Below, piece after piece: positions 1 to 64,000 of a stretch of 64,000 bases of DNA (the first letter of the stretch is position 1; every line of letters starts with the position of its first letter). The stretch spans positions 1,364,001 through 1,428,000 of the forward strand of contig NZ_CP036532.1 in NCBI RefSeq assembly GCF_004331955.1. Reading direction: 5' to 3'. Origin of the DNA: Roseitalea porphyridii. Lineage in GTDB: Bacteria > Pseudomonadota > Alphaproteobacteria > Rhizobiales > Rhizobiaceae. Position numbers and translations under genes: made by a program. The notes under the pieces were generated by a model. The model was given only the letters and a program-made list of their open reading frames with translations, did no database searches and had not been told where the DNA came from.

Positions 1-2
1 CC

Positions 3-611
3 GCCCTGACCGCGACGGGCGCAGCCCATGCGGCCGACGCCATCGACGTTCCGCCCGAGCCGCCGGTGTCCGCGCCGACGACGTTCGCGCCGGCGCCGAC
101 TTGGTCCGGCTTCTATGCCGGTGCCTTCGGCGGCTACAATTTCGGCACGTTCAACTCGTCGATCGGTGACATCGATGGCGATGGCATCGCCGGTGGCGGC
201 TTCGCCGGCATCAACTTCCAGAACGGCGCCTTCGTCTACGGTGCGGAAGCCGATCTGGGCTATTCGGGTGCCGAAGGCTCGCTGGGCGGCGCCACCGCCG
301 AGCAGGGCACGTTCGGTTCGCTGCGCGCACGCCTCGGTTACGCCTTCGATCCGTTCATGATCTACGGTACCGCCGGCGCCGCGGCCACGCAGGCCGAGGT
401 GACCGCCGGTGGCGTGTCCGACCAGAACACGCACCTTGGTTGGACGGTCGGTGCAGGCGCCGAAGCGCTTCTCACCGAGAACGTCTTCGGCCGTCTCGAA
501 TACCGTTACACCGACTACGAGGACAAGAACTTCAACCTCGGTGGTGGCACGGTCGTTTCGTCCGGATTCCAGGAGAATTCGGTTCGCGCCGGTATCGGCG
601 TCAAGTTCTGA
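3..611 (+). CDS. Outer membrane beta-barrel protein, Omp25/RopB-like (5' end cut by window)
   Basis: The reading frame is already open at the first base and lacks a start codon, so the gene begins before the window. The first visible residues look like the end of a signal peptide (Ala-rich, ending near AHAADA). The mature part begins with the WSGFYAG motif typical of Omp25/Omp31-type rhizobial porin-like proteins. It alternates short hydrophobic and polar strands rich in Gly, Tyr and Phe (GAEADLGY, RLEYRYTDY) and ends in GVKF with a terminal Phe, the usual signal for outer-membrane barrel assembly. Inferred role: an abundant structural outer-membrane protein with eight strands. A hairpin with a T-run follows directly. 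The family is clear; the exact member is not. Confidence 0.88.
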   Translation, partial: ALTATGAAHAADAIDVPPEPPVSAPTTFAPAPTWSGFYAGAFGGYNFGTFNSSIGDIDGDGIAGGGFAGINFQNGAFVYGAEADLGYSGAEGSLGGATAEQGTFGSLRARLGYAFDPFMIYGTAGAAATQAEVTAGGVSDQNTHLGWTVGAGAEALLTENVFGRLEYRYTDYEDKNFNLGGGTVVSSGFQENSVRAGIGVKF

Positions 612-635
612 TCCGTCCGGATATCATGACGAATG

Positions 636-666
636 GGGCCGCGTCCGAAAGGGCGCGGCCCTTTTT
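636..666 (+). terminator. Rho-independent terminator of the outer membrane protein gene
   Basis: A perfect 8-bp stem GGGCCGCG / CGCGGCCC (636-643 and 654-661) with a 10-base loop is followed by TTTTT at 662-666. It lies 25 bases after the barrel gene stop and touches the stop codon of the convergent GST gene. Confidence 0.85.
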
Positions 667-1268
667 CATGCCTGCGGCTTGAGCGCTTCATAATCGGCGA
701 ACGATTCGCCGAAGCGCTTGAGGAACCGGCGCAGGCGCGGCCGGCCGCGCCGCCAGTTCAAATCGCCGAACCGCAAGTCCGCATAGCCGAGCGCGGCCGC
801 GAGGGCGAAATGGCCGCCATGCAGCTTGCCGCGCAGCGCCGGCACCTCGTTTTCCAGCCAGTCGAACGCCCGCTCCGCCTTGCGCGCCTGATAGTCGAGC
901 CAAGGCGTATGCACTTTTTCCTCGGGCCGCATGCGTCGTTCGTAGACCTGCGCGAGCAGCGCGTCGCACAGCCCGTCGGCCGCCGCCTCGAGCCTTTCGG
1001 CCTGTCGCCGCTTGTCCTTGTTGCGCGGATTAAGGGCGTTGCCGCTCATCCGGTCCAGTTCGCCCATGATCGCCCGGCTGTCGAAAAGCGCGGTGCCGTC
1101 ATCGAGCAGGAGCGTCGGGATCTTGCCGAGCGGATTGGCGCGGATCAGCTTTTCGGGTTCCTCGCTCGTCGCGACCGTCTCGGCTTCAAGCGGCAGGCCC
1201 AGATGGCGGGCCGCCATGCGCACCTTGGCGCTGTAGGGCGAAGCGGGGGAATAGAGCAGTTTCGGCAT
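666..1268 (-). CDS. Glutathione S-transferase family protein
   Basis: 200-residue protein starting PKLLYSPASPYSAKVR, the thioredoxin-like N-terminal fold of GSTs with Ser/Tyr candidates for glutathione activation. The cis-Pro region (GKIPTLLLDDG) and the SRAIM segment at about residues 48-70 complete the glutathione site. The rest is the helical C-terminal domain, with FGDLNWR near the end. I chose the ATG at 1268 because GAGAGGA sits 6-7 bases upstream; an in-frame start five codons earlier lacks a ribosome site. It follows the RNase T2 gene with an 11-base gap on the same strand, so the two are probably cotranscribed. The substrate is unknown. Confidence 0.85.
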   Translation of the reverse strand: MPKLLYSPASPYSAKVRMAARHLGLPLEAETVATSEEPEKLIRANPLGKIPTLLLDDGTALFDSRAIMGELDRMSGNALNPRNKDKRRQAERLEAAADGLCDALLAQVYERRMRPEEKVHTPWLDYQARKAERAFDWLENEVPALRGKLHGGHFALAAALGYADLRFGDLNWRRGRPRLRRFLKRFGESFADYEALKPQA

Positions 1269-1279
1269 GGCTGATCCTC

Positions 1280-1960
1280 TCAATCATCGGGCGGCACGAC
1301 CACGGCCTCCAGCGTGCAGGCGCGCCGGTCGACCTCGGGGCACGAGACGAACTCGCGAAGATCGCGGGACATGCAGATGCGCACGTCGCGCAGGAACCGC
1401 CGGTCGCAGATCACGGCAACCGCATCGGCGGGCAGTTCGGGATTGGCGGCAAGAAAGTCCCGCTCGACCTCGGCGGGCCGTATGCTCGCCGTTTCCGCGC
1501 GGTCCTTGAACGCGCCGGGCAACGCGATCCGCTCGTAGGCGGCGCGGGTGACCGCGAAATAGTCGGCCTGATCGAGCCCGGTGCAGGTGCCGTGCTTCTT
1601 CCATTGATGGCGGACAAGGCCAACGGAAGGCATGATGTCGCCGAGCGCGGCAGCCTGTTCGCGCGGCACCGACAGCGGCTCGTCCGTCTCGCAATATTCC
1701 GGCCAGCCGCGCTCGAATTGCGGCCAGAGGCCATGCGCGACGAAGCCGAAATCCGTGCCCGGTCCGCATTGCTGCCGGTTGGCGCGCTCGCCTTCCGATG
1801 CGCAGTATCCCGGCGACCAGGACAGCGCCAGCACGTAGAAGTCGAACCCCGAGCCAAGCGGTACGCTGGCCGCATCCGCGCTGTCACCGGACGCTCCGGG
1901 CTCGGAGCAGGCCACCAGCGCCAAGAGCGCGGCGAGCGGGAGCAGACCGGATCGTCGCAT
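1280..1960 (-). CDS. Ribonuclease T2 family lipoprotein
   Basis: 226 residues with a short hydrophobic leader ending in the lipobox LVAC (Cys about 18), so it is predicted to be a secreted lipoprotein. Both catalytic blocks of the T2 family are present: CAS I as FVAHGLWPQ and CAS II as QWKKHGTC, each with its active-site His. Several cysteines (GYCASE, EYCETD, VICDRR, RICMS, VSCPE, RACTL) are positioned for the family's disulfides. It would cleave RNA through 2',3'-cyclic phosphates outside the cytoplasm, perhaps to scavenge phosphate or nucleosides. A GTG directly before the chosen ATG (1963) is an alternative start. Upstream is a small secreted protein on the same strand. Confidence 0.9.
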   Translation of the reverse strand: MRRSGLLPLAALLALVACSEPGASGDSADAASVPLGSGFDFYVLALSWSPGYCASEGERANRQQCGPGTDFGFVAHGLWPQFERGWPEYCETDEPLSVPREQAAALGDIMPSVGLVRHQWKKHGTCTGLDQADYFAVTRAAYERIALPGAFKDRAETASIRPAEVERDFLAANPELPADAVAVICDRRFLRDVRICMSRDLREFVSCPEVDRRACTLEAVVVPPDD

Positions 1961-1970
1961 CACGACGCGA

Positions 1971-2426
1971 TCAGCGAAGCAGACGGCAGTCGGCGTTATA
2001 GACGTTCCAGCGGTCGAAGCCTTCCACGCAGAAGGAGGCCTTCGATCCGATCGAGGCGAATCCGGCGCCGCCCTCGATCAGGTACCACAGATCGCGATGG
2101 CTGCCGTCGGTCAGCCAGGCGGTGGCCCCGCAATAGCGGCGCGGGATCGGCCGCGCCAGTTCGGCGTTCTGCGGCAGATAGCGGTGCTGATGGATCGCGG
2201 TGATGTCCGCGATGCCGAGGTCGGGCTGGTGCAACTGGTTCTCGGCCTTGTGCGCGAAGCCGCGCACGATCTGCTTGAGCATGGCCGGATCGGTGCATTG
2301 CGGGCTTTCGCGCAACGGGAAATAGGCGTCGCCGGCGTGCGGACGCGTGAAGGCGTCGGCGGCGAGGGCAGCGCCCGCGCTGGCGATGGCGATGAGGGCG
2401 GCGGCGATGATCGGGGCAGGGCGCAT
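1971..2426 (-). CDS. Conserved secreted protein of unknown function
   Basis: About 151 residues from the ATG at 2426, with a clear cleavable signal peptide (RPAPIIAAALIAIASAG to AALAAD). The mature part has four cysteines (SPQCTD, RRYCGA, SFCVEG, NADCRL), suggesting two disulfides, and ends with the motif CVEGFDRWNVYNADC. A start nine codons upstream (2453) exists but would put charged residues before the signal peptide and lacks a ribosome site. Small proteins with this cysteine-rich C-terminus are common in Rhizobiales but I know of no assigned function. It sits between purN and the RNase T2 gene on the same strand. Confidence 0.72.
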   Translation of the reverse strand: MRPAPIIAAALIAIASAGAALAADAFTRPHAGDAYFPLRESPQCTDPAMLKQIVRGFAHKAENQLHQPDLGIADITAIHQHRYLPQNAELARPIPRRYCGATAWLTDGSHRDLWYLIEGGAGFASIGSKASFCVEGFDRWNVYNADCRLLR

Positions 2427-2510
2427 GTCTGTCTCGTCCGGCGTTCGGGCCATGACTGCATATCAACCCCGGCTGCGAACGCCAAGCGCCGATGGGCTCG
2501 GCAGGAGAAG

Positions 2511-3095
2511 CTACGGGGTCTCCGCTATCAGGGCGCGCAGCGCCTCGGGATAGAGCTGGTGCTCTTCGGCAAGCACACGCGCGCCGAGCGTGTCGGACGT
2601 GTCGCCGGCAAGAACCGGCACACGCGCCTGTGCGATCACCGGTCCCTCGTCCATGCCGGCGGTGACATGATGGACCGAACAGCCATGCTCGGCATCGCCG
2701 GCCTCCCGCGCCCGCCGGTGCGTGTCGAGCCCTCTGTGCCGCGGCAGCAGCGAAGGATGGATGTTGATGATCCGTCCCTGCCACGGCGCGATGAACTCGC
2801 CGCTCAACAAGCGCATGAAACCGGCAAGACAGACGAACTCGGTTCGCCATGCGACCAGTTGCCGGTGGATTGCCGCTTCGTGCTCCCGCTTGGAGGCGAA
2901 GTCGCCCCGGGGCAGCGCGGCGGTTGCGATGCCACGCCGGGCGGCCGCCTGAAGGCCGGGGGCGTCTTCGACATCGGAAAGAACGCCGGCGATCATCGCC
3001 GGATAGTCCGGCGCGGCGCAAGCATCGGCGAGCGCTTCCATGTTCGAGCCGCGCCCCGAGATCAGCACCGCCACCCGGCGTTTGCCGGCGGTCAA
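2511..3095 (-). CDS. purN: Phosphoribosylglycinamide formyltransferase (purine step 3)
   Basis: 194 residues. PurN moves a formyl group from 10-formyl-THF to GAR in de novo purine synthesis. The N-terminus has the [13 protein letters not shown] phosphate loop. The catalytic core shows [14 protein letters not shown] (catalytic Asn/His) followed by [15 protein letters not shown] with the essential Asp. The reading frame stays open far upstream, but homology begins at the TTG at 3095, which overlaps the purM stop as TTGA; I take that as the start, with GGAG about 10 bases upstream. This is standard translational coupling of purM and purN. Confidence 0.95.
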
Positions 3096-4174
3096 AGGCT
3101 CAGGGCTCCGCGATAAGTCACTGGCGCGTCGGCCCTTGCGGCGAGTTCGCCGAGGATCGCGACCGTCTCGCCTTCGGACCGCAACCGGTCGGTGACGGCG
3201 TCGACCCGGTCCGCCGCGACGATCGCCACCATGCCGATGCCGCAATTGAACGTGCGCACCATCTCGCCAGGCGCGACGCCGCCCTCTTTCGCCAGCCAGC
3301 CGAACACGCCCGGCACGTCGATCGTGCCCAGATCGATCTGCGCGGCCAGATGATCGGGCAGCACGCGCGGCAGGTTCTCGGTCAGCCCGCCGCCGGTGAT
3401 GTGCGCCAGACCCCTGATGGCGCCGGTGTCGCGAATCGCTGCCAGCAGCGGGCGCACATAGATCCGCGTCGGTTCGAGCAGCGCCGCGCCAAGCGTCCTT
3501 CCCGCATCGAACGGCGCCGGCGCGTCGAGGCCGATCCCGGCGCCGTCGATGATGCGGCGCACGAGCGAGAAGCCATTCGAATGAAGTCCGGACGAGGCCA
3601 GCCCGAGCAGCACGTCGCCCGGCTCCATTGCCTCGAGCCGCGGCAGCAGCGTGCCGCGTTCGGCCGCGCCGACCGCAAAGCCCGCAAGGTCGTAGTCGCC
3701 GCCCGCATACATGCCCGGCATCTCGGCCGTTTCGCCGCCGATCAGCGCGCAGCCGGCACGCCGGCACCCTTCGGCGATGCCCGTGACCACCGATGCGGCC
3801 TGATCGACATCGAGCGCGCCGGTCGCCAGATAGTCGAGGAAGAACAGTGGCTCAGCACCCTGCACGACCAGATCGTTCACGCACATGGCGACCAGATCGA
3901 TGCCGACCGTGTCGTGAATGCCCGTCTCGATGGCGACCTTGAGCTTGGTGCCGACGCCGTCATTTGCGGCCACCAGCACCGGATCGGCGAAACCGGCCGC
4001 CTTCAGGTCGAACAGGCCGCCGAAGCCGCCGATCGCCCCGTCCGCGCCCGGACGCGCCGTGGACCTGACCGCCGGCTTGATCGCTTCGACGAGCGCGTTG
4101 CCGGCATCGATATCGACGCCGGCATCTGCATAGGTCAGCCCGTTCGGGCCGTGCTTGCTTCCTTGTGCGCCCAT
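3092..4174 (-). CDS. purM: Phosphoribosylformylglycinamidine cyclo-ligase (AIR synthetase)
   Basis: 360 residues, about the family length. PurM closes the imidazole ring of FGAM with ATP to make AIR in purine synthesis. Visible landmarks are the glycine-rich [10 protein letters not shown] region, the ATP-site segment [10 protein letters not shown], the [19 protein letters not shown] block, the [12 protein letters not shown] motif and [11 protein letters not shown]-type C-terminal loop ([14 protein letters not shown]). It is the first gene of the minus-strand purM-purN unit; its start faces the divergent phospholipid-synthase gene across a 151-base spacer that must hold both promoters. Confidence 0.97.
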
Positions 4175-4325
4175 CGGGGGACCCGTGTCACATTGCCTTG
4201 CGGCCTCTTAGGCGATCGCGCCGCCACTGGCCAAGGCCTTGCGGTGCCCGGCCACAGATTTCCGCTTGCCCCGAACGTGGGCGGTTTCGCTTGGAACGGC
4301 GCACGCGACCCGCCATATAGGCGCG

Positions 4326-4904
4326 ATGACACACGATCGCCCCGCTCCCATGGCGCCGTTCACCGTGCCCAACACGATCACGCTGGCGCGGATCGTCGCC
4401 GTGCCCGTGCTTGCCTGGCTGATGCTGGGCGGCCAGTGGCAGGCGGCCTTCTGGCTGTTCGTCATCGCCGGCATTTCCGATGCCGTCGACGGCATCCTGG
4501 CGCGCCTGTTCAATCAAAGCTCGGTTCTGGGGGCCTGGCTCGACCCCGTCGCCGACAAGGCGCTGCTGGTGACCGGGCTGGTCAGTCTGGCCGTGCTGTC
4601 GCTGGTGCCGGTCTGGCTGGTCGTGCTGGCGGTTCTGCGCGATGTGCTGATCCTTGCCGGTGTCGGCGTCGCGCTGCTGCTCGGCAAGGGGCTGACGATC
4701 CGGCCGATGATGGTCTCCAAGGCGACCACGTTCCTGCAGATCGCGCTGGTGGCCCTCGTGATGGGAGCGCACGCCTTCGACTTCGAGCCGGGCATTCTCA
4801 AGCCCGTGCTCGTCTGGGCCACCGCCGCCTTGACCTTGGCCTCTTTTGCCACCTATGGCGTGGTGTTCGTCCGGCACATGGGCCAAGGCGGGTATTCACG
4901 ATGA
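4326..4904 (+). CDS. CDP-alcohol phosphatidyltransferase family protein
   Basis: 192 residues with five or six membrane helices. The family signature D-x2-D-G-x2-A-R-x8-G-x3-D-x3-D is complete: SDAVDGILAR followed by GAWLDPVADK at about residues 55-82. This identifies an inner-membrane enzyme that joins a CDP-lipid to an alcohol. A glycerophosphate acceptor (PgsA type) is a reasonable guess, but the acceptor cannot be read from the sequence and a second family member elsewhere in the genome is likely. I chose the ATG at 4326 over an upstream in-frame ATG because alignment to the family starts with PFTVPNTITLARI. The stop overlaps the next gene by ATGA. Confidence 0.9.
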   Translation: MTHDRPAPMAPFTVPNTITLARIVAVPVLAWLMLGGQWQAAFWLFVIAGISDAVDGILARLFNQSSVLGAWLDPVADKALLVTGLVSLAVLSLVPVWLVVLAVLRDVLILAGVGVALLLGKGLTIRPMMVSKATTFLQIALVALVMGAHAFDFEPGILKPVLVWATAALTLASFATYGVVFVRHMGQGGYSR

Positions 4905-6004
4905 CCGAGCACATTTCCGCGCGGACCCTGCGGCGCCAGGCGATCTTCTGGCTTTGCACGCTTGGCGTGCTGATCCTTTTTCTCTTCGTGTTCCGGTCGA
5001 TCCTGTTCCCGTTCCTGGCCGGACTGGCGCTCGCCTACTTCCTCGATCCGGTGGCCGACTTCTTCGAAAGGCGCGGCCTTTCGCGGCTCGCTGCGACCGT
5101 GGTCATCCTGGTGCTGTTCGTTCTGGTCTTCGCGATCGCGCTGCTGATCATCGTGCCGATCCTCGCCGGCCAGCTCGTCGAGTTCATCGACCGGCTTCCC
5201 GAATACATGGCGCGCATCCGGGAACTGGGGACGTCGCTCGCCGGCGACCTTGAATGGCTCGACCCCTACCTTGCCGGCGAACCGGGCGAACTGCGCGGCC
5301 GTATCGACGAACTGCTCGCCCAGAGCGCATCGGTGCTGACCGGGCTGGCGCAGGGCATCTGGACGTCGGGCATGGCGCTTCTCAACATCATCGGCTTGTT
5401 CGTCGTCACGCCGGTGGTCGCCTTCTACATGCTGCTCGACTGGGACCGCATGGTGGCACGGATCGACGCCAGCGTCCCGCGCGACCATGTCGAGACGGTT
5501 CGCGAGATCGCCCGGGAGATGGACGCCACGATCGCCGGCTTCATCCGGGGGCAGGGAACGGTCTGTCTGATCCTCGGCACGTTCTACGCGGTGGCGCTGT
5601 CGATCGCCGGGCTCAATTTCGGGCTCCTGATCGGCATGTTCGCGGGGCTGATCAGCTTCATCCCCTATGTCGGCTCGCTCGTCGGGCTGGTCCTGTCGGT
5701 CGGCGTGGCGCTGGTCCAGTTCTGGCCGGACTGGTTCATGGTCGTCATCATCGCCGCCATCTTCTTCGGCGGCCAGGCCTTCGAGGGCAACATCCTGCAG
5801 CCCAAGCTGGTCGGCGACAGCGTCGGCCTGCACCCGGTCTGGCTGATGTTCGCACTGTTCGCCTTCGGCTCGCTGTTCGGCTTCACCGGCATGCTCATCG
5901 CGGTTCCGGCGGCCGCCGCCGTCGGCGTCCTCGTGCGCTTCGCCATGCGCCGCTACCTGGACTCCGACCTCTATTTCGGGTCGTCCGAAAGGCCGGAGCA
6001 ATAG
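4901..6004 (+). CDS. AI-2E family (PerM/UPF0118) membrane transporter
   Basis: 367 residues with about eight predicted helices in the family pattern: two N-terminal helices (IFWLCTLGVLILFLFVF), a third pair, then a soluble segment (about residues 90-145) and a C-terminal bundle. Family landmarks are visible: LAYFLDP near the N-terminus, the PVVAFYMLLDWDRM stretch, FIRGQGTVCLILG, and the conserved LQPKLVGDSVGLHPVWLMFALFAFG block. Members move small molecules or ions (AI-2, Na+/H+), and the substrate of this one is unknown. It starts in an ATGA overlap with the phosphatidyltransferase, so the two are translationally coupled, and is followed 14 bases later by hdaA. Confidence 0.9.
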   Translation: MTEHISARTLRRQAIFWLCTLGVLILFLFVFRSILFPFLAGLALAYFLDPVADFFERRGLSRLAATVVILVLFVLVFAIALLIIVPILAGQLVEFIDRLPEYMARIRELGTSLAGDLEWLDPYLAGEPGELRGRIDELLAQSASVLTGLAQGIWTSGMALLNIIGLFVVTPVVAFYMLLDWDRMVARIDASVPRDHVETVREIAREMDATIAGFIRGQGTVCLILGTFYAVALSIAGLNFGLLIGMFAGLISFIPYVGSLVGLVLSVGVALVQFWPDWFMVVIIAAIFFGGQAFEGNILQPKLVGDSVGLHPVWLMFALFAFGSLFGFTGMLIAVPAAAAVGVLVRFAMRRYLDSDLYFGSSERPEQ

Positions 6005-6018
6005 CGCGGGGCCTTGCC

Positions 6019-6720
6019 TTGACCGACCGCGACCGACAGATGCCGCTCGATTTGCCGGCCAGCCCCTCGCTGAGCCGCGACGACCTGATCGTCACCGATG
6101 CCAACCGCGCCGTCGCGACCCTGATCGAGCGCTGGCCGGACTGGCAGGCGCCGGTCGCCGTGATCGTAGGCCCGCCCGGCAGCGGCAAGACCCATGTCGC
6201 AACGGTCTGGCGCGCGATCGCCGACGCGCACGCGCTGGCCGATCCGCTGGCGCCGGCCGCCGTCGACCTCGACGCCGCCCAGTCCGGCCGGCCGATCCTC
6301 GCCGACGGCCTGTCGCCCGAAAAGCTCGACGAGACGGCGCTCTTCCACCTCATCAACGCGGTGCGCGGCGCCGGCGGTACGATGCTGGCAACCGCGGCGA
6401 CAAACCCGTCCGCATGGCCGCTGCGGACGGCCGACCTGCGCTCGCGCCTGCGTGCGTCGATGGTCGCCGAACTGGGCCAGCCGGACGACGCGCTGCTGCA
6501 GGCGGTTGCGGTCAAGCTGTTCGCCGACCGGCAGGTCAGCGTTGACCCCGCCGTGGTCGCCTACCTGCTGCCACGCCTTGAGCGTTCGCTCCCCGCCCTT
6601 GCGGCGATCGTTGACCGGCTCGACCGGGCGGCCCTTGCCCGGAAAACGTCGATCACGCGGCCGCTTGCGGCCGAAATCCTGCGCGCCATCGAGGACGAGC
6701 AGTCGCGACTTGCCTTTTGA
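6019..6720 (+). CDS. hdaA: HdaA, DnaA-homologous regulator of replication initiation
   Basis: 233 residues. HdaA binds the DNA polymerase clamp and stimulates hydrolysis of DnaA-ATP after replication starts. The protein has the DnaA-like AAA+ fold with Walker A GPPGSGKTH (about residues 52-60) and RLRASMVAEL-type sensor/arginine regions, and lacks a DnaA DNA-binding domain. The start is a TTG at 6019, not the ATG at 6040: starting at TTG keeps the hexamer QMPLDL at residues 7-12, which matches the QL(S/P)LPL clamp-binding motif at the N-terminus of Hda proteins, and GGGG lies 7-10 bases upstream. Starting at the ATG would remove the motif's essential Gln. Confidence 0.88.
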   Translation: MTDRDRQMPLDLPASPSLSRDDLIVTDANRAVATLIERWPDWQAPVAVIVGPPGSGKTHVATVWRAIADAHALADPLAPAAVDLDAAQSGRPILADGLSPEKLDETALFHLINAVRGAGGTMLATAATNPSAWPLRTADLRSRLRASMVAELGQPDDALLQAVAVKLFADRQVSVDPAVVAYLLPRLERSLPALAAIVDRLDRAALARKTSITRPLAAEILRAIEDEQSRLAF

Positions 6721-6758
6721 GGCGGCCCCTTAAGCATGCCGGCCATCGCCGCTCGCCC

Positions 6759-6785
6759 TGTCACCAAAACGTGGTAATTGTGACA
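6759..6785. promoter_or_regulatory. Inverted repeat upstream of ppk
   Basis: TGTCAC (6759-6764) and GTGACA (6780-6785) form a perfect 6-bp inverted repeat with a 15-base AT-richer spacer, 38 bases before the ppk start. The left arm with its preceding C reads CTGTCAC, one half of the alphaproteobacterial Pho box, but the second direct half 11 bases on is absent. It may be a regulator site; the identity is unproven. Confidence 0.4.
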
Positions 6786-6822
6786 TAAACCCCCGCTGAA
6801 TCGGAACTCGGACGGCTTGGCC

Positions 6823-9048
6823 ATGGAAAAGACGGACATTCAGGACGTCGCGCGCAACTACGACAATGAGGGCGAGGTCCACGGCGCTCCCACATCGCCG
6901 GTGGCGCTGATCGCCCAGGACGATCCGACGCGGTTCATCAACCGTGAATTCTCCTGGTTGCAGTTCAACTGGCGGGTTCTGGAGGAGGCGCGCAACGAGC
7001 GCCAGCCGCTGCTCGAGCGCATGCGGTTCCTGTCGATCTCCGCCGCCAATCTGGACGAATTCTTCATGGTGCGCGTCGCCGGTCTTGCCGGGCAGGTGCG
7101 CGAGGGCGTCGCCGAGCGCTCGGTCGACGGCCGCACGCCCGAGGAGCAACTCGACATGGTGCTCGAGGAGATCGGCAAGCTGCAGACCGAGCAGCAGGTC
7201 GTTCTGACCGAATTGCGCGAGGACCTCGCCGCGCAGGGCATCGAGATCGTCCGCGCCGAAAACCTCTCGGACGCCGATCGCGAATGGCTCGAGGACGAGT
7301 TCCTGCAGACCATCTTCCCCGTGCTGACACCGTTGTCGATCGATCCGGCGCACCCGTTCCCGTTCATTCCGAACCTTGGCTTTTCGATCGCGCTGCAACT
7401 GGTCAACCGCACCACGCGCAAGGTGATGAACGCGCTTTTGCGCCTGCCGCCCGCCCTGTCGCGCTTCGTCGCGCTGCCGACCGAGGCGCCGTCCTACCGG
7501 TTCATCTCGCTCGAGGACATTGTCGGGCTTTACATCGCCCGTCTCTATCCGGGCTACGAGATCCGCGGGCAGGGCACCTTCCGCATCATCCGCGACAGCG
7601 ATCTGGAGGTCGAGGAAGAGGCCGAGGATCTGGTCCGCTTCTTCGAGAGCGCGCTCAAGCGCCGCCGGCGCGGCCAGGTGATCCGCATTGAGTTCGACCA
7701 CGAGATGCCGCGCACGCTGCGCGAATTCGTCGCCCACGAACTCGGCGTTCCGGACACGCGCGTGTCGGTCCAGCCCGGCATCCTCGCCCTCAACACGGTC
7801 TCGGAGATCGTCAAGGTGCCGCGCGACGATCTGCTCTATCAGCCCTACACGGCGCGCTTTCCCGAGCGCATCCGCGAGCACAGCGGCGACTGCCTTGCCG
7901 CGATCGGCCAGAAGGACATCATCGTCCACCACCCTTACGAGAGTTTCGATGTCGTCGTGCAGTTCCTGCGCCAGGCCGCCATCGATCCCGACGTCATCGC
8001 CATCAAGCAGACGCTCTACCGGACCTCGAACGACAGTCCGATCGTGCGCGCGCTGATGGACGCCGCCGAAGCCGGCAAGTCGGTCACCGCGCTGGTCGAA
8101 CTGAAGGCCCGCTTCGACGAGGAGGCCAACATCCGCTGGGCGCGCGACCTCGAACGCGCCGGCGTGCAGGTGGTGTTCGGCTTCGTCGAGCTGAAGACCC
8201 ACGCCAAGATGTCGCTCGTCGTGCGCCGCGAGGAGAACGGGCTGCGTTCCTACGTGCATCTGGGCACCGGCAACTACCACCCGATCACCGCGAAGATCTA
8301 CACGGACCTATCCTATTTCACGGTCGACCCGGTCATCGCCCACGACGTCGCCCAGGTGTTCAACTTCATCACCTCCTATGCGGACCCGCCCGACGACATG
8401 AAGCTCGCCGTATCGCCGATGCACATGCGCGACCGGCTGCTCGGGCTCATCCACGCCGAGATGGACCATGCAAGGGCCGGCCGGCCGGCGGCGATCTGGA
8501 TGAAGATGAACTCGCTCGTCGACGGCCACGTCATCGACGCGCTCTACGAGGCGAGCGCCGCCGGCGTCGAGATCGACCTGGTGGTGCGCGGCATCTGCTG
8601 CCTGCGCTCCCAGGTGCCCGGCCTGTCCGAGAACATCCGCGTCAAGTCGATCGTCGGCCGCTTCCTCGAACATTCGCGCATCTACTGTTTCGGCAACGGC
8701 CACGGCCTGCCGTCCGAGGAGGCCATTGTCTATATCGGCTCGGCCGATCTGATGCCGCGCAACCTCGACCGCCGCGTCGAAACGCTGGTGCCGCTCGAGA
8801 ACGAGACCGTCCACGAACAGGTTCTCAGCCAGATCATGCTGGCCAATCTGCTCGACAACCAGCAGAGCTATGAACTGCTCGAGGATGGCCGTTCGCGGCG
8901 CATAGAGCCCGGCGAGGACGAGGAATCGTTTGACGCGCAGACCTATTTCATGACCAATCCCAGCCTGTCGGGCCGTGGAAAGTCGTTGAAATCGTCTGCG
9001 CCGCGATTGATCGCGCATCGCAAACGGGAGCACAACAAGGCCCGATAG
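6823..9048 (+). CDS. ppk: Polyphosphate kinase 1
   Basis: 741 residues. Ppk1 reversibly polymerises the gamma-phosphate of ATP into polyphosphate at the inner membrane. The order of domains is typical: N-terminal [19 protein letters not shown], head domain, then two phospholipase-D-like catalytic halves. The autophosphorylated His is in the [15 protein letters not shown] segment (about residue 460), and the second catalytic His and Arg are in the [11 protein letters not shown] region. An in-frame TTG two codons upstream is possible, but the ATG at 6823 is a better start. The 35-base gap to ppx means the pair that makes and breaks polyphosphate is probably one transcript. Confidence 0.97.
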
Positions 9049-9083
9049 GAATTGCGTTTCGCCGAGCGCGGGAGCTTTGGTCA

Positions 9084-10640
9084 GTGATTGAAACCGAAGA
9101 CGCCCAGGGCCGACTGAAGAACCGTGCGCCGGTGGGCGTCGTCGATATCGGTTCGAACTCGGTGCGTATCGTCATCTACGAGGGCATGGTCCGGGCGCCG
9201 GCGGTCCTGTTCAACGAGAAGGTCTCGTGCGGGCTCGGCCGCGGCATCGCCCAGACCGGGCGCATGGACGACGCGGCCGTGGAGCGGGCTCTTGCCGCGC
9301 TGACGCGTTACCGCGCGCTTGCCGATCAGGCGCGCGTCTCCACCCTTTACGTGCTGGCGACCGCGGCCGCGCGCGAGGCCGAGAACGGTCCCGACTTCAT
9401 CGCCCGGGCGCAGGCGATCCTGCGCAGCGAGATCCTGATCCTGACCGGCGCGGAGGAGGCACGCTATTCCGCCTTCGGCGTGGTTTCGGCGTTCCGCGCG
9501 CCCGATGGCATCGCCGGCGATCTGGGCGGCGGCAGCATCGAGATGGTCGACGTGCGCGACCAGACGATCGGCGACGGCGTCACCTTGCCGCTCGGCGGAT
9601 TGCGGTTGCAGGACATGGCGGACAGTTCGATCCGCGAGGCCGAGAAGATCGCCCGCAAGCTGATCGCCGAGACAGATGTCATCTCCAGCGCGCGTGGCCG
9701 CACCTTCTACGCCGTGGGCGGCACCTGGCGCGCCATCGCCAAATTGCACATGGAGGAGACCGGCTATCCGCTGCGCGTCACGCACGGCTACGAGATCGCG
9801 CCCGACGCGGCGCTGAAATTCTGCAAGAAGCTGATCGACGGTGATCTCGAAAAGCTGCGCGGCATCCACCTCATCTCGTCCTCGCGAAGCGCCATGGTGC
9901 CCTATGGCGCCGTCGTGCTGGCCGAGATCATCCGCCAGATGAAGCCGCGCGCGATCGCGTTCTCGGCGCTTGGCGTGCGCGAGGGCTATCTGTTCGCACA
10001 ACTCGACGAGGATGTGCGTCGCCGCGACGGCCTGATCGAGGCGGCCGACGAACTGGCCGTGCTGCGCTCGCGTTCGCCGCGTCACGCGCGCGAACTGGCG
10101 CGCTGGACCGGCGAGAGCTTTGCGGCCTTCGGCATCGACGAGTCGGTGGACGAAGCCCGCAACCGCGATGCGGCCTGCCGGCTGGCGGACATCGGCTGGC
10201 GCGCCCACCCCGACTACCGCTCGGCCCAGTCGCTGGCGATCATCGCCTATTCGAGCTTCATTCAGGTCAGCCACGAGGGGCGGGCCTTCATCGCGCTGGC
10301 CAACTATTTCCGCTACGAGGGGCTCAAGAACGACAGCCTGGCGCCGGAGATCCGCAAGCTGGTCTCCCAGCGCACATGGGAACGGGCCAAGTGCCTCGCC
10401 GCGTTCCTGCGCGTCGCTTATCTTTTCAGCGCCGCCATGCCCGGCATCATTCCCGAACTCGCCTGGAGGCGCAGCGACAACGGCGCCATGGAACTGGTCG
10501 TGCCCTCGCACCTTGCCGCGCTCGCGGGCGAACGGCCCGAAGCACGCCTGTCCCAGCTTTCCAAGGTGACCGGCGTCGACGTGACGATGGTTATTGCCGA
10601 GCCGCCGTCAGATCAACGCTCGCTATCCGCCGCTCGCTGA
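9084..10640 (+). CDS. ppx: Exopolyphosphatase, Ppx/GppA family
   Basis: 518 residues. It releases phosphate from polyphosphate chain ends, or hydrolyses pppGpp, and belongs to the ASKHA superfamily. The phosphate-1 motif VGVVDIGSNSVRIVIYEG and the phosphate-2 motif GDLGGGSIEMVDV are present, followed by GGTWRAIAKLHM and the extended C-terminal helical domain seen in alphaproteobacteria. The start is GTG at 9084 with GGGAG eight bases upstream. Its last 50 bases overlap the 3' end of the convergent RNase D gene. Confidence 0.94.
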   Translation: MIETEDAQGRLKNRAPVGVVDIGSNSVRIVIYEGMVRAPAVLFNEKVSCGLGRGIAQTGRMDDAAVERALAALTRYRALADQARVSTLYVLATAAAREAENGPDFIARAQAILRSEILILTGAEEARYSAFGVVSAFRAPDGIAGDLGGGSIEMVDVRDQTIGDGVTLPLGGLRLQDMADSSIREAEKIARKLIAETDVISSARGRTFYAVGGTWRAIAKLHMEETGYPLRVTHGYEIAPDAALKFCKKLIDGDLEKLRGIHLISSSRSAMVPYGAVVLAEIIRQMKPRAIAFSALGVREGYLFAQLDEDVRRRDGLIEAADELAVLRSRSPRHARELARWTGESFAAFGIDESVDEARNRDAACRLADIGWRAHPDYRSAQSLAIIAYSSFIQVSHEGRAFIALANYFRYEGLKNDSLAPEIRKLVSQRTWERAKCLAAFLRVAYLFSAAMPGIIPELAWRRSDNGAMELVVPSHLAALAGERPEARLSQLSKVTGVDVTMVIAEPPSDQRSLSAAR

Positions 10641-11781
10641 AGCCGAGCGCGATCTCGCCGTTCAGCAGCCGCAGCGCCTCGTCGCCGAACAGTTCGCGCC
10701 GCCAGCCGCGCATCGCCGGCACGTCGGCTTCTTCGCCATGCGCGGCGATCTGGTCGAGATGGTCCGAGGTGGCGATCACGCGCTGAGCGACATTGTACTT
10801 CTCGGCGGTCAGCTTGAGCAGCACCTTGAGCAGCTCGCTGGCCGCGCCCGCGCCCTCGGGCGCGTTCGGCGGACGCGGCACGGCCGGTAGGTCGTCTTTG
10901 TCCATCGCCTTGACCTGGGCGACAGCGTCAAGGATCGCCGCGCCGGTCGCCGAGCGCTCCATCCCCTTGTGCACGGTTCTCAGCCGCGACAGCGCCCGCT
11001 GGTCGGCCGGCCGCTGCTGGGCCGCCTCGTAGATCGCATCGTCCTTCAGCACGCGGTTGCGCGGCACGTCGCGCTCGCGCGCTTGCCGTTCACGCCAGGC
11101 CGCCAGCTTCTGCATGACCGCCAGTTCGGCCGGCTTGCGCACGCGCAGCTTGAGCCGTCGCCAGGCCTCTTCCGGATGGACCTCGTAGGTCGCCGGCGAG
11201 GTCAGCACCGCCATCTCCTCGGCCACCCAGTGCGCCCGGCCGCGCTCGTCGAGCATTGCCTTCAATCGCGCGTAGACGTCGCGCAAATGCGTGACGTCGG
11301 CGAGCGCGTAGGCGAGCTGCTTGTCGCTGAGCGGACGGAGCGCCCAGTCGGTGAAGCGCGAGGACTTGTCGATATGGGCGCCGGTCGTGCGCTTGACGAG
11401 CTGGTCGTAGGCGATCGCGTCACCGAAGCCGAGCACCATGGCGGCGACCTGCGTGTCGAAGATCGGATGCGGAATGCGGCCGCTCAGATGGTGGAAGATC
11501 TCGATGTCCTGCCGGGCGGCGTGGAAGACCTTGATGACGCTCTCGTCGTTGAGCAGGTCGAACAGCGGCGCCAGATCGATGCCGTCCGCCATCGGATCGA
11601 TAAGCACGGCTTCGTCGGCACTGGCGATCTGGACCAGGCAAAGCACCGGCCAGAACGTCGTTTCGCGGACGAATTCGGTATCGATGGTAACATGATCGTG
11701 CGCGGCCATGCGCCGGCATGTGGCGGCCAGATCGTCCGTGGTCGTGATCGGGTCGGGAACGGTGTCGTGTGTGTCACTCAT
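10591..11781 (-). CDS. rnd: Ribonuclease D
   Basis: 396 residues. A 3'-5' exoribonuclease that trims tRNA and other structured RNA ends. The DEDD catalytic residues can be seen: TIDTEF (Asp and Glu, near residue 35), KVFHAARQDIEIF (Asp) and YALADVTHLRDVY (Tyr and Asp). A C-terminal HRDC domain (about residues 205-290, around KLAAWRERQARERDVPRNRVLKD) follows. The start codon overlaps the MFS gene stop as ATGA, so the gene is expressed with that transporter. The 3' end overlaps ppx tail to tail. Confidence 0.95.
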   Translation of the reverse strand: MSDTHDTVPDPITTTDDLAATCRRMAAHDHVTIDTEFVRETTFWPVLCLVQIASADEAVLIDPMADGIDLAPLFDLLNDESVIKVFHAARQDIEIFHHLSGRIPHPIFDTQVAAMVLGFGDAIAYDQLVKRTTGAHIDKSSRFTDWALRPLSDKQLAYALADVTHLRDVYARLKAMLDERGRAHWVAEEMAVLTSPATYEVHPEEAWRRLKLRVRKPAELAVMQKLAAWRERQARERDVPRNRVLKDDAIYEAAQQRPADQRALSRLRTVHKGMERSATGAAILDAVAQVKAMDKDDLPAVPRPPNAPEGAGAASELLKVLLKLTAEKYNVAQRVIATSDHLDQIAAHGEEADVPAMRGWRRELFGDEALRLLNGEIALGFSERRIASVDLTAARQ

Positions 11782-13058
11782 TGCGGCCGGTCAATAGACG
11801 AGGCCTCATCGCTTGTCGAACCGTTTCGCGCGTCGTTGCCGTTGTTGCCACGCGCCATCTTGGGGAACACGGGCGAAGTGCGCAGCAGCCACGAGAACGG
11901 CCCGCGCGATTCGGCCGGAACGGGGCCGCGCGCCCGCATGCGCCAGATCGTCACCACGATCAGCGCACCGTGCACGACGCTGGTGTAGGTGAACAGCGCG
12001 TTCGGACCGAACAATTCGACGACCGCCGAGGACAGGTAGGGACCGATCGAGGCGCCGAGCGAAAAGAAGAACATCAGCCCGGCGGCGACCATGACATGCT
12101 GGCCCGCCTTGGCGTGGTCGTTGGCGTGCGCCGCCGAAAGCGAATAGAGCGGCAACGCGAACGCGCCGAACAGGAAGATGCCCAGATAGTTCAGCGACGG
12201 GGACGTGCCGGCCATCGACGCCAGGAAAAGCCCGCTCGCGACGGCGCCGGCGGTGGTCACCAGAAGCACGGTGCGGCGGTCGAACCGGTCGGACAGATAG
12301 CCGAGCGGATATTGCAGCACCGCACCGCCCAGGATGCCCACGCTCATGAACACGGCGACGTCGGAGATCGACAGACCGATCCCCTCGGCATAGAGCGGGC
12401 CAATCAGCCGGAAGGCCGAATTGGTCGCGCCGATCGTTACGCAGCCGATGCAGGCGAGCGGCGACAGCGCCCAGATGCCCTTCAGATCGAAGCGGAACTC
12501 GGCCGGCGGTGTCGGGTTGGACCGGTCGGCGAGCGACACCGGCACAAGCGACAGCGTGATCATGAGGCACATGACGGCAAACAGCGTGAACCCGCCGGCG
12601 CCGAACGCCGGCAGCATGAACTGCGCACCGGTCACCGCGAAGATGTCGACGATCCGGTAGACCGCCAGCACGCGTCCGCGCGTTTCGTTGCGGACACCGG
12701 AATTGATCCAGCTCTCGATCGTCGTGAACAGGCCCGAAAAGCAGAAGCCGACGGCGAAGCGGATCAGCAGCCAGGCGATCGGATCGACGATGATCACCAG
12801 CAGCAGCGTTCCGGACGCCGTGATCGCGGCGAGCGCGGCAAAGGTGCGGATGTGGCCGACCGCGTTCAGCAGCCGCGTGATGTAGAGGCAGCCGAGCAGG
12901 AAGCCGACGAAGTAGGCGGTGCCGATCAGGCCGATCAGCGAGGTGGAAAAGCCCTCCTGCGCGCCGCGAATGGCGATCGCCGTGCCCTGCACGCCATTGC
13001 CCGCAAGCAGGATGCCTGCGGCGATGAAGAGGGGTATGAGGGGGCGGATGGCGTGCAT
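11778..13058 (-). CDS. MFS transporter (drug:H+ antiporter-like)
   Basis: About 426 residues with 12 predicted helices starting at RPLIPLFIAAGILLAG. The MFS loop 2-3 signature is present in degenerate form, and the equivalent cytoplasmic loop 8-9 reads YPLGYLSDRFDRRTVLLV. The central loop NPTPPAEFRFDLKG separates the two six-helix halves. Substrate unknown; relatives of this type in Rhizobiales are annotated as drug or sugar transporters. The reading frame is open upstream; I prefer the ATG at 13058 (a GTG at 13082 is possible). It overlaps rnd by four bases and diverges from aspS. Confidence 0.85.
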   Translation of the reverse strand: MHAIRPLIPLFIAAGILLAGNGVQGTAIAIRGAQEGFSTSLIGLIGTAYFVGFLLGCLYITRLLNAVGHIRTFAALAAITASGTLLLVIIVDPIAWLLIRFAVGFCFSGLFTTIESWINSGVRNETRGRVLAVYRIVDIFAVTGAQFMLPAFGAGGFTLFAVMCLMITLSLVPVSLADRSNPTPPAEFRFDLKGIWALSPLACIGCVTIGATNSAFRLIGPLYAEGIGLSISDVAVFMSVGILGGAVLQYPLGYLSDRFDRRTVLLVTTAGAVASGLFLASMAGTSPSLNYLGIFLFGAFALPLYSLSAAHANDHAKAGQHVMVAAGLMFFFSLGASIGPYLSSAVVELFGPNALFTYTSVVHGALIVVTIWRMRARGPVPAESRGPFSWLLRTSPVFPKMARGNNGNDARNGSTSDEASSIDRPQ

Positions 13059-13278
13059 GGGGACTCGGCTGAGTACGCTCACTATGCCGCCGCCGGCGCG
13101 CCCGTGCCAGTCCCGATTGCGACCTTCGCGGCGCCGATCCGTCGGCGCCTGACTTCGATCCGTGGGCGGGCGCCGTCCGCTGCTTGACAAACGCGGGTTC
13201 GCATGCGCTTTTCCGCGCGATTTTCCCGAACGATCCGCGCGGCCCGTTGCCGCCCAAGCCATCATCAAGAGGCCAGTC

Positions 13279-15072
13279 ATGCACCGTTACCGCAGCCACA
13301 CCTGTGGCGCCCTGCGCAAATCCGACGCCGGCTCGACCGCCCGGCTCTCGGGCTGGGTGCACCGGGTGCGCGACCATGGCGGCGTGCTGTTCATCGATCT
13401 GCGCGACCATTACGGCATCACCCAGATCGTCGCCGATCCCGACAGTTCCGCATTCAAGCTGGCCGAGACTGTCCGGTCCGAATGGGTCATCCGCGTCGAC
13501 GGCGCGGTCAAGCAGCGCGATGCCGAACTGGTCAACGCCGAACTGCCGACCGGCGAGATCGAGGTCTATGCGCGCGAGATCGAGGTTCTGTCCAAGGCCG
13601 ACGAACTGCCGCTTCCGGTGTTCGGCGAGCCCGACTATCCGGAGGACATCCGCCTCAGATACCGCTTCCTCGACCTGCGCCGGGAGACCCTGCACGCCAA
13701 CATCGTCACGCGCACCAACGTCATCGCCTCGATGCGCCGGCGCATGACCGAGACCGGCTTCACCGAGTTCTCGACACCGATCCTGACCGCGTCGTCGCCG
13801 GAGGGTGCGCGCGACTTCCTGGTGCCCTCGCGCATCCATCAGGGCGAGTTCTACGCGCTGCCGCAGGCGCCGCAGATCTACAAGCAGCTTCTCATGGTCT
13901 CCGGTTTCGACCGCTATTTCCAGATCGCGCCGTGCTTCCGCGACGAGGACCCGCGCGCCGACCGGCTTCCGGGCGAATTCTACCAGCTCGATCTTGAGAT
14001 GAGCTTCGTCGAGCAGGACGACGTGTTCGCGGCCATGGAGCCGGTGATCCGGGGCGTCTTCGAGGAGTTCGCCGACGGCAAGCCCGTGACGCCGGAGTTC
14101 CGTCGCATCCCCTATGACGAGGCGATCCTCAAATACGGCACCGACAAGCCGGACCTCAGGAACCCGATCATCATGGAGGACGTCTCCGAGCATTTCCGCG
14201 GCTCGGGCTTCAAGGTGTTCGCCAACATCCTCGCCAACGATCCGCGCGGCGCTGTCTGGGCGATCCCCGCGCCGACCGGCGGCAGCCGCGCCTTCTGCGA
14301 CCGGATGAACTCCTGGGCGCAGGGGCAGGGGCAGCCCGGCCTTGGCTACATCTTCTGGCGCGAGGAAGGCGATGGCGTCGAGGGCGCGGGCCCGATCGCC
14401 AAGAACATCGGACCCGAGCGCACCGAGGCGATCCGCCTGCAGCTCGGCCTGAAGGCGGGCGATGCCTGCTTCTTCGCCGCCGGCGATCCGAGGAAATTCG
14501 CCGCCTTTGCCGGCGACGCGCGCACGCGCGCCGGCGAGGAACTGGAACTGATCGATCGCGACCGGTTCGAGCTGGCCTGGATCGTCGATTTCCCGTTCTT
14601 CGAATGGGACGAGGACGAAAAGCGCGTCGATTTCGGCCACAACCCCTTCACCATGCCGCGTGGCGGACTTGGCGCGCTGGAGAACGAGGATCCGCTGTCG
14701 ATCAAGGCCTGGCAGTACGATCTTGTCTGCAACGGCTTCGAAATCGCCTCGGGCGGCATCCGCAACCATCTGCCCGAAGTGATGGTCAAGGCGTTCGGCA
14801 TCGTGGGCCTCGACGCCAAGGTGGTCGAGGAGCGCTTCGGCGGCCTTTATCGCGCCTTCCACTATGGCGCGCCGCCCCATGGCGGCATGGCCGCCGGCAT
14901 CGACCGCATCGTCATGCTGCTGGTGGGTGCGAAGAACCTGCGCGAGGTGACGCTGTTCCCGATGAACCAGCAGGCGCAGGACCTGCTGATGGGGGCGCCG
15001 GCGCCCGCCGAGCCCGCCCAGCTGCGCGAGCTCGGGCTGCGTCTTGCGCCGAAGGCGAAGGCGCAGGAGTAG
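13279..15072 (+). CDS. aspS: Aspartyl-tRNA synthetase
   Basis: 597 residues, standard bacterial length. The N-terminal OB fold reads anticodon bases ([24 protein letters not shown]). Class II motif 2 is in [10 protein letters not shown], and motif 3 in the C-terminal [12 protein letters not shown] segment. The bacterial GAD insertion is present between motifs 2 and 3. AAGAGG is seven bases before the ATG at 13279. Many alphaproteobacteria have a non-discriminating AspRS working with GatCAB; whether this one does cannot be told here. A strong bidirectional hairpin follows. Confidence 0.98.
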
Positions 15073-15115
15073 GCCGGACCGGCCTTCAGCGAAACGCCTC
15101 TCCGGTCTGCCGACC

Positions 15116-15152
15116 TGAAAAAACCCGGCCGGGGCATGCCCGGCCGGGTTTG
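15116..15152. terminator. Bidirectional rho-independent terminator between aspS and a convergent gene
   Basis: Thirteen bases at 15121-15133 (AAACCCGGCCGGG) pair perfectly with 15139-15151, closing a five-base loop. An A-run on the left and T-run on the right give a U-tail on both strands, so it can end both aspS and the convergent periplasmic-protein gene. Confidence 0.92.
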
Positions 15153-15174
15153 TCGTTTCCGTGTCCGGTCGCGA

Positions 15175-16359
15175 TCACTCGTTGGCGGCGATCGAGACGG
15201 CCAGCACCTCGATCAGAGACTGCGGCGAGCTCATCGCCGCCGCCATCAGCTGGGCGACCGGGACCGAGCCGGTCGGCTCGGCCGACACGCGCAGCGACTG
15301 CGGATTGTCGAGGAACGCTCCGATCGCCGCGGTCGCCTCGGCGGCGAAGGAGGGGTTTTGAAGCTGCGCCAGCCCGACAGGCAGGATGCCCTTGGCCATC
15401 GCGATGACGCTCTCGCGGTTCATGCCCTGCTGCTCGCCGACGAAGTCGAGGATGCGGTTGGTCAGCGAATCGTCGGTCAGTTCGATGGTGATCTCGTTGA
15501 TCTCGATCTGCTGCATCAGGCCGAGCATCGCCATGTTCATCGCCTCGGCATTGCCTTGCTGGCTCATCTGCGCCTGCATCTGCTGCATTGCGCCGACCAT
15601 CTCGGCGGTGTAGCCGCCGATGTCGAAGCTCAGATCGAGCGCGGCCGCGTCATCGACGTCATAGACCATCTCGTCGAGCGTCAGCCGCCCCGATCCGGTG
15701 TCCCAGGAGCCTGACGAGGTGATGTTGCCGCGCAGTTCCTCGTAGCCGAGCGCGGTCATTGTCTGGCGTGCCTCGGCTTCCGGCAGGCGGGTCATGTCGG
15801 CGACCATGCCGTTGACCTGAAGGTCGAAATTCATCGTGCCGCCGGGCGTGTATCCGTCCGTCGACGTGGTCGCACCCTCCATCGAGAAGATCGTGCCCTG
15901 ATCGTCCGAGACGGTCATGGCGCCGGCCTCGCCCGACTCGAACAGCCCCGAACGCAGGATCGGGTCGGTCACCTCGGGTCCGGCGATCAGATAGTTGCGA
16001 ACCTGCCCGCCCTCGAATTCGACCGTCACGCCATCTTCGGTGCGCGAGATCGGGGCGATGGCGATGCGCTGGACCATGTAGGACCCGCCATCGGCTTCCG
16101 AAACGCCCTCAAGAACGAAATCGCCCAGTTCGAGCGCATCGGCCTCCGGCGCCGGCACGACCGACAGTCCCGAGATGGCCACGTCGTCACCATCGGTCTG
16201 CACGCCCTGCGCGTCCAGCTTGATGCCCTGCAGGGCCAGTTGCGCGGCGAGCCGCTCGAACACCTGCTGCCCGTCGACCTGGGCAAGGGCGGGAGCGGCG
16301 GTCAGGGCCAGCGCGAGCGCGACGGCCGAAGTGGAAATGGCAGGACGAAAACGGACCAT
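15175..16359 (-). CDS. Uncharacterised periplasmic protein
   Basis: 394 residues with a clean signal peptide ending in APALAQ (about residue 27). The mature protein is acidic and built of repeated beta-like segments (DVAISGLSV, LELGDFVLEGV, RIAIAPIS, VTVEFEGGQVRNY), somewhat like AsmA- or lipid-binding-type barrels. A Met/Gln-rich stretch (AMQQMQAQMSQQGNAEAMN, about residues 260-280) interrupts it. I do not recognise a named family. The ATG at 16359 has the strong site AAGGAAAG; the long upstream extension of the frame has atypical composition and is not coding. It diverges from an esterase gene 274 bases away. Confidence 0.75.
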   Translation of the reverse strand: MVRFRPAISTSAVALALALTAAPALAQVDGQQVFERLAAQLALQGIKLDAQGVQTDGDDVAISGLSVVPAPEADALELGDFVLEGVSEADGGSYMVQRIAIAPISRTEDGVTVEFEGGQVRNYLIAGPEVTDPILRSGLFESGEAGAMTVSDDQGTIFSMEGATTSTDGYTPGGTMNFDLQVNGMVADMTRLPEAEARQTMTALGYEELRGNITSSGSWDTGSGRLTLDEMVYDVDDAAALDLSFDIGGYTAEMVGAMQQMQAQMSQQGNAEAMNMAMLGLMQQIEINEITIELTDDSLTNRILDFVGEQQGMNRESVIAMAKGILPVGLAQLQNPSFAAEATAAIGAFLDNPQSLRVSAEPTGSVPVAQLMAAAMSSPQSLIEVLAVSIAANE

Positions 16360-16633
16360 GAAACTTTCCTTTTGCGTGAACCGATGATGCAGCATTCGCC
16401 GACGTAGCGCGCGCAGGCTGTGCGAAAACGCACACGCGCCGGAACCGTCGCGATCTAACGGTGCGAATCCAACACCAATATGGCAGTTTGGAAGGCCCGC
16501 GCGAAGCCCGCCCGTTTTCAACGGACTATGGGGTCCACCTTCCGCCGCAAATCGGCTATAGCCAAGGCCGGCTGAAGCACGGACGCGCCCGCTGGCCGTG
16601 CCGGTGCGAGTGACCCGAAAGAGCGACGACACG

Positions 16634-17500
16634 ATGGCCTCACCCTTTTCTCCGAGCCGCGCGCCGCTGCGCTTGCTGCCCGCAATGGTCCTGACCGTGC
16701 TGGCGATGCTTCTGGTGGCGGTTCCAGGCGCACAGGCGATGAAGACCTATGACGGGCTGACCTATGCGCGCGGCCTGAAGCTCGACGTCCATGTGCCCTC
16801 CGACGTCCGGCGCGGCTTGTTCGCGCCCAAGCACCCGGTGGTTCTCTATGTCCATGGCGGCGGCTGGGTGAAGGGCGATCGCAAGCGCGTCTTCAACCAG
16901 CCCGAATGGCTGACCTCGCGCGGCTACGTCTTCGTCGCGATCGACTACCGGAAAGTGCCGCAGACGACGATCGACGGCCAGGTGCAGGACGTCACCGATG
17001 CGATCGCCTGGGTCCAGCGCAACATCCGCCGCTACAATGGGGACCCCAACCGCATCGTGCTGATGGGCCATTCGGCCGGCGCTCACCTGTCCGCGCTCGT
17101 CGCCGCGACCGGCAAGGCGCAGAGCCTGCGCGGCATCATCCCCAACGACGTGCAGGCCTACGACCTGCTCGCCTACGCGACCAAGCGCGGGTCGATCGGC
17201 TCAATGTTCGGCACCGCCTTCACCAACGAGCCGCCCAACTGGATCCGCTGGTCGCCATCGACCCACGCCAAGAAGAACGGCCGGCTGCCGCCGCATCTGA
17301 TCCTCTATTCGCGCAGCCAGGGCGAGCGGCGCCGTTCGATCTCGATCGGCTATGCGAACCTCTTGAAGGGCCGGGGCACCGACGTGACCGTGTTTCATGG
17401 CACCGCCTATTCGCACGGGGCGATCGCCGCCCGGCTCGGCCGGCCCGGCGACAACGCCACCGAGGCGATCGAACGGTTCCTGGCGCGCGTGACGCGCTGA
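16634..17500 (+). CDS. Secreted alpha/beta hydrolase, BD-FAE/HSL-like esterase
   Basis: 288 residues with an N-terminal hydrophobic segment (about residues 10-35, ending GAQA), so probably exported. The fold is shown by the oxyanion motif VHGGGWVKGDR and the nucleophile elbow MGHSAGAH (Ser about 147). The terminal His is probably in the SHGAIAA segment near the C-terminus and the acid in between. This arrangement matches carboxylesterases of the BD-FAE/hormone-sensitive lipase group. Start chosen at 16634; an upstream in-frame ATG at 16598 would place charged residues before the signal. The next gene follows 28 bases later. Confidence 0.85.
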   Translation: MASPFSPSRAPLRLLPAMVLTVLAMLLVAVPGAQAMKTYDGLTYARGLKLDVHVPSDVRRGLFAPKHPVVLYVHGGGWVKGDRKRVFNQPEWLTSRGYVFVAIDYRKVPQTTIDGQVQDVTDAIAWVQRNIRRYNGDPNRIVLMGHSAGAHLSALVAATGKAQSLRGIIPNDVQAYDLLAYATKRGSIGSMFGTAFTNEPPNWIRWSPSTHAKKNGRLPPHLILYSRSQGERRRSISIGYANLLKGRGTDVTVFHGTAYSHGAIAARLGRPGDNATEAIERFLARVTR

Positions 17501-17528
17501 TCGCGGATTCCGGGGCAGGGGCGAGGGC

Positions 17529-18197
17529 TTGGCACACTTCTTCATCACGGGCGCTGCGCGCGGCATAGGCCGGGCGCTTGCGAGCCAGGCTTTGCAGCGC
17601 GGGCGCGCGGTCACCGTCTCGGTGCGCGCCGCCTCCGATCTTTCGAAAGTTCCCGACGGGGTCGAGGCGGTCGTCTTCGATGTCCGCGACGATGCTGCCG
17701 TCGCCACCGTCGCCGCAGGCATCGATCGGCCGGTCGACGTGCTGGTCAACAATGCCGGCGTCATCGGCCCGGCCCGGCAGTCGACGCTGGACATGGATTT
17801 CGACGGCTTTGCCGAGACCCTCGCCATCAACACGCTGGCGCCGCTGCGCGTCTCGCAGGCGTTTCTTCCGCTTCTGCGCCGCAGCGACCGGCCACGCATC
17901 GTCACGATATCGTCGGCGATGGGACGGCTCAGCTACCAGAAGTCCGACCGGATCGCCTACCGCGCCTCGAAGGCCGCGGTGAACAAGGTCATGCAGGGGC
18001 TCGCGACCGATCTTCGGTCCGAGGGCATCGCCGTCCAGTGCGTTCATCCGGGCTGGGTGCGCACCGACATGGGCGGCCCGCAGGCCGACATCGATGTCGC
18101 CGAGAGCGCAGGCGGCATCCTCGACCGCGCCGAGGCGCTCGAATTGGTCGACACCGGAAGCTTCGTCAATTACGACGGATCGACAATCGATTGGTAG
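17529..18197 (+). CDS. Short-chain dehydrogenase/reductase
   Basis: 222 residues. The Rossmann NAD(P) motif is at the N-terminus (TGAARGIGRAL), NNAGV follows at about residue 74-78, the catalytic Ser is in VTISSAMGRLS and YRASK gives Tyr and Lys. The family is certain; the substrate is unknown. The start is TTG at 17529: no ATG in frame occurs before residue 82, and the NAD-binding strand begins immediately at this codon. Its neighbours (an esterase before, a MOSC protein seven bases after) are on the same strand, so the three probably form one transcript. Confidence 0.9.
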   Translation: MAHFFITGAARGIGRALASQALQRGRAVTVSVRAASDLSKVPDGVEAVVFDVRDDAAVATVAAGIDRPVDVLVNNAGVIGPARQSTLDMDFDGFAETLAINTLAPLRVSQAFLPLLRRSDRPRIVTISSAMGRLSYQKSDRIAYRASKAAVNKVMQGLATDLRSEGIAVQCVHPGWVRTDMGGPQADIDVAESAGGILDRAEALELVDTGSFVNYDGSTIDW

Positions 18198-18204
18198 GCC
18201 GGTC

Positions 18205-18804
18205 ATGAGCGAACCGTTTCCCGAGATCCACCCCGCAAAACGCATCGAGGCGCGCGTCGACGGCCTGTTCAGGGCCGACGGCGACAGTTTCGTGACCGCT
18301 CCGGTCGAGACGCTGGAACTGACCTTCGAAGGCGTGCCCGGCGACATCCATGCCGGCGTGACCCGCAAGTCGGGCAGCCGCGAGCCCTGGTACGAGCGCG
18401 GCACCGAAATGCGCAACGAGCGCCAGTTGACGATCGTCGCCCGCGACGAACTGGACACGGTCGCCGCCGACATGGAGATCGCCATGCTGGCGCCCGAATG
18501 GATCGGCGCCAACATGACGCTCGCCGGCGTGCCGATGCTGTCCATGCTGCCCGCGTCCACGCTTCTGTTCTTCGAGGGCGGGGCGACGGTGAAGGTCGAC
18601 ATGCAGAACGGCCCGTGCCGGATCGCCGGCGATTCGATCGCCCGGCATCTGGGCCGCGAGGGCGACCAGCACATCGCGCTCGGCTTTCCGAAGATCGCCA
18701 AGCGCCGTCGTGGCGTGGTCGCCTGGGTCGAAAAGCCCGGCACGGTCACGATGGGCGAGACGGTCCGCGTGCACCTGCCCGAACAGTGGGTCTATCCGCT
18801 GTGA
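18205..18804 (+). CDS. MOSC domain-containing protein
   Basis: 199 residues. The central region (EGVPGDIHAGVTRKSG, then RNERQLTIVARDEL, and IGANMTLAGVPMLSMLP) has the order of conserved blocks of the MOSC fold, a beta-barrel sulfur-carrier domain related to the molybdenum-cofactor sulfurase C-terminus. The usual Cys is in NGPCRIAG at about residue 135, where family members carry persulfide. Predicted role: transfer of sulfur or detoxification of N-hydroxylated compounds with molybdenum cofactor; the target is not known. The ATG is eight bases after the SDR stop. Confidence 0.88.
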   Translation: MSEPFPEIHPAKRIEARVDGLFRADGDSFVTAPVETLELTFEGVPGDIHAGVTRKSGSREPWYERGTEMRNERQLTIVARDELDTVAADMEIAMLAPEWIGANMTLAGVPMLSMLPASTLLFFEGGATVKVDMQNGPCRIAGDSIARHLGREGDQHIALGFPKIAKRRRGVVAWVEKPGTVTMGETVRVHLPEQWVYPL

Positions 18805-18810
18805 TCGGCC

Positions 18811-19167
18811 TCAGTCCCTCCCTTTGAGGGAAGCGCCTCGGACGGGCGCGTTCGAGGGTTCTTCAATATCCTCGTGCGGATCGAGCAGCCTTGTCGCCTG
18901 CCACTGGCGCAGCACGTCGTTGATGTCCTCGATCACGAAGAATCGCGCCGCGTCACGGTCGTAGCCGTCGGCGAGGAGGTTGTCGTAGTCGGTTCGCGTG
19001 TGCCGGATATGCGTGACCATCGCGAGCCACACGGCCCGGTCCGCCGGAAGGGCACGCATGTGCCGGCGTGCGACGAGCGCCTTGACGGCCAGCGCGTCCT
19101 CGAGCGGCATCATCGGCGCAAGGCTGGCCAGCGCCTTGGAGACCGCCGCCTGGCGCTTCGTCGTCAT
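18811..19167 (-). CDS. DUF2293 domain-containing protein
   Basis: 118 residues, cytoplasmic and basic at the N-terminus. The core RHMRALPADRAVWLAMVTHIR followed by HTxYDxLLxxGYDRDAARFFV and INDVLRQW matches DUF2293, a small helical family widespread in alphaproteobacteria with no established role. It ends seven bases from the stop of the MOSC gene (convergent). A short hairpin (TCCCTC-CCTTT-GAGGGA, 18815-18831) lies inside its last codons and may help termination. Confidence 0.82.
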   Translation of the reverse strand: MTTKRQAAVSKALASLAPMMPLEDALAVKALVARRHMRALPADRAVWLAMVTHIRHTRTDYDNLLADGYDRDAARFFVIEDINDVLRQWQATRLLDPHEDIEEPSNAPVRGASLKGRD

Positions 19168-19242
19168 GGTCGCCGGGCCGATCCGCGACCGGCGGGCGTT
19201 TGCAGCCAGGTCGCAGTTTGATATTGCCGCCGCCGCCCGGTT

Positions 19243-19256
19243 GATATAAACATATC
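19243..19256. promoter_or_regulatory. Candidate ArsR-type operator overlapping the start of the regulator-methyltransferase gene
   Basis: GATAT (19243-19247) and ATATC (19252-19256) form an inverted repeat around AAAC, ending three bases before the ATG. The block is strongly AT-rich in a GC-rich region and contains a TATAAA that could serve as -10. Its place at the start of an ArsR-family gene suggests autoregulation. No Shine-Dalgarno sequence lies before the ATG, so a leaderless message is possible. Confidence 0.6.
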
Positions 19257-19259
19257 TTT

Positions 19260-20294
19260 ATGTCTTTTTCGAACGACAACGCGACCCGCTTTTCGGCCGA
19301 CGCGCTGGTGGAGCATCTGAAGTCGGCGGCCGAGCCGAGCCGGCTGCGCATGCTCAAGCTGCTGTCGGAGGCCGAGCTGACCGTTTCGGACCTGACCACG
19401 ATCCTCGGCCAGTCGCAACCGCGCGTGTCACGGCATCTCAAGCTGCTGCTCGAGGCGCGGCTGATCCGCCGGCGCCAGGAGGGATCGTGGGCGCTGTTCC
19501 GGCTGGCCCATGACAGCCCGCAAGGGGCGCTGGCGGCCGATATCGTCGCCCGCATCGATCCCGCCGACCCCGAGTTGTCCCGCGACGCCGAACGGCTCGC
19601 CGACGTCAAGCGCAAGCGCCGCGACGAGGCCTCCGCCTATTTCAGCGCCAACGCCGAGAGCTGGGACGAGATCCGCTCGCTGCACGTGCCCGAGCCCGAT
19701 GTCGAGGCGGCGATGCTGCGCATTGCGGGCGACCGCACCTTCAGCGCGATGCTGGACATCGGCACGGGCACCGGCCGGATGCTGGAACTGTTCGCGCCGC
19801 GCTGCCGTTCGGCGGTCGGCATCGACACCAACCGCAACATGCTCAACGTCGCCCGCGCCAATCTGGACGCGGCCGGTCTCGCCCATGCCGAGGTGCGCCT
19901 CGGCGATGTCGCCAACATGCCCGTCGCCCGCGACGCATTCGACCTTGTCACCATCCACCAGGTCCTGCATTTTCTCGACGACCCGGCGGCGGCGGTCGCG
20001 CAGGCCGCGCGCAGTCTCGCGCCCGGCGGCCGGCTGGTCATCGTCGACTTCGCTCCGCACGATCTCGAATTCCTGCGCGAGGAACACCAGCACCTTCGGC
20101 TGGGCTTCGACACGGCGACCGTCAACGGCTGGTTCGAGGCCGCCGGGCTGGACAATGCCCGCGCCGAGGCGCTCGCCGTCGATGGCGGCAAGGCCGAAGG
20201 GCAACTGACCGTGATGATCTGGGCCGCCGACGATCCGCGCATCCAGATCGCCGATGACAACCGGCCCGAAGCGGCCAAGACGGAGGCGGCATAA
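19260..20294 (+). CDS. ArsR-family regulator fused to a SAM-dependent methyltransferase
   Basis: 344 residues in two parts. Residues 1-100 are a winged helix of the ArsR type (EPSRLRMLKLLSEAELTVSDLTTILGQSQPRVSRHLKLLLEA) without obvious metal-binding cysteines. Residues 120-320 are a class I methyltransferase with motif I MLDIGTGTGRMLELF, then VGIDTNRNML and the RLGDVANMP block. Such fusions occur directly before metF in many alphaproteobacteria, and the neighbour here is metF four bases away. The arrangement suggests that the methyltransferase domain senses SAM or SAH and controls methionine-cycle genes; that is inference from context. Start fixed by the motif order at ATG 19260. Confidence 0.9.
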   Translation: MSFSNDNATRFSADALVEHLKSAAEPSRLRMLKLLSEAELTVSDLTTILGQSQPRVSRHLKLLLEARLIRRRQEGSWALFRLAHDSPQGALAADIVARIDPADPELSRDAERLADVKRKRRDEASAYFSANAESWDEIRSLHVPEPDVEAAMLRIAGDRTFSAMLDIGTGTGRMLELFAPRCRSAVGIDTNRNMLNVARANLDAAGLAHAEVRLGDVANMPVARDAFDLVTIHQVLHFLDDPAAAVAQAARSLAPGGRLVIVDFAPHDLEFLREEHQHLRLGFDTATVNGWFEAAGLDNARAEALAVDGGKAEGQLTVMIWAADDPRIQIADDNRPEAAKTEAA

Positions 20295-20298
20295 CGCC

Positions 20299-21210
20299 AT
20301 GCCAGGTAGCGTCTTTTCCAGAACCCAGCGCATGGCGCTGACCGGTGACATCCGCGTTTCCTTCGAGTTCTTCCCGCCCAAGACCGAGGCGATGGAAGCC
20401 ACGCTCGCCGACACGATCGAGAAACTCGCCCCGCTGAGCGCCGATTTCGTCTCGGTGACCTACGGCGCAGGCGGCTCGACCCGCGAACCCACGCGCCGCA
20501 CGCTCGCCCATGTGCAGAAGCAGGGCGGCATGGATGCGGCCGCCCACATCACCTGCGTGGGGTCGACGTGCGAGGAGACCGACGCCGTCGTCCGCGAGTT
20601 CACCGCCATGGGCATCAGGCGGTTCGTGGCGCTGCGGGGCGACCCGCAGACAGGCATGGGCACGCGCTACGTGCCGCATCCGGGCGGCTACGAGAACGCG
20701 GCTCACCTCGTCGCCGGCCTGAAGGCGTTCGGCGATCTCGACATCTCGGTCGCCGCCTATCCCGAAAAGCATCCCGAGAGCCCCGATTTCGCCACCGACA
20801 TCGACATGCTCAAGCGCAAGGTCGACAATGGCGCCTCGCGTGCGATCACCCAGTTCTTCTTCGACAACGACACCTATGAGCGCTACGTCGAGCGGGCGCG
20901 CAAGGCGGGCATCTACGTGCCGATCGTGCCGGGCATCCTGCCGATCCACAATTTCAGGGCCGTTTCCAACTTCGCCGGCAAGTGCAGGACGCACATTCCG
21001 GCCTGGCTGGCCGAGCGCTTCGACGGCCTCGAAAACGATCCGAAGACCCATGCGCTGATCGCCTCGGCGATTGCCGCCGAGCAGGTGCTGGATCTGGTCG
21101 ATCGCGGCGTGCGCGATTTCCATTTCTACACGATGAACCGGCCCGATCTCGTCTTCGCCGTATGCCGCCTGATCGGCATCCGCGAGGAAACCGTCGACGC
21201 CGCCGCCTGA
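20299..21210 (+). CDS. metF: Methylenetetrahydrofolate reductase
   Basis: 303 residues. MetF uses FAD and NADH to reduce 5,10-methylene-THF to 5-methyl-THF for methionine synthesis. Landmarks are RVSFEFFPPKTEAME (the catalytic Glu region), FVSVTYGAGGSTRE, ALRGDPQTG, ITQFFFDNDTY and the C-terminal GVRDFHFYTMNR. The ATG at 20299 lies four bases after the fused regulator, with GGAGGCGG upstream. The reading frame runs farther upstream but has no further homology. A hairpin terminator follows. Confidence 0.96.
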   Translation: MPGSVFSRTQRMALTGDIRVSFEFFPPKTEAMEATLADTIEKLAPLSADFVSVTYGAGGSTREPTRRTLAHVQKQGGMDAAAHITCVGSTCEETDAVVREFTAMGIRRFVALRGDPQTGMGTRYVPHPGGYENAAHLVAGLKAFGDLDISVAAYPEKHPESPDFATDIDMLKRKVDNGASRAITQFFFDNDTYERYVERARKAGIYVPIVPGILPIHNFRAVSNFAGKCRTHIPAWLAERFDGLENDPKTHALIASAIAAEQVLDLVDRGVRDFHFYTMNRPDLVFAVCRLIGIREETVDAAA

Positions 21211-21234
21211 GACGCGATCGTCCGAAAGGCTTCG

Positions 21235-21266
21235 GGCCCGACGCGCGTGTCATCACGCGTCGGGCC
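21235..21266. terminator. Terminator hairpin after metF
   Basis: GGCCCGACGCG (21235-21245) pairs perfectly with 21256-21266, closing a ten-base loop. The tail AGGGCGTTTCGATT is only weakly T-rich. It lies 24 bases after the metF stop and 24 bases beyond the end of the convergent small membrane-protein gene, so it can serve both. Confidence 0.7.
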
Positions 21267-21289
21267 AGGGCGTTTCGATTGTGCGGAGA

Positions 21290-21373
21290 TTACAGTATGC
21301 CGAACACCAAAGCGCCGACAAAGACAAAGGCTGCACACACAAGCACGACGTTCAAAGAGCGTGTCAGATCCAT
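21290..21373 (-). CDS. 27-residue single-pass membrane protein
   Basis: A very short gene: MDLTRSLNVVL followed by a hydrophobic helix to the end (VCAAFVFVGALVFGIL). The ATG at 21373 is preceded by a near-perfect ribosome site, AAGGAGG, with a five-base spacer, which is the main reason to believe it. Short proteins of this kind with the pattern N-terminal D/N-L-T-R, then V-C-A-A-F-x-F-V-G-A, occur in Rhizobiales. The function is unknown; one helix and a tiny N-terminus suggest a membrane regulator or subunit of a larger complex. Confidence 0.7.
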   Translation of the reverse strand: MDLTRSLNVVLVCAAFVFVGALVFGIL

Positions 21374-21467
21374 CGGGACCTCCTTGCGTATTACCCCGTT
21401 AATGTAGATTCTGTGACAGGGCGCGCAACACAAATCGTTGCTGCATCGCAACAGCCAGAGAGCAAAA

Positions 21468-21486
21468 TTGTGCCGTTCTGGCACAA
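21468..21486. repeat. Short perfect hairpin upstream of the small membrane-protein gene
   Basis: TTGTGCC (21468-21474) and GGCACAA (21480-21486) enclose a five-base loop. It lies about 95 bases upstream of the 27-residue protein in an AT-richer spacer, close to another inverted pair GTTGC/GCAAC (21437-21452). Possible operator or start-region structure; no direct evidence of function. Confidence 0.35.
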
Positions 21487-21635
21487 AGTTCCCGAAACAA
21501 AAGGGCGAATCGGCGCCCGCTTTCACCGTTCATGAAAGGCGCCGGCATGTGGAAATCGGTTGATTTTGCCGCATTGACGCGGCCGGGGCTCGGTCTACCT
21601 TCGGCGGTATGTCAGGCGGGAAAGGGAAGCCGGCC

Positions 21636-21881
21636 ATGCCCAAGCTGATCCGTTTCGTGGTCCTCAATTCGATCGTCGGCATCCTGATCGGCTGGGCGAT
21701 CGCCGCCGCCCTCCTGTGGATGAACGTATCGGGCCTCGGCGACATGTTCGTCCGGTCCGATTCCAAGCCGGTCATCCTGGCGCTGCTCGGCATCAGCTTC
21801 GGCGTCACGTTCGGCTTTGCCTATCTGAGCACCGCGGTGATGCTGATGCCCACCGGCAAGGACGATTTCGATCGGTTGTGA
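21636..21881 (+). CDS. Small conserved membrane protein
   Basis: 81 residues with two clear transmembrane helices: VLNSIVGILIGWAIAAALLW (about residues 8-27) and LALLGISFGVTFGFAYLSTAVML (about residues 46-70). The linker carries FVRSDSKPVI and the C-terminus is short and acidic. I chose the ATG at 21636, with AAAGGGAAG upstream; an earlier ATG at 21609 lacks such a site. No function assigned. It ends four bases before the convergent GH25 gene. Confidence 0.7.
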   Translation: MPKLIRFVVLNSIVGILIGWAIAAALLWMNVSGLGDMFVRSDSKPVILALLGISFGVTFGFAYLSTAVMLMPTGKDDFDRL

Positions 21882-21884
21882 GAC

Positions 21885-22703
21885 CTATCGCGTCGCCACT
21901 TCCAGCCAGTCGCGCCACTGGCCGCGGTCGCCGGCGAAGACGTTGATGTCGGTGTCGCCGTTCACGCCGGGGACCAGGCCCGTACCCGTATACTGCCAGA
22001 AGGCCCATTGCCGGCCCGGGTAGGTGACCTTCGGGTGCGCGGCGACCGAGCGCAGCCAGAACACCTCGTCGTCCATGTGCCCGGCTAGATTGTCCCGGTG
22101 GAAGTCGACCGTCGTGTAGATGATCGGCCGCTTGCCGTAGTGACGCTCGATCATGTCGAGAAAGACGCCCATCTCCTTGCGCACGGTCTGGGCGGGCGGA
22201 CGGAACCGGCAGGTGGGAGATTTGGGGTTCCACTCCATGTCGAGCACGTGCGGCAGCGAGCCGCTCTCGCGCGGCACGTTGCGGATGAACCAGCGCGCCT
22301 GCTGTCGTGCGGACGTGCAGAAATAGAAGAAATGGTAGGCGCTGCGCGGCACGCCGGCGCGGCGGGCACCGTTCCAGTTGCGCATGAAGGCGTCGTCGAG
22401 CATGTCGCCGCCTTCGGTCGCCTTGATGAAGGCGAACTCGATGCCGGCGCGGCGCACGGTCTTCCAGTCGATCGCGCCCTGCCACTTGGATACGTCGATG
22501 CCGTGCACGGGAAAGCCGTGCGGCCCGCCGCCTTCCCAATCGTGCACCGGATCGGAGTCGCCGTAGCGCGGGGTCGCCGCCGCGTAGGACGCCTCGAGCG
22601 ACTGCGTGAGCGCCGAATAGTCAACCTTGGTGCAGCCCGCGATGAAGAGAGCCATGATCGCGGCGAAGATCGGCCCGGCCAGTCGCGTCATGAGTAGGTC
22701 CAT
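21885..22703 (-). CDS. GH25 family lysozyme-like lipoprotein (copy 1)
   Basis: 272 residues. A leader with lipobox FIAGC (Cys about 24) marks it as a lipoprotein. The catalytic domain starts at VHGIDVSKWQGAIDW and carries the family's acids in GIDVS and VLDMEWNP, with the C-terminal WQYTGTG strand. GH25 enzymes (Cellosyl/muramidase type) cleave MurNAc-GlcNAc bonds in peptidoglycan. A second copy lies at 45073-46077 with the same internal pattern (AYHFFY, RWFIRNVP, FWLRSVAAHP). An alternative start four codons downstream cannot be excluded. Confidence 0.88.
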   Translation of the reverse strand: MDLLMTRLAGPIFAAIMALFIAGCTKVDYSALTQSLEASYAAATPRYGDSDPVHDWEGGGPHGFPVHGIDVSKWQGAIDWKTVRRAGIEFAFIKATEGGDMLDDAFMRNWNGARRAGVPRSAYHFFYFCTSARQQARWFIRNVPRESGSLPHVLDMEWNPKSPTCRFRPPAQTVRKEMGVFLDMIERHYGKRPIIYTTVDFHRDNLAGHMDDEVFWLRSVAAHPKVTYPGRQWAFWQYTGTGLVPGVNGDTDINVFAGDRGQWRDWLEVATR

Positions 22704-22821
22704 GTCCTATCGCCCCTTTCGGGTTTATACCGCGCGCCCGGCCGATTTCCACCCCTGCGCCCTCGTGCTTGACCATGGCGCGGGCGTCGTTAAACGCCGG
22801 TTAACCATGAAAGGAAGCCTC

Positions 22822-24198
22822 ATGCGGATCGTGCGTCTCGTGTTGGCGGCCCTGGCCGTCCTCGTCCTCGGAGCCATCGTCTACCTGGTGGTCGCCCCGC
22901 CGGACCTGATCCGCATCGGCGCCAACTATTCGGCCAAGATCGTCTGCTCGAATTTCTTCCTCGCCGGCCGCGATCCGGACGAGGTGCTCGCCGTTGACGT
23001 GCAGGCGCCCGGCCATCCTCTGCTGCGCCTGATGCGGGTCGATGTCGACGACTCGGAAGGAACCGTGCGCGCCGGCCTGTTCGGAATTGCCGGCGGCGGC
23101 GTGGCGGTGAACCGGCCGGGCCGGGGATGCACGACCCTATCCGGTGGCGACCGAGATCGGCTGGCGGTGGTAGACGCCCCGCCGCAGGTCGCCGAACCGG
23201 CGCCGGATGTGCTCTGGCCCGAGGGCGGCCTGGTCGAGCCGGCGGACGATGCCGCGCTGGCCGTTGTGCTGGATGATCCCGCCCTCGTCGGCCCGGGCAT
23301 GCGCGCCGTCGTGATCGTCAGGGACGGGCGCATCGTCGCCGAGCGATACGGCGACGGCTTCGGACCCGATACGCCGCTGCTCGGCTGGTCGGTGACCAAG
23401 ACCGTGACCGCCGCGCTGATCGGCCGGGCCGTGCGCGAGGGGCACATGGAGGTCGCGCAGCCCGCGGACTTCGAAGGCTGGACCGATAGCGGCCGCGGCG
23501 CGATCACCATCGCCGACATGATGGGCATGGCGAGCGATCTTGCATGGAACGAGAGTTACGGCTCGGTCTCGGACGTTCTGCGCATGCTCTATCTGGAGCC
23601 CGACATGGCGGGGTTCGCCGCGTCCATGCCGCTCGACGCGGAGACATCGGCCGGGCCGGGCGAGGTGTTCGAATACTCCTCGGGCACAACGGTCATGCTG
23701 GCGCGGCAATGGATGGACGCGCTCGACGATCCGGCGATGGCGGCCGACTATCCGCGCACCGCGCTGTTCGGCCCGCTCGGCATGGCGAGCGCGGTGATGG
23801 AGATGGACGCGGCGGGCACGTTTGTCGGCTCGTCCTACATGTATGCGACGGCGCGCGACTGGGCCCGTTTTGGCCAGTTCATGGCGCAGCGCGGCGTCTG
23901 GAACGGCCGGTCGCTGCTGCCCGTCGGCTATGTCGACTGGATGGTCGACCCCCATCCGGCTTCGGGCGGCGAATATGGCCGCGGCCAGGTGTGGCTGCGG
24001 CCGGCCAATGCGTGGATGGGCGGGGACGATCCCGAACTGCCGGCCGACGGGTTCTACATGAACGGCCATGACGGCCAGTCGATCTCGGTGATCCCGTCGG
24101 AGGATCTGGTCGTCGTCCGGCTCGGGCTGACGCCTTCGGACCAGCGCTACAAGGTGGCCAACCTGATCGACGCCGTGATCGCGGCGACCGCCGAGTGA
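22822..24198 (+). CDS. Serine hydrolase with beta-lactamase fold (class C/NylB-like)
   Basis: 458 residues. After an N-terminal membrane helix (about residues 5-27) and a linker, the catalytic domain shows the SxxK motif as SVTK (WSVTKTVTAALIG, about residue 192), the tyrosine motif YSS in FEYSSGT, and HDG in NGHDGQSIS replacing KTG. This order belongs to penicillin-binding-protein-like esterases and 6-aminohexanoate-dimer hydrolases rather than to true beta-lactamases. The start is at 22822, because AAAGGAAG sits right before that ATG; the earlier ATG at 22807 would use it as coding sequence. It ends three bases before the convergent LysE gene. Confidence 0.85.
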   Translation: MRIVRLVLAALAVLVLGAIVYLVVAPPDLIRIGANYSAKIVCSNFFLAGRDPDEVLAVDVQAPGHPLLRLMRVDVDDSEGTVRAGLFGIAGGGVAVNRPGRGCTTLSGGDRDRLAVVDAPPQVAEPAPDVLWPEGGLVEPADDAALAVVLDDPALVGPGMRAVVIVRDGRIVAERYGDGFGPDTPLLGWSVTKTVTAALIGRAVREGHMEVAQPADFEGWTDSGRGAITIADMMGMASDLAWNESYGSVSDVLRMLYLEPDMAGFAASMPLDAETSAGPGEVFEYSSGTTVMLARQWMDALDDPAMAADYPRTALFGPLGMASAVMEMDAAGTFVGSSYMYATARDWARFGQFMAQRGVWNGRSLLPVGYVDWMVDPHPASGGEYGRGQVWLRPANAWMGGDDPELPADGFYMNGHDGQSISVIPSEDLVVVRLGLTPSDQRYKVANLIDAVIAATAE

Positions 24199-24201
24199 GG
24201 A

Positions 24202-24801
24202 TCAGCTCAGCAGCATCCAGACGGCCACCAGCGCCAGCATCGCGCCGAAGACGAGATTGAGACGTCGTGCCTCGCCGGCGTCGCGAAAGCGTGCCGAGAT
24301 CCTGTCGCCAAGCGCCGTCCAGGCGGTGAAGGCGACCAGATTGTTCAGCGTGAACAGCACGGAGATGGCAATGACGAGCGTCACCGCGCCGGTCGCGCCC
24401 GCCGGGATGAACTGGGTGAACATCGCCGCGATGATCACATAGGCCTTCGGGTTGAGCAGCAGCAGCACGGCCCCGTCGACGAAGCCGGCCGGGCGGGCTT
24501 CGGCCACGTGATCGAGCCGGCCGGCGCGCATCAGCTTCAGCGCCAGCCACAGAACGTAGGCCGAACCGGCATATTTGACGACCGTGAACAGCGCCGGCGA
24601 CAGGTCGGCCGCGCGGGCGAAGCCAAGGCCGATCAGGGCCGTCACGATCACGGTCGCCACGTGATACCCCGCGCTCGCCGCAACTGAGCTTGCAAGGCCG
24701 AAGCGCGCGCCGTTGGCGGCGAAGAACATGTTGCCGGGCCCCGGTGAAAAGGCCAGCGGAAACAGAAAGACGATCAGCGCGATCGCGGTTTCGACGGTCA
24801 T
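24202..24801 (-). CDS. LysE family amino-acid exporter
   Basis: 199 residues with six predicted helices. LysE-family hallmarks are FSPGPGNMFFAANGARFG near the N-terminus and LLLLNPKAYVIIAAMFTQF in the middle. Proteins of this group export lysine, arginine, threonine or homoserine lactones; which applies here cannot be read. AAAGGAG with a six-base spacer before the ATG at 24801 fixes the start. It is in the same orientation as the curlin genes but separated from them by a terminator. Confidence 0.9.
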   Translation of the reverse strand: MTVETAIALIVFLFPLAFSPGPGNMFFAANGARFGLASSVAASAGYHVATVIVTALIGLGFARAADLSPALFTVVKYAGSAYVLWLALKLMRAGRLDHVAEARPAGFVDGAVLLLLNPKAYVIIAAMFTQFIPAGATGAVTLVIAISVLFTLNNLVAFTAWTALGDRISARFRDAGEARRLNLVFGAMLALVAVWMLLS

Positions 24802-24896
24802 CGGCAGCTCCTTTGCCGCCAAGGATCTGCCGCGCATCGGCACCGCTCGCCACCCGATACTTGCCGGCCGGCCGGTCCGCCGGGCCGCAATGGAAA

Positions 24897-24928
24897 GCGC
24901 CCGCGCGACGGGATGATCGCGCGGGCGC
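24897..24928 (-). terminator. Terminator of the downstream curlin gene
   Basis: Twelve bases GCGCCCGCGCGA (24897-24908) pair perfectly with 24917-24928 around an eight-base loop. Read on the minus strand, it is followed by a short T-rich tail (CTTTCC). It ends the curlin gene 30 bases after its stop. Confidence 0.75.
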
Positions 24929-24959
24929 TCCAGCGGCTGGTCGGGAGAAGGACGACAGA

Positions 24960-25376
24960 TTACCAGCCGAACTGGAAGGTGGCGCCGGTCTGCCCGCCGG
25001 ACTGGGTGACGTGGCCTTCGGTGCCTTCGCCGAACTGGAACAGCCCGTGCGCGTTGCCGTCGCCGTTCTGGGTCAGGGTGCCGGTGTGGCCGTCGCCGTC
25101 CTGGTGGACGATGCCCAGATTGCCCGCGCCGTTCTGGATCAGGCCGGCGGCGTTGCCGATGCCGTTCTGGCTGATCGAGCCGTTCTTGATGCCGTTGGCG
25201 ATGGCATAGATGCCAAGGCCTGCGCGCATCGCCTTTTCGGCGTCGGCCGAGCCGGGCGCGATCGACACCGAGACCGAGCCGCCGGCATGGGCGGGGCCGG
25301 CCGGCAGGACGGCAGGGGCGGACAGGGCGAGGGCGGCGAGCGCGGCCTTGAGCGAGAATGTGTGAATGCGAGTCAT
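24960..25376 (-). CDS. Curlin-repeat protein (CsgA/CsgB-like), distal copy
   Basis: 138 residues. The signal peptide ends in GPAHAG (about residue 31). The mature part has a short helical stretch (SADAEKAMRAGLGIYAIANGIK), then about three curlin repeats with the Q-x-G-x2-N pattern (ISQNGIGNAAGLIQNGAGN, VHQDGDGHTGTLTQNGDGN, LFQFGEGTEGHVTQ) and a terminal aromatic Trp. Curlin repeats stack as a beta-solenoid and form the amyloid fibre of curli. Whether this is the major or nucleator subunit cannot be told. ATG at 25376 with AAGGAAA upstream. Same strand and spacing as the CsgH-like and second curlin genes. Confidence 0.85.
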   Translation of the reverse strand: MTRIHTFSLKAALAALALSAPAVLPAGPAHAGGSVSVSIAPGSADAEKAMRAGLGIYAIANGIKNGSISQNGIGNAAGLIQNGAGNLGIVHQDGDGHTGTLTQNGDGNAHGLFQFGEGTEGHVTQSGGQTGATFQFGW

Positions 25377-25502
25377 GTCGGTTTCCTTCATGGTTTGTTG
25401 GGTCTGCCCCAATGGCTGATCCGACCATGCCGCGAGGCCGCTGAACCGGGTCGGAACCGGCCGTTCATCCGGCGTTAACCATGTTTGCATCGCGCCAACG
25501 CC

Positions 25503-25531
25503 GAACGCCCCGCCGGGAGGACGGGGCGTTC
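25503..25531 (-). terminator. Hairpin after the CsgH-like gene
   Basis: GAACGCCCCG (25503-25512) pairs with 25522-25531 around a nine-base loop, just beyond the csgH-like stop on the minus strand. There is no T-run, so it may pause or protect the RNA end rather than fully terminate. Confidence 0.5.
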
Positions 25532-25568
25532 GCTGCGGTGGCGGGGTGGCGGGCAGGGCCGCCTTGCG

Positions 25569-25955
25569 TCAGATCCGGCCGCCGAGGCGCTCCTCGCAGG
25601 AGAAGCGTTCGCCACCGGCCTCCACGTCGAGCGTGACGTCGTAGGCGCCGCCGGCCGACAGCATCACCATGCCGAGCGTGGTCGGACCGCTCGGCCCCGC
25701 GTGAAAGCGCGAGCCCTGCGAGATGTTCGTGTTGCCGCCGGCGCCGGCGCTCTTGACGATGAACCGATAGCTGCCGTCCATCTCCGTGTCGGCGTGCATC
25801 AGGCCCGAGAGCTGGACCATGTTGCCGCGGTTCTCGGCGACGATTTCGCAGCGGACGGGATCGTCCGAGCTGGTGTCGCCGGCGATGGCCGAGCATCCGG
25901 TGGCCAGGCCCGCCGCGAGTATTCCGGCGGCTGCCATGAAGTGTTTGCGGGTCAT
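25569..25955 (-). CDS. csgH: CsgH-like curli assembly lipoprotein
   Basis: 128 residues. The leader ends in a lipobox (ATGC, Cys about 21). The mature part (RCEIVAENRGNMVQLSGLMHA, then SYRFIVKSAGAGGNTNISQGS and TLGMVMLSAGGAYDVTLDVEAGG) fits the CsgH fold of alphaproteobacterial curli systems, a periplasmic beta-sandwich that delays premature curlin aggregation. Two cysteines (VRCEI, FSCEE) could form its disulfide. It lies between two curlin-repeat genes, as expected. Predicted lipid anchoring is a variation worth noting, since CsgH is generally described as soluble. AAAGGAGA precedes the ATG. Confidence 0.85.
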   Translation of the reverse strand: MTRKHFMAAAGILAAGLATGCSAIAGDTSSDDPVRCEIVAENRGNMVQLSGLMHADTEMDGSYRFIVKSAGAGGNTNISQGSRFHAGPSGPTTLGMVMLSAGGAYDVTLDVEAGGERFSCEERLGGRI

Positions 25956-25977
25956 GTCGGTCTCCTTTCGTACCGAT

Positions 25978-26009
25978 GCGCCGGAGGTGGCCTCAGGCCC
26001 CTCCGGCGC
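25978..26009 (-). terminator. Intergenic hairpin between curlin and csgH-like genes
   Basis: GCGCCGGAGG (25978-25987) pairs perfectly with 26000-26009 around a twelve-base loop. It lies after the first curlin gene and before csgH on the minus strand and lacks a T-run. Such a structure may attenuate transcription so that more curlin than CsgH is made. Confidence 0.5.
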
Positions 26010-26028
26010 GTTTGAAGGGGTCCGGTCC

Positions 26029-26460
26029 TTACGGGCAGGTCTGGACGAAGGCGGCGACGTTGCCGCTGCCGGCCTGTGCGACGTCGGCGTCGCAGCCATT
26101 GCCGACCTGCACGCCGGCGGCGACGTTGCCGTTGCCGTCCTGGGTCAGGATGGCGTTGTGGTTGTCGCCGAACTGGCCGACACCGCCGGCATTGCCGATA
26201 CCCGACTGGCCGATCTGGGCATCATTGTTGAAGCCGCTCTGGCCGGTGGCGGCCTCGTTGCCGATGCCGAACTGTTCGGTGATGGCGTTGTTGAACGCGC
26301 CGTCCTGGAACACGCCCAGCTTGTTGGCGATGCCGGTCTGGCCGCCGCCGGCCGAATTGCCGAAGCCGAACTGGTCGATGGTCACGTCGTTGGCCATGGC
26401 CGGAGCGGCGAAAGCCGAAGCGATGGCGAGCGAAGCTGCGATGATGAGTTTGCGGGTCAT
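26029..26460 (-). CDS. Curlin-repeat protein (CsgA/CsgB-like), proximal copy
   Basis: 143 residues. Signal peptide ending APAMAN (about residue 23). The mature part is nearly all Q-x-G-x2-N units (QFGFGN, QTGIAN, QDGAFN, QFGIGN, QSGFNN, QSGIGN, QFGDNH, QDGNGN, QVGNGC, QAGSGN), about ten, enough for a five-rung solenoid. Two cysteines, one in NGC and one in the C-terminal TCP, are unusual in curlins and could form a disulfide near the end of the stack. GAGGAGA lies upstream of the ATG at 26460. First gene of the cluster. Confidence 0.88.
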   Translation of the reverse strand: MTRKLIIAASLAIASAFAAPAMANDVTIDQFGFGNSAGGGQTGIANKLGVFQDGAFNNAITEQFGIGNEAATGQSGFNNDAQIGQSGIGNAGGVGQFGDNHNAILTQDGNGNVAAGVQVGNGCDADVAQAGSGNVAAFVQTCP

Positions 26461-26582
26461 TTTGGTCTCCTCAGACTTGGGTTTTTTGCGACGCCTTGAG
26501 CGGCGTTGACCCATGTCTAGGAGAAGCCGGCGGAACCCATGCTGAACCCGGTGTTCAGATTGCGTTCACCATGTCGGACGCT

Positions 26583-27029
26583 TCAGAGCGCGGTGCCCTT
26601 CATCGTCTCGGACAGCAGTCTGCGCAGCCGGTCGGCGTCGTCGCCGCCGAGGTCCTGCGTCAGGTCGGCGTTGATCTGGCCGACGAGGTCGAACAGCGCG
26701 GGCGCCAGCGCCAGCCCTTCTTCGGTCGCCGTGATCTGGTGCGCCCTGCGCGAGGTGGGATGTGCCTCGCGCGCGATCAGGCCGGCCTGTTCGAGCCCGT
26801 CGATCGCCCGGCTGATCGCATAGGCCGGCATGGCGAACCGCCGGCCGATCTCGGCCTGGGTCAGGCTGCCATGCTCGAGCACGGTCATCATGACCGCGAA
26901 CTGCTGCAGGTTGAGCCCGTACTCGGCGAGGCGCGCGTTCATTGCATCGTCGAGCCGGCGGGCCAGCCTCTGGATCATCCAGCCGATCGAGGCCTCGCGG
27001 GTCTGTCTGGCGCGCATGCGTGTGTCCAT
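26583..27029 (-). CDS. MarR-family transcriptional regulator
   Basis: 148 residues with the winged helix in the middle (LTQAEIGRRFAMPAYAISRAIDGLEQAGLIAREA then SRRAHQITATEEG), flanked by the helices that form the dimer. MarR proteins usually repress their own gene and a divergent one, releasing DNA when a ligand or oxidant binds. No obvious cysteine redox sensor is present. The gene diverges from an EF-hand protein across a spacer with a perfect palindrome, so the EF-hand/cytochrome operon is its likely target. Confidence 0.88.
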   Translation of the reverse strand: MDTRMRARQTREASIGWMIQRLARRLDDAMNARLAEYGLNLQQFAVMMTVLEHGSLTQAEIGRRFAMPAYAISRAIDGLEQAGLIAREAHPTSRRAHQITATEEGLALAPALFDLVGQINADLTQDLGGDDADRLRRLLSETMKGTAL

Positions 27030-27067
27030 AGCCGTTCAGTCGTCAAATTATCTCGCGAACACAATAT

Positions 27068-27092
27068 TTGCAATTGCAACAATTGCGATTGC
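27068..27092. promoter_or_regulatory. Palindromic operator between the marR-type gene and the EF-hand operon
   Basis: A perfect 12-base palindrome TTGCAATTGCAA (27068-27079) is followed by further ATTGC copies at 27082-27086 and 27088-27092. The region is AT-rich and lies between divergent genes. A candidate minus-strand promoter (TTGCAA, 17 bases, TAATTT) overlaps the palindrome, as expected for autoregulation by MarR. Confidence 0.65.
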
Positions 27093-27155
27093 ATGATAAT
27101 GGAAGGACATCGCAATCGCCGGCCGCTTGCCGCCGGCACGCAGAAGGAGGCAGCG

Positions 27156-27659
27156 ATGACATCCGTTTCAACCGCTCTGGCGCTGATGCTGGCAGGCATC
27201 GCCGCGCCCGCCTTCGCCCAGGAGGCGCCGACATTCGGCCGCGAGGTCGCCGAGCAGACCTTCGCGTCGATCGACGAGGAGGGCAGGGGCTACATCCACA
27301 TGGGCGACATGGAGCGCTTCCGCGCGGGCATGTTCGCCGGCATGGACTATGACAACGATCTCAAGGTCACGTTCGAGGAGTTCTCGGCCTGGGACACCGG
27401 ATTCGGCGAGGTCGCCGAGGAAGAGGGCAGGCCGGACGCCTTCATCACCGCGACCAAGATCGTTTTCAGCTTCTGGGACCGGAACGCCGACTTCGTGCTG
27501 ACCGACGGCGAGATGCGCTCCTCGATCAATGCCGATTTCCAGCGCGCCGACATCGACGAGGACGGGCTGCTCTCGCAGGAGGAGTTCCTGCAGAGCTTCG
27601 GCATCATCGTCGCCATGCGCGCGGCCATCCGGCCCGACATCGACTATCGCGCCAATTGA
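27156..27659 (+). CDS. Secreted EF-hand calcium-binding protein
   Basis: 167 residues. Signal peptide ends PAFAQ (about residue 22). Three EF-hand-like loops are visible: DYDNDLKVTFEEF, DRNADFVLTDGEM and DIDEDGLLSQEEF. The first and last have the usual Asp/Asn ligands and the final Glu; a degenerate fourth lies near IDEEGRGYIHMGDM. The protein is likely periplasmic. AAGGAGG is six bases before the ATG at 27156. It precedes a cytochrome b561 gene by 26 bases, suggesting a joint role, perhaps calcium- or redox-linked. Confidence 0.85.
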   Translation: MTSVSTALALMLAGIAAPAFAQEAPTFGREVAEQTFASIDEEGRGYIHMGDMERFRAGMFAGMDYDNDLKVTFEEFSAWDTGFGEVAEEEGRPDAFITATKIVFSFWDRNADFVLTDGEMRSSINADFQRADIDEDGLLSQEEFLQSFGIIVAMRAAIRPDIDYRAN

Positions 27660-27685
27660 CGGCGCACGGCAAAGGAAACCCGACC

Positions 27686-28234
27686 ATGTCCGCTCGCACC
27701 CAACCGATCCGTTACCACCCCGCGCTCGTCACGCTGCGTTGGCTGCTGGCATTGATGCTCGGCGTCGCCCTTGTCGCCGGCGGCCTGCTGCTCGAGAACA
27801 CGCCCAACACCGAGCCTGACAAGATCTTCATGCTGCGGGCGCACATGTCGATCGGCGTGCTGATCCTGCTGCTGATGCTGGTGCGGCTTGTCGTGCGCAC
27901 CCGTACCGCCAAGCCATCGCACGCCGTGACCGGCAACGCGCTGCTCGACAGGCTGAGCGTGATTACCCACTGGTCGCTCTACGCCGTTGCGATCGCGATG
28001 GCCGCGTCCGGCATCGCCCTTTCGATCGCGGCCGGGCTCGGCCCGATCGTCTTCGGCGGCTCGGGCGATCCGCTGCCGGCCGACTTCTGGGACTACGCCC
28101 CGCGCTATGCGCACTGGGTCCTTGCGAACCTGCTGATGGCGCTGATCGCGCTGCACGTCGCCGCGTTCGCCTGGCACCAGTGGGTCAAGAAGGACGGTCT
28201 GTTCCGCCGGATCTGGTTCGGCACCGGAAACTGA
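27686..28234 (+). CDS. Cytochrome b561-family membrane protein
   Basis: 182 residues with four predicted helices. Conserved haem-ligand His candidates are in RYHPALVTLRW, FMLRAHMSIG, ITHWSLYAVA and IALHVAAFAWHQW, the pattern of the bacterial cytochrome b561/Ni-hydrogenase-type b family. It would pass electrons between the membrane quinone pool and periplasmic partners. AAAGGAAA precedes the ATG at 27686. It is downstream of the EF-hand gene on the same strand; a di-haem peroxidase gene faces it, a possible electron-transfer partner. Confidence 0.9.
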   Translation: MSARTQPIRYHPALVTLRWLLALMLGVALVAGGLLLENTPNTEPDKIFMLRAHMSIGVLILLLMLVRLVVRTRTAKPSHAVTGNALLDRLSVITHWSLYAVAIAMAASGIALSIAAGLGPIVFGGSGDPLPADFWDYAPRYAHWVLANLLMALIALHVAAFAWHQWVKKDGLFRRIWFGTGN

Positions 28235-28263
28235 GCGCCGAGCCGCCGTCACGAAGGCGCCCG

Positions 28264-28300
28264 AGAAAAGAATAGGCCAGCGCCCTTGCGGGCGCTGGCC
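28264..28300 (-). terminator. Terminator of the peroxidase gene
   Basis: GGCCAGCGCCC (28275-28285) pairs perfectly with 28290-28300 around a four-base loop. On the minus strand it is followed by TATTCTTTT, a proper U-rich tail, so it ends the peroxidase gene; it also separates it from the convergent cytochrome gene. Confidence 0.85.
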
Positions 28301-28325
28301 TCGATGTGACCGCGTGACTGGCCGC

Positions 28326-29378
28326 CTATTCCAGCACTTCGCCGGTCGGACGCGGCGTTTCGGCCGTCTCGGCGGGCAGCAGCGGCAGGGTCACTTCCGG
28401 CACCTCGCCTGTCAGCGCGTCGAGGAAGGCGACCACGGCATCGATCTCTTCTTCGGCCAGATCGGCGCCGAGCTGCGATTCGGCCATCACGACGACGGCG
28501 GTGCGCAGATCCCACACATTGCCCGAGTGGAAGTAGGGCGCGGTGACCGCGATGTTGCGCAGGGGCGAGGCGCGGAAGACATACTCGTCGTCCACCGTCG
28601 CCGTGACCTGGTAGCGGCCCTTGTCGTCGGGCGGCAGGATGTCGGCCCCTGGACGCTCGACGAGGCCGAACGGATAATAGCCGTTGCCGCCAAGGTTCAC
28701 GCCCGAATGGCAGCTCGCGCAGCCCGCATTGATGAAGACCTCGAGTCCTTCGACCTGCTGTTCGGTCATCGCCGCGTCATCGCCGTTCAGCCAGGCATCG
28801 AAGGGCGCCGGCGTGATCAGCGTGGCCTGGAAGGCTTCGACCGCGCGGCCGAAATTGTCGAACGTTACCGGTTCGCCCTCTTCGGGGAAGGCGGCCTCGA
28901 ACCAGTCGACATATTGCTGCATGGAATTGAGCGTGGCGAGCAGGTTCTCGGGCGTGTTGGCCATTTCGACGCCGGCTTGCACCGGACCCTTGGCCTGTTC
29001 GGCGAGATCAGCCGCCCGGCCGTCCCAGAACTGGGCCTCGTTGAAGACCGCGTTCAGAACCGTGGGCGCGTTGCGCGGGCCGGTCTGCCAGCCATGGCCG
29101 ATCGAGGTCGGCATGTTGTCGTCACCGCCCGTCGCCAGGTTGTGACACGAGGCGCAGGAGAAGACGCCCGAAGACGACATGCGCGGATCGAAGAACAGCG
29201 CCTTGCCCAGTTCGACCTTTTCGGGCGTGACAGGATTGCCCTCCAGCGCCGGAAGGGTCGAGGGCACGGGATCGAAAATCTCGAGCGCCGTCTCGCGCAG
29301 CTCGTTGGCGTTTGCCGAGGCCGTCAGCGCCGCGGTGGCGACGGACAGCGCCAGGATGGAGCGAAAAAGGGATGCCAT
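28326..29378 (-). CDS. Di-haem cytochrome c peroxidase (CcpA/MauG family)
   Basis: 350 residues with a signal peptide ending SANAN (about residue 25). Two CxxCH haem sites are present: CASCHNLATGG (about residues 75-79) and CASCHSGVNLGG (about residue 225). Also seen are the conserved PRNAPTVLNAVFNEAQFWDGRA block and the PYFHSG and LRNIAVTAPY segments around the high-potential haem. Members reduce peroxide in the periplasm using a small electron donor, or act as MauG-like enzymes. GAGG upstream of the ATG at 29378 supports the start. It converges on the cytochrome b561. Confidence 0.93.
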   Translation of the reverse strand: MASLFRSILALSVATAALTASANANELRETALEIFDPVPSTLPALEGNPVTPEKVELGKALFFDPRMSSSGVFSCASCHNLATGGDDNMPTSIGHGWQTGPRNAPTVLNAVFNEAQFWDGRAADLAEQAKGPVQAGVEMANTPENLLATLNSMQQYVDWFEAAFPEEGEPVTFDNFGRAVEAFQATLITPAPFDAWLNGDDAAMTEQQVEGLEVFINAGCASCHSGVNLGGNGYYPFGLVERPGADILPPDDKGRYQVTATVDDEYVFRASPLRNIAVTAPYFHSGNVWDLRTAVVVMAESQLGADLAEEEIDAVVAFLDALTGEVPEVTLPLLPAETAETPRPTGEVLE

Positions 29379-29516
29379 GATGACCTCGCTACGATTCGTC
29401 GGAGCGCACCGCGTTTCGATGCGCGCCCCACATTCCGTCGCGTCGTCCGAGGCGATCCTTGACGCAGGTCAAGGCATGCCCCCGTTTCGGCCCTTTTCGC
29501 GCCTTTCGAGCGCGGC

Positions 29517-32500
29517 CTACCCGGCTCCGTAGCCGCCTGGTGTCGGCGTCGTGACGATCACCGCTTCGCCCGCCTTCACCGAGGTCTGGTCCGCGTGCCT
29601 GAGCTCTTCGAGCGTGCCATCGAGGCGCCTGATCTCGGTCTTGCCGAGCTGCCCGTCGCCGCCGCCATCGAGCCCCTTGGGCGGCACAGTGCGATGCGAG
29701 GAGACGATGGCGCACTCCATGTCCTCGAGAAAGCGCAGTACGCGCCGTGTGCCGTCGCCGCCCCGGCAGGCGCCGCCGCCGCCCGAGCCGCGGCGGATCG
29801 AGAACTCCTCGACGACGATCGGATAGCGCATCTCGAGCACTTCGGGATCGGTCATCCGCGTGTTGGTCATGTGCGTGTGGACACCCGAGGCGCCGGCGAA
29901 CGGCCGGCCATCGTTCATCACGCCCGCCGGCGCGCCCGAGCAGATCGTCTCGTAATTCTGGTGGCGGGCATTGCCGTAGGTCAGGTTGTTCATCGTGCCC
30001 TGCGCGTTGGCGACCGCGCCAAGCGCCTGCAGCAGGCAGTTCGTGACGTGCTGGCTGGTCTCGGTGTTGCCGGCGACGACGGCGGCCGGATAGGCCGGCT
30101 TGAGCATCGAGCCGTCCTCGATGACGATGTTGATCGGCTTAAGACACCCCGCATTCATCGGGATCGGCCCTTCCACCATCAGCCGGAACACATAAAGCAC
30201 GGCGGCGCGGGCGACCGGCTCGGGCGCGTTGAAATTGTTCTTCTCGACCGGCGAGGTGCCGGTGAAGTCGACGGTCGCCTCGCGCTTGTTACGGTCGACC
30301 GAGATGCGCACCTTGATCTGCTGGCCGGTATCGGTCGGATAGGTCGCCTCGCAATCGCTCAGCCGGTCGATCACGCGGCGCACGCTTTCCTCGGCATTGT
30401 CCTGCACGTGCCGCATATAGGCTTCGACGACCGGCAGGGTGAAATGGCCGACCATCTTGCGCAGTTCGGCGACGCCCTTCTCGTTGGCCGCCACCTGAGC
30501 GACGATGTCGGCAAGGTTTTGCCTGGGATTGCGCGCCGGGTAACGATGATCTGTCATCAGGTCGAGAAAGGCGTCCTCGCGCAGCGTGCCCTCGTCGACC
30601 AGCTTGAAATTGTCGATCAGCACGCCTTCCTCGTCCACATGGGTGGCGCGCGGCGTCGCCGAGCCCGGCGCCATGCCGCCGACATCGGCATGGTGCCCGC
30701 GCGAGGCGACGAAGAAGAGGATGCGCGGAGTTTCTCCCTCCCCCTTGAGGGGAGGGTGGACCGGCGCATCAGCGCCGGGACGGGTGGGGGGGTCGGGTTC
30801 GGCGCCGGGTCCCCCACCCCGCTGCTGCGCTTCGCTTGCAGCGACCCTCCCCTCAAGGGGGAGGGAGGCTGCCCCCTCCCTGAACACCGGCGTCACCACC
30901 GTGATGTCCGGAAGGTGCGTGCCGCCATTATAGGGCGCGTTGAGCGCGAACACGTCGCCGGGCTTCATGTCCGGGTTCTGGCGGATGATCGATTCCACCG
31001 ACCGGTCCATCGAGCCAAGATGCACCGGCATGTGCGGCGCGTTGGCGACCAGCGCGCCGGTGGCATCGAACACCGCGCAGGAGAAATCCAGCCGCTCCTT
31101 GATGTTGACCGACGAGGCTGTGTTGGCGAGCGTCACGCCCATCTGCTCGGCGATCGACATGAAAAGGTTGTTGAACACTTCGAGCATGACCGGGTCGGCC
31201 TTGGTGCCGATCGGCGCGACGGCCGGCCGCGCCGCGATCCGGCGCATCACCACCGTGTCGCGCATCGTCACCTGCGCTTCCCAGCCCGGCTCGACGATGA
31301 TGGTCTGGTTTTCCTCGACCAGGATCGCCGGACCGGCCACACGCGCGCCCGGTCCCACCTTGCCCTGATCGCGACGGTAGACGCCCGCCTCCCGCCATTG
31401 GCCGCCCGAGAACATCCGGCTCGTGCGGGCGGGTTCCGGGCGGTGCTCGGGGGCGTCCTGCGCTTCGAGGGGAGGGGTGTTGTCGGTCGAATCCTCGCCC
31501 TCGAGCCCCACCGCCTCGACCACCAGCGCGCGCCCCGGCGTAATGAAGCCGAACTGTGCCTTGTGCGCGGCCTCGAACGCGGCGCGCGCCGCTTCCATGT
31601 CCGCGCCGTCATAGGGAACCTCGAGCGCCGTATCGGTGCCGTCATAGCGGATATGCAGGCTCGCGCGGGTTTCGATCGCATCGCTGGCGACGCCCTGCGA
31701 TTGCAGCTCTTCCTCAACCTCTTCCCGCAAGCGATTCAGAAGACTCCGGATTTCCGCCTTCGTGCCGTCTTCAAGTGGTTTGACAAGTGCGTGCTGTCTT
31801 GACGCGAAGGTCTTCGACAGCCCGATCCCGTACGCCGACAGTAGGCCCGACAGCGGATGGATCAGCACCGCGTCCATCCCCAGCGCATCGGCGACCAGGC
31901 ACGCATGCTGCCCGCCGGCGCCGCCGAAACAGTTCAGCGCATACTCGGTCACGTCGTAGCCGCGCTGCACCGAGATCTTCTTGATCGCATTGGCCATGTT
32001 CTCGACGGCGATGGTCAGGAAGCCCTCGGCCACTTCCTCGGGAGAGCGCCCGTCGCCGATCGTTTCGGCCATCTCGGCGAACCTCTCGCGCACGATATCG
32101 GCGTCGAGCGGCTCGTCCCGCCCCGGCCCGAAGATCGCCGGAAAGAAGGCCGGATCGAGCTTTCCGGTCATAACGTTTGCGTCGGTGACGGTCAGCGGCC
32201 CGCCGCGCCGGTAGCAGGCCGGCCCCGGATTGGCACCGGCGCTGGCCGGTCCGGCCTGGAAGCGCTTGTCCTCATATTTCAGGATCGAGCCCCCGCCGGC
32301 GGCGACCGTGTGGATGTCCATCATCGGCGCGCGAATGCGCACGCCGGCCACCTCTGTCTCGAAGGCGCGCTCGTAGTCGCCGGCGAAATGGGCGACGTCG
32401 GTGGACGTGCCGCCCATGTCGAAGCCGATCACCTGATCGAACCCCTCGGCGCGCGCGGTCTCGATCATGCCGACGACACCGCCGGCCGGGCCCGACAGGA

Positions 32501-33446
32501 TCGCGTCCTTGCCCTGGAAGGTCTCCGCCGCGGTCAACCCGCCTGAGGACATCATGAATTGCAGGCGGGTTCCCGGCTGCCCCTCATCCGACCCCTCGCT
32601 TTGCTCGGGCCCACCTTCTCCCCGCGTGCGGGGAGAAGGGGAGGTGCTGACGTTTGCCTCCTCGACCAGCCGATCGGGAGCAGAAGCCGAGGTCTCCCTC
32701 TCCCCGCCCAGGCGGGGAGAGGGTGAGGGTGAGGGGCTATCGACGCCGATCCCCAGTTCATCCGCCACCTGTTCGACATAGCGGCGCAGGATCGGCGACA
32801 GGTAGGCATCGACCACCGTCGTGTCGCCGCGTCCGACGAGTTTGGCGAGCGGCGATACCTCGTGGCTGACGGAAACCTGCGCAAAGCCCATCTGGCGCGC
32901 GAGCTCGGCGGCCGCCCGTTCGTGCGCCGGATGCGCCCAAGCGTGCATGAAGGCGATGGCGACCGCATCGATACCCGCTTCGCGCGCCGCCGTCAGGCCG
33001 GGCCGCAGCCATTCGGGATCGAGCGCGTGTTCGACCGTGCCATCGGCCAGCACGCGCTCGGGCACCTCGATCACGTGCTCATAGAGCTGTTCGGGCAGCA
33101 CGATCTGCTTGGCGAAGATGTCCGGGCGGGCCTGGTAGGCGATGCGCAGCGCATCGCCGAACCCGCGCGTGATGAGAAGAAGCGTCCGGTCGCCCTTGCG
33201 TTCGAGCAGCGCGTTGGTCGCGACCGTGGTGCCCATCCGCACTGTGCGCACCAGGCCAGGCGGCAGCGGCGCGCCCTGCTCGAGCTTCAGAAGATCGCGA
33301 ATCCCCTGCACCGCCGCGTCGCGATAGGCCTCGGGGTTCTCGGACAGAAGCTTGTGTGCGTGCAGCGCGCCGCCCGGATCGCGGCCGATCACGTCGGTGA
33401 AGGTGCCGCCCCGGTCGATCCAGAAATCCCACTGCCCGTTCGTCAT
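29517..33446 (-). CDS. Fused HyuA-HyuB hydantoinase / 5-oxoprolinase with two in-frame repeat insertions
   Basis: 1309 residues. The N-terminal half is HyuA-like with the ATPase phosphate loops ([14 protein letters not shown], then MSSGGLT and [18 protein letters not shown]); the C-terminal half is HyuB-like, ending in the [18 protein letters not shown] and [10 protein letters not shown] segments. Fused enzymes split 5-oxoproline or hydantoins with ATP. Usual fused length is about 1200; the excess comes from two palindromic elements at 32579-32737 and 30734-30867 that are translated here as foreign Pro/Gly/Glu-rich stretches (about residues 237-290 and 860-904). Neither shifts the frame. AAGGGAG precedes the ATG at 33446. 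It could still be functional because both inserts lie in linker-like regions. Confidence 0.93.
30734..30867. repeat. Palindromic repeat element inside the HyuB half (in-frame insertion)
   Basis: A 24-base terminal arm (30734-30757, beginning CTCCCTCCCCC) is the exact reverse complement of 30844-30867. Between them lies an inner hairpin CCGGCGC-ATCA-GCGCCGG (30761-30778) and a GGGTGGGGG/CCCCCACCC pair. Dispersed elements of this look occur in intergenic DNA of many Rhizobiales. Here one lies inside a coding region without breaking the frame, and encodes the [17 protein letters not shown] and PPLKGEGE segments. Confidence 0.85.
32579..32737. repeat. Two-hairpin palindromic repeat element inside the HyuA half (in-frame insertion)
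   Basis: Outer ends GCCCCTCA (32579-32586) and TGAGGGGC (32730-32737) are inverted repeats. Inside are two tandem hairpins of one type: CCTTCTCCCCGC/GCGGGGAGAAGG (32614-32625, 32628-32639) and CCCTCTCCCCGCC/GGCGGGGAGAGGG (32696-32708, 32711-32723). Length between the outer ends is 159 bases, exactly 53 codons, which keeps the frame. It encodes [12 protein letters not shown] and [12 protein letters not shown] segments. It is of the REP/BIME kind. Confidence 0.85.
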
Positions 33447-33630
33447 CGCCAACTCCCTTGCACCGCACCGTCATGGCCGAATTCGCCGCCACCGGCAACC
33501 GACCACGGAGCGCCGTGATTGACGTTACGTCAGCCGTGTCGGGCCGCATGGTTTCGACACAATTGGGCGCGACCACGCCCCCGCGACCGCCCATGCGGCG
33601 ATGGCCAATGGCCCAAAGGAGAAGACGAAA

Positions 33631-34431
33631 ATGAAGAAATGGCTCGTTTCATCTGTCAGCGTGCTGGCCCTGCTGACGCTTGCCGCCTGCGGCGGTGAAG
33701 ACGAGGAGGCGGCCCGGACACCCGCCGAAACGACGACCGAACAAGCCTCCGAGCCCGCCCCCGCCGAAACGGAGAGCGAGGTCGAACGCGAGGTGGGCGA
33801 GGCCGGTGACGCGATCGGCGATGCCGCGCGCGAGACCGGCGAGGCGGCCCGGGCGGCGACCGAGGAGGCCGGCGAGACGCTTCGTGACATGGCCGGAACG
33901 GCGAATGAGGCGGCGCAGGGCGCGGGCGAGACGGCGTCGCGCCTGCGCAATGATGCGGAAGAGGCCGCGGGGCAGGCGGCCGAGGGCGCGCGCCAGCTCG
34001 CCGACGATGCCGCGAGTGCGCTCGAGGATGCGGCGAACGGGCTTTCCGGAGCCGCCGATGGCGCCGGCGCGGCCGAAACGGCCGAGAACGCGCTTGCCGC
34101 CGCCGGCCTTGCCGGTCCGCTTGCGGGCACGCGCTGGGCATGGGCCGACGCCGATGGTGCTTTCGTCGCCTTCCGGGCGAGCGAGATCTCCGGCAATTCG
34201 GGCTGCAACAGCTTCACCGGCACGTTCGAGGCCGGCGAGGAGGGCGCGCTGGAAATCGGCCCGCTGGCCTCGACCCGCATGGCGTGCGCCGAAGCGGTGA
34301 TGGCCGCCGAGGCCGAGTTCCTGGAAGCCCTGCAATCGGCGTCGGCCTACGCGATCGATGGCGACACGCTGACCCTGTCCGATGCCGACGGCAATGCCGT
34401 GCTCGTGCTGGACCGAGCTGCCGCCGAGTAG
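33631..34431 (+). CDS. META-domain lipoprotein with long Ala/Glu-rich helical stalk
   Basis: 266 residues. Lipobox LAAC (Cys about 20) gives a membrane anchor. Residues 25-150 are a low-complexity Ala/Glu/Arg/Asp stretch with heptad-like or 11-residue periodicity (DAARETGEAARAATEEAGE, EAAGQAAEGARQLADDA), resembling LEA/YtxH or apolipoprotein helices. Residues 160-266 form a META (DUF306) domain with LAGTRWAW, SGNSGCNSFTGTFE, LASTRMAC and EFLEAL. The META domain is found in HslJ-type envelope-stress and motility-linked proteins. AAAGGAG precedes the ATG at 33631. It diverges from the oxoprolinase. Confidence 0.85.
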   Translation: MKKWLVSSVSVLALLTLAACGGEDEEAARTPAETTTEQASEPAPAETESEVEREVGEAGDAIGDAARETGEAARAATEEAGETLRDMAGTANEAAQGAGETASRLRNDAEEAAGQAAEGARQLADDAASALEDAANGLSGAADGAGAAETAENALAAAGLAGPLAGTRWAWADADGAFVAFRASEISGNSGCNSFTGTFEAGEEGALEIGPLASTRMACAEAVMAAEAEFLEALQSASAYAIDGDTLTLSDADGNAVLVLDRAAAE

Positions 34432-34501
34432 GGCCGCGCGCGGACGCTGCGCTTCACGCGGGCCTACGCGGCGAAACACGGATTGATCGCACTGATGGGA
34501 C

Positions 34502-34522
34502 GGCCGGCAACCTTTGCCGGCC
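34502..34522. terminator. Candidate terminator hairpin after the META-domain gene
   Basis: GGCCGGC (34502-34508) pairs with GCCGGCC (34516-34522) around a seven-base loop. It lies 70 bases after the META gene stop and 61 before the next gene. There is no T-run. Confidence 0.4.
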
Positions 34523-34583
34523 GGCCACGTTGGGTGGTTCGAAACACGGCGCCAACGGGCGTCGCCAGCAGGAGGACCACCCG

Positions 34584-34877
34584 ATGCGCAAGCTCATGAC
34601 CGCCGCCGCCGCGGCCGCCCTGATCGCACTGGCCGGTTGCGGCGAAGAGGCCGCCGAGAACGATGCCAACGAGGAACTCGGCCAGACGACCGAGGAAGTC
34701 GAGGATGCGGTGAACGAGTCCGCTCCGGCCGGCGTCGATTCGGACGAGACGGGCGACAATCTCGATGGCCCGAACGCCGAAATCGAAACCGACGCCGAAG
34801 CCGATCCCGAAACGGATACGGAAACCGAGCTCGAAACCGAGACGGACGCCGAAACGGACGACGACACGCAGAACTGA
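34584..34877 (+). CDS. Small very acidic lipoprotein
   Basis: 97 residues. A lipobox (LAGC, Cys about 19) follows a hydrophobic leader. The rest is extremely acidic: Glu/Asp/Thr repeats (ETDAEADPETDTETELETE) at the C-terminus, with no cysteines after the lipid anchor. Predicted to be an unstructured, anionic surface or periplasmic tether. AGGAGG lies nine bases before the ATG at 34584. Function unknown; it follows the META lipoprotein gene, possibly both envelope-stress linked. Confidence 0.75.
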   Translation: MRKLMTAAAAAALIALAGCGEEAAENDANEELGQTTEEVEDAVNESAPAGVDSDETGDNLDGPNAEIETDAEADPETDTETELETETDAETDDDTQN

Positions 34878-34949
34878 CGCGCGGTCGTTCCGGGGCCGTC
34901 CAGGCGAGGCTCCTCTTACAATTTTGCCGCCCGTGATCTATCAGGCGGC

Positions 34950-35660
34950 ATGTCGATCTGGGTGCGCATTTCCGACTTCGTATCCGGCACGGCGGGCAAT
35001 GCGCTCGGCGGTCTGGTCGAGCAGGTGCGCACCGTGTTCGCCGGCGACCCGGAGACGCGGGCGCGCGTGGCGTTCTCGGTCGCCATGATCGCGCTTTCCG
35101 CCAAGATGGCGAAGGCCGACGGCGTGGTGACCACGTCCGAGGTCGACGCGTTCCGCGAGATCTTCGAAATCCCCGACGAGGAAGCCGAAAGGGTCGCCAG
35201 CCTCTACAACCTCGCCAAGCGCGACGTCGCCGGCTACCAGAGCTACGCGGCGCAACTGGCAGGTCTTTGCGGTTCGGGCCAGCCCGACTGCCCGATGCTG
35301 CGCGACATTCTCGACGGGCTGTTCCACATCGCCAAGGCAGACGGGCTCGTGCACGAAAAGGAACTGGCGTTCCTGTCGGACGTGGCGGCGATCTTCGGCA
35401 TCACCGAGGCCGAATTCGACCGGATTCGCGCCCGCCACGTCGATGTCGGTGACGGCGATCCGTGGCGCATTCTGGGCCTGGAGCCGGGGACCGCCTACGC
35501 CAATGCGCGCAGGCGCTATCGCGAACTGGTGCGCGACAACCATCCCGACACGATGGCCGCGCGCGGCGTTCCGGCCGAGTTCCACGCCATCGCCCATGAG
35601 CGCATCGCGGCGATCAACGCGGCCTGGGACAGGGTCGAGCCGGAACTCCGGCGGCGATGA
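34950..35660 (+). CDS. DjlA-like co-chaperone with TerB and J domains
   Basis: 236 residues. The N-terminal part (FSVAMIALSAKMAKADGVVTTSEVDAFREIF and DILDGLFHIAKADGLVHEKEL) is two repeats of the TerB-type metal-binding helical fold; the C-terminal part is a J domain (DPWRILGLEPGTAYANARRRYRELVRDNHPD) with the intact HPD that stimulates DnaK. DjlA normally has an N-terminal membrane helix; the present protein starts with a short amphipathic segment (SIWVRISDFVSG) that does not clearly span the membrane. The stop overlaps the amidase start as ATGA. Confidence 0.88.
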   Translation: MSIWVRISDFVSGTAGNALGGLVEQVRTVFAGDPETRARVAFSVAMIALSAKMAKADGVVTTSEVDAFREIFEIPDEEAERVASLYNLAKRDVAGYQSYAAQLAGLCGSGQPDCPMLRDILDGLFHIAKADGLVHEKELAFLSDVAAIFGITEAEFDRIRARHVDVGDGDPWRILGLEPGTAYANARRRYRELVRDNHPDTMAARGVPAEFHAIAHERIAAINAAWDRVEPELRRR

Positions 35661-36436
35661 GTGGCCCGGAACCCCTGGCGCCGTTCGACGCCGAGATCGA
35701 TGGCGCGACCGTCCGGCCATCGCCCAATTTCGGCGAGCGGCGCACCGACGATGCCCCGCATCTGATCGTCCTGCACTATACCGGCATGGCCACCGGACCG
35801 GCCGCCGAGGACTGGCTCTGCGCGCCCGAAAGCGAGGTCTCCAGCCACTACCTCGTCCACGAGGATGGCGGCATCGTCCAGATGGTGCCCGAAGAAAAGC
35901 GCGCCTGGCACGCCGGCCGATCGTTCTGGCGCGGCATCGCGGACGTCAATTCGGCCTCGGTCGGCATCGAGATCGCCAATGGCGGTCACGCGTTCGGCCT
36001 GCCCGACTATCCCGAGCCGCAGATCGCGGCCGTCGTCACATTGGTGGCGGCGATCATGGCTCGCCACGGCATCGGCGCGCATGACGTGATCGCCCATTCG
36101 GACGTGGCGCCCGGCCGCAAGCAGGATCCGGGCGAGCGCTTTCCATGGGGGAGGCTGGCCGAGGCGGGAGCCGCGATCCATGCCGCGCCGGTTCCGGTCG
36201 GAGGAGGGCGCTTCTTCGCGCCCGGTGATGTGGGCGAACCGGTGGCGGCGCTTCAGTCAATGCTGGGCCTTTACGGCTTCGACACCGATCCGGACGGGGT
36301 CTTTGGCGAGAAGACGCGCATCCAGATCGAGGCGTTTCAGCGGCGCCACCGTCCCGCGCGCGTCGACGGCATCGCCGACATGTCGACGATCGAGACGCTC
36401 AACCGGGTTCTGAGGCTCTACCCGTCGCTTGGCTGA
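35657..36436 (+). CDS. N-acetylmuramoyl-L-alanine amidase with C-terminal peptidoglycan-binding domain
   Basis: 259 residues. The N-terminal domain is amidase_2 (AmpD/PGRP type): LIVLHYTGMATG with the first Zn ligand His, SSHYLVHEDGGIVQMVPEEKRAWHAG, and HSDVAPGRKQDPG with the others. A PG_binding_1 domain (VAALQSMLGLYGFDTDPDGVFGEKT) follows at about residue 190. No signal peptide, so it is probably cytoplasmic like AmpD, recycling anhydro-muropeptides, unless exported otherwise. It is translationally coupled to the DjlA-like gene. Confidence 0.92.
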   Translation: MSGPEPLAPFDAEIDGATVRPSPNFGERRTDDAPHLIVLHYTGMATGPAAEDWLCAPESEVSSHYLVHEDGGIVQMVPEEKRAWHAGRSFWRGIADVNSASVGIEIANGGHAFGLPDYPEPQIAAVVTLVAAIMARHGIGAHDVIAHSDVAPGRKQDPGERFPWGRLAEAGAAIHAAPVPVGGGRFFAPGDVGEPVAALQSMLGLYGFDTDPDGVFGEKTRIQIEAFQRRHRPARVDGIADMSTIETLNRVLRLYPSLG

Positions 36437-36550
36437 ACGCCGGGCCTCGCGCGGTGTTACGCGCTGTCTTCCACTTTGACTTGTTGCGGCGCACAAGCGC
36501 CCCATTCGCCCTGTTGGTCCGCGCTTCAACCCAGAAAGCGGATTTTTTCC

Positions 36551-37090
36551 ATGAATGCAAAGACGATTGGCCTTTTTGGCCTGCTGGCGACGCTCACCCT
36601 GGTCGCCGGCTGCGAGACGACCGGCAACATGGCTGCGGCCGACACCGACATCGCCACGCCTGAAGCAAGCGAACTGGCGCTCGCCATCGACAATCCGGTC
36701 AGCAAGGCGGCAGGCGACGACCGCCCGTTCGCGAAGCTGATCGCTCAACACGCGGCGGCCAACGAGGTTCCGGTCGAACTGGCCCATGCGGTCATCTATT
36801 CGGAAAGCAGCTACAGGTCCGATGCGCGCGGCGCGGCCGGCGAGATCGGTCTGATGCAGATCAAGCTCGCCACGGCCCGCATGATGGGCTACGGCGGCTC
36901 GGCGAAGGGGCTCTACGACCCGGCCACCAACATCAAGTACGGCATGAAATATCTCGGCGGCGCGCACCAGCTTGCCGGCGGCACCACTTGCGGCACGATC
37001 CTGCGCTACAATGCCGGCCACGCCGCGCGATCGATGAACCCGGTCTCGCAGCGCTATTGCAACAAGGTCTCCGGAATCCTTGGCGAATAA
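36551..37090 (+). CDS. Lytic transglycosylase lipoprotein (SLT domain)
   Basis: 179 residues. A leader with lipobox VAGC (Cys about 22) is followed by a linker and a small lysozyme-like SLT domain: catalytic Glu in IYSESSYRSDARGAAGEIGLMQI (about residue 83) and the YNAGHAARSM segment near the end. It would cut peptidoglycan to 1,6-anhydro-muramyl products. The ATG at 36551 is chosen from the leader. No close neighbour requires cotranscription. Confidence 0.9.
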   Translation: MNAKTIGLFGLLATLTLVAGCETTGNMAAADTDIATPEASELALAIDNPVSKAAGDDRPFAKLIAQHAAANEVPVELAHAVIYSESSYRSDARGAAGEIGLMQIKLATARMMGYGGSAKGLYDPATNIKYGMKYLGGAHQLAGGTTCGTILRYNAGHAARSMNPVSQRYCNKVSGILGE

Positions 37091-37289
37091 GGCATCTGGT
37101 GCCGGCGACCGCCTCTCCCGGATCGGTAAACCTAGGCTAACCCGTTGAATCCACTCATGATTGGTCGACCCCGTATGGACGGGTCGCAGCGCGCCGCAAA
37201 CACCGTTCCAAGACGATAGGCCATTGACGCGGCGGGCCGGTGCCTACCTTCTGGCTCAGGCCCGAGCGGTCAAACAGTGGAGGCAGGCC

Positions 37290-37610
37290 TTGACCATCTT
37301 GCGCGTCATCATCGCGGCGTCGGGCGCGGCATTCGCCGCGCTCATCCTGTGGGCGTTCTTCGCGGCCGAGTTCTGGGCGTCGTTCGATGCGATCACGGCG
37401 GACCCGTGGGGACTGGTCACGCTGGCCGACCTCTATCTGGGCTTCTTCCTGGCCGCGATCGTCATCGCCTTCTTCGAAAGGGGTGGGCGCGCGGTGCTGT
37501 GGATCGTGCCTCTGCCGTTCCTGGGCAATCTTTGGGCGGTGGTCTGGTTCGTCGTCCGCCTGCCCGAATTGCGCAGACGGCTTGCCGCCTCGCGTTCTGC
37601 GGCGACTTGA
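37290..37610 (+). CDS. Small DUF1475-like membrane protein (TTG start)
   Basis: 106 residues with three predicted helices: VIIAASGAAFAALILWAFF, LADLYLGFFLAAIVIAFF and AVLWIVPLPFLGNLWAVVWFVV. The pattern of DPWGLVTLADLYLGFF and ending VVRLPELRRRL resembles DUF1475. The reading frame opens earlier at 37161, but TTG at 37290 is preceded by GGAGG with a six-base spacer and matches the usual N-terminus MTILRV. I therefore take TTG as start. Function unknown; the N-terminal extension would be a basic, poorly conserved stretch. Confidence 0.72.
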   Translation: MTILRVIIAASGAAFAALILWAFFAAEFWASFDAITADPWGLVTLADLYLGFFLAAIVIAFFERGGRAVLWIVPLPFLGNLWAVVWFVVRLPELRRRLAASRSAAT

Positions 37611-37707
37611 CGCCCGGCCTGTCAACCCCTCTAAATGCCGAGGCGGTTGTCACGCGAGTCGACCGATCACGCTTGACTTGCGCCGCAGGCGTTCGGGGAG
37701 GGCGGTC

Positions 37708-38394
37708 ATGACAACGAAAATCTGCATAGCCGACGATCATCCATTGTTCCGCGACGCCATCAAGTCGGCGCTCGTCGGGCACATCAATGGCGGCCCGGCA
37801 AACACCACGATGATCGAGGCGGGCGACTTCAACGAGGCGATCGCCGTGCTCGACCGCGAGCACGATCTCGACCTGTTGCTGCTCGATCTGACCATGCCGG
37901 GCGCGAGCGGCCTGTCGGCGCTGGTCGCCGTGCGCGCCTCCTATCCCGCGGTTCCAGTGGTCGTGGTTTCGGCGAGCGACGATCCGACGACGGTGCGCCG
38001 GGCGCTCGATCTCGGCGCATCGGGCTTCATCTCCAAGTCGGCCGGCTCGGAGGCGATCCGTTCCAGCGTTCAGGCGGTTCTCGATGGCGAGGTCGCCATT
38101 CCGGACAATATCGATCTGGGCCGTGAGCACGACCCGGAGGTCGAGGACCTGATCAGCCGCATCCGCACGCTGACGCCGCAGCAGGCGCGAGTGCTCGGCA
38201 TGCTCGCGGAGGGCCTTCTGAACAAGCAGATCGCCTACGAACTCGGTGTGTCCGAGGCGACCATCAAGGCGCATGTCTCGGCGGTGCTGCAGAAGCTCAA
38301 CGTGGACAGCCGCACCCAGGCCGTCATCCGCCTGTCGAAGATCGGCAGCGAGATGCTGCGCGGCGGCGAAGGCGACAGTACGGCCAGCGCCTGA
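37708..38394 (+). CDS. NarL/FixJ-family response regulator
   Basis: 228 residues. The receiver domain (about residues 1-125) has the acidic pair in CIADDH, phospho-acceptor Asp in LLLDLTMPG (about residue 57) and the Thr/Ser-Lys pair in VVVSASDD and FISKSAGS. The LuxR-type DNA-binding domain (about residues 155-215) has LTPQQARVLGMLAEGLLNKQIAYEL and EATIKAHVSAVLQKL. No kinase is adjacent on the same strand; the likely partner is the hybrid kinase at 41387-44896, separated only by parC and mscL on the other strand. That pairing is inference. Confidence 0.93.
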   Translation: MTTKICIADDHPLFRDAIKSALVGHINGGPANTTMIEAGDFNEAIAVLDREHDLDLLLLDLTMPGASGLSALVAVRASYPAVPVVVVSASDDPTTVRRALDLGASGFISKSAGSEAIRSSVQAVLDGEVAIPDNIDLGREHDPEVEDLISRIRTLTPQQARVLGMLAEGLLNKQIAYELGVSEATIKAHVSAVLQKLNVDSRTQAVIRLSKIGSEMLRGGEGDSTASA

Positions 38395-38416
38395 GGCCGG
38401 CCAGGGCCCGTTCCGC

Positions 38417-40696
<2,280 letters not shown>

Positions 40697-40743
40697 GATT
40701 TCTGGTTACCGGCTTGCGCGATTCGCAGCAAGCGAGCCGCTGA

Positions 40744-40770
40744 GCGATCCCCGGCGGGGCCGGGGATCGC
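40744..40770 (-). terminator. Strong hairpin between mscL and parC
   Basis: GCGATCCCCGGC (40744-40755) pairs perfectly with 40759-40770 around a three-base loop. It follows the mscL stop on the minus strand and lies 48 bases before the parC start. No T-run, so it may act with Rho or as an RNA-stabilising end. Confidence 0.55.
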
Positions 40771-40785
40771 GCGGCGCGTCCTGGC

Positions 40786-41208
40786 TCAGGCCTGCTTTCG
40801 CAACAGGTCGCGGATTTCGGTCAGGAGCACCACGTCCTCCGCCGGCGCGGCGGGCGCGGCTTCGGCTTCGGTTTCCTGCTTGCGCTTCATGTTGTTTACC
40901 GCCTTGACCATCAGGAAGATGATGAAGGCGAGGATCAGGAAGTTGATGACGGCGGTCAGGAAGGCGCCATAGGCCAGCACGGCGCCCTGTTCGCGGGCCG
41001 CTTCAAGCGAACCCGCGGTGACCTCCGCGCCGAGCGGGATGAAATAGTTGGAGAAGTCGAGCCCGCCGAAGATGGCTCCGACGATCGGCATGATGACATC
41101 GCCGGTCAGCGACGTGACGATCGCGCCGAACGCCGCCCCGATGATCACGCCCACGGCGAGATCCATGACATTGCCCTTGGCGATGAATTCCTGAAATTCC
41201 TTGAGCAT
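40786..41208 (-). CDS. mscL: Large-conductance mechanosensitive channel
   Basis: 140 residues. MscL opens under membrane tension to release osmolytes. The first helix ([27 protein letters not shown]) carries the Gly/Ala gate pattern and the Val-rich constriction; the periplasmic loop and second helix ([19 protein letters not shown]) follow; the C-terminal amphipathic bundle ends with [12 protein letters not shown]. It is slightly shorter or similar to family length. The gene diverges from the kinase gene. Confidence 0.96.
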
Positions 41209-41386
41209 GTGCGCCCCCTTTGTCGGTTGCTCGAAAGACGATCGCGGCGGACCAGAAAATGCCGCCGGCGCTCACTACAGCACTTGATGCCCGCGTGGAA
41301 CGGCAATTCGGCACCGACGGCCATTGAGTGTGGTTAGACATCGATGGTGCGCTCTGCTTGAATGCGCGCCGGATCGGGAGTGGTGC

Positions 41387-44300
41387 ATGCAGGGTTGGCT
41401 GGTAGCGCTGTCGGCGTTCGGATATCTGGCCATTCTGTTCGCGGTCGCCGCCTATGGCGACCGGCGTTCGCGCGCCGTCCCGCCGGGCAGCCCGCGACCG
41501 CTGATCTACGCGTTCAGCCTGGCCGTCTACTGCACCTCATGGACCTTCTTCGGCTCCATCGGCCTCGCCGCGAGCGACGGCTTCGAGTTCTTCGCCATCT
41601 ATCTCGGGCCGATCCTGGTCTTCACCCTTGGCTATCCGCTGGTCCGGCGGGTGGTCCACCTGTCCAAGTCCGAGCGGATCACCTCGATCGCCGACTTTCT
41701 GGGCGCCCGATACGGCAAGTCGATGCACGTCGCAGCGCTCGCCGCCTGCATCGCCGTCATCGGCACGGTTCCCTACATCGCGCTGCAGCTGAAGGCCGTC
41801 TCCAACGCGGTCACGCTGATGGTCAGCCACTATGACGGCACGGGCGGCTATCCCGCCACGCTGACGCTCGACGTGTCGTTCGTCGTCGCGGCCTCGCTGC
41901 TGGTCTTTTCGGCGCTGTTCGGCACCCGCCATGCCGATGCGACCGAGCACCAGGACGGGCTGATCACGGCGATCGCGGTCGAATCGGTCGTCAAGCTGCT
42001 CGTCTTCCTGCTGGTCGGCCTTGCCATCACGTTCTTCATCTTCGGCGGCATGGAGCCGATCGCCGAGGCGTTCCGGTCGGACCCGGCGGTCGCGCGATCG
42101 CTGTCGGAGGGCACGTCCGGCGAGACCTGGCTGGTGATGACGTTGCTCAGCGCCTGCGCGATCCTGATGCTGCCCCGCCAGTTCCACGTCACCGTGGTCG
42201 AGCATCGCTCGGACGTCGAACTGCGCCGCGCCGCCTGGCTGTTTCCGATTTATCTGATCGCCATCAACCTGCTGGTCATGCCGATCGCCGTCGCCGGCAT
42301 GATCCATCTGGGGCCGGACGTGCCGGCTGACATGTACCTGCTGGCGCTGCCGCTTGCCGCCGACCTGGACCTTCTGGCGCTGATCACCTTCATCGGCGGG
42401 CTGTCGGCGGCGACCGCCATGGTGATCGTCGCCTCGGTGGCGCTGGCGATCATGGTGTCCAACGACCTCGTGCTGCCGGCGCTGCTGTGGCGCAAGGGCG
42501 CGGCCGCCCGTTCGGCGGCGAGCGACTGGTCGCAGATCATCCTGAGCATCCGGCGCGTCGCGATGGCGGTGATCATCCTCGCCGCCTTCGTCTATTACCG
42601 GCAGGCCGACCAGACGGCGCAACTCGCATCGATCGGACTTTTATCGTTCGCCGCGATCGCCCAGTTCGCGCCGGCCTTCCTGATCGGCCTGATCTGGCGC
42701 GGCGCCAATGCCCGCGGCGCGTTTCTTGGGATGGCGTCGGGCTTCATCGTCTGGGCCTACACGCTGCTGCTGCCCAATCTGGCCGGCGCCGATTCGCAGA
42801 TCGTGCGCGAAGGCCTGCTCGGCATCGCCATACTTCGGCCCAGCCAGCTCTTCGGGGTCCAGTTCGACCCGCTGGTGCACGGCGTCTTCTGGTCGCTGGC
42901 GGTCAACATCGCCTTTCTCGTCGGCGGCTCGCTGTCGCGCGTGCCGACGCCGCTCGAACGCATCCAGGCGGTCACCTTCGTGCCGCGCGAGACCCAGCAG
43001 ACGATCGGCCTCAAGCGGTTCCGGACCACGACCACCATCGACGAACTCAAGGGCGCCATCGCCCGCTATGTCGGCACCGCGCGCATGGAACGCGCGTTCG
43101 AGACCTTCGAGTTGCGCGAGGGCCGCAAGCTGGTCGGATCGGATACGACCGACATCTCCGTGGTGCGCTATGCCGAACAGGTGCTCGCCAGCGCCATCGG
43201 CTCGTCGTCGGCCCGGCTCGTCCTGTCGCTGCTGTTCGAAAAGGACGGCGCCTCGTCGCGCGAGACGGTGCGGCTTCTCGACGACGCATCCGAAGCGTTG
43301 CAGCAGAACCGTGACCTTCTGCAGAAGGCGCTCGACCAGATGGATCAGGGCATTTCCGTGTTCAACAGCGAGTACCGGCTGACCAACTGGAACGGGCAGT
43401 TCCGGCGGCTGCTCGGCCTGCCGCCCGAAATGGGCAATTTCGGCATGCCGCTCAAATCGATCACCGGAACGCTGGTCGAGGGCGGGCAGATCACCGTCGA
43501 GGCCGAGCGCGAGCTTGTCGAGAACGTCACTCGGTTCCGCCGCGCCTGGCAACTCTCGCTCGGCCGCAGCGGGCGCATTCTCGAAATCCGCTCGAACCCG
43601 ATGCCCGACGGCGGGCTCGTCATCACCTACACCGACATCACCGGTCGGGTGGAGGCCGACGAGGCGCTCAAGCGGACCAAGGAGAGCCTCGAGATGCGGG
43701 TTCAGGCGCGCACGGCCGAACTGACCGAAGTCAACGAGGAACTGGCCGTCGCCCGCCGCCGCGCCGAAGAGGCCAACATCGGCAAGACGCGCTTTCTCGC
43801 TGCCGCCGGCCACGACATCTCGCAACCGCTCAACGCCGCGCGGCTCTACACCTCCTCGCTGGTCGAGCGCATGGGCGGGCAGGCCGACGCGACCAATCGC
43901 GAGATCGCGCACAAGATCGATTCCGCGCTCGAATCGGTCGAGCACATCATCGGCGCCGTGCTCGACATCTCCCGGCTCGATGCCGGCGCGCTGACGCCGA
44001 GCCCCACCCGCTTTCGGCTGATCGATCTGCTTGAACAGGTGCGCACGGATTTCGCGCCGATGGCGCGCGAGAAGGGCCTCGAGATCCGCCTCGTGCCGAC
44101 CAGCCTGATCGTCGAGACCGACCGCAACCTTTTGCGCCGCCTTTTGCAGAATCTCGTCTCCAACGCGGTCAAGTACACCCACGAGGGCCGCGTCCTGATC
44201 GGTGTGCGCCGGCACAATCATGACGCGGTGATCGGCGTCTACGACACGGGCATCGGCATCGCGCCCGACAAGGTGGCGCGGGTGTTCGAGGAGTTCCAGA

Positions 44301-44896
44301 GGCTGTCGGACGGTGCGCGCATCGCCGCCGGTCTTGGCCTTGGCCTTTCGATCGTCGACCGGATCTCGCGTGTGCTGAGCCTGGAGGTGGCGCTGGAATC
44401 GACGCCGGGTCGCGGAACCGCCTTCAAGGTCGCCGTGCCGACCGTCGAGGCGGCGCCGCAAGCCGCTCCGGCCCCAAGGCCCGCCGAGCCCGCCCCGAGC
44501 CGGTCGATCCTGACCGGGCTGACCATCGCCTGCATCGACAATGACGAGACGATCCTGTCGGGCATGAGCGTGCTGCTGACCGGCTGGGGCGCGACCGTGA
44601 TCGGAGCCCCCCGCCGCGAAATGCTGGCCCGTGCGCTCGATGAGCATGGCGCCGATCCGCAGGTGATCATAGCCGACTACCATCTCGACGACGGCACCGG
44701 CATGGACGTGATCGCCGATATGCGCGCCCGCTATGGCGAGGAGATCACCGCCGTCCTCGTCACCGCCGACCGGTCCGGCGAACTGCGCGAACGAACCTCG
44801 TCCGCCGGCGTGCATCTTCTCAACAAGCCGCTCAAGCCGGCGGCCCTCCGCGCCATGCTGACGCAGGTGCCGCTGCCGCGCGTCGCTGCCGAATAG
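41387..44896 (+). CDS. Hybrid histidine kinase fused to a sodium:solute symporter-like membrane domain
   Basis: 1169 residues. Residues 1-540 are a 13-helix SSS (PutP-type) domain, with LIYAFSLAVYCTSWTFFGS near the N-terminus. A PAS-like part (about 620-760), a coiled-coil segment, then HisKA with AAGHDISQPLNAARLYTSS (phospho-His about residue 805), HATPase with LVSNAVKYTHEGR and GLGLGLSIVDRIS, and a C-terminal receiver with DNDETILSG and ADYHLDDGTGMD (Asp about 1100). Proteins of this plan (CbrA/NahK-like) may sense a transported solute. ATG 41387 has GGGAG upstream. Likely partner: the NarL-type regulator at 37708. Confidence 0.93.
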   Translation: MQGWLVALSAFGYLAILFAVAAYGDRRSRAVPPGSPRPLIYAFSLAVYCTSWTFFGSIGLAASDGFEFFAIYLGPILVFTLGYPLVRRVVHLSKSERITSIADFLGARYGKSMHVAALAACIAVIGTVPYIALQLKAVSNAVTLMVSHYDGTGGYPATLTLDVSFVVAASLLVFSALFGTRHADATEHQDGLITAIAVESVVKLLVFLLVGLAITFFIFGGMEPIAEAFRSDPAVARSLSEGTSGETWLVMTLLSACAILMLPRQFHVTVVEHRSDVELRRAAWLFPIYLIAINLLVMPIAVAGMIHLGPDVPADMYLLALPLAADLDLLALITFIGGLSAATAMVIVASVALAIMVSNDLVLPALLWRKGAAARSAASDWSQIILSIRRVAMAVIILAAFVYYRQADQTAQLASIGLLSFAAIAQFAPAFLIGLIWRGANARGAFLGMASGFIVWAYTLLLPNLAGADSQIVREGLLGIAILRPSQLFGVQFDPLVHGVFWSLAVNIAFLVGGSLSRVPTPLERIQAVTFVPRETQQTIGLKRFRTTTTIDELKGAIARYVGTARMERAFETFELREGRKLVGSDTTDISVVRYAEQVLASAIGSSSARLVLSLLFEKDGASSRETVRLLDDASEALQQNRDLLQKALDQMDQGISVFNSEYRLTNWNGQFRRLLGLPPEMGNFGMPLKSITGTLVEGGQITVEAERELVENVTRFRRAWQLSLGRSGRILEIRSNPMPDGGLVITYTDITGRVEADEALKRTKESLEMRVQARTAELTEVNEELAVARRRAEEANIGKTRFLAAAGHDISQPLNAARLYTSSLVERMGGQADATNREIAHKIDSALESVEHIIGAVLDISRLDAGALTPSPTRFRLIDLLEQVRTDFAPMAREKGLEIRLVPTSLIVETDRNLLRRLLQNLVSNAVKYTHEGRVLIGVRRHNHDAVIGVYDTGIGIAPDKVARVFEEFQRLSDGARIAAGLGLGLSIVDRISRVLSLEVALESTPGRGTAFKVAVPTVEAAPQAAPAPRPAEPAPSRSILTGLTIACIDNDETILSGMSVLLTGWGATVIGAPRREMLARALDEHGADPQVIIADYHLDDGTGMDVIADMRARYGEEITAVLVTADRSGELRERTSSAGVHLLNKPLKPAALRAMLTQVPLPRVAAE

Positions 44897-45072
44897 GGCA
44901 GGACAGAGGGCGCCCGGATCGTAGCCCGACAATGAGCCGACCTCCAAATTTCGGTGCTGAGCCCGCCGGATTAACCATCTCAATTTTCACTTTCGCAGTA
45001 ATTGCCCGTTAATTTCGGCGACCGGCGCCGGCGGGTGGCGCCCATACATTCCTCGAACCCCTGGTGCGATCC

Positions 45073-46077
45073 ATGCGTGGTCTTTTCGGCGCGGCCGGTC
45101 TTTGTGTGCTATCGGCTCTTGTGGTCGCCGGGTGCACCGCATCCTCGGGCATCGAAGCGCTGGAGTTGCCCGAACCTTCGCGCGAGATCACAAGCTCGAT
45201 TACGCCGCCGGCGCCGGTCCCGGCCGCCGGCGTCCCCGATGCCGCGCCGGCGAACGCGATGGCGCCGTCCGCCCTTTCGCGCACCGCTCCCGCGATTTCG
45301 ACGCCGCCGGCGCCGGCCCCTGTCGAAGTGGCGCTGGCCCGTCCCGAAAACCCCGCTCGAACGGGCGGCCGCCTGACGATCTACGCCCCCCGTTTCGGCG
45401 ACGCCAAACCGGTCAATTTCGGCCGCGCCTCGCCCGACAGGTTCGCCGTGCACGGCGTTGACGTCTCTCACTGGCAGCAGGAGATCGACTGGAAGACGCT
45501 GCGCACGCAGGGCGCCAATTTCGCCTTCATCAAGGCGACCGAGGGCGGCAAGCATGTCGACCGGCTGTTCCGGCGCAACTGGGACGAAGCGCGAAAGGCC
45601 GGTATTCCGCGCGGCGCCTATCATTTCTTCTACTGGTGCCGTGCAGCCTCCGAACAGGCCGACTGGTTCATCCGGAACGTGCCCAAGGAGCCGGGCGCGC
45701 TTCCGCCGGTGCTCGATGTCGAGTGGTACGGCAACAAGGGCTCGTGCCCGAAAAAGCCGCCGCGCGCCACAGTCCTCAAGAAGATGAAGGTGTTCTCCGA
45801 TCGGATCGAGGCGCACTATGGCGTCAAGCCGATCATCTACACCACGCCCGACTTCTACGAGGACAATCTGCAGGGCCAGTTCACGGACCATTCCTTCTGG
45901 TTGCGTTCGGTCGCCGCCCACCCCAGGGAGCGCTACCCGAACCGTCCGTTCGCCTTCTGGCAGTATTCGGGAACCGGCACGGCCAAGCGCGGTGTCGAAA
46001 CGAAGATCGATCTGAACGTCTTCAACGGCACCGAGGAAGGCTGGCACAACTGGCTGGCGCAGAACCTGACACGCTAG
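45073..46077 (+). CDS. GH25 family lysozyme-like lipoprotein (copy 2)
   Basis: 334 residues. A lipobox (VAGC, Cys about 21) and a long Pro/Ala-rich linker (about residues 25-110) precede the GH25 domain, which starts VHGVDVSHWQQEIDW and has VLDVEWYG, SFWLRSVAAHP and FWQYSGTG. The catalytic Asp and Glu are in place. It is a paralogue of 21885-22703 with a longer linker, so the enzyme may reach farther through the periplasm. A GTG nine bases upstream (45064) is an alternative start; neither has a good ribosome site. Confidence 0.88.
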   Translation: MRGLFGAAGLCVLSALVVAGCTASSGIEALELPEPSREITSSITPPAPVPAAGVPDAAPANAMAPSALSRTAPAISTPPAPAPVEVALARPENPARTGGRLTIYAPRFGDAKPVNFGRASPDRFAVHGVDVSHWQQEIDWKTLRTQGANFAFIKATEGGKHVDRLFRRNWDEARKAGIPRGAYHFFYWCRAASEQADWFIRNVPKEPGALPPVLDVEWYGNKGSCPKKPPRATVLKKMKVFSDRIEAHYGVKPIIYTTPDFYEDNLQGQFTDHSFWLRSVAAHPRERYPNRPFAFWQYSGTGTAKRGVETKIDLNVFNGTEEGWHNWLAQNLTR

Positions 46078-46175
46078 CACGCCGCCCGGCGACGAAAGAT
46101 CCGCGCGATCGCGATTGACCGCCGTGAGCGGGTGTTGCAACGGTTCGCCATCACCGAGCAGCGCGGAATCATCGC

Positions 46176-46883
46176 ATGAGCCGGCCTCTCTATGTCATTG
46201 AACACTGGGCCCTTGCCGAGCCCGATGCCGGACGGCGCCACCTGATCGCGCGCGGCCACGACGTGCGCGTGATCGAGCCGTGGCGGGGCGAGGTCTTGCC
46301 CGACCTGACCGGCGAGGAAGCCGGCGTGATGGTGATGGGCGGCCCGCAAATGGTCACCGATCTGGCCGACCATCCCTACCTGTCGGACGAATGCCGGCTG
46401 ATCGAGCAGGCGATGGAGAAGAGCGTCCCGCTGGTCGGCGTGTGCCTGGGTTCGCAACTCGTCGCGCACGTGCTTGGCGCCGCTGTCGGCCCTCTGACCG
46501 ACGGCTCGCAGTGCTTCGGCTACTACCCCACACGATCGACTGGCGATGGCAGCGGTCTTCTGCCCGAGCGGCTGGTGACCCTCAACGGCAACGCCGAACA
46601 CTGGTCTCTGCCTGAAGGCGCGCGCCTTCTCGCGATGGGCGAGAGCGAGGCGGCGCCCCGCCAGGCCTTCTCCTACGGCGAGACGACGATCGGCCTGCAG
46701 TTCCATCCCGAGGTCACGCGGCCCATTCTCGACCAGTGGCAGCGCGATTATGGCCATGTCATCGGTCTGCCGGGTACGCAGCCAAGAGCCGAGCAGGACG
46801 AAGGCTTCGGCCGGCACGATCCGGCGCTCAAGGCCTGGTACGGTCGCTTCCTCGACACCTGGTTCGGGCCGCCGGCGGCCTGA
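46176..46883 (+). CDS. Type 1 glutamine amidotransferase family protein
   Basis: 235 residues. The GATase1 triad is visible: nucleophile Cys in VGVCLGSQLVAHVLGA (about residue 91), His in GLQFHPEVTR (about 175) and Glu two residues on. The nearby MVMGGPQMVTD block fits the family's oxyanion region. Its relatives are GMP synthase-like or gamma-glutamyl hydrolases, often annotated only as glutamine amidotransferase. The reaction partner is unknown. It converges directly on brnA, with adjoining stop codons TGA TCA. Confidence 0.88.
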   Translation: MSRPLYVIEHWALAEPDAGRRHLIARGHDVRVIEPWRGEVLPDLTGEEAGVMVMGGPQMVTDLADHPYLSDECRLIEQAMEKSVPLVGVCLGSQLVAHVLGAAVGPLTDGSQCFGYYPTRSTGDGSGLLPERLVTLNGNAEHWSLPEGARLLAMGESEAAPRQAFSYGETTIGLQFHPEVTRPILDQWQRDYGHVIGLPGTQPRAEQDEGFGRHDPALKAWYGRFLDTWFGPPAA

Positions 46884-47153
46884 TCAGGGCCGGGAAAGGG
46901 CGTCCTCGATCGCCTCGCGGATGAAGCGCTGATAGGGGATGTCGCGCGCTTTCGCCCGCGCCTTGACCGCATCGAGCATGTCCTCGGGCATGCGGATGTT
47001 GATCTGCTTGTCCTTGCGCCGCAGTTCGAAGCGCATGAACCGACCGCCGGAGAGGTCATACTCGGTCAGGTCGGCATTATCGACGAAGTCTTCCGCTTCC
47101 TTGTTCGTTCGAAACGTCGGAAGCGGCTTAAGTGCTCTGTCTGAGTCGCTCAT
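46884..47153 (-). CDS. brnA: BrnA-type antitoxin (CopG/ribbon-helix-helix)
   Basis: 89 residues. The C-terminal part (KDKQINIRMPEDMLDAVKARAKARDIPYQRFIREAIEDAL) is the ribbon-helix-helix DNA-binding fold of BrnA antitoxins. The N-terminal part (FRTNKEAEDFVDNADLTEYDLSG) would wrap around BrnT. The ATG at 47153 is inside brnT, which it overlaps by 26 bases. Together with BrnT, the antitoxin probably represses the promoter ahead of brnT. Confidence 0.9.
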   Translation of the reverse strand: MSDSDRALKPLPTFRTNKEAEDFVDNADLTEYDLSGGRFMRFELRRKDKQINIRMPEDMLDAVKARAKARDIPYQRFIREAIEDALSRP

Positions 47154-47427
47154 AGTGTTCGGCCTCCTTTCTGTGCATGTAGCGCGCGCTGATGGGTCGA
47201 ATGAGGATGCGGCCCAGCCTGTTGCGATAGCAGAACGCCACGAACAATCGTGCGCCGTCCTTCGTGCGGCCGATGCCGCGAAAGCGCGGTTCGGCGAGCG
47301 TCGAATTCGGATCGTCGAAGACGACGAGACCCTCGTTGAACACGAACTCGATCTCCGCCTTGCTGACACCGTGCTTGGCGCATTTGGGCCAGTTGCCGTC
47401 ATCCCAGTCGAAGCCGTCGATCTTCAT
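47128..47427 (-). CDS. brnT: BrnT-type ribonuclease toxin
   Basis: 99 residues. The N-terminus DGFDWDDGNWPKCAKHGVSKAEIEFVF, the middle RFRGIGRTKDGARLFVAFCYR and C-terminal ISARYMHRKEAEHYE match BrnT, a RelE-like RNase toxin; key basic residues (Arg in RFRGIGR, RPISAR, Glu-His near the end) are present. It is the first gene of the toxin-antitoxin pair, the usual order for this family. An autoregulatory palindrome and a promoter lie 13-43 bases upstream. No frameshift or premature stop is seen, so it appears functional. Confidence 0.92.
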   Translation of the reverse strand: MKIDGFDWDDGNWPKCAKHGVSKAEIEFVFNEGLVVFDDPNSTLAEPRFRGIGRTKDGARLFVAFCYRNRLGRILIRPISARYMHRKEAEHYERLRQST

Positions 47428-47439
47428 CGGCCATCACGA

Positions 47440-47470
47440 TGTCTATACAAATGCATAGACATGAAGGCAA
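47440..47470 (-). promoter_or_regulatory. brnTA promoter with overlapping operator
   Basis: TGTCTAT (47440-47446) and ATAGACA (47455-47461) form an inverted repeat with an eight-base spacer. On the minus strand, TTGCCT (47465-47470) and TATAGA (47442-47447), 17 bases apart, fit a sigma-70-like promoter. The -10 falls inside the left arm, so binding to the palindrome would block transcription, as expected for BrnA autoregulation. Confidence 0.72.
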
Positions 47471-47472
47471 GC

Positions 47473-48192
47473 TCACATCCAGCGCGCCACATAGGCCACG
47501 GTCGCGGGATCGAACCAGTTGCGCGAATATTCCTCGATCGTGTTGGCGTTGCCCCAGGAAATCCGTTCGACGCGGCCGAGCGGATCGCCGGGCCTGAACG
47601 GCAGGCCGTCCGGCGCGAAGTCGGGGCAGGGCGAGACCGACACGCGATCCTCGACGCGGGCGATCCAGAAGCCGAGCGCCTCCCGGTAGAAAAGATGCAG
47701 CGATTCCGGAATGTCGGCGGCGTCGAGCGAAGGCGCATGGCGCACGTCGAACCAGATTTCCTCGACGGCGGCGGGCGCATCGCCCAGATAGCGCAGCCGC
47801 CGGATGCGCCACGCCTCGGTCGAGGAGCCGCTACCAAAGCGCGGCGCGAAGTCGGGATGCGGCAGCCGGTCGAGCGACAGGATGCGCGCCGTCGGCAGGC
47901 CCGCCCCGTCCTTCAGTTCCAGATGGAAGAACTCGTAGATCGCGCCGGTCTTGGCGCGCGCCCGCACATAGGTGCCCGAGCCCTGGATGCGCTCGAGCAG
48001 GCCGCGGCCTTCCAGGTCCGCGAGCGCCTTGCGCAGCGTGCCGACGGCGACCCCCAGGCTCCTCGCCAGTTCGACCTCGGTCGGCAGGCGCGCCCCGTCG
48101 GGCCATATGCCGGCGGCAATCTCGCGCGCCAGAAGTTCGGAAATCTGGATGTAGAGCGGCAGCGCGCCGCCCTTGACCGGTGGTGCCGCCAC
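47473..48192 (-). CDS. GntR/HutC-family transcriptional regulator with UTRA domain
   Basis: 239 residues. The N-terminal winged helix (YIQISELLAREIAAGIWPDGARLPTEVELARSLGVAVGTLRKAL and GSGTYV) has the GntR signature; residues 90-235 are a UTRA ligand-binding domain (RILSLDRLPHPD, AAVEEIWFDVRHAP). Start is GTG at 48192, with AGGGGACGAG upstream. It diverges from the monooxygenase cassette at 48345 across a 152-base spacer that holds a palindrome. It is the likely regulator of that cassette; the ligand is unknown. Confidence 0.88.
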   Translation of the reverse strand: MAAPPVKGGALPLYIQISELLAREIAAGIWPDGARLPTEVELARSLGVAVGTLRKALADLEGRGLLERIQGSGTYVRARAKTGAIYEFFHLELKDGAGLPTARILSLDRLPHPDFAPRFGSGSSTEAWRIRRLRYLGDAPAAVEEIWFDVRHAPSLDAADIPESLHLFYREALGFWIARVEDRVSVSPCPDFAPDGLPFRPGDPLGRVERISWGNANTIEEYSRNWFDPATVAYVARWM

Positions 48193-48263
48193 GGCTCGTC
48201 CCCTTTGCCTCGACCATAGGCGGCGGAGCAGACGCTGTCACCGCTTCAATTCATTCACTATTG

Positions 48264-48273
48264 ATACATGTAT
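48264..48273. promoter_or_regulatory. Palindrome between gntR and the monooxygenase gene
   Basis: ATACATGTAT is a perfect ten-base palindrome in the spacer of two divergent genes, 72 bases from the GntR gene start and 72 from the monooxygenase start. It sits in an AT-rich patch and is a good candidate for GntR binding. Confidence 0.5.
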
Positions 48274-48344
48274 GATCCGATGCTAGCTCTATCGGCAAAG
48301 GGCGCGTCACAAGCGCCACCGAAGAATGGCTGGGAGAATGCCAG

Positions 48345-49502
48345 ATGACCGTCGTACCGGTGACGAGCGCGGACCTCGATGCCGCCGAAGTGGCGTGGTT
48401 CGCGCCGATCTGTTCCGATGACTACCGTTACCTGGGCGTGCCGGACGGTACGTTGCGCTCCTCGTTCGCCCACACAAGCGAGATCGTGCGCACCGCCGAC
48501 CGTCTCGGCTTCCGCAACATACTGTGCCCCTCCTCCTATCAGGTCGGCCAGGACACGTGGAGCTTCGTCTCCGCCATGGCGCCGCAGACCGACAACATCA
48601 ACATGCTGGCCGCGATCCGCTGCGGCGAGGTGCATCCGGCCATGCTGGCGCGCGCCATCGCCACGGTCGACCACGTCATGAAGGGGCGGCTGACGCTGAA
48701 CGTTATCTCTTCCAACCAGCCCGGCGAGGATGCGACGAGCGAGTTGCGCTACAAGCGCTCGACCGAGGTCGTGGAAATCCTGCGCCAGGCCTGGACCCGC
48801 GAGCAGATCGATTATGAGGGCGAGATTTACCGCCTCAAGGGGCTGAGCACCGAGCCGGTTCGCCCCTACCAGCAAAATGGCGGGCCGCTCCTCTATTTCG
48901 GCGGCTATTCGCCGCCGGCCGTTGAATTGTGCGGCGCCCACTGCGATGTCTACCTGATGTGGCCCGAACCCGAGGAATTGCTCGCCGAACGCATGCGGAC
49001 CGTCCATGCCCGCGCCGAGGCCCATGGAAGGACGCTTGACTACGGCCTGAGGGTCCACGTGATCGTGCGCGACACGGAGGCCGAGGCGCGCGACTATGCC
49101 GACGAACTGGTCTCCAGGCTCGATGATGGCACCGGCGAGGAAATCCGGAACCGGGCGCTCGATGCCAAGAGCTTCGGCGTGTCGCTGCAATCGGCCAACC
49201 GCGACAGGGCCGACGAGGACGGCTTCGTCGAACCCAATCTGTGGACCGGCATCGGCCGCGCGCGGTCGGGCTGCGGTGCCGCGCTGGTCGGCTCGGTTGA
49301 CCAGGTCATGGACAAGCTCGAGCGGTACCGGAAGATGGGCATCCGCGCCTTCATCCTGTCGGGCTATCCGCATCTGGATGAGTGCGTCAATTTCGGGCAG
49401 AAGGTGCTTCCGCACTTGCAAACCTGCTCGTTGCCCCATGTCTATGGGCGCGTACCCGAACAAACACCGGCAACGCCGCTCGGCGTTGGAGAACGACACT
49501 GA
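48345..49502 (+). CDS. LLM-class flavin-dependent monooxygenase
   Basis: 385 residues. Its bacterial-luciferase-like fold is indicated by [14 protein letters not shown] near the start, the [12 protein letters not shown] and [28 protein letters not shown] blocks, and the [12 protein letters not shown] motif, which together resemble SsuD/alkanesulfonate-type FMNH2-dependent oxygenases. The substrate is unknown. GGGAGAATG precedes the ATG at 48345. It is the first gene of a unit with an aldo/keto reductase and a flavin reductase, the latter being the reduced-flavin supply that this class needs. Confidence 0.92.
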
Positions 49503-50410
49503 TGGAAACGATCGACTTCGGCCACGGCGTGCCGCCCATGAGCCGGCTGGTCTATGGCGCCTGGCGCCTGGCTGACGACCATGACCGGTCGCTGAGCCAT
49601 GTGGTCGAGAAGGTCGAAGCCTGCCTCGACCAGGGTATCACCACCTTCGACCATGCCGATATCTATGGCGACTACGAGTGCGAAGCCCTGTTCGGCCGCG
49701 CGCTGCACGGCCATTCGACGCTCAAGCAGAAGATGCAGATCGTCACCAAGTGCGACATCATGCTGGTCTCGCCGGACAAGTTCCCGCGCCGGCGCACCAA
49801 GCACTATGACACCTCGGCCGCCCACATCCGCGATTCGGTCGAGAACTCCCTGCGCCGGCTCGGTGTCGAGGTGATCGACATGCTCCTGATCCACCGGCCC
49901 GATCCCTTCACGGATCATCACGAGACCGGCGGCACGCTCGATGCGCTGATCGCCGAGGGCAAGATCAGGGGCGCGGGCGTCTCCAACTTCATGCCATGGG
50001 ACGTCGATCTGCTGCAGTCGGCGATGCAGAACCCGATTCTGACCAACCAGATCGAGATCAGCCTTCTGAACAAGTCGGCCTTCACCAATGGCCAGATCGC
50101 CACGGCGCAGAGGCAGGCCATGCCATTGATGGCGTGGTCGCCGCTCGGCGGCGGTGAACTGTTCATGCCCGGCAGCGAGGTCGGCAAGCGCATCATGCCG
50201 CGCCTGACCGAACTGGGACAGGATCAGGGCGTCGCCGCCGAAGCGGTCGCGCTTGCCTGGCTTCTGGCCCATCCGGCCCGGATCATGCCCGTCGTCGGCA
50301 CGAACTCGATGGGCCGGATCCGCCACATCTCCGATGCGCTGAACGTCGAACTCGATCGCGAGACCTGGTTCGAACTCTGGGCGCTGTCCGAAGGCGCCGA
50401 AGTGCCTTGA
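49502..50410 (+). CDS. Aldo/keto reductase
   Basis: 302 residues. The catalytic tetrad residues are visible: Asp and Tyr in TFDHADIYGDYE (about residue 47-55), Lys in IVTKCDIM and His in MLLIHRPDPF. NADPH-site segment GTNSMGRI is near the C-terminus. It resembles the YdhF-type oxidoreductase subgroup of family 15-like enzymes. It overlaps the monooxygenase stop by one base as TGATG, which ties the two into one pathway: the monooxygenase may yield an aldehyde or ketone that this enzyme reduces. That link is inference. Confidence 0.92.
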   Translation: METIDFGHGVPPMSRLVYGAWRLADDHDRSLSHVVEKVEACLDQGITTFDHADIYGDYECEALFGRALHGHSTLKQKMQIVTKCDIMLVSPDKFPRRRTKHYDTSAAHIRDSVENSLRRLGVEVIDMLLIHRPDPFTDHHETGGTLDALIAEGKIRGAGVSNFMPWDVDLLQSAMQNPILTNQIEISLLNKSAFTNGQIATAQRQAMPLMAWSPLGGGELFMPGSEVGKRIMPRLTELGQDQGVAAEAVALAWLLAHPARIMPVVGTNSMGRIRHISDALNVELDRETWFELWALSEGAEVP

Positions 50411-50421
50411 AAGGAAACCCG

Positions 50422-50922
50422 ATGAACGCCGACGCCCATCTCAATCTCACCGCGCTCGAGCAGGCCGAACTCAAGCGGGCCATGGGCTGCTTTGCGACCG
50501 GGGTGACGATTGCCGCGACGCGTCACGGCGGCGCCGATCACGGCATGACCTGCAATTCGTTCAACACGGTCTCGCTCGAGCCGGCGATGGTGCTGTGGTC
50601 GATCAGGAAGCAGAGCGCCAGCCGCGCCGCGTTCCTTGAAAGCGGCGGCTACACGATTTCGGTCCTCGGCGCCGACCAGCGCGCCCTCGCCGAACGGTTC
50701 ACCAAGGGTGCGCCGCAGGCGCGGTTCGACGGCGTTGACGCCGAGCGCCTGCCGAGCGGCCGCCTGCGGGTCGCCGATGCCATCGCCTGGTTCGACTGCG
50801 AACTGGTCGAGGCGGTCAGCGCCGGCGATCATGACGTTCTCATCGGCCGGGTGATCGCGTTCGCCGCGCGGCCGGACGCGCCGCTGCTTTACGTTCACGG
50901 CGCCTTCGTCGGCGAGGACTGA
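50422..50922 (+). CDS. Flavin reductase-like protein
   Basis: 166 residues. The flavin-reductase fold (AMGCFATGVTIAATRHGG, MTCNSFNTVSLEPAMVLWSIRKQSASRAAF, GYTISVLGADQRALAERF) matches the HpaC/SnaC class that supplies reduced FMN to LLM monooxygenases. AAAGGAAACC is upstream of the ATG at 50422. It is separated from the aldo/keto reductase by 11 bases. The last 28 bases overlap the first EamA gene, which runs the other way. Confidence 0.92.
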   Translation: MNADAHLNLTALEQAELKRAMGCFATGVTIAATRHGGADHGMTCNSFNTVSLEPAMVLWSIRKQSASRAAFLESGGYTISVLGADQRALAERFTKGAPQARFDGVDAERLPSGRLRVADAIAWFDCELVEAVSAGDHDVLIGRVIAFAARPDAPLLYVHGAFVGED

Positions 50923-51785
50923 GCCCTGCGGCCAGCGCCGTTGAGCTGCCACAGCGCATGGGCGCCGAGCGCGCCGATCAAGAGCGCGCCGCCCAGCAGC
51001 ACCGCCGGCGTCGGCGCTTCGGCGAAGATCAGCCAGACCCAGACGGGTGCGAGCACGGTTTCCAGCAGATAGAACATCGAGACCTCCGGCGCGGAGATGT
51101 ATTTCGGTCCCGTCGCCAGACACCAGTAGGCGACCGGCAGCAGCACGACCCCGTTGAAGACGTGCCAGAACGCGTTGTCGGCGCTGACAGGAGCGCCCTG
51201 CCAGCCCAGCACGATCGCGGCGATCAGCGCCGGCACGATGCCGCCGATCATCGGCGCGAAACCGACGTCGGCGCGGCTGGCGCGCGAGATCGTGATCACG
51301 CTCGAGATCAGCAGCGAGGCGGCCAGAGCGAACATGTCGCCGAGAAGGTTGCCGGCCCTGAGCCCGTCGGCGACGATGATGCCGACCGCCACCATCATGG
51401 CCAGGATCGTCAGGACCGTGGCCAGCGACGGCCGCTCCTTGAGGAAGAACCAGCTCATCAGCGCCGTGAAGGCCGGCGTGAAGGCGATGATGAAGGCGAC
51501 ATTGGCGGCATCGGTGTTCATCACCGCGATCACGAAGGCCACGACCGTCAGCCCGTAAATGCCGGCGATTGCGTATCCGACACGGCCGGGCAGAAGGATG
51601 ATCGTTCGCCCGGTCAGCCGTTGCGCGATCTGCCAGATCACCAGCGCCGCGATGAACGCGCTCCCCGAGCGCAGCAGCATCGCCGACCAGGGGTCGCCGC
51701 CACCGAGCTTGATCATCGGTATGTCGAAGCTCAGCGCCGTCCCGCCGATCGCGGTCAGCAGCAATCCCCTGGCATGCGGTGTCAT
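50895..51785 (-). CDS. EamA-family transporter, copy A
   Basis: 296 residues with ten predicted helices in two five-helix repeats (DMT superfamily). LSFDIPMIKLGGGDPWSAMLLRS at the N-terminus and GPKYISAPEVSMFYLLETVLAPVWVWLIFAEAPTPAVLLGGALL near the end are shared almost word for word with the gene at 51878. The substrate is unknown; metabolite export is the usual role. The 3' end overlaps the flavin reductase gene, and 92 bases separate it from copy B. Confidence 0.92.
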   Translation of the reverse strand: MTPHARGLLLTAIGGTALSFDIPMIKLGGGDPWSAMLLRSGSAFIAALVIWQIAQRLTGRTIILLPGRVGYAIAGIYGLTVVAFVIAVMNTDAANVAFIIAFTPAFTALMSWFFLKERPSLATVLTILAMMVAVGIIVADGLRAGNLLGDMFALAASLLISSVITISRASRADVGFAPMIGGIVPALIAAIVLGWQGAPVSADNAFWHVFNGVVLLPVAYWCLATGPKYISAPEVSMFYLLETVLAPVWVWLIFAEAPTPAVLLGGALLIGALGAHALWQLNGAGRRAQSSPTKAP

Positions 51786-51877
51786 CGCCGCACTTGGCTG
51801 GGCGCGGCGAAAACTGTCAAGCCGACCGGAGGCGCCGGGCGTTCCCGGCGGCCGGTTTCAGTGCGTCGGGGGTGCGA

Positions 51878-52774
51878 TCACGTGCAGGGCGCCGCGTTGC
51901 CGCGGCATCGAAGCTGCCGGCGCGCCTGCACGATCTGCCAGATCGAATGGGCAAGAAGCGCCCCGATCAGCAGCGTGCCGCCGGTCAGAACGGCCGGTGT
52001 GGGCGCCTCGGCGAAGATGAGCCAGACCCAGATCGGCGCGAGGACCGTTTCCAGCAGATAGAACATGCCGACCTCGGGGGCGGTGATGTATTTGGGGCCC
52101 GTCGCCAGGCACCAGAAGGCCACCGGAAGCATGACCATGCCGTTGATCACGATGAAGAACGGTGCGTCGAGCTCGGCCGGTCGGCCCTGAAGGCCGAGCA
52201 CGAGCCCGGCGACGGCAAGCGGCAGGAGCCCGCCGACCAGTGGCGCAAAGCCCATGTCCTGCCGGCTTGCCCGCGCCAGCGTGATCGCCGCTGCGAGCAG
52301 GATGGCGGCGCACAGCGCGAACAGGTCGCCGAAAACGCTGCCGGTCTGAAGTCCGTCGCCGACGATGATGATCACCGCGACGACCATGACGGCCATGGTG
52401 AGGAGCGTGGAACGGGCGGGGCGTTCGCCGAACAGCGCCCAGCTCATCAGCGCGGCGAACATGGAGGTGAAGGCGATGATGAAGACGATGTTGGCCGCGA
52501 TCGTGTGCTGAACCGCCAGCACGAAGAAGATCGCCGCTGCGCCATAGAGCGCCGCGACCAGCGGTGCGCTGCGACCGGGAAGCAGGGCGATCGGCCGGCC
52601 GGTCAACCAGCGCGCGAGCTGCCACAGAAGCAGCCCCGCGAGCAGGCCGCCGGCGGAGCGAACCAGCAGGATCGACCAGGCATCGCCGCCGCCGAGCTTG
52701 AGCAGCGGAATGTCGAAGCTCAGCGCCAGCCCACCGGTGGCGGTGATCAGGACGCCTTTGGCGTGCGGTGTCAT
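51878..52774 (-). CDS. EamA-family transporter, copy B
   Basis: 298 residues, ten helices, same family and strand as copy A. The N-terminus MTPHAKGVLITATGG versus MTPHARGLLLTAIGG, the ISW/GPKY blocks and the C-terminal FAEAPTPAVL stretch show a tandem duplication followed by considerable divergence inside the helices. The C-terminus carries a basic Arg/Cys tail (RRQLRCRGNA). Substrate unknown. The two could be a heteromeric pair like some EamA/SMR pairs. Confidence 0.92.
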   Translation of the reverse strand: MTPHAKGVLITATGGLALSFDIPLLKLGGGDAWSILLVRSAGGLLAGLLLWQLARWLTGRPIALLPGRSAPLVAALYGAAAIFFVLAVQHTIAANIVFIIAFTSMFAALMSWALFGERPARSTLLTMAVMVVAVIIIVGDGLQTGSVFGDLFALCAAILLAAAITLARASRQDMGFAPLVGGLLPLAVAGLVLGLQGRPAELDAPFFIVINGMVMLPVAFWCLATGPKYITAPEVGMFYLLETVLAPIWVWLIFAEAPTPAVLTGGTLLIGALLAHSIWQIVQARRQLRCRGNAAPCT

Positions 52775-52820
52775 CAGGCCTGCTCTCGTCGCGCGATGAC
52801 GGCGTGGCGTGCCGCGCCGA

Positions 52821-53570
52821 TCATGGCTCCTGCCGTTCCCAGCCGTTGCCGGTCAGATGTTCCTGCGGCTGGAAGCGGATCTTGTAGTCCATCTTGCGCG
52901 AGCCCTCGACCCAGTAGCCCAGATAGACATGGGCGAGCCCCTGCCGGCGGGCGCGCTCGATATGGTCGAGGATCATGAAGGTGCCGAGCGAGCGATGCTC
53001 CTCGGCCGGGTCGAAGAAAGAATAGACCATCGAATAGCCGTCCGACATCATGTCCGACAGCGCCACCGCGATCAGCGGGCCTTCGCCGCGGCCGGTGACG
53101 AAACTGTCCGGGCCGCGCCGGCGATATTCGATGACCTTGGATTTGACGTGCGTGTCCTCGACCATCATGGCGTAGTCGAGCACCGTCATGTCGCTCATGC
53201 CGCCGCCCGAATGGCGCGCGTCCAGATAGCGGCGGAACAGCGAATACTGTTCGCTCGACGGCTCGGCGGTGTATTCGGTGCCGATCAGATCACCGTTGCG
53301 CCGGCTGATGCGTTTCATCGAGCGGGTTGGCTGGAACTCGTCGGCGAGGATGCGCACCGACACGCAGGCCCGGCAGCTTTCGCAGGCCGGCCGATAGGCG
53401 ATGTTCTGGCTGCGGCGGAACCCGCCAAGCGTCAGAAGATCGTTCATCTCGGAGGCCTTCTCGCCGACCAGATGCGTGAACACCTTGCGCTCGAATTGCC
53501 CCTCCAGATAGGGGCAGGGGGCCGGCGAGGTCAAAAAGAACTGGGGCGCCTTGGCGCTGTGTCTTGTCAT
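52821..53570 (-). CDS. bpt: Aspartate/glutamate leucyltransferase (Bpt, N-end rule)
   Basis: 249 residues. Bpt transfers leucine from Leu-tRNA onto proteins starting with acidic residues, marking them for ClpAP/ClpS. The N-terminal block [17 protein letters not shown] and the cysteine cluster [16 protein letters not shown], then [30 protein letters not shown] and [22 protein letters not shown] are the conserved ATE-type core. The family's usual length is about 250. Its role in degradation is inferred from the family. On the same strand as the RDD gene. Confidence 0.95.
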
Positions 53571-53660
53571 GGCCCGGTGCAGACTGTTGTCCCGTCGGCG
53601 CAGCGCGCCGGGTCACAACAATGGCATGTCGGAGCGCTCGGTCAAGCACCCGTGCAGGTT

Positions 53661-54146
53661 TTACCGACCCTGATCGAAGCGCTCGGCGCGCACCACCACG
53701 GTGCCAAGGGCCAGGTCGTGCAGAAGCCGCTTGTGGCGTGTGAACAGGGCGACCAGCACGATGAACGGTGTCAGGATCGCGTTCGCGGCCCAGAAAAGGA
53801 CCGCGTGCACGATGGCCGTCATCCAGTCGATCGGCTGACCGTCATAGCGCACGAGCTTCAGGCCCATGGCGCGCATGCCCAGCGTCGCCTGCGCCTGCCC
53901 GCCCATCGTCCAGGCGATGTAGGTCAGCGCGATGAACGGGGTCAGGATGGCGTAGAGCAGCCAGGCGATGCCGAAGGTGACGATGCCCAGAAGGGCGATC
54001 ACCGGCACCGCGATCACGACCAGCAGCAGGACCAGCGCATAGTCGATGACGAAGGCGAAGGTGCGTCGCGTGCGCACGCCTTCGTAAAGGCGCCAGTCCT
54101 CGAACCGGCCGGCGATGTCGATCGGGGTGCTCATCGTATCTGTCAT
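53661..54146 (-). CDS. RDD-family membrane protein
   Basis: 161 residues. The RDD domain is shown by TFAFVIDYALVLLLVVIAVPVI and ALTYIAWTMGGQAQATLGMRAMGLKLVRYDG and a third helix near TAIVHAVLFWAANAILTPFIVL. The name-giving Arg-Asp-Asp are partly replaced (RTRRTFAFVID). The function of RDD proteins is not settled; some act as ion antiporters. Starts at 54146 (a later ATG at 54134 is also possible). It follows hemB by 43 bases on the same strand. Confidence 0.82.
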   Translation of the reverse strand: MTDTMSTPIDIAGRFEDWRLYEGVRTRRTFAFVIDYALVLLLVVIAVPVIALLGIVTFGIAWLLYAILTPFIALTYIAWTMGGQAQATLGMRAMGLKLVRYDGQPIDWMTAIVHAVLFWAANAILTPFIVLVALFTRHKRLLHDLALGTVVVRAERFDQGR

Positions 54147-54189
54147 GGCTTGCAGATGGCGGCCCGGCCGCTGCCTTTCAAGACCTGGG

Positions 54190-55209
<1,020 letters not shown>

Positions 55210-55324
55210 TGCCTCTCCGCCGCTTCGGTGTTCGCCAAGGGCCCGCCTTTACAACGCGCTTTGCCTTTCGCAAACCGTTACGTTAGGCAAAGTGCGGTGA
55301 TCCAGCCGCCCGGGGGCGAACATC

Positions 55325-55756
55325 ATGGTGATGCTCGAAGCAGGTCTGCAGCCGCCCAGGAGGGGCGCCGTCGAGCGGCTGTTCGCGCTCTTGCTGCGCC
55401 TGCTCGCGGTCGTCTCGCTGATCGCCGGCCTGCTCTACTGGGCAGGGCTCGTCGGGATCGCCGGCGACGGCGCCTTCCGCTTCGACCTGCTCGCCCCGCA
55501 CGTGCGGATCCTTTACACCGCGCAGGCGGTGATCGCGCCGGCCGCAGCGCTCGGTCTTTGGCTGACGGCGCGCTGGGGCGTGGTCCTCTGGGTGGCCGCG
55601 ACGACCGCCGAGATCGTCGCGCACGGACCATTGTCCGACGCGTTCCCGGCCCGGCCCGGTGTGGCTCTGGTCGGCCTGGTGTGCCTGGTGGTGCTGGCGC
55701 TGGTGGCGATCGCCACGCTGCTCGAGCGGCGGACCGCGGGCCGGACCGGGTCGTGA
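55325..55756 (+). CDS. DUF6163-like small membrane protein
   Basis: 143 residues with four predicted helices (LFALLLRLLAVVSLIAGLLYWAGLVGI, VRILYTAQAVIAPAAALGLWL, GVVLWVAATTAEIVA, VALVGLVCLVVLALVAIATLL). The gene sits between hemB and ldtR, where Rhizobiales often carry a small protein annotated DUF6163. Function unknown; I am fairly sure it is coding because of codon pattern and membrane profile. ATG at 55325 (GTG/ATG alternatives two codons on). Confidence 0.7.
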   Translation: MVMLEAGLQPPRRGAVERLFALLLRLLAVVSLIAGLLYWAGLVGIAGDGAFRFDLLAPHVRILYTAQAVIAPAAALGLWLTARWGVVLWVAATTAEIVAHGPLSDAFPARPGVALVGLVCLVVLALVAIATLLERRTAGRTGS

Positions 55757-55807
55757 TTCCGCCGGCCCCGGAACCGGTCGAAAGCCGGCGTTCGGCTTGA
55801 CCTTCCG

Positions 55808-55886
55808 TTAAGCACGGCGACAGGGAACGACCCCGTAACGGTCCGTTAACGCTTGCCTTTAAGCAGCATTTTATGCGCTTTGCTTA
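55808..55886. promoter_or_regulatory. Candidate LdtR-type binding region upstream of ldtR
   Basis: TTAAGCA occurs at 55808-55814 and again at 55859-55865; the latter is mirrored by TGCTTAG at 55881-55887, giving the inverted repeat TAAGCA-N15-TGCTTA. The sites lie 53-130 bases before the ldtR start. A related TTAAGC sits before the L,D-transpeptidase gene at 57401-57406. Autoregulation by LdtR is a guess. Confidence 0.4.
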
Positions 55887-55939
55887 GGTTGCCCCTCACA
55901 AAGGCGGGAAACATCGCCGACCAAACATGTGAGGCAGTT

Positions 55940-56452
55940 ATGATCAACCAGTCCAACTTCGTGGGCGAACCGCGCACGGAATCCGACGCCGACGCACTGC
56001 GCCGTCTCTACCACGAGACGCTGCAGCTTGTGGAGCGTCTGCATCGGCGCCTGCAGGACGTCGTCAAGGACGAGTTCGACCGGTCGGGCCGCGACGACAT
56101 CAACGCGGTCCAGGCCATCTTGCTGTTCAACATCGGCGACAGCGAACTGACCGCCGGCGAACTGCGCTCGCGCGGCTACTATCTGGGCTCGAACGTATCC
56201 TACAACGTCAAGAAGCTGGCCCAGGAAGGCTTCATCAACCACAGCAAATCCAAGGCCGACAAGCGCTCTGTGCGCATTTCGCTGACCGAAAAGGGCCGGG
56301 AGGTCGCCGAGACGGTGGCGGAACTCTACGAACGTCACATCTCCTCGATCGAGGCGGTCGGCGGCATCAATGCCGAGGAATTCCAGAAGATGAACCGGGC
56401 GATGCAACGCCTCGACCGCTTCTGGAACGACACGATCCTCTATCGCCTCTGA
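55940..56452 (+). CDS. ldtR: MarR-family regulator LdtR
   Basis: 170 residues. A winged-helix regulator with LTAGELRSRGYYLGSNVSYNVKKLAQEGFINHSKSKADKRSVRISLTEKG, the wing of the MarR fold. Its nearest described relative is LdtR of Liberibacter and Sinorhizobium, which controls L,D-transpeptidase genes and osmotic tolerance. The L,D-transpeptidase gene lies 1 kb downstream. GAGG five bases before the ATG at 55940 sets the start; the upstream open frame has no homology. Confidence 0.88.
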   Translation: MINQSNFVGEPRTESDADALRRLYHETLQLVERLHRRLQDVVKDEFDRSGRDDINAVQAILLFNIGDSELTAGELRSRGYYLGSNVSYNVKKLAQEGFINHSKSKADKRSVRISLTEKGREVAETVAELYERHISSIEAVGGINAEEFQKMNRAMQRLDRFWNDTILYRL

Positions 56453-56476
56453 GCCGAAGGCAGGTGTTTGGGCGAG

Positions 56477-56497
56477 GGCCGGGCGCTGCGCCCGGCC
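56477..56497 (+). terminator. Hairpin after ldtR
   Basis: GGCCGGGCG (56477-56485) pairs perfectly with CGCCCGGCC (56489-56497) around a three-base loop, 24 bases after the ldtR stop. The tail TTCGGCG is only slightly T-rich. It also precedes the convergent DUF1295 gene stop. Confidence 0.6.
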
Positions 56498-56524
56498 TTC
56501 GGCGTTCGCAAGGTGCGAAGCGAT

Positions 56525-57349
56525 CTATTCGGCGGGCTGGCGGTGGCGCGTGCCTGCCGACGGCGCGGGCCGGCGGGGCAGAACGAGAAGCGCCGGAACA
56601 CGCTCCATGTAGTCGGCATAGTCGGGCCGGGTCCGCATCATGTGCTGTTCGGTCAAAGGCAGCGAGACGAACCGAATGACGAGCGTCAGCAACGCCGGAC
56701 CGGCGAGCGCCAGCAGGCTGCCGGAGATCGCGAACGCGGCGATGCCGATGCCCCACCACAGGATGATCTCGCCCAGATAGTTGGGATGGCGGCTCATGCC
56801 CCACAGCCCGTCCGTGACCATGCCGGTCTCCGGGCCGGCCGCGCCGGTCACCCGCTTGCCGGTCGCAAGCTGCACGTCGGCGATCCATTCGATCGCAAGT
56901 CCGATGCCGTAGACCGCCATGCCGACGATGAAGCCGATGGTGGCGACTTCCGAGGGGCCTGCCAGAAAGGCCACGTGCAGCGGCGAGGCGATCAGCCAGA
57001 GAAGGACCGCCTGCAACAGGAACACCTTGAAGAGGCTTGCCCACCACCATGACGGGCCGCCGCTCTCGCGCATCGCCCGATAGCGGCCGTCCTCATGTAC
57101 CGAACCGTGATGGCGGCGCACCAGATGGATCGCAAGCCGCGCAGACCATGCCAGCACCGCTGCGAGGAGCACAGCCTGGTAGGTGCCGCCTATCCCGTGG
57201 AACCAGACATGGACCAGAGCGATCACGGAAAATCCGGGGCCCCAATAGTAGTCGATCACGCCGGCATCTTCGGTCAGGACATTAATCAGCCATATTCCTG
57301 TGAAAGCCACACAGGTGAGGGCGAATGTCACGAACAGCGAGGCTTCCAT
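56525..57349 (-). CDS. DUF1295-domain membrane protein (steroid reductase-like)
   Basis: 274 residues with about seven helices. The C-terminal core is diagnostic: TDGLWGMSRHPNYLGEIILWWGIGIAAFA and LTEQHMMRTRPDYADYMERVP belong to DUF1295, related to 3-oxo-5-alpha-steroid 4-dehydrogenases and isoprenylcysteine methyltransferases. The N-terminal part carries DAGVIDYYWGPGF. Substrate unknown, presumably a lipid. It is between ldtR and the L,D-transpeptidase but in the opposite direction, so it is not obviously part of that circuit. Confidence 0.9.
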   Translation of the reverse strand: MEASLFVTFALTCVAFTGIWLINVLTEDAGVIDYYWGPGFSVIALVHVWFHGIGGTYQAVLLAAVLAWSARLAIHLVRRHHGSVHEDGRYRAMRESGGPSWWWASLFKVFLLQAVLLWLIASPLHVAFLAGPSEVATIGFIVGMAVYGIGLAIEWIADVQLATGKRVTGAAGPETGMVTDGLWGMSRHPNYLGEIILWWGIGIAAFAISGSLLALAGPALLTLVIRFVSLPLTEQHMMRTRPDYADYMERVPALLVLPRRPAPSAGTRHRQPAE

Positions 57350-57474
57350 CCGTCGCGCCTTTCGGTCAGCGGGAAACCGGCCTACATGGTTTCCGTTTTG
57401 TTAAGCGGGTGGGGCTATAGCTCGTTCAGACGGTAAACCCCAGGGGCGAACAAACGGGATTACGCGGATCGATC

Positions 57475-58749
57475 ATGAATGGATTGAAATCAACCAGCAG
57501 GCGCGCTTTTCTGAAATCGGCCGGCACGGCGGGCGCCATGGCCGCCTTCACTGGCCATGCGGCGGCACAGTCGTCCATCATGGAGATCCTGCAGTCGCCC
57601 GAACGCGGCAACTGGGATGACCAGTTCGATGCCGCCGGCCAGCGCGTCAGCCGGGTGACCAACACGCGCATGCCCGTGCTCAGCCAGGAAACCGCGTTCC
57701 ACGTCGAGGGCGCGATCGAACGCTACCGCCAGATCGTGGCGAGCGGCGGCTGGCCCCGGGTCAACGCCAACAAGGCGCTCAAGGTCGGCGTCCAGGACAA
57801 TGCCGTGCGCGAACTGCGCCGGCGTCTGATCGTTTCGGGCGACCTGCCGCGCAACGCAGGCGACAGCGCCACCTTCGATACCTTCCTTGACGGGGCGCTC
57901 AAGCGCTATCAGGCCCGCCACGGCATGACCGCCGACGGCGTCGTCGGCAACTACACGCTTGCCGCCCTCAACGTGTCCGCGCCGGTGCGCCTCGGCCAAC
58001 TCGAGACCAACCTCGTCCGTCTGCGTTCCATGTCGGGCTTCCTCGGCGACCGATACGTGATGGTCAACATTCCGGCCGCCCAGATCGAGGCGGTCGAGAA
58101 CGGGCGCGTCGAACAGCGCCACAAGGCCATCGTCGGAAAGACGGACCGGCAGACGCCGATCCTGTCCTCGCGCATTCACGAGGTCATTCTCAATCCGTAC
58201 TGGACCGCGCCCAAGTCGATCATCCGCAAGGACATCATTCCCCTGATGCGCGAGGATCCGACCTATCTGACGCGCAACAAGATCCGCCTGTTCGATCAGC
58301 AGGGCAACGAAGTGCCGCCCGAGATGGTCGACTGGTCGACCGAGGAGGCCGTCGATCTGCGTTTCCGCCAGGATCCGGGCAAGATCAACGCCATGTCCTC
58401 GACCAAGATCAACTTCCACAATCCGCACGCGGTCTACATGCACGACACGCCGCAGCAGAGCCTGTTCGGCCAGTTCATGCGCTTTGAATCGTCGGGCTGC
58501 GTGCGTGTGCACAACATCCAGGAACTGACACTGTGGCTGCTTGAGTCCTCGCCCGGCTGGGACCGCGCGCGGGTCGAGCAGGTGGTCGCCTCCGGCGTCA
58601 ACACCGAGGTTCCGCTGGAAGTGCAGATCCCGGTCTATTTCGTCTACGTCTCCGCTTGGGCGACCGATGGCGGCGTGGTCCACTTCCGCGACGACATATA
58701 CAAGCGCGACGGTGTCGAGGAACTGCAGCTCACCTCGACGACGCTGTAA
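57475..58749 (+). CDS. L,D-transpeptidase (YcbB-like) with peptidoglycan-binding domain and Tat-type signal
   Basis: 424 residues. The N-terminus [20 protein letters not shown] is a twin-arginine-like signal. A PG_binding_1 domain is at about residues 100-160 ([30 protein letters not shown]). The YkuD catalytic domain has [13 protein letters not shown] and SSGCVRVHN with the active Cys (about residue 342). It crosslinks peptidoglycan 3-3 or attaches proteins. The neighbouring MarR-type LdtR is its likely regulator. ATG at 57475. Confidence 0.93.
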
Positions 58750-58776
58750 CCGGCCTTTCGGCCGCAAGTCTGACAA

Positions 58777-58798
58777 GGGGCCCACGTGGCCCCTTTTT
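58777..58798 (+). terminator. Rho-independent terminator after the L,D-transpeptidase
   Basis: GGGGCC (58777-58782) pairs with GGCCCC (58788-58793) around a five-base loop, followed by TTTTT (58794-58798). A second weaker hairpin (GGCC-TTTC-GGCC) lies just after the stop. Confidence 0.85.
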
Positions 58799-58913
58799 CG
58801 ATGCTGCGTCCATTGTTCACATTGCGTCATCGGCGGTCCCGGCGGGACATGACAGCCACAGGCGCCCATGGTATGGCGCCGCTTTGCGACCCCAACACCG
58901 CCGAGGACCGCCC

Positions 58914-60230
58914 ATGTCGACCGACAGCGCCGCCGCGCCGCACCTTTCCGATGCCTTTTTCGGCGACGATCTCGCCAGCTGCGACCCCGAGATCGCCGGC
59001 GCGATCGGCAAGGAGCTGGGGCGTCAGCAACAGGAAATCGAGCTGATCGCATCCGAGAACATCGTCTCGCGCGCCGTGCTCGAGGCGCAGGGCTCGGTGA
59101 TGACCAACAAATATGCCGAGGGCTATCCGGGCCGGCGCTATTATGGCGGCTGCCAGTATGTCGACATCGCCGAGGAACTGGCGATCGACCGCGCGAAGGA
59201 ACTGTTCGGCTGCGGCTTCGCCAACGTCCAGCCCAATTCGGGCAGCCAGGCGAACCAGGCGGTGATGCTCGCGCTCGCCAAGCCCGGCGACACGATCCTG
59301 GGCATGAGTCTGGACGCCGGCGGCCACCTCACGCACGGCGCCCGGCCCAACATGTCGGGCAAATGGTTCAACGCGGTCCAGTACGGGCTCGACCTCGACA
59401 CCGGCCTGATCGACTACGACCAGGTCGCCGCGCTTGCCGAAGAGCACAAGCCGCGCCTGATCATCGCTGGCGGCTCGGCCTATTCGCGTGTCATCGACTT
59501 CGCCCGCTTCCGGAAGATCGCCGATGCCGTCGGCGCCCATCTGTGGGTCGACATGGCGCATTTCGCCGGTCTGGTCGCGGCGGGCGTGCATCCGAGCCCC
59601 TTCCCGCATGCCCATGTCGCGACGACGACCACGCACAAGACACTGCGCGGCCCGCGCGGCGGCATGGTGCTGACCAACGACGAGGACATCGCCAAGAAGA
59701 TCAATTCGGCCGTCTTCCCGGGCCTTCAGGGCGGACCGCTGATGCACGTGATCGCCGCCAAGGCCGTCGCATTCGGCGAGGCGCTTCAGCCCGAGTTCAA
59801 GAGCTACATGAACGCGGTGGCCGAGAACGCCAAGGTTCTGGCCCAGACCGTGATCGAAGGCGGCATGGAGATCGTCTCGGGTGGCACCGACACGCACCTG
59901 ATGCTGGTCGATCTGCGCCCCAAGGGCGTCACCGGCAAGGCCGCCGAGACCGCGCTCGGCCGCGCCTTCATCACCTGCAACAAGAACGGCGTGCCGAACG
60001 ATCCGCAAAAGCCGGCCATCACCTCGGGCATCCGGCTGGGCACGCCGGCGGCGACGACGCGCGGTTTCGGCCCGGCCGAGTTCCGCGAGGTCGGCCGGCT
60101 GATCGTTCGCGTGGTCGACGGACTTGCGCAGGCCGGCGATGAGGGTGATACGTCCGGCATCGAGGACGCGGTCAAGGCCGAGGTCGTCGAACTGACGCGG
60201 CGCTTTCCGATCTATCCGCATCTGAACTGA
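58914..60230 (+). CDS. glyA: Serine hydroxymethyltransferase
   Basis: 438 residues. GlyA moves the serine hydroxymethyl group to THF, giving glycine and methylene-THF. The PLP lysine is in [14 protein letters not shown] (about residue 243); also seen are [36 protein letters not shown]-type GGHLTHG and [17 protein letters not shown] at 58914 with GAGGA upstream; the upstream open frame is unlike the family. The following 13-base gap leads to nrdR. Confidence 0.98.
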
Positions 60231-60243
60231 GGAGTGCCGGGCC

Positions 60244-60732
60244 GTGCGCTGCCCGTTCTGCCATACCGAAAACACCGCCGTGAAGGACAGCCGTCCCGCC
60301 GAGGACGGCACGGTGATCCGCCGCCGGCGCGTCTGCGCCGATTGCGGTGGCCGCTTCACCACCTTCGAGCGCGTGCAGCTGCGCGAACTGTTCGTCATCA
60401 AGAAGAACGGCCGCAAGGTGCCGTTCGACCGCGACAAGCTGGCCCGGTCCTTCGAGGTCGCCCTGCGCAAGCGGCCGGTCGAGCAGGAGCGCGTCGAGCG
60501 CGCCGTCTCGGCGATCGTGCGTCAGCTCGAAAGCTCAGGCGAACAGGACATCCACGCCGACGAGATCGGCACGATGGTCATGGAAGCGCTCAAGCGCATG
60601 GATGAGGTCGCCTTCGTGCGCTTCGCCTCGGTCTACAAGGACTTCCGCGACCCGCAGGACTTCGCCGACCTGCTCGGCGAGATCGCCGGGCCGGACGTCG
60701 ACCCCGACCCCGTGGCCGATGCCGCCGAGTGA
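60244..60732 (+). CDS. nrdR: Transcriptional repressor NrdR
   Basis: 162 residues. NrdR represses ribonucleotide-reductase genes with ATP/dATP as signals. The zinc ribbon has CPFC (residues 3-6) and CADCGGRF (about 31-37); the ATP-cone is at about residues 49-139 ([20 protein letters not shown]). Start GTG at 60244. It sits between glyA and ribD, the usual alphaproteobacterial order. Complete. Confidence 0.97.
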
Positions 60733-60742
60733 TACCGGCTCC

Positions 60743-61825
60743 ATGACGGCCGACGATGCGCGCTTTCTGAGGGCCGCGTTGCGCTATGCCCGTTGGCATC
60801 TGGGCCGCACCGGCACCAACCCCTCCGTCGCCACGCTGATCGTATCAGACGGCGCGATCGTCGGGCGCGGCATCACCGCGATCGGCGGCCGTCCGCATGC
60901 CGAAACGATCGCGCTCGAAGAAGCAGGCGCGGCCGCGCGCGGCGCGACCGCCTATGTCACGCTCGAACCCTGCGCCCATCATGGCCGCACGCCGCCCTGC
61001 GCCGAAGCGCTCGTCGCGGCGGGAGTCGCGCGCGTCATCGCCGCCGTCTCCGATCCGGATGAACGGGTCTCCGGCAGGGGGTATGCGATCCTGCGCGAGG
61101 GAGGCATTGCCGTGCTCGCCGACTGCGACCCCGCCGGCGCTGGCGACGTGCTCGGCGCCTATCTGACTCGGTCATCGAAAAAACGCGCGCAAGTGACTCT
61201 GAAGCTTGCCGTTTCCGCCGACGGCATGGTCGGCCGCAAGGGCGCCGGCCAGGTGGCGATCACCGGCGCGGTCGCGCGCGCCCAGGCGCACCGCATGCGC
61301 GCCGAACACGATGCGATCCTCGTGGGCATCGGCACGGTACTGGAGGACGACCCGGAACTGACCTGCCGGCTCGAGGGCATGGAACCGCGCTCGCCGCGCC
61401 GGATCGTGCTGGACACCGATGCGCGCCTGCCGCTTGGCTCGAAGCTGGTGGCTGGCGCCGCCATGCCGCCGGTTCATGTCGCGACCGCCGACCCCTTGTC
61501 CGACCGGGCGCGTGCGCTCGCCGAAAGGGGCGTGCGGCTGATCGCCAGCGAGACGGTGGACGGACGCATCGCGTTGCCCGAACTGGTCGAGGATCTGGCA
61601 GCGCTCGGCATCGCCAGCGTCATGGTCGAGGGCGGCGCAGCCGTCGCGCGGGCCTTTCTTCAGGAGGGACTCGTCGACCGCATCGCCCTGTTCGAAAGCG
61701 ATGTGCTGGTGGGCGAGGGCGGCATCGCCGCGCCGTTCACGGGCGAAACCCTGCCCGCCGGGTTTGCGGTTGCGCGCCGGGCGGTCTATGGCGCCGACCG
61801 GTTCATGCTTGCGGAGCGCCCCTGA
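60743..61825 (+). CDS. ribD: Bifunctional riboflavin deaminase/reductase RibD
   Basis: 360 residues. N-terminal deaminase with GRPHAETIAL (zinc His and catalytic Glu, about residue 50) and EPCAHHGRTPPC (zinc cysteines), then a reductase domain (KLAVSADGMVGRKGAGQVAIT, VMVEGGAAVARAFL). It performs the second and third steps of riboflavin synthesis. The stop overlaps the ribE start as TGATG. The nrdR stop is ten bases upstream. Confidence 0.97.
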   Translation: MTADDARFLRAALRYARWHLGRTGTNPSVATLIVSDGAIVGRGITAIGGRPHAETIALEEAGAAARGATAYVTLEPCAHHGRTPPCAEALVAAGVARVIAAVSDPDERVSGRGYAILREGGIAVLADCDPAGAGDVLGAYLTRSSKKRAQVTLKLAVSADGMVGRKGAGQVAITGAVARAQAHRMRAEHDAILVGIGTVLEDDPELTCRLEGMEPRSPRRIVLDTDARLPLGSKLVAGAAMPPVHVATADPLSDRARALAERGVRLIASETVDGRIALPELVEDLAALGIASVMVEGGAAVARAFLQEGLVDRIALFESDVLVGEGGIAAPFTGETLPAGFAVARRAVYGADRFMLAERP

Positions 61826-62451
61826 TGTTCACCGGGATCGTCACAGATATCGGCGAGGTGATCGCCGCCACCGACCTGCCCGAGGGCCGGCGCTTCCGGA
61901 TCGCCACGGCCTACGACTCCGCGACGATCGCCATCGGCGCCTCGATCGCCTGCGCCGGCGTCTGCCTGACCGTGACCGGGCTGCCCGAGCCCGGCAACGA
62001 TGCGCGCTGGTTCGAGGTGGAAGCCTGGGAGGAAGCGCTGCGCCTGACCAGCGCCGGCAAGTGGGCAGCCGGAACGCGGCTCAATCTCGAACGGGCGCTG
62101 AGGGCGGGGGACGAATATGGCGGGCACATGGTCTCGGGCCATGTCGACGCGATGGCGACGATCACCGAGACCCGCGTCGAGGGCGATGCGGTGCGCTTCA
62201 TCCTCGTCGCGCCCCATGCGCTGATGCGGTTCATCGCGCCCAAGGGGTCGGTGGCGCTCGACGGCACTTCGCTGACCGTGAACGGTGTCGAGGATGATCG
62301 GTTCGATGTCTTGCTGATCCGCCATTCGCTCGAGGTGACGACCTGGGGCGAGCGGAAAGCGGGCGATGCGGTCAACCTCGAGATCGACCCGATCGCGCGT
62401 TATGTCGCGCACTATGCCGACCGGCTTGCGGCGGCCGGCACAAAGGCGTAG
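61825..62451 (+). CDS. ribE: Riboflavin synthase (alpha chain)
   Basis: 208 residues made of two lumazine-binding repeats. The [13 protein letters not shown]-terminus and the [21 protein letters not shown] and [10 protein letters not shown] blocks are diagnostic. It dismutates two lumazines to riboflavin. It starts in the ribD stop codon and lies 43 bases before ribH. Confidence 0.97.
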
Positions 62452-62494
62452 GGCACGGCCAAAACAGCCATCGGCGCAAGGCCGCACCGTTCCC

Positions 62495-62938
62495 ATGAGT
62501 TCCGACAAGCCACATATCCTGATCGTCGAGGCGCGCTTTTACGACGACATGTCCGACGCGCTGCTCGATGGCGCCCGGCACGCGCTCGAAGCGGCCGGCG
62601 CGACCTTCGATGTCGTCACCGTGCCCGGCGCGCTCGAGATCCCCGCCGCGATCGCGTTCGCGCGCGCCGGCCGCACGATCTATGACGGCTATGTCGCGCT
62701 CGGCATGGTCATTCGCGGCGAAACCTATCATTTCGAGCTGGTCTGCAACGAATCCGCGCGCGGACTGACCGATCTGGCCATCGCCGACAAGCTCGCCATC
62801 GGCAACGGTATCATGACCGTCGAGAATGCCGAACAGGGCTGGGCCCGCGCCGACCGCAACCGCAAGGACAAGGGTGGCGCCGCCGCGCGGGCCGCGCTCG
62901 CCATGATCGGCCTGCGCGAAAGGCTCGGCACACGATGA
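62495..62938 (+). CDS. ribH: 6,7-dimethyl-8-ribityllumazine synthase
   Basis: 147 residues, compact member of the family. [53 protein letters not shown] and [14 protein letters not shown] mark active-site segments (His in TYHFELV). It forms lumazine from ribitylaminouracil and dihydroxybutanone phosphate; no ribB/ribA gene is in this window. The stop overlaps nusB as ATGA. Confidence 0.96.
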
Positions 62939-63405
62939 GCGCGGACGCACCAAGGCTCAAGGCCGCCAACAAGCGCGGCGCCGCCCGCCTCGGCGCGGTG
63001 CAGGCGCTCTATCAGATGGACATGTCTGGCTCGGGCGTGCTGGAGACGGCGGCCGAATATGAAACCTTCCGGCTCGGCCAGGAGATCGACGGCGTCAGGT
63101 ATCGCGATGCCGATGCGGCCTGGTTCCGCGCCATCCTGTCGGGCGTGGTCGCCGAGCAGACACGGCTCGATCCGGTCGTGCGCGACTCGCTGTCCGAGGA
63201 CTGGCCGCTGTCGCGGCTCGACGGCACGCTGCGCGCCATCCTGCGCGCCGGCGCCTGGGAGCTGATCCACCGCAAGGATGTGCCGGTCGCCGTCGTCGTG
63301 ACTGAATATGTCGACATCGCGCACGCCTTCTTCGAGGACGGCGAGGAGCCGCGCATGGTCAATGCCGTGCTCGACCGCATCGCGCGCCGGACGAGGGCGG
63401 CATGA
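62935..63405 (+). CDS. nusB: Transcription antitermination factor NusB
   Basis: 156 residues. NusB with NusE binds boxA RNA in rRNA operons. The sequence has [18 protein letters not shown] near the start, [50 protein letters not shown] near the end, the usual conserved C-terminal helices. The start overlaps ribH and its stop overlaps the next gene as ATGA, so it is the last stretch of one operon. Confidence 0.97.
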
Positions 63406-64000
63406 GCGCCGGGGGACACAGGATGTCCGCCACGGCGCCAAGCGCGCCGGTCGCCGATCTGAGCTTTGCCAAGCGCACCACGCTGACCATCGCCGCCTCG
63501 CAGGCGATCGTCGGCGCCGCGGCCCCGGTCGCGATCTCCATGGGCGGGCTTGCCGGCCACTATCTGCTCGGGGCCGACAAGACGCTGTCGACGCTGCCCG
63601 TCACCGGTTTCAATATCGGCGTGGCGCTCGGCGCGCTTCCGGCCGCCATGCTGATGCGCGCGGTCGGCCGCCGCAACGGCTTCGTGTCGGGCGCAATGGT
63701 CACCGCCCTCGGCGGCGCGATCGCCGCGCTCGGCCTGTTCGAGACCAGCTTCTGGCTGTTTGCCACCGGGCTTCTGGTGATCGGCCTTGGCGGCGCGTTC
63801 GTCCAGCAATACCGCTTCGCGGCCGCCGACGCCTCGCCGAAGATCTTCAAGCCCAAGGCGATCTCCTGGGTGCTGGGCGGCGGCGTCTTCGCCGCCATCA
63901 TCGGCCCGCAGGCGGTCATCCACACCAAGAACCTGTTTGCGCCGGTCGAATTCGCGGGCGCCTTCGTCGCCGTGATCGGTCTTGGCCTGCTGGGCGCGCT
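63402..64000 (+). CDS. MFS transporter, cut by window end
   Basis: An open frame from ATG 63402 (ATGA overlap with nusB) to the last base, with no stop, encodes about 200 residues. A second start at 63423 follows GGGGGACACAGG. Six helices are visible ([86 protein letters not shown], then [13 protein letters not shown]), with the MFS loop 2-3 region around [15 protein letters not shown]. The substrate is unknown. Placement directly after nusB is common in Rhizobiales. Confidence 0.85.

Follow-up and report, generated by a model that had tools for sequence, protein, structure and literature searches.

A conserved curlin-csgH-curlin cassette of Hyphomicrobiales with no detectable CsgG pore and a shared FeuP-like promoter element

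Curlin genes that come without the curli export machinery form a coherent and conserved module across a lineage of Hyphomicrobiales, and this module is distinct from the curlin loci that bear CsgG. The cassette studied here lies in a stretch of 64,000 nucleotides of the Roseitalea porphyridii genome, hereafter called the window, and both of its curlin genes are preceded by a promoter element that resembles the proposed binding site of the response regulator FeuP. We lean, by a small measure, towards a curlin module of Hyphomicrobiales that is functional and self-contained, works independently of CsgG and is under a FeuP-like switch.

Introduction

The gene set of the cassette was already known in 2012, and the part that is apparently new is its candidate regulation. 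In the sections of their survey that deal with such loci, Dueholm et al. (2012; PMC3521004) reported that many Alphaproteobacteria have only curlin subunits and csgH, and that other proteins must take the place of the missing components. The loci described there are like the cassette, with curlin subunits beside csgH and no other Csg homologue, and curlins without other Csg proteins were taken to imply another route of amyloid biogenesis. Those sections give neither regulation nor invariant subunit features, both of which are given here. Sleutel et al. (2023) found no CsgG in 1,033 of 43,279 genomes with CsgA, a 2014 review mentioned clusters of curlin genes in Agrobacterium and R. etli with no role assigned to them, and in R. 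mesoamericanum csgAB, which occupy three consecutive locus tags, decrease together on root exudate (PMC5789663). With the present analysis the pore-less cassette, which numerous relatives carry, among them Mesorhizobium, Sinorhizobium and Rhizobium, gains a candidate regulator and a candidate inducing condition, and the question of its export and function becomes testable.

An earlier note on this DNA, made from the window, had recognized the cluster and the missing machinery, both of which were borne out. It had also raised a CsgH lipobox, which proved to be no general feature, and it had overlooked both the 2012 outline and the shared promoter element.

Results and Discussion

Two curlins and a CsgH in a row

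The genes follow one another on the minus strand in the order curlin1, csgH, curlin2 (Table 1). The curlin and CsgH profile searches suggested in the earlier note agree with its description of two curlin-repeat proteins around a CsgH relative: all three window proteins passed their Pfam cut-offs, although curlin2 lies only just above that of PF07012 (20.7 bits). Judged by eye from the sequence, all three carry Sec-type signal peptides. Q-x-G-x2-N repeats above the cut-off, together with predicted beta-solenoid models, place curlin1 and curlin2 in the curlin family, and curlin1 is probably the CsgA-like and curlin2 the CsgB-like subunit. The cassette thus resembles E. coli curli (csgBAC, csgDEFG) in its curlin repeats, its two subunits and a chaperone of the CsgC/CsgH fold, but differs in that its genome has no detectable CsgG, CsgE or CsgF and that curlin1 has two cysteines.

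Table 1. Features of the curlin cassette and its promoters (window positions).
Feature	Position	Strand	Description
curlin1 (CsgA-like)	26029..26460	-	143 aa; PF07012 58.1 bits, E 8e-16, six stretches
curlin1 Sec-type signal peptide	26392..26460	-	predicted cleavage AMA/ND; AxA-N conserved in alignment
CsgH, periplasmic curlin chaperone/inhibitor family	25569..25955	-	128 aa; PF21112 82.5 bits, E 2e-23
CsgH signal sequence	25893..25955	-	lipobox LATGC (cysteine 21), then possible signal-peptidase-I site AIA/GD
curlin2 (CsgB-like)	24960..25376	-	138 aa; PF07012 21.6 bits, two stretches
37-bp four-half-site element before curlin1, TGAACGCAATCTGAACACCGGGTTCAGCATGGGTTCC	26532..26568	-	candidate FeuP operator; 0 mismatches to 36-base pattern
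Second element copy, before curlin2, TTAACGCCGGATGAACGGCCGGTTCCGACCCGGTTCA	25442..25478	-	2 mismatches to 36-base pattern
Putative -10 (TAGACA)	26514..26519	-	17 nt past start of last half-site

The R. palustris CsgH is a CsgC-like inhibitor of CsgA amyloid (Taylor et al. 2016; PMC4838910), and two distant cysteines serve as a criterion for the family (PMC4838910). The window protein matches the solved R. palustris structure (PDB 2n59) at E 5.6e-8 and, like it, has two domain cysteines that are distant in sequence; the profile match and this cysteine pair assign it to the CsgH family (PF21112). It differs from that protein in its lipobox, which most relatives' CsgH lack and directly after which the domain begins. 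Lipid anchoring of the window CsgH is possible from its sequence, and so is cleavage at the signal-peptidase-I site that follows the lipobox cysteine. By inspection, a lipobox is present in 8 of the 80 CsgH proteins of the named loci; the pattern itself counted 11, three of which were the CsgH domain's own cysteine. Its holders are the window's own clade, Oricola, Ahrensia and one Roseibium, with four or five further loci in the GTDB family. In the tree, where 13 rows are labelled as having a lipobox (L090 probably by mistake), the distribution calls for several gains or losses, at least four of them forced by well-supported branches. The lipobox noticed in the earlier note is thus real in this protein, but the data do not support it as a property of the cassette system as a whole.

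The cassette is conserved and under purifying selection

Scanning the named genomes with a curlin1 alignment gave 79 loci. Across Hyphomicrobiales, 76 of them have the complete curlin1-csgH-curlin2 set in the same order; the loci belong to Rhizobiaceae, Phyllobacteriaceae, Devosiaceae, Stappiaceae, Kaistiaceae and Tepidamorphaceae, and the genera include Oceaniradius, Roseitalea, Mesorhizobium, Sinorhizobium, Rhizobium, Chelativorans, Devosia, Pelagibacterium, Roseibium, Bauldia, Oricola and others. Pairwise dN/dS values lie mostly between 0.05 and 0.4 for each of the three genes, the exceptions being one congeneric pair for curlin1 (L112/L150; 0.69) and one pair for CsgH (0.66). All three genes are therefore under purifying selection.

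Loss of csgEFG from a full curli operon would leave the same gene set behind, so that the cassette could in principle be a decaying remnant. This we regard as highly improbable, given the purifying selection, the maintained gene order and the conserved promoters described below. It also sits badly with two genomes (G146 and G137) that carry the pore-less cassette together with a separate CsgG-bearing locus elsewhere, and in which the cassette is therefore a distinct system.

No fourth conserved gene generally recurs in the 20-kb neighbourhoods of 37 loci. An adjacent exporter or regulator was rejected, as none recurs beside the cassette in these loci, and the upstream MarR gene (window 26583-27029) was set aside, its cluster lying near just 6 of the 37. 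In the R. porphyridii genome the cassette adjoins a plus-strand gene for a secreted protein with EF-hand-like DxDxDG motifs (window 27185-27659), and a gene for a cytochrome b561-like membrane protein lies 3' of the latter (window 27686-28234, plus strand).

Invariant features of the curlin subunits

Curlin1 is 142-145 aa long in all 82 relatives and has exactly two mature cysteines in every one of them. C123 occupies the N position of a repeat and C142 adjoins the C-terminus, positions that suggest a disulphide between the two. The Q-x-G motif recurs at a spacing of 11 residues through eleven repeats in exact register. AlphaFold2 predicts an 11-strand solenoid (pLDDT 97.3), for which the best solved match found by Foldseek is the E. 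coli CsgA fibril 8enq (E 2.7e-6). Curlin2 is modelled at pLDDT 89.7 with a helix at residues 13-29 followed by curlin strands, and matches 8enq weakly (E 0.07); the alignment of relatives shows that its N-terminal segment with the helix is conserved. Regular repeats often receive high AlphaFold2 confidence, and the curlin models are therefore no evidence that the monomer is folded in the cell.

The last two residues of curlin2 are GW or GF in 74 of 76 relatives, the window copy ending in GATFQFGW. We do not claim this aromatic terminus as a BAM beta-signal: its final strand is an ordinary half-repeat of the curlin type, and E. coli CsgA likewise has an aromatic last residue.

CsgG, CsgE and CsgF are not detected

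The R. porphyridii genome, a single contig of 3,539,672 bases that is 99.99% complete, gave no match to CsgG (PF03783) at E 1e-3, and profile searches of the whole genome gave none to CsgF or CsgE. The CsgG search was positive in the E. coli and Caulobacter controls, as were the CsgF and CsgE searches in the E. coli control. The earlier note had found the three proteins missing from the 64-kb window and had placed the machinery elsewhere or nowhere; the profiles do not detect them anywhere in the genome either. The CsgG pore, CsgE and CsgF of the canonical curli nucleation-precipitation system are thus not found here. A homologue of any of the three may have diverged too far for the profiles, for example a CsgG beyond the reach of PF03783.

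The same picture was obtained with relatives. CsgH occurs in 37 of 151 genomes from the same GTDB family; of these 37, curlin repeats are present in 34, CsgG is undetected in 34 (three have it), CsgF occurs in four and CsgE in none. PF03783 was also undetected in 44 of the 50 named genomes with a cassette. Of its six matches four were weaker (E 2e-26 to 7e-8), and these may be paralogues because the model is known as unspecific (PMC3521004): where the 2012 survey treats CsgG, it describes a broad family for which the Pfam model is an imperfect detector.

It is quite conceivable, at a little below even chances in our judgement, that the cassette makes ordinary surface curli, whose subunits would cross the outer membrane by another pore, or by a highly diverged one, with its gene elsewhere in the genome, and would assemble into biofilm fibres like those of E. 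coli. Such a fibre would agree with the match of curlin1 to the CsgA fibril and with the retention of CsgH, which fits a role in holding subunits unfolded ahead of export, but an invariant cysteine pair would be unexpected in a subunit that crosses a pore unfolded. Likewise, a broad CsgG family and an imperfect model, as set out in that part of the survey (PMC3521004), could hide a pore, yet neither CsgG nor CsgF nor CsgE is detected in the genome, and no pore gene lies beside the cassette or among the inspected targets of the promoter element. The fall of R. mesoamericanum csgAB by 2.6-3 fold as motility genes rise (PMC5789663) would also suit surface fibres.

A four-half-site element precedes both curlin genes

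The element found upstream of curlin1 and again upstream of curlin2 (Table 1) has the 37-bp consensus TGAAC-N6-TGAAC-N5-GTTCM-N6-GTTCM. It reaches at least 16 of 20 before 82/82 curlin1 genes and at least 15 of 20 before 64/76 curlin2 genes, as compared with scores that are usually 10 and never above 15 in shuffled sequences. Shuffles of the window predict 0.01 matches; the R. porphyridii genome has five places with up to three mismatches, and the reversed control has none. GTTCA, on either strand, is enriched 7 to 8 fold upstream of curlin1 and curlin2, at spacings of 11 bp (direct) and 21 bp (inverted). In the 82 aligned curlin1 promoters CTCCTAnAAC stands at a fixed spacing, and in 65 of them the best -10-like hexamer begins 17 nt past the point where the last half-site starts, so that this half-site would lie at -35. 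Such a placement is typical of class II activators.

Within the cassette loci, 26 of 655 other genes have an element score of at least 15; the 20 of them that were listed are all minus-strand neighbours, most of which share the curlin intergenic space. The element is absent from the CsgG-bearing curlin loci of G146 (score 11) and G052 (score 10), whereas the pore-less cassette of G146 scores 18; the 20-kb CsgG locus of G137 has one site of 18/20. The two element copies of the cassette also set it apart from E. coli, which has csgD-controlled promoters instead. Control by CtrA was considered and rejected, as TTAACCAT was found upstream of only 3/82 curlin1 and 2/76 curlin2 genes, and full CtrA boxes numbered 0-1. 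A literature search returned no relevant paper linking FeuP with curli, and in it neither the promoter element nor control of curlins by FeuP was found described before, the published lists of FeuP-dependent genes lying outside its coverage.

FeuP is a candidate regulator

Schluter et al. (2013; PMC3616915) proposed TTCA-N7-TTCA, found upstream of 12 S. meliloti genes, as the FeuP site, a candidate motif that rests on five FeuP-dependent genes among the 12. GTTCA-N6-GTTCA, the half element of the cassette, is the same motif in letters and spacing, and it lies upstream of the curlin genes at promoter distance. The cassette differs from the osmosensory FeuPQ/FeuN regulon of S. meliloti in that the targets named for the latter where the motif is described do not include curlins, and that here two half elements face each other in a 37-bp dyad.

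One of the nine OmpR-type DNA-binding domains of the R. porphyridii genome belongs to a FeuP-like regulator (G000:C1, about 1,132,900-1,133,600) with a kinase gene next to it. The pair is followed by a lipoprotein gene, CcmI-, CcmE-, CcmF- and CcmH-like genes and a DegP-like protease gene; in front of the feuP-like gene lies a feuN-like gene for a secreted protein of 87 aa, and 24 bp before the latter a half element, GTTCAGTTTGTGTTCA. The order regulator, kinase, Ccm-like genes is what we take to be the setting of feuPQ-cycHJKL. A title in the reference list of PMC11103875 names feuPQ as adjoining cycHJKL. With cytochrome c maturation and DegP-like genes beside it and a small secreted gene in front, the arrangement is like that of S. 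meliloti, and the pair is apparently FeuP/FeuQ, an orthology drawn from gene neighbourhood and not from comparison with the FeuP sequence. On the strength of motif and neighbourhood, FeuP is a candidate for the protein that binds the curlin element.

With nine OmpR-type domains in the genome another regulator could bind instead, for instance the OmpR-family protein CenR, whose Rhodobacter site TGA-N8-TGA has TGA in common with the element (PMC9275681). The spacing of TGAAC-N6-TGAAC departs from this site, whereas letters and spacing coincide with the S. meliloti motif (PMC3616915). Moreover, the feuPQ-like operon has a half element of its own, but around the eight other OmpR-type genes a single stretch does, before an unrelated secreted protein. 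We thus consider a regulator other than FeuP unlikely, and continue with FeuP as the candidate.

Exact GTTCA-N6-GTTCA sites number nine in the 3.54 Mb of the genome, against none in the reversed control. Seven of them lie within promoter range of a gene, most often one for an exported protein. The genes are curlin1 and the feuN-like gene, two that encode secreted proteins (one of 124 aa, the other a PepSY protein encoded next to hsp20), and those for a BA14K protein, a DUF3108 protein and a GST or membrane peptide. Targets in relatives are of the same kinds. Among 40 sites in 14 genomes and those of the R. porphyridii genome, inspected by eye with a Pfam scan for a few, no outer-membrane pore was seen. 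According to the parts of the FeuPQ literature concerned with signals and targets, the system is osmosensory and controls the cyclic-glucan exporter ndvA (PMC3616915, PMC11103875, PMC12714254), and it responds to the peptide NCR247 (PMC12714254, PMC11103875).

A model for the cassette

In the model that we favour, osmotic or envelope stress would activate the sensor kinase FeuQ, and phosphorylated FeuP would occupy the element of four half-sites, the last of which overlaps -35, and so switch on the promoter of curlin1-csgH and that of curlin2. The three products would enter the periplasm through Sec. By analogy with their E. coli and R. palustris homologues, CsgH would prevent curlin1 from aggregating there, and curlin2 would nucleate or anchor the polymer by its N-terminal region. 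Curlin1, closed at its C-terminus by a disulphide, would join this polymer as a beta-solenoid. The product would then reach or enter the cell envelope by a CsgG-free route, through an unrelated pore or none.

An alternative to surface fibres is that curlin1 and curlin2 stay in the periplasm as short disulphide-capped solenoids or filaments that give osmotic or envelope stability and need no exporter, a reading that we find plausible but rather doubtful. Amyloid inside the periplasm is usually harmful, and we know of no periplasmic curlin polymer; on the other side, a periplasmic product would agree with the undetected exporter and with the other element targets, which are mostly small secreted or periplasmic-looking proteins. 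The near-constant length and invariant cysteines of curlin1 would fit as well, but the conserved length of the solenoid may instead reflect fibre register. The osmosensory nature of FeuPQ and its control of ndvA (PMC3616915, PMC11103875, PMC12714254) point in the periplasmic direction. The weights given to the surface and the periplasmic product overlap with that of the favoured model, because both fit a CsgG-independent module under a FeuP-like switch. The most specific form, a dedicated envelope-stabilising curlin polymer that is guarded by CsgH, capped by disulphides, switched by FeuQ/FeuP and never crosses the outer membrane, seems to us less likely again; if true, such a periplasmic polymer would be a functional amyloid whose location and role are both new for curli.

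Further occurrences of the cassette and the element

Several copies of the cassette or element, apparently a tandem expansion, were seen in IMCC20636 (G163, C1:570588-587039). Mesorhizobium AR07 (G192) also has multiple copies, at C1:2299973-2301092, C1:3583916-3585036, C1:5715389-5716512 and, on a second contig, C2:259048. A different, divergent curlin locus (L101 of G108, 122000-141999) has CsgH-like and curlin-like genes and a partial CsgF match in a genome without CsgG.

The element is also found beside genes of the hsp20 family, and in several genomes a gene for a small secreted basic or PepSY-like protein lies on its other side (L235, L240, L250, L256, L260, L261, L262, L265, L270, L271 and L201). 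Such hsp20-linked elements in many Hyphomicrobiales genomes point to an apparently conserved envelope regulon that is wider than the curlins. Finally, coaD-like genes have the element immediately in front of them in two genomes and close by in a third (L247, L257 and L245); as housekeeping genes they are unexpected targets of an envelope regulon.

Follow-up and report, generated by a model that had tools for sequence, protein, structure and literature searches.

How does a palindromic DNA repeat come to lie in the reading frame of a conserved enzyme gene, and what becomes of it there? The question is raised by a 64,000-nucleotide stretch of the Roseitalea porphyridii genome (the window), in which an earlier sequence-only reading had drawn attention to an element inside a hydantoinase/oxoprolinase gene. 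Inserts of this kind are already known, since in-frame palindromic elements are described from Rickettsia and Wolbachia (cited in PMC2229807 and PMC10969869), and since a 2013 survey in BMC Genomics recorded intragenic GTAG/CGTC REPs in DNA-repair genes and several tRNA synthetases of other bacteria (PMC3733652). In that survey the uvrB gene of R. conorii is interrupted twice by intragenic elements, and two Xanthomonas have different REPs at roughly one and the same place in recB (PMC3733652). A literature search, incomplete in its coverage, turned up no report of such inserts in proteins of Rhizobiales. The new part of what we report is the turnover of several repeat families at the same sites.

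Results

A composite palindromic repeat in the reading frame of HyuAB

The host gene (Table 1) starts with TTG, or with ATG two codons on; its nearest named homologue is from Oricola, and 7hk5/9h03 and 6yra are its relatives in the PDB. Pfam places Hydant_A_N at residues 10-188, Hydantoinase_A at 291-548, Hydant_A_C at 566-728 and Hydantoinase_B at 902-1310; because the first two of these lie on either side of element 1, the element separates them. The sequence-only reading had placed the element in frame in the HyuA half, which the single minus-strand ORF and the surrounding Pfam domains bear out; its coordinates, its length and its 8-bp inverted ends, GCCCCTCA/TGAGGGGC, had been given exactly, and its residues, put at about 237-290, only slightly off. 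The predicted peptide is Ser-Pro/Gly-Glu-rich.

The element contains two hairpins, one with perfect 12-bp arms (32614-32625/32628-32639) and one with 16-bp arms at 94% (32693-32708/32711-32726). Relative to shuffled sequences it folds with a z of -5.61 as DNA and -4.88 as RNA, and none of 200 shuffles was equally stable. Both hairpins are real, as had been claimed, but they are tandem hairpins of one type only in a loose sense, because they belong to two distinct outward-facing units, a and b, each of which occurs separately elsewhere. The further genomic copies that had been expected are present, with 56 matches at E<=1e-3 in the window genome (G000, one contig of 3.54 Mb; here genomes are numbered G and loci L). 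Single copies of unit a lie at 2008058, 2791051, 2616943, 1747409, 3072264 and 2379689, and unit b is found mostly as inverted pairs, for example at 2932642-2932792 and 2612640-2612793, where the composite is built like element 1; both units are also seen singly or combined in other ways. Several copies of this family, family A, are intergenic in the window genome, and the family is read in both orientations, one in HyuA and the other in IleRS and UvrB. Family A matched 173 plasmid records, in which every tallied genus was of Rhizobiaceae type, and no annotated gene lies beneath most of the best 25 places listed. CGTC-tagged REP-like palindromes (CGTCATTCCGGGG...) are also seen near family A copies (L002 and L016, both of the window genome). 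A relative of element 1 occupies positions 1501-1618 of L255 (Sinorhizobium meliloti pSymB), between the fdhF and NuoF genes; it adjoins the counterpart of the gene that carries a copy in the window genome.

The HyuB half of the same ORF contains element 2, which belongs to another palindrome family. Its inverted ends are 24 bp long and perfect (30734-30757/30844-30867), its terminal sequences are TCCCTCCCC/GGGGAGGGA, its fold has a z of -9.49 against shuffles, and it has 12 matches in the genome, one of them within glyS. Across the window, the tested families occur at two places only, both within the HyuAB ORF; the remaining matches (E 0.008, 16-21 bases) look like chance.

Table 1. Features of the HyuAB locus (window positions) and in-frame inserts elsewhere in the genome (genome positions).
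Feature	Position	Strand	Basis or remark
Host gene, fused HyuA-HyuB, 1311 aa	29517-33452	minus	One unbroken ORF, 5-oxoprolinase/N-methylhydantoinase type (Pfam, PDB relatives)
Element 1 (family A), 159 bp, two outward-facing palindromic units	32579-32737	minus	Predicted residues ~239-291
Unit a of element 1, 61 bp (query 1-61)	32579-32639	plus	Repeat comparison within genome
Spacer between units a and b	32640-32682	plus	Varies among copies, not conserved
Unit b of element 1, ~55 bp (query ~105-159)	32683-32737	plus	Repeat comparison within genome
Element 2 (family C/D), 132 bp, in-frame palindrome, HyuB half	30735-30866	minus	Predicted residues 863-906, ending VHPPLKGEG
IleRS insert, in frame	463081-463222		TIGR00392 above its cut-off
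GlyS (glycyl-tRNA synthetase beta), three in-frame inserts			TIGR00211
UvrB, two in-frame inserts			PRK05298
CobN, two adjacent elements of two families, in frame			TIGR02257
FdhA (formate dehydrogenase alpha subunit), probable in-frame insert	940517-940621		TIGR01591, domain positions only

The HyuAB sites are empty or differently filled in sister species

In G002 (L037), a species of the same genus, the HyuA site is empty and reads ATC GGC GCC GAC AAG GCC GAA ACC CGC, whereas the window reads ATC GGC GTC GAT A[159 bp]AG CCG GGA ACC CGC. Removal of exactly 159 bp from the window restores the AAG codon of G002; to judge from this single comparison, element 1 was inserted with no base lost, gained or duplicated. 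The site is likewise empty in G001, and the same loop in G004 and G003 holds inserts of two other families (SPLVGEMSPQATEGG... and FPLKGGRQSERSEAKPGGG...PPRKGEG). The concern that relatives might encode the same residues in unrelated DNA is thus answered, as two sister species lack the element and two carry other palindromes. Element 2 is common to the window genome and G004 and absent from G001 and G002, and G003 has another family at that site. A low-complexity expansion or an assembly artefact, with no repeat insertion at all, would accommodate the Ser-Pro/Gly-Glu-rich sequence, yet its probability is close to nil given the dispersed DNA copies, the palindromic fold, the empty sites, the single contig and the similar inserts in independent assemblies.

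AlphaFold models of the two HyuAB halves have a mean pLDDT of 81-82, and the structure flanking the inserts is confidently predicted. The pLDDT falls below 50 over model residues 238-288 for element 1, between a helix (202-229) and a strand (293-297), and likewise for element 2 between HyuB strands 104-112 and 166-175 (model numbering). Both inserts are therefore predicted by the models to be disordered, one in an inter-domain linker and one in a β-turn. In the solved relative 7hk5 the insert points correspond to chain residues 230-240 and 810-813, which are short connections.

In-frame inserts recur in other conserved genes

Among the copies that were examined individually, about eight further elements beyond the two of HyuAB lie in other conserved genes, namely IleRS, GlyS, UvrB, CobN and probably FdhA (Table 1). 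The sequence-only reading was thus right about an in-frame element and understated the scale, having missed these and element 2. The host genes, whose dN/dS against same-genus orthologues is 0.11-0.28, are still under purifying selection. All five species of the genus carry one of the UvrB inserts, which sits some ten residues ahead of the Walker A motif GVTGSGKT; this site is empty in the other genera examined, save for an unrelated long insert in L236. GlyS site 591 falls between tRNA_synt_2f and DALR. The five intragenic elements whose ends could be delimited are 126-159 bp long and all are multiples of 3; five of six measured composites elsewhere in the genome are not. Each copy leaves two to five of its six frames open, so that in-frame survival is feasible for such GC-rich DNA.

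Hairpin inserts that are bypassed by the ribosome are known in some mitochondria, and the strong hairpins found here would suit a related idea, namely that the insert is removed after transcription as an intervening sequence or skipped by translational bypass, giving a protein without it. The intragenic copies stay in frame without stops, and a skipped sequence would need neither, which makes this explanation very improbable.

Several other copies were set aside. The copies at 1290287-1290494 (FAD-binding protein) lie upstream of the likely start, and the copy at 1983317 lies at the extreme N-terminus of an aminotransferase ORF; none of these was counted. Those at 2565535, 1036158, 3072256, 2540397, 1331996, 2211089, 376110 and 2008058 fall within long ORFs that have no Pfam match, which we take as spurious GC-rich frames. 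As further observations, IleRS of two other genera (G006/L162 and G024/L174) has palindrome-like inserts at the IleRS site of the window genome and a second common insert site at core 338, and ileS of G003 is split over contigs C38 and C4 near residue 380, where the assembly possibly broke at another repeat.

The same sites are occupied by different repeat families

Across five genes in five species of the genus, repeat-type inserts occupy only nine positions, all found first from the window genome and hence ascertained on it. At six of the nine (HyuA, HyuB, GlyS 309, GlyS 417, UvrB A and CobN) different species carry different families, and other species are empty at these sites. A uniform chance model of this coincidence would mislead, since the greater part of any protein is unable to accommodate an insert.

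Over the window protein and 109 homologues, long inserts likewise cluster at few positions: the HyuA linker, the HyuB start and, rarely, two others. Beyond the genus, the two main sites hold repeat-like inserts in Mesorhizobium (L062, L063, L090), in Aminobacter (L066), in bins of Pseudolabrys (L096) and of Xanthobacteraceae (L128), and in several other genera; many of these inserts match further loci at the DNA level. On a tree of 74 of the proteins, built from columns filled in >=90% of rows, we counted at least 13 state changes at the HyuA site and at least 10 at the HyuB site, using family labels (A-E) that are our own and were assigned from motifs. The HyuB site of L036 and L097 (Bauldia bin) contains tandem SAEGATGK repeats with no palindrome, another kind of repeat in the same loop.

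Such recurrence need not mean that the loops were hit independently. Each site could have held an ancestral palindrome that was later inserted into, recombined or replaced, as would fit the different families at six of nine sites, the two families side by side in CobN of the window genome, the half-elements in L042, L045 and L046, and the sequence DAPR in HyuB of G001, a possible deletion scar. Against this, the HyuA site in G002 and most Hyphomicrobiales is an ordinary short loop with no remnant, and permissive loops alone suffice for recurrence; we regard a history of swapping as somewhat unlikely, though the likeliest of the alternatives.

Elements may also move between species. The four-gene tree was (G003,(WIN,(G001,(G002,G004)))), where WIN is the window genome and two of the inner branches have only 90-91% support. 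Between the window genome and G003, the third-position difference is 10% over 275 codons around UvrB site B versus 29% elsewhere, and 16% at GlyS 591 versus 32% elsewhere; the tract limits were set after viewing the profile, so the p-values of these tracts are exploratory. The comparison with G002 has a weaker dip, and those with G001 and G004 have none. The pattern at the two sites is apparently that expected of homologous recombination carrying an element with its flanks from one species to another.

CobN behaves differently. The element common to G002 (L252) and G003 (L251) differs at 5 of 129 positions (3.9%), compared with 52 of 300 (~17%) in the adjoining 100 codons, and is thus more conserved than neutral filler should be. 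A repeat that is simply tolerated does not explain this contrast, which is compatible with a recent insertion in parallel, with conversion confined to the element, or with selection. If the inserts were under selection, whether as linkers in the protein or as mRNA hairpins that aid folding by slowing ribosomes where domains meet, one would also understand their very stable folds and the location of some sites at domain boundaries (the HyuA linker, GlyS 591). However, close relatives are empty at most sites or carry other families with unrelated peptides, and the HyuB element, 14.4% diverged between the window genome and G004, is not specially conserved. Selection for the inserts is accordingly an unlikely general account.

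Comparison with known palindromic elements

The closest counterparts are the Rickettsia palindromic elements (RPEs) and those of Wolbachia, which are dispersed palindromes of ~100-160 bp in several families, lying in frame in conserved genes (PMC3733652, PMC2229807, PMC10969869). The elements here share a stable fold (z of -5.6/-4.9 for the 159-bp element and -9.5 for the 132-bp element) and in-frame positions in several unrelated genes (HyuAB, IleRS, GlyS, UvrB, CobN and probably FdhA). The comparison with Rickettsia, already made in the sequence-only reading, holds for anatomy and location. These elements differ in being GC-rich, outward-facing composites of Hyphomicrobiales, and in that a single protein site holds different families across sister species. 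Intragenic GTAG/CGTC REPs are similar, as they are palindromes that lie in frame within genes for DNA repair and for tRNA synthetases; the elements here are longer and end in GCCCCTCA or TCCC-type repeats, with no GTAG/CGTC tetranucleotide at the foot of the palindrome, where GCCCCTCA/TGAGGGGC and TCCCTCCCC/GGGGAGGGA stand instead. A search for Y1 transposases (PF01797) found none in G000-G004 and a single match among 13 genomes, in G024. As these five genomes of the genus lack the enzyme and the elements lack the tag, we rejected mobilisation of the RAYT/REP type.

Rhizobial RIME, Sm-repeat and ABC palindromes resemble these elements in host range, as family A matches Rhizobiaceae-type plasmids, but RIMEs are described as intergenic (PMC2573895); this comparison with RIME1/2 is by description. 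MITEs such as Correia and ERIC are likewise small and non-autonomous with inverted ends (8 bp in element 1, 24-bp arms in element 2), and some form in-frame fusions (PMC2229807). They differ in that the elements here have no identified partner transposase and no target-site duplication, either at the empty site of G002 or, by eye, at the flanks of intergenic composites.

Discussion

We consider it probable (roughly 0.85) that these are RPE-like selfish repeats which are translated, are tolerated in permissive loops and turn over by insertion, loss and recombination between species. A copy of a dispersed palindromic repeat would have inserted precisely into the hydantoinase gene in the lineage of the window genome, without target duplication and presumably through some enzyme; that no mobilising enzyme was identified counts against this reading. 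The frame was kept because the length is 3 x 53 and there are no stops. The element is then most likely translated as a disordered 53-residue loop, whose peptide we take to be nearly neutral and which the enzyme would tolerate owing to the loop's position in the linker that joins the first two HyuA domains. Insertions at most other places would be removed by selection, so that the survivors mark few permissive loops in few proteins, and these loops would be occupied repeatedly by different families. Alleles with or without an element would pass from one species to another through homologous recombination, or disappear by deletion.

A more speculative thought, which we hold to be rather unlikely, is that the few loops are true landing pads, at which an existing palindrome attracts another or is exchanged for it. 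If so, unrelated selfish palindromes would succeed one another at fixed codons in essential enzymes, a turnover of cassettes inside coding sequence over the evolution of a genus.

In-frame palindromes have until now been mainly a Rickettsia curiosity. Here a clade of Hyphomicrobiales, presumably free-living to judge from its named relatives, has them in UvrB, in tRNA synthetases and in enzymes of metabolism, and at the same codon sister species are empty or hold another family. Such sets are matched natural experiments on the effect of a 40-60-residue insert on an enzyme. They would provide a map of the loops in which conserved, even essential, proteins can accommodate 40-60 foreign residues, and would make it possible to follow coding palindromes as they are gained, lost and exchanged.
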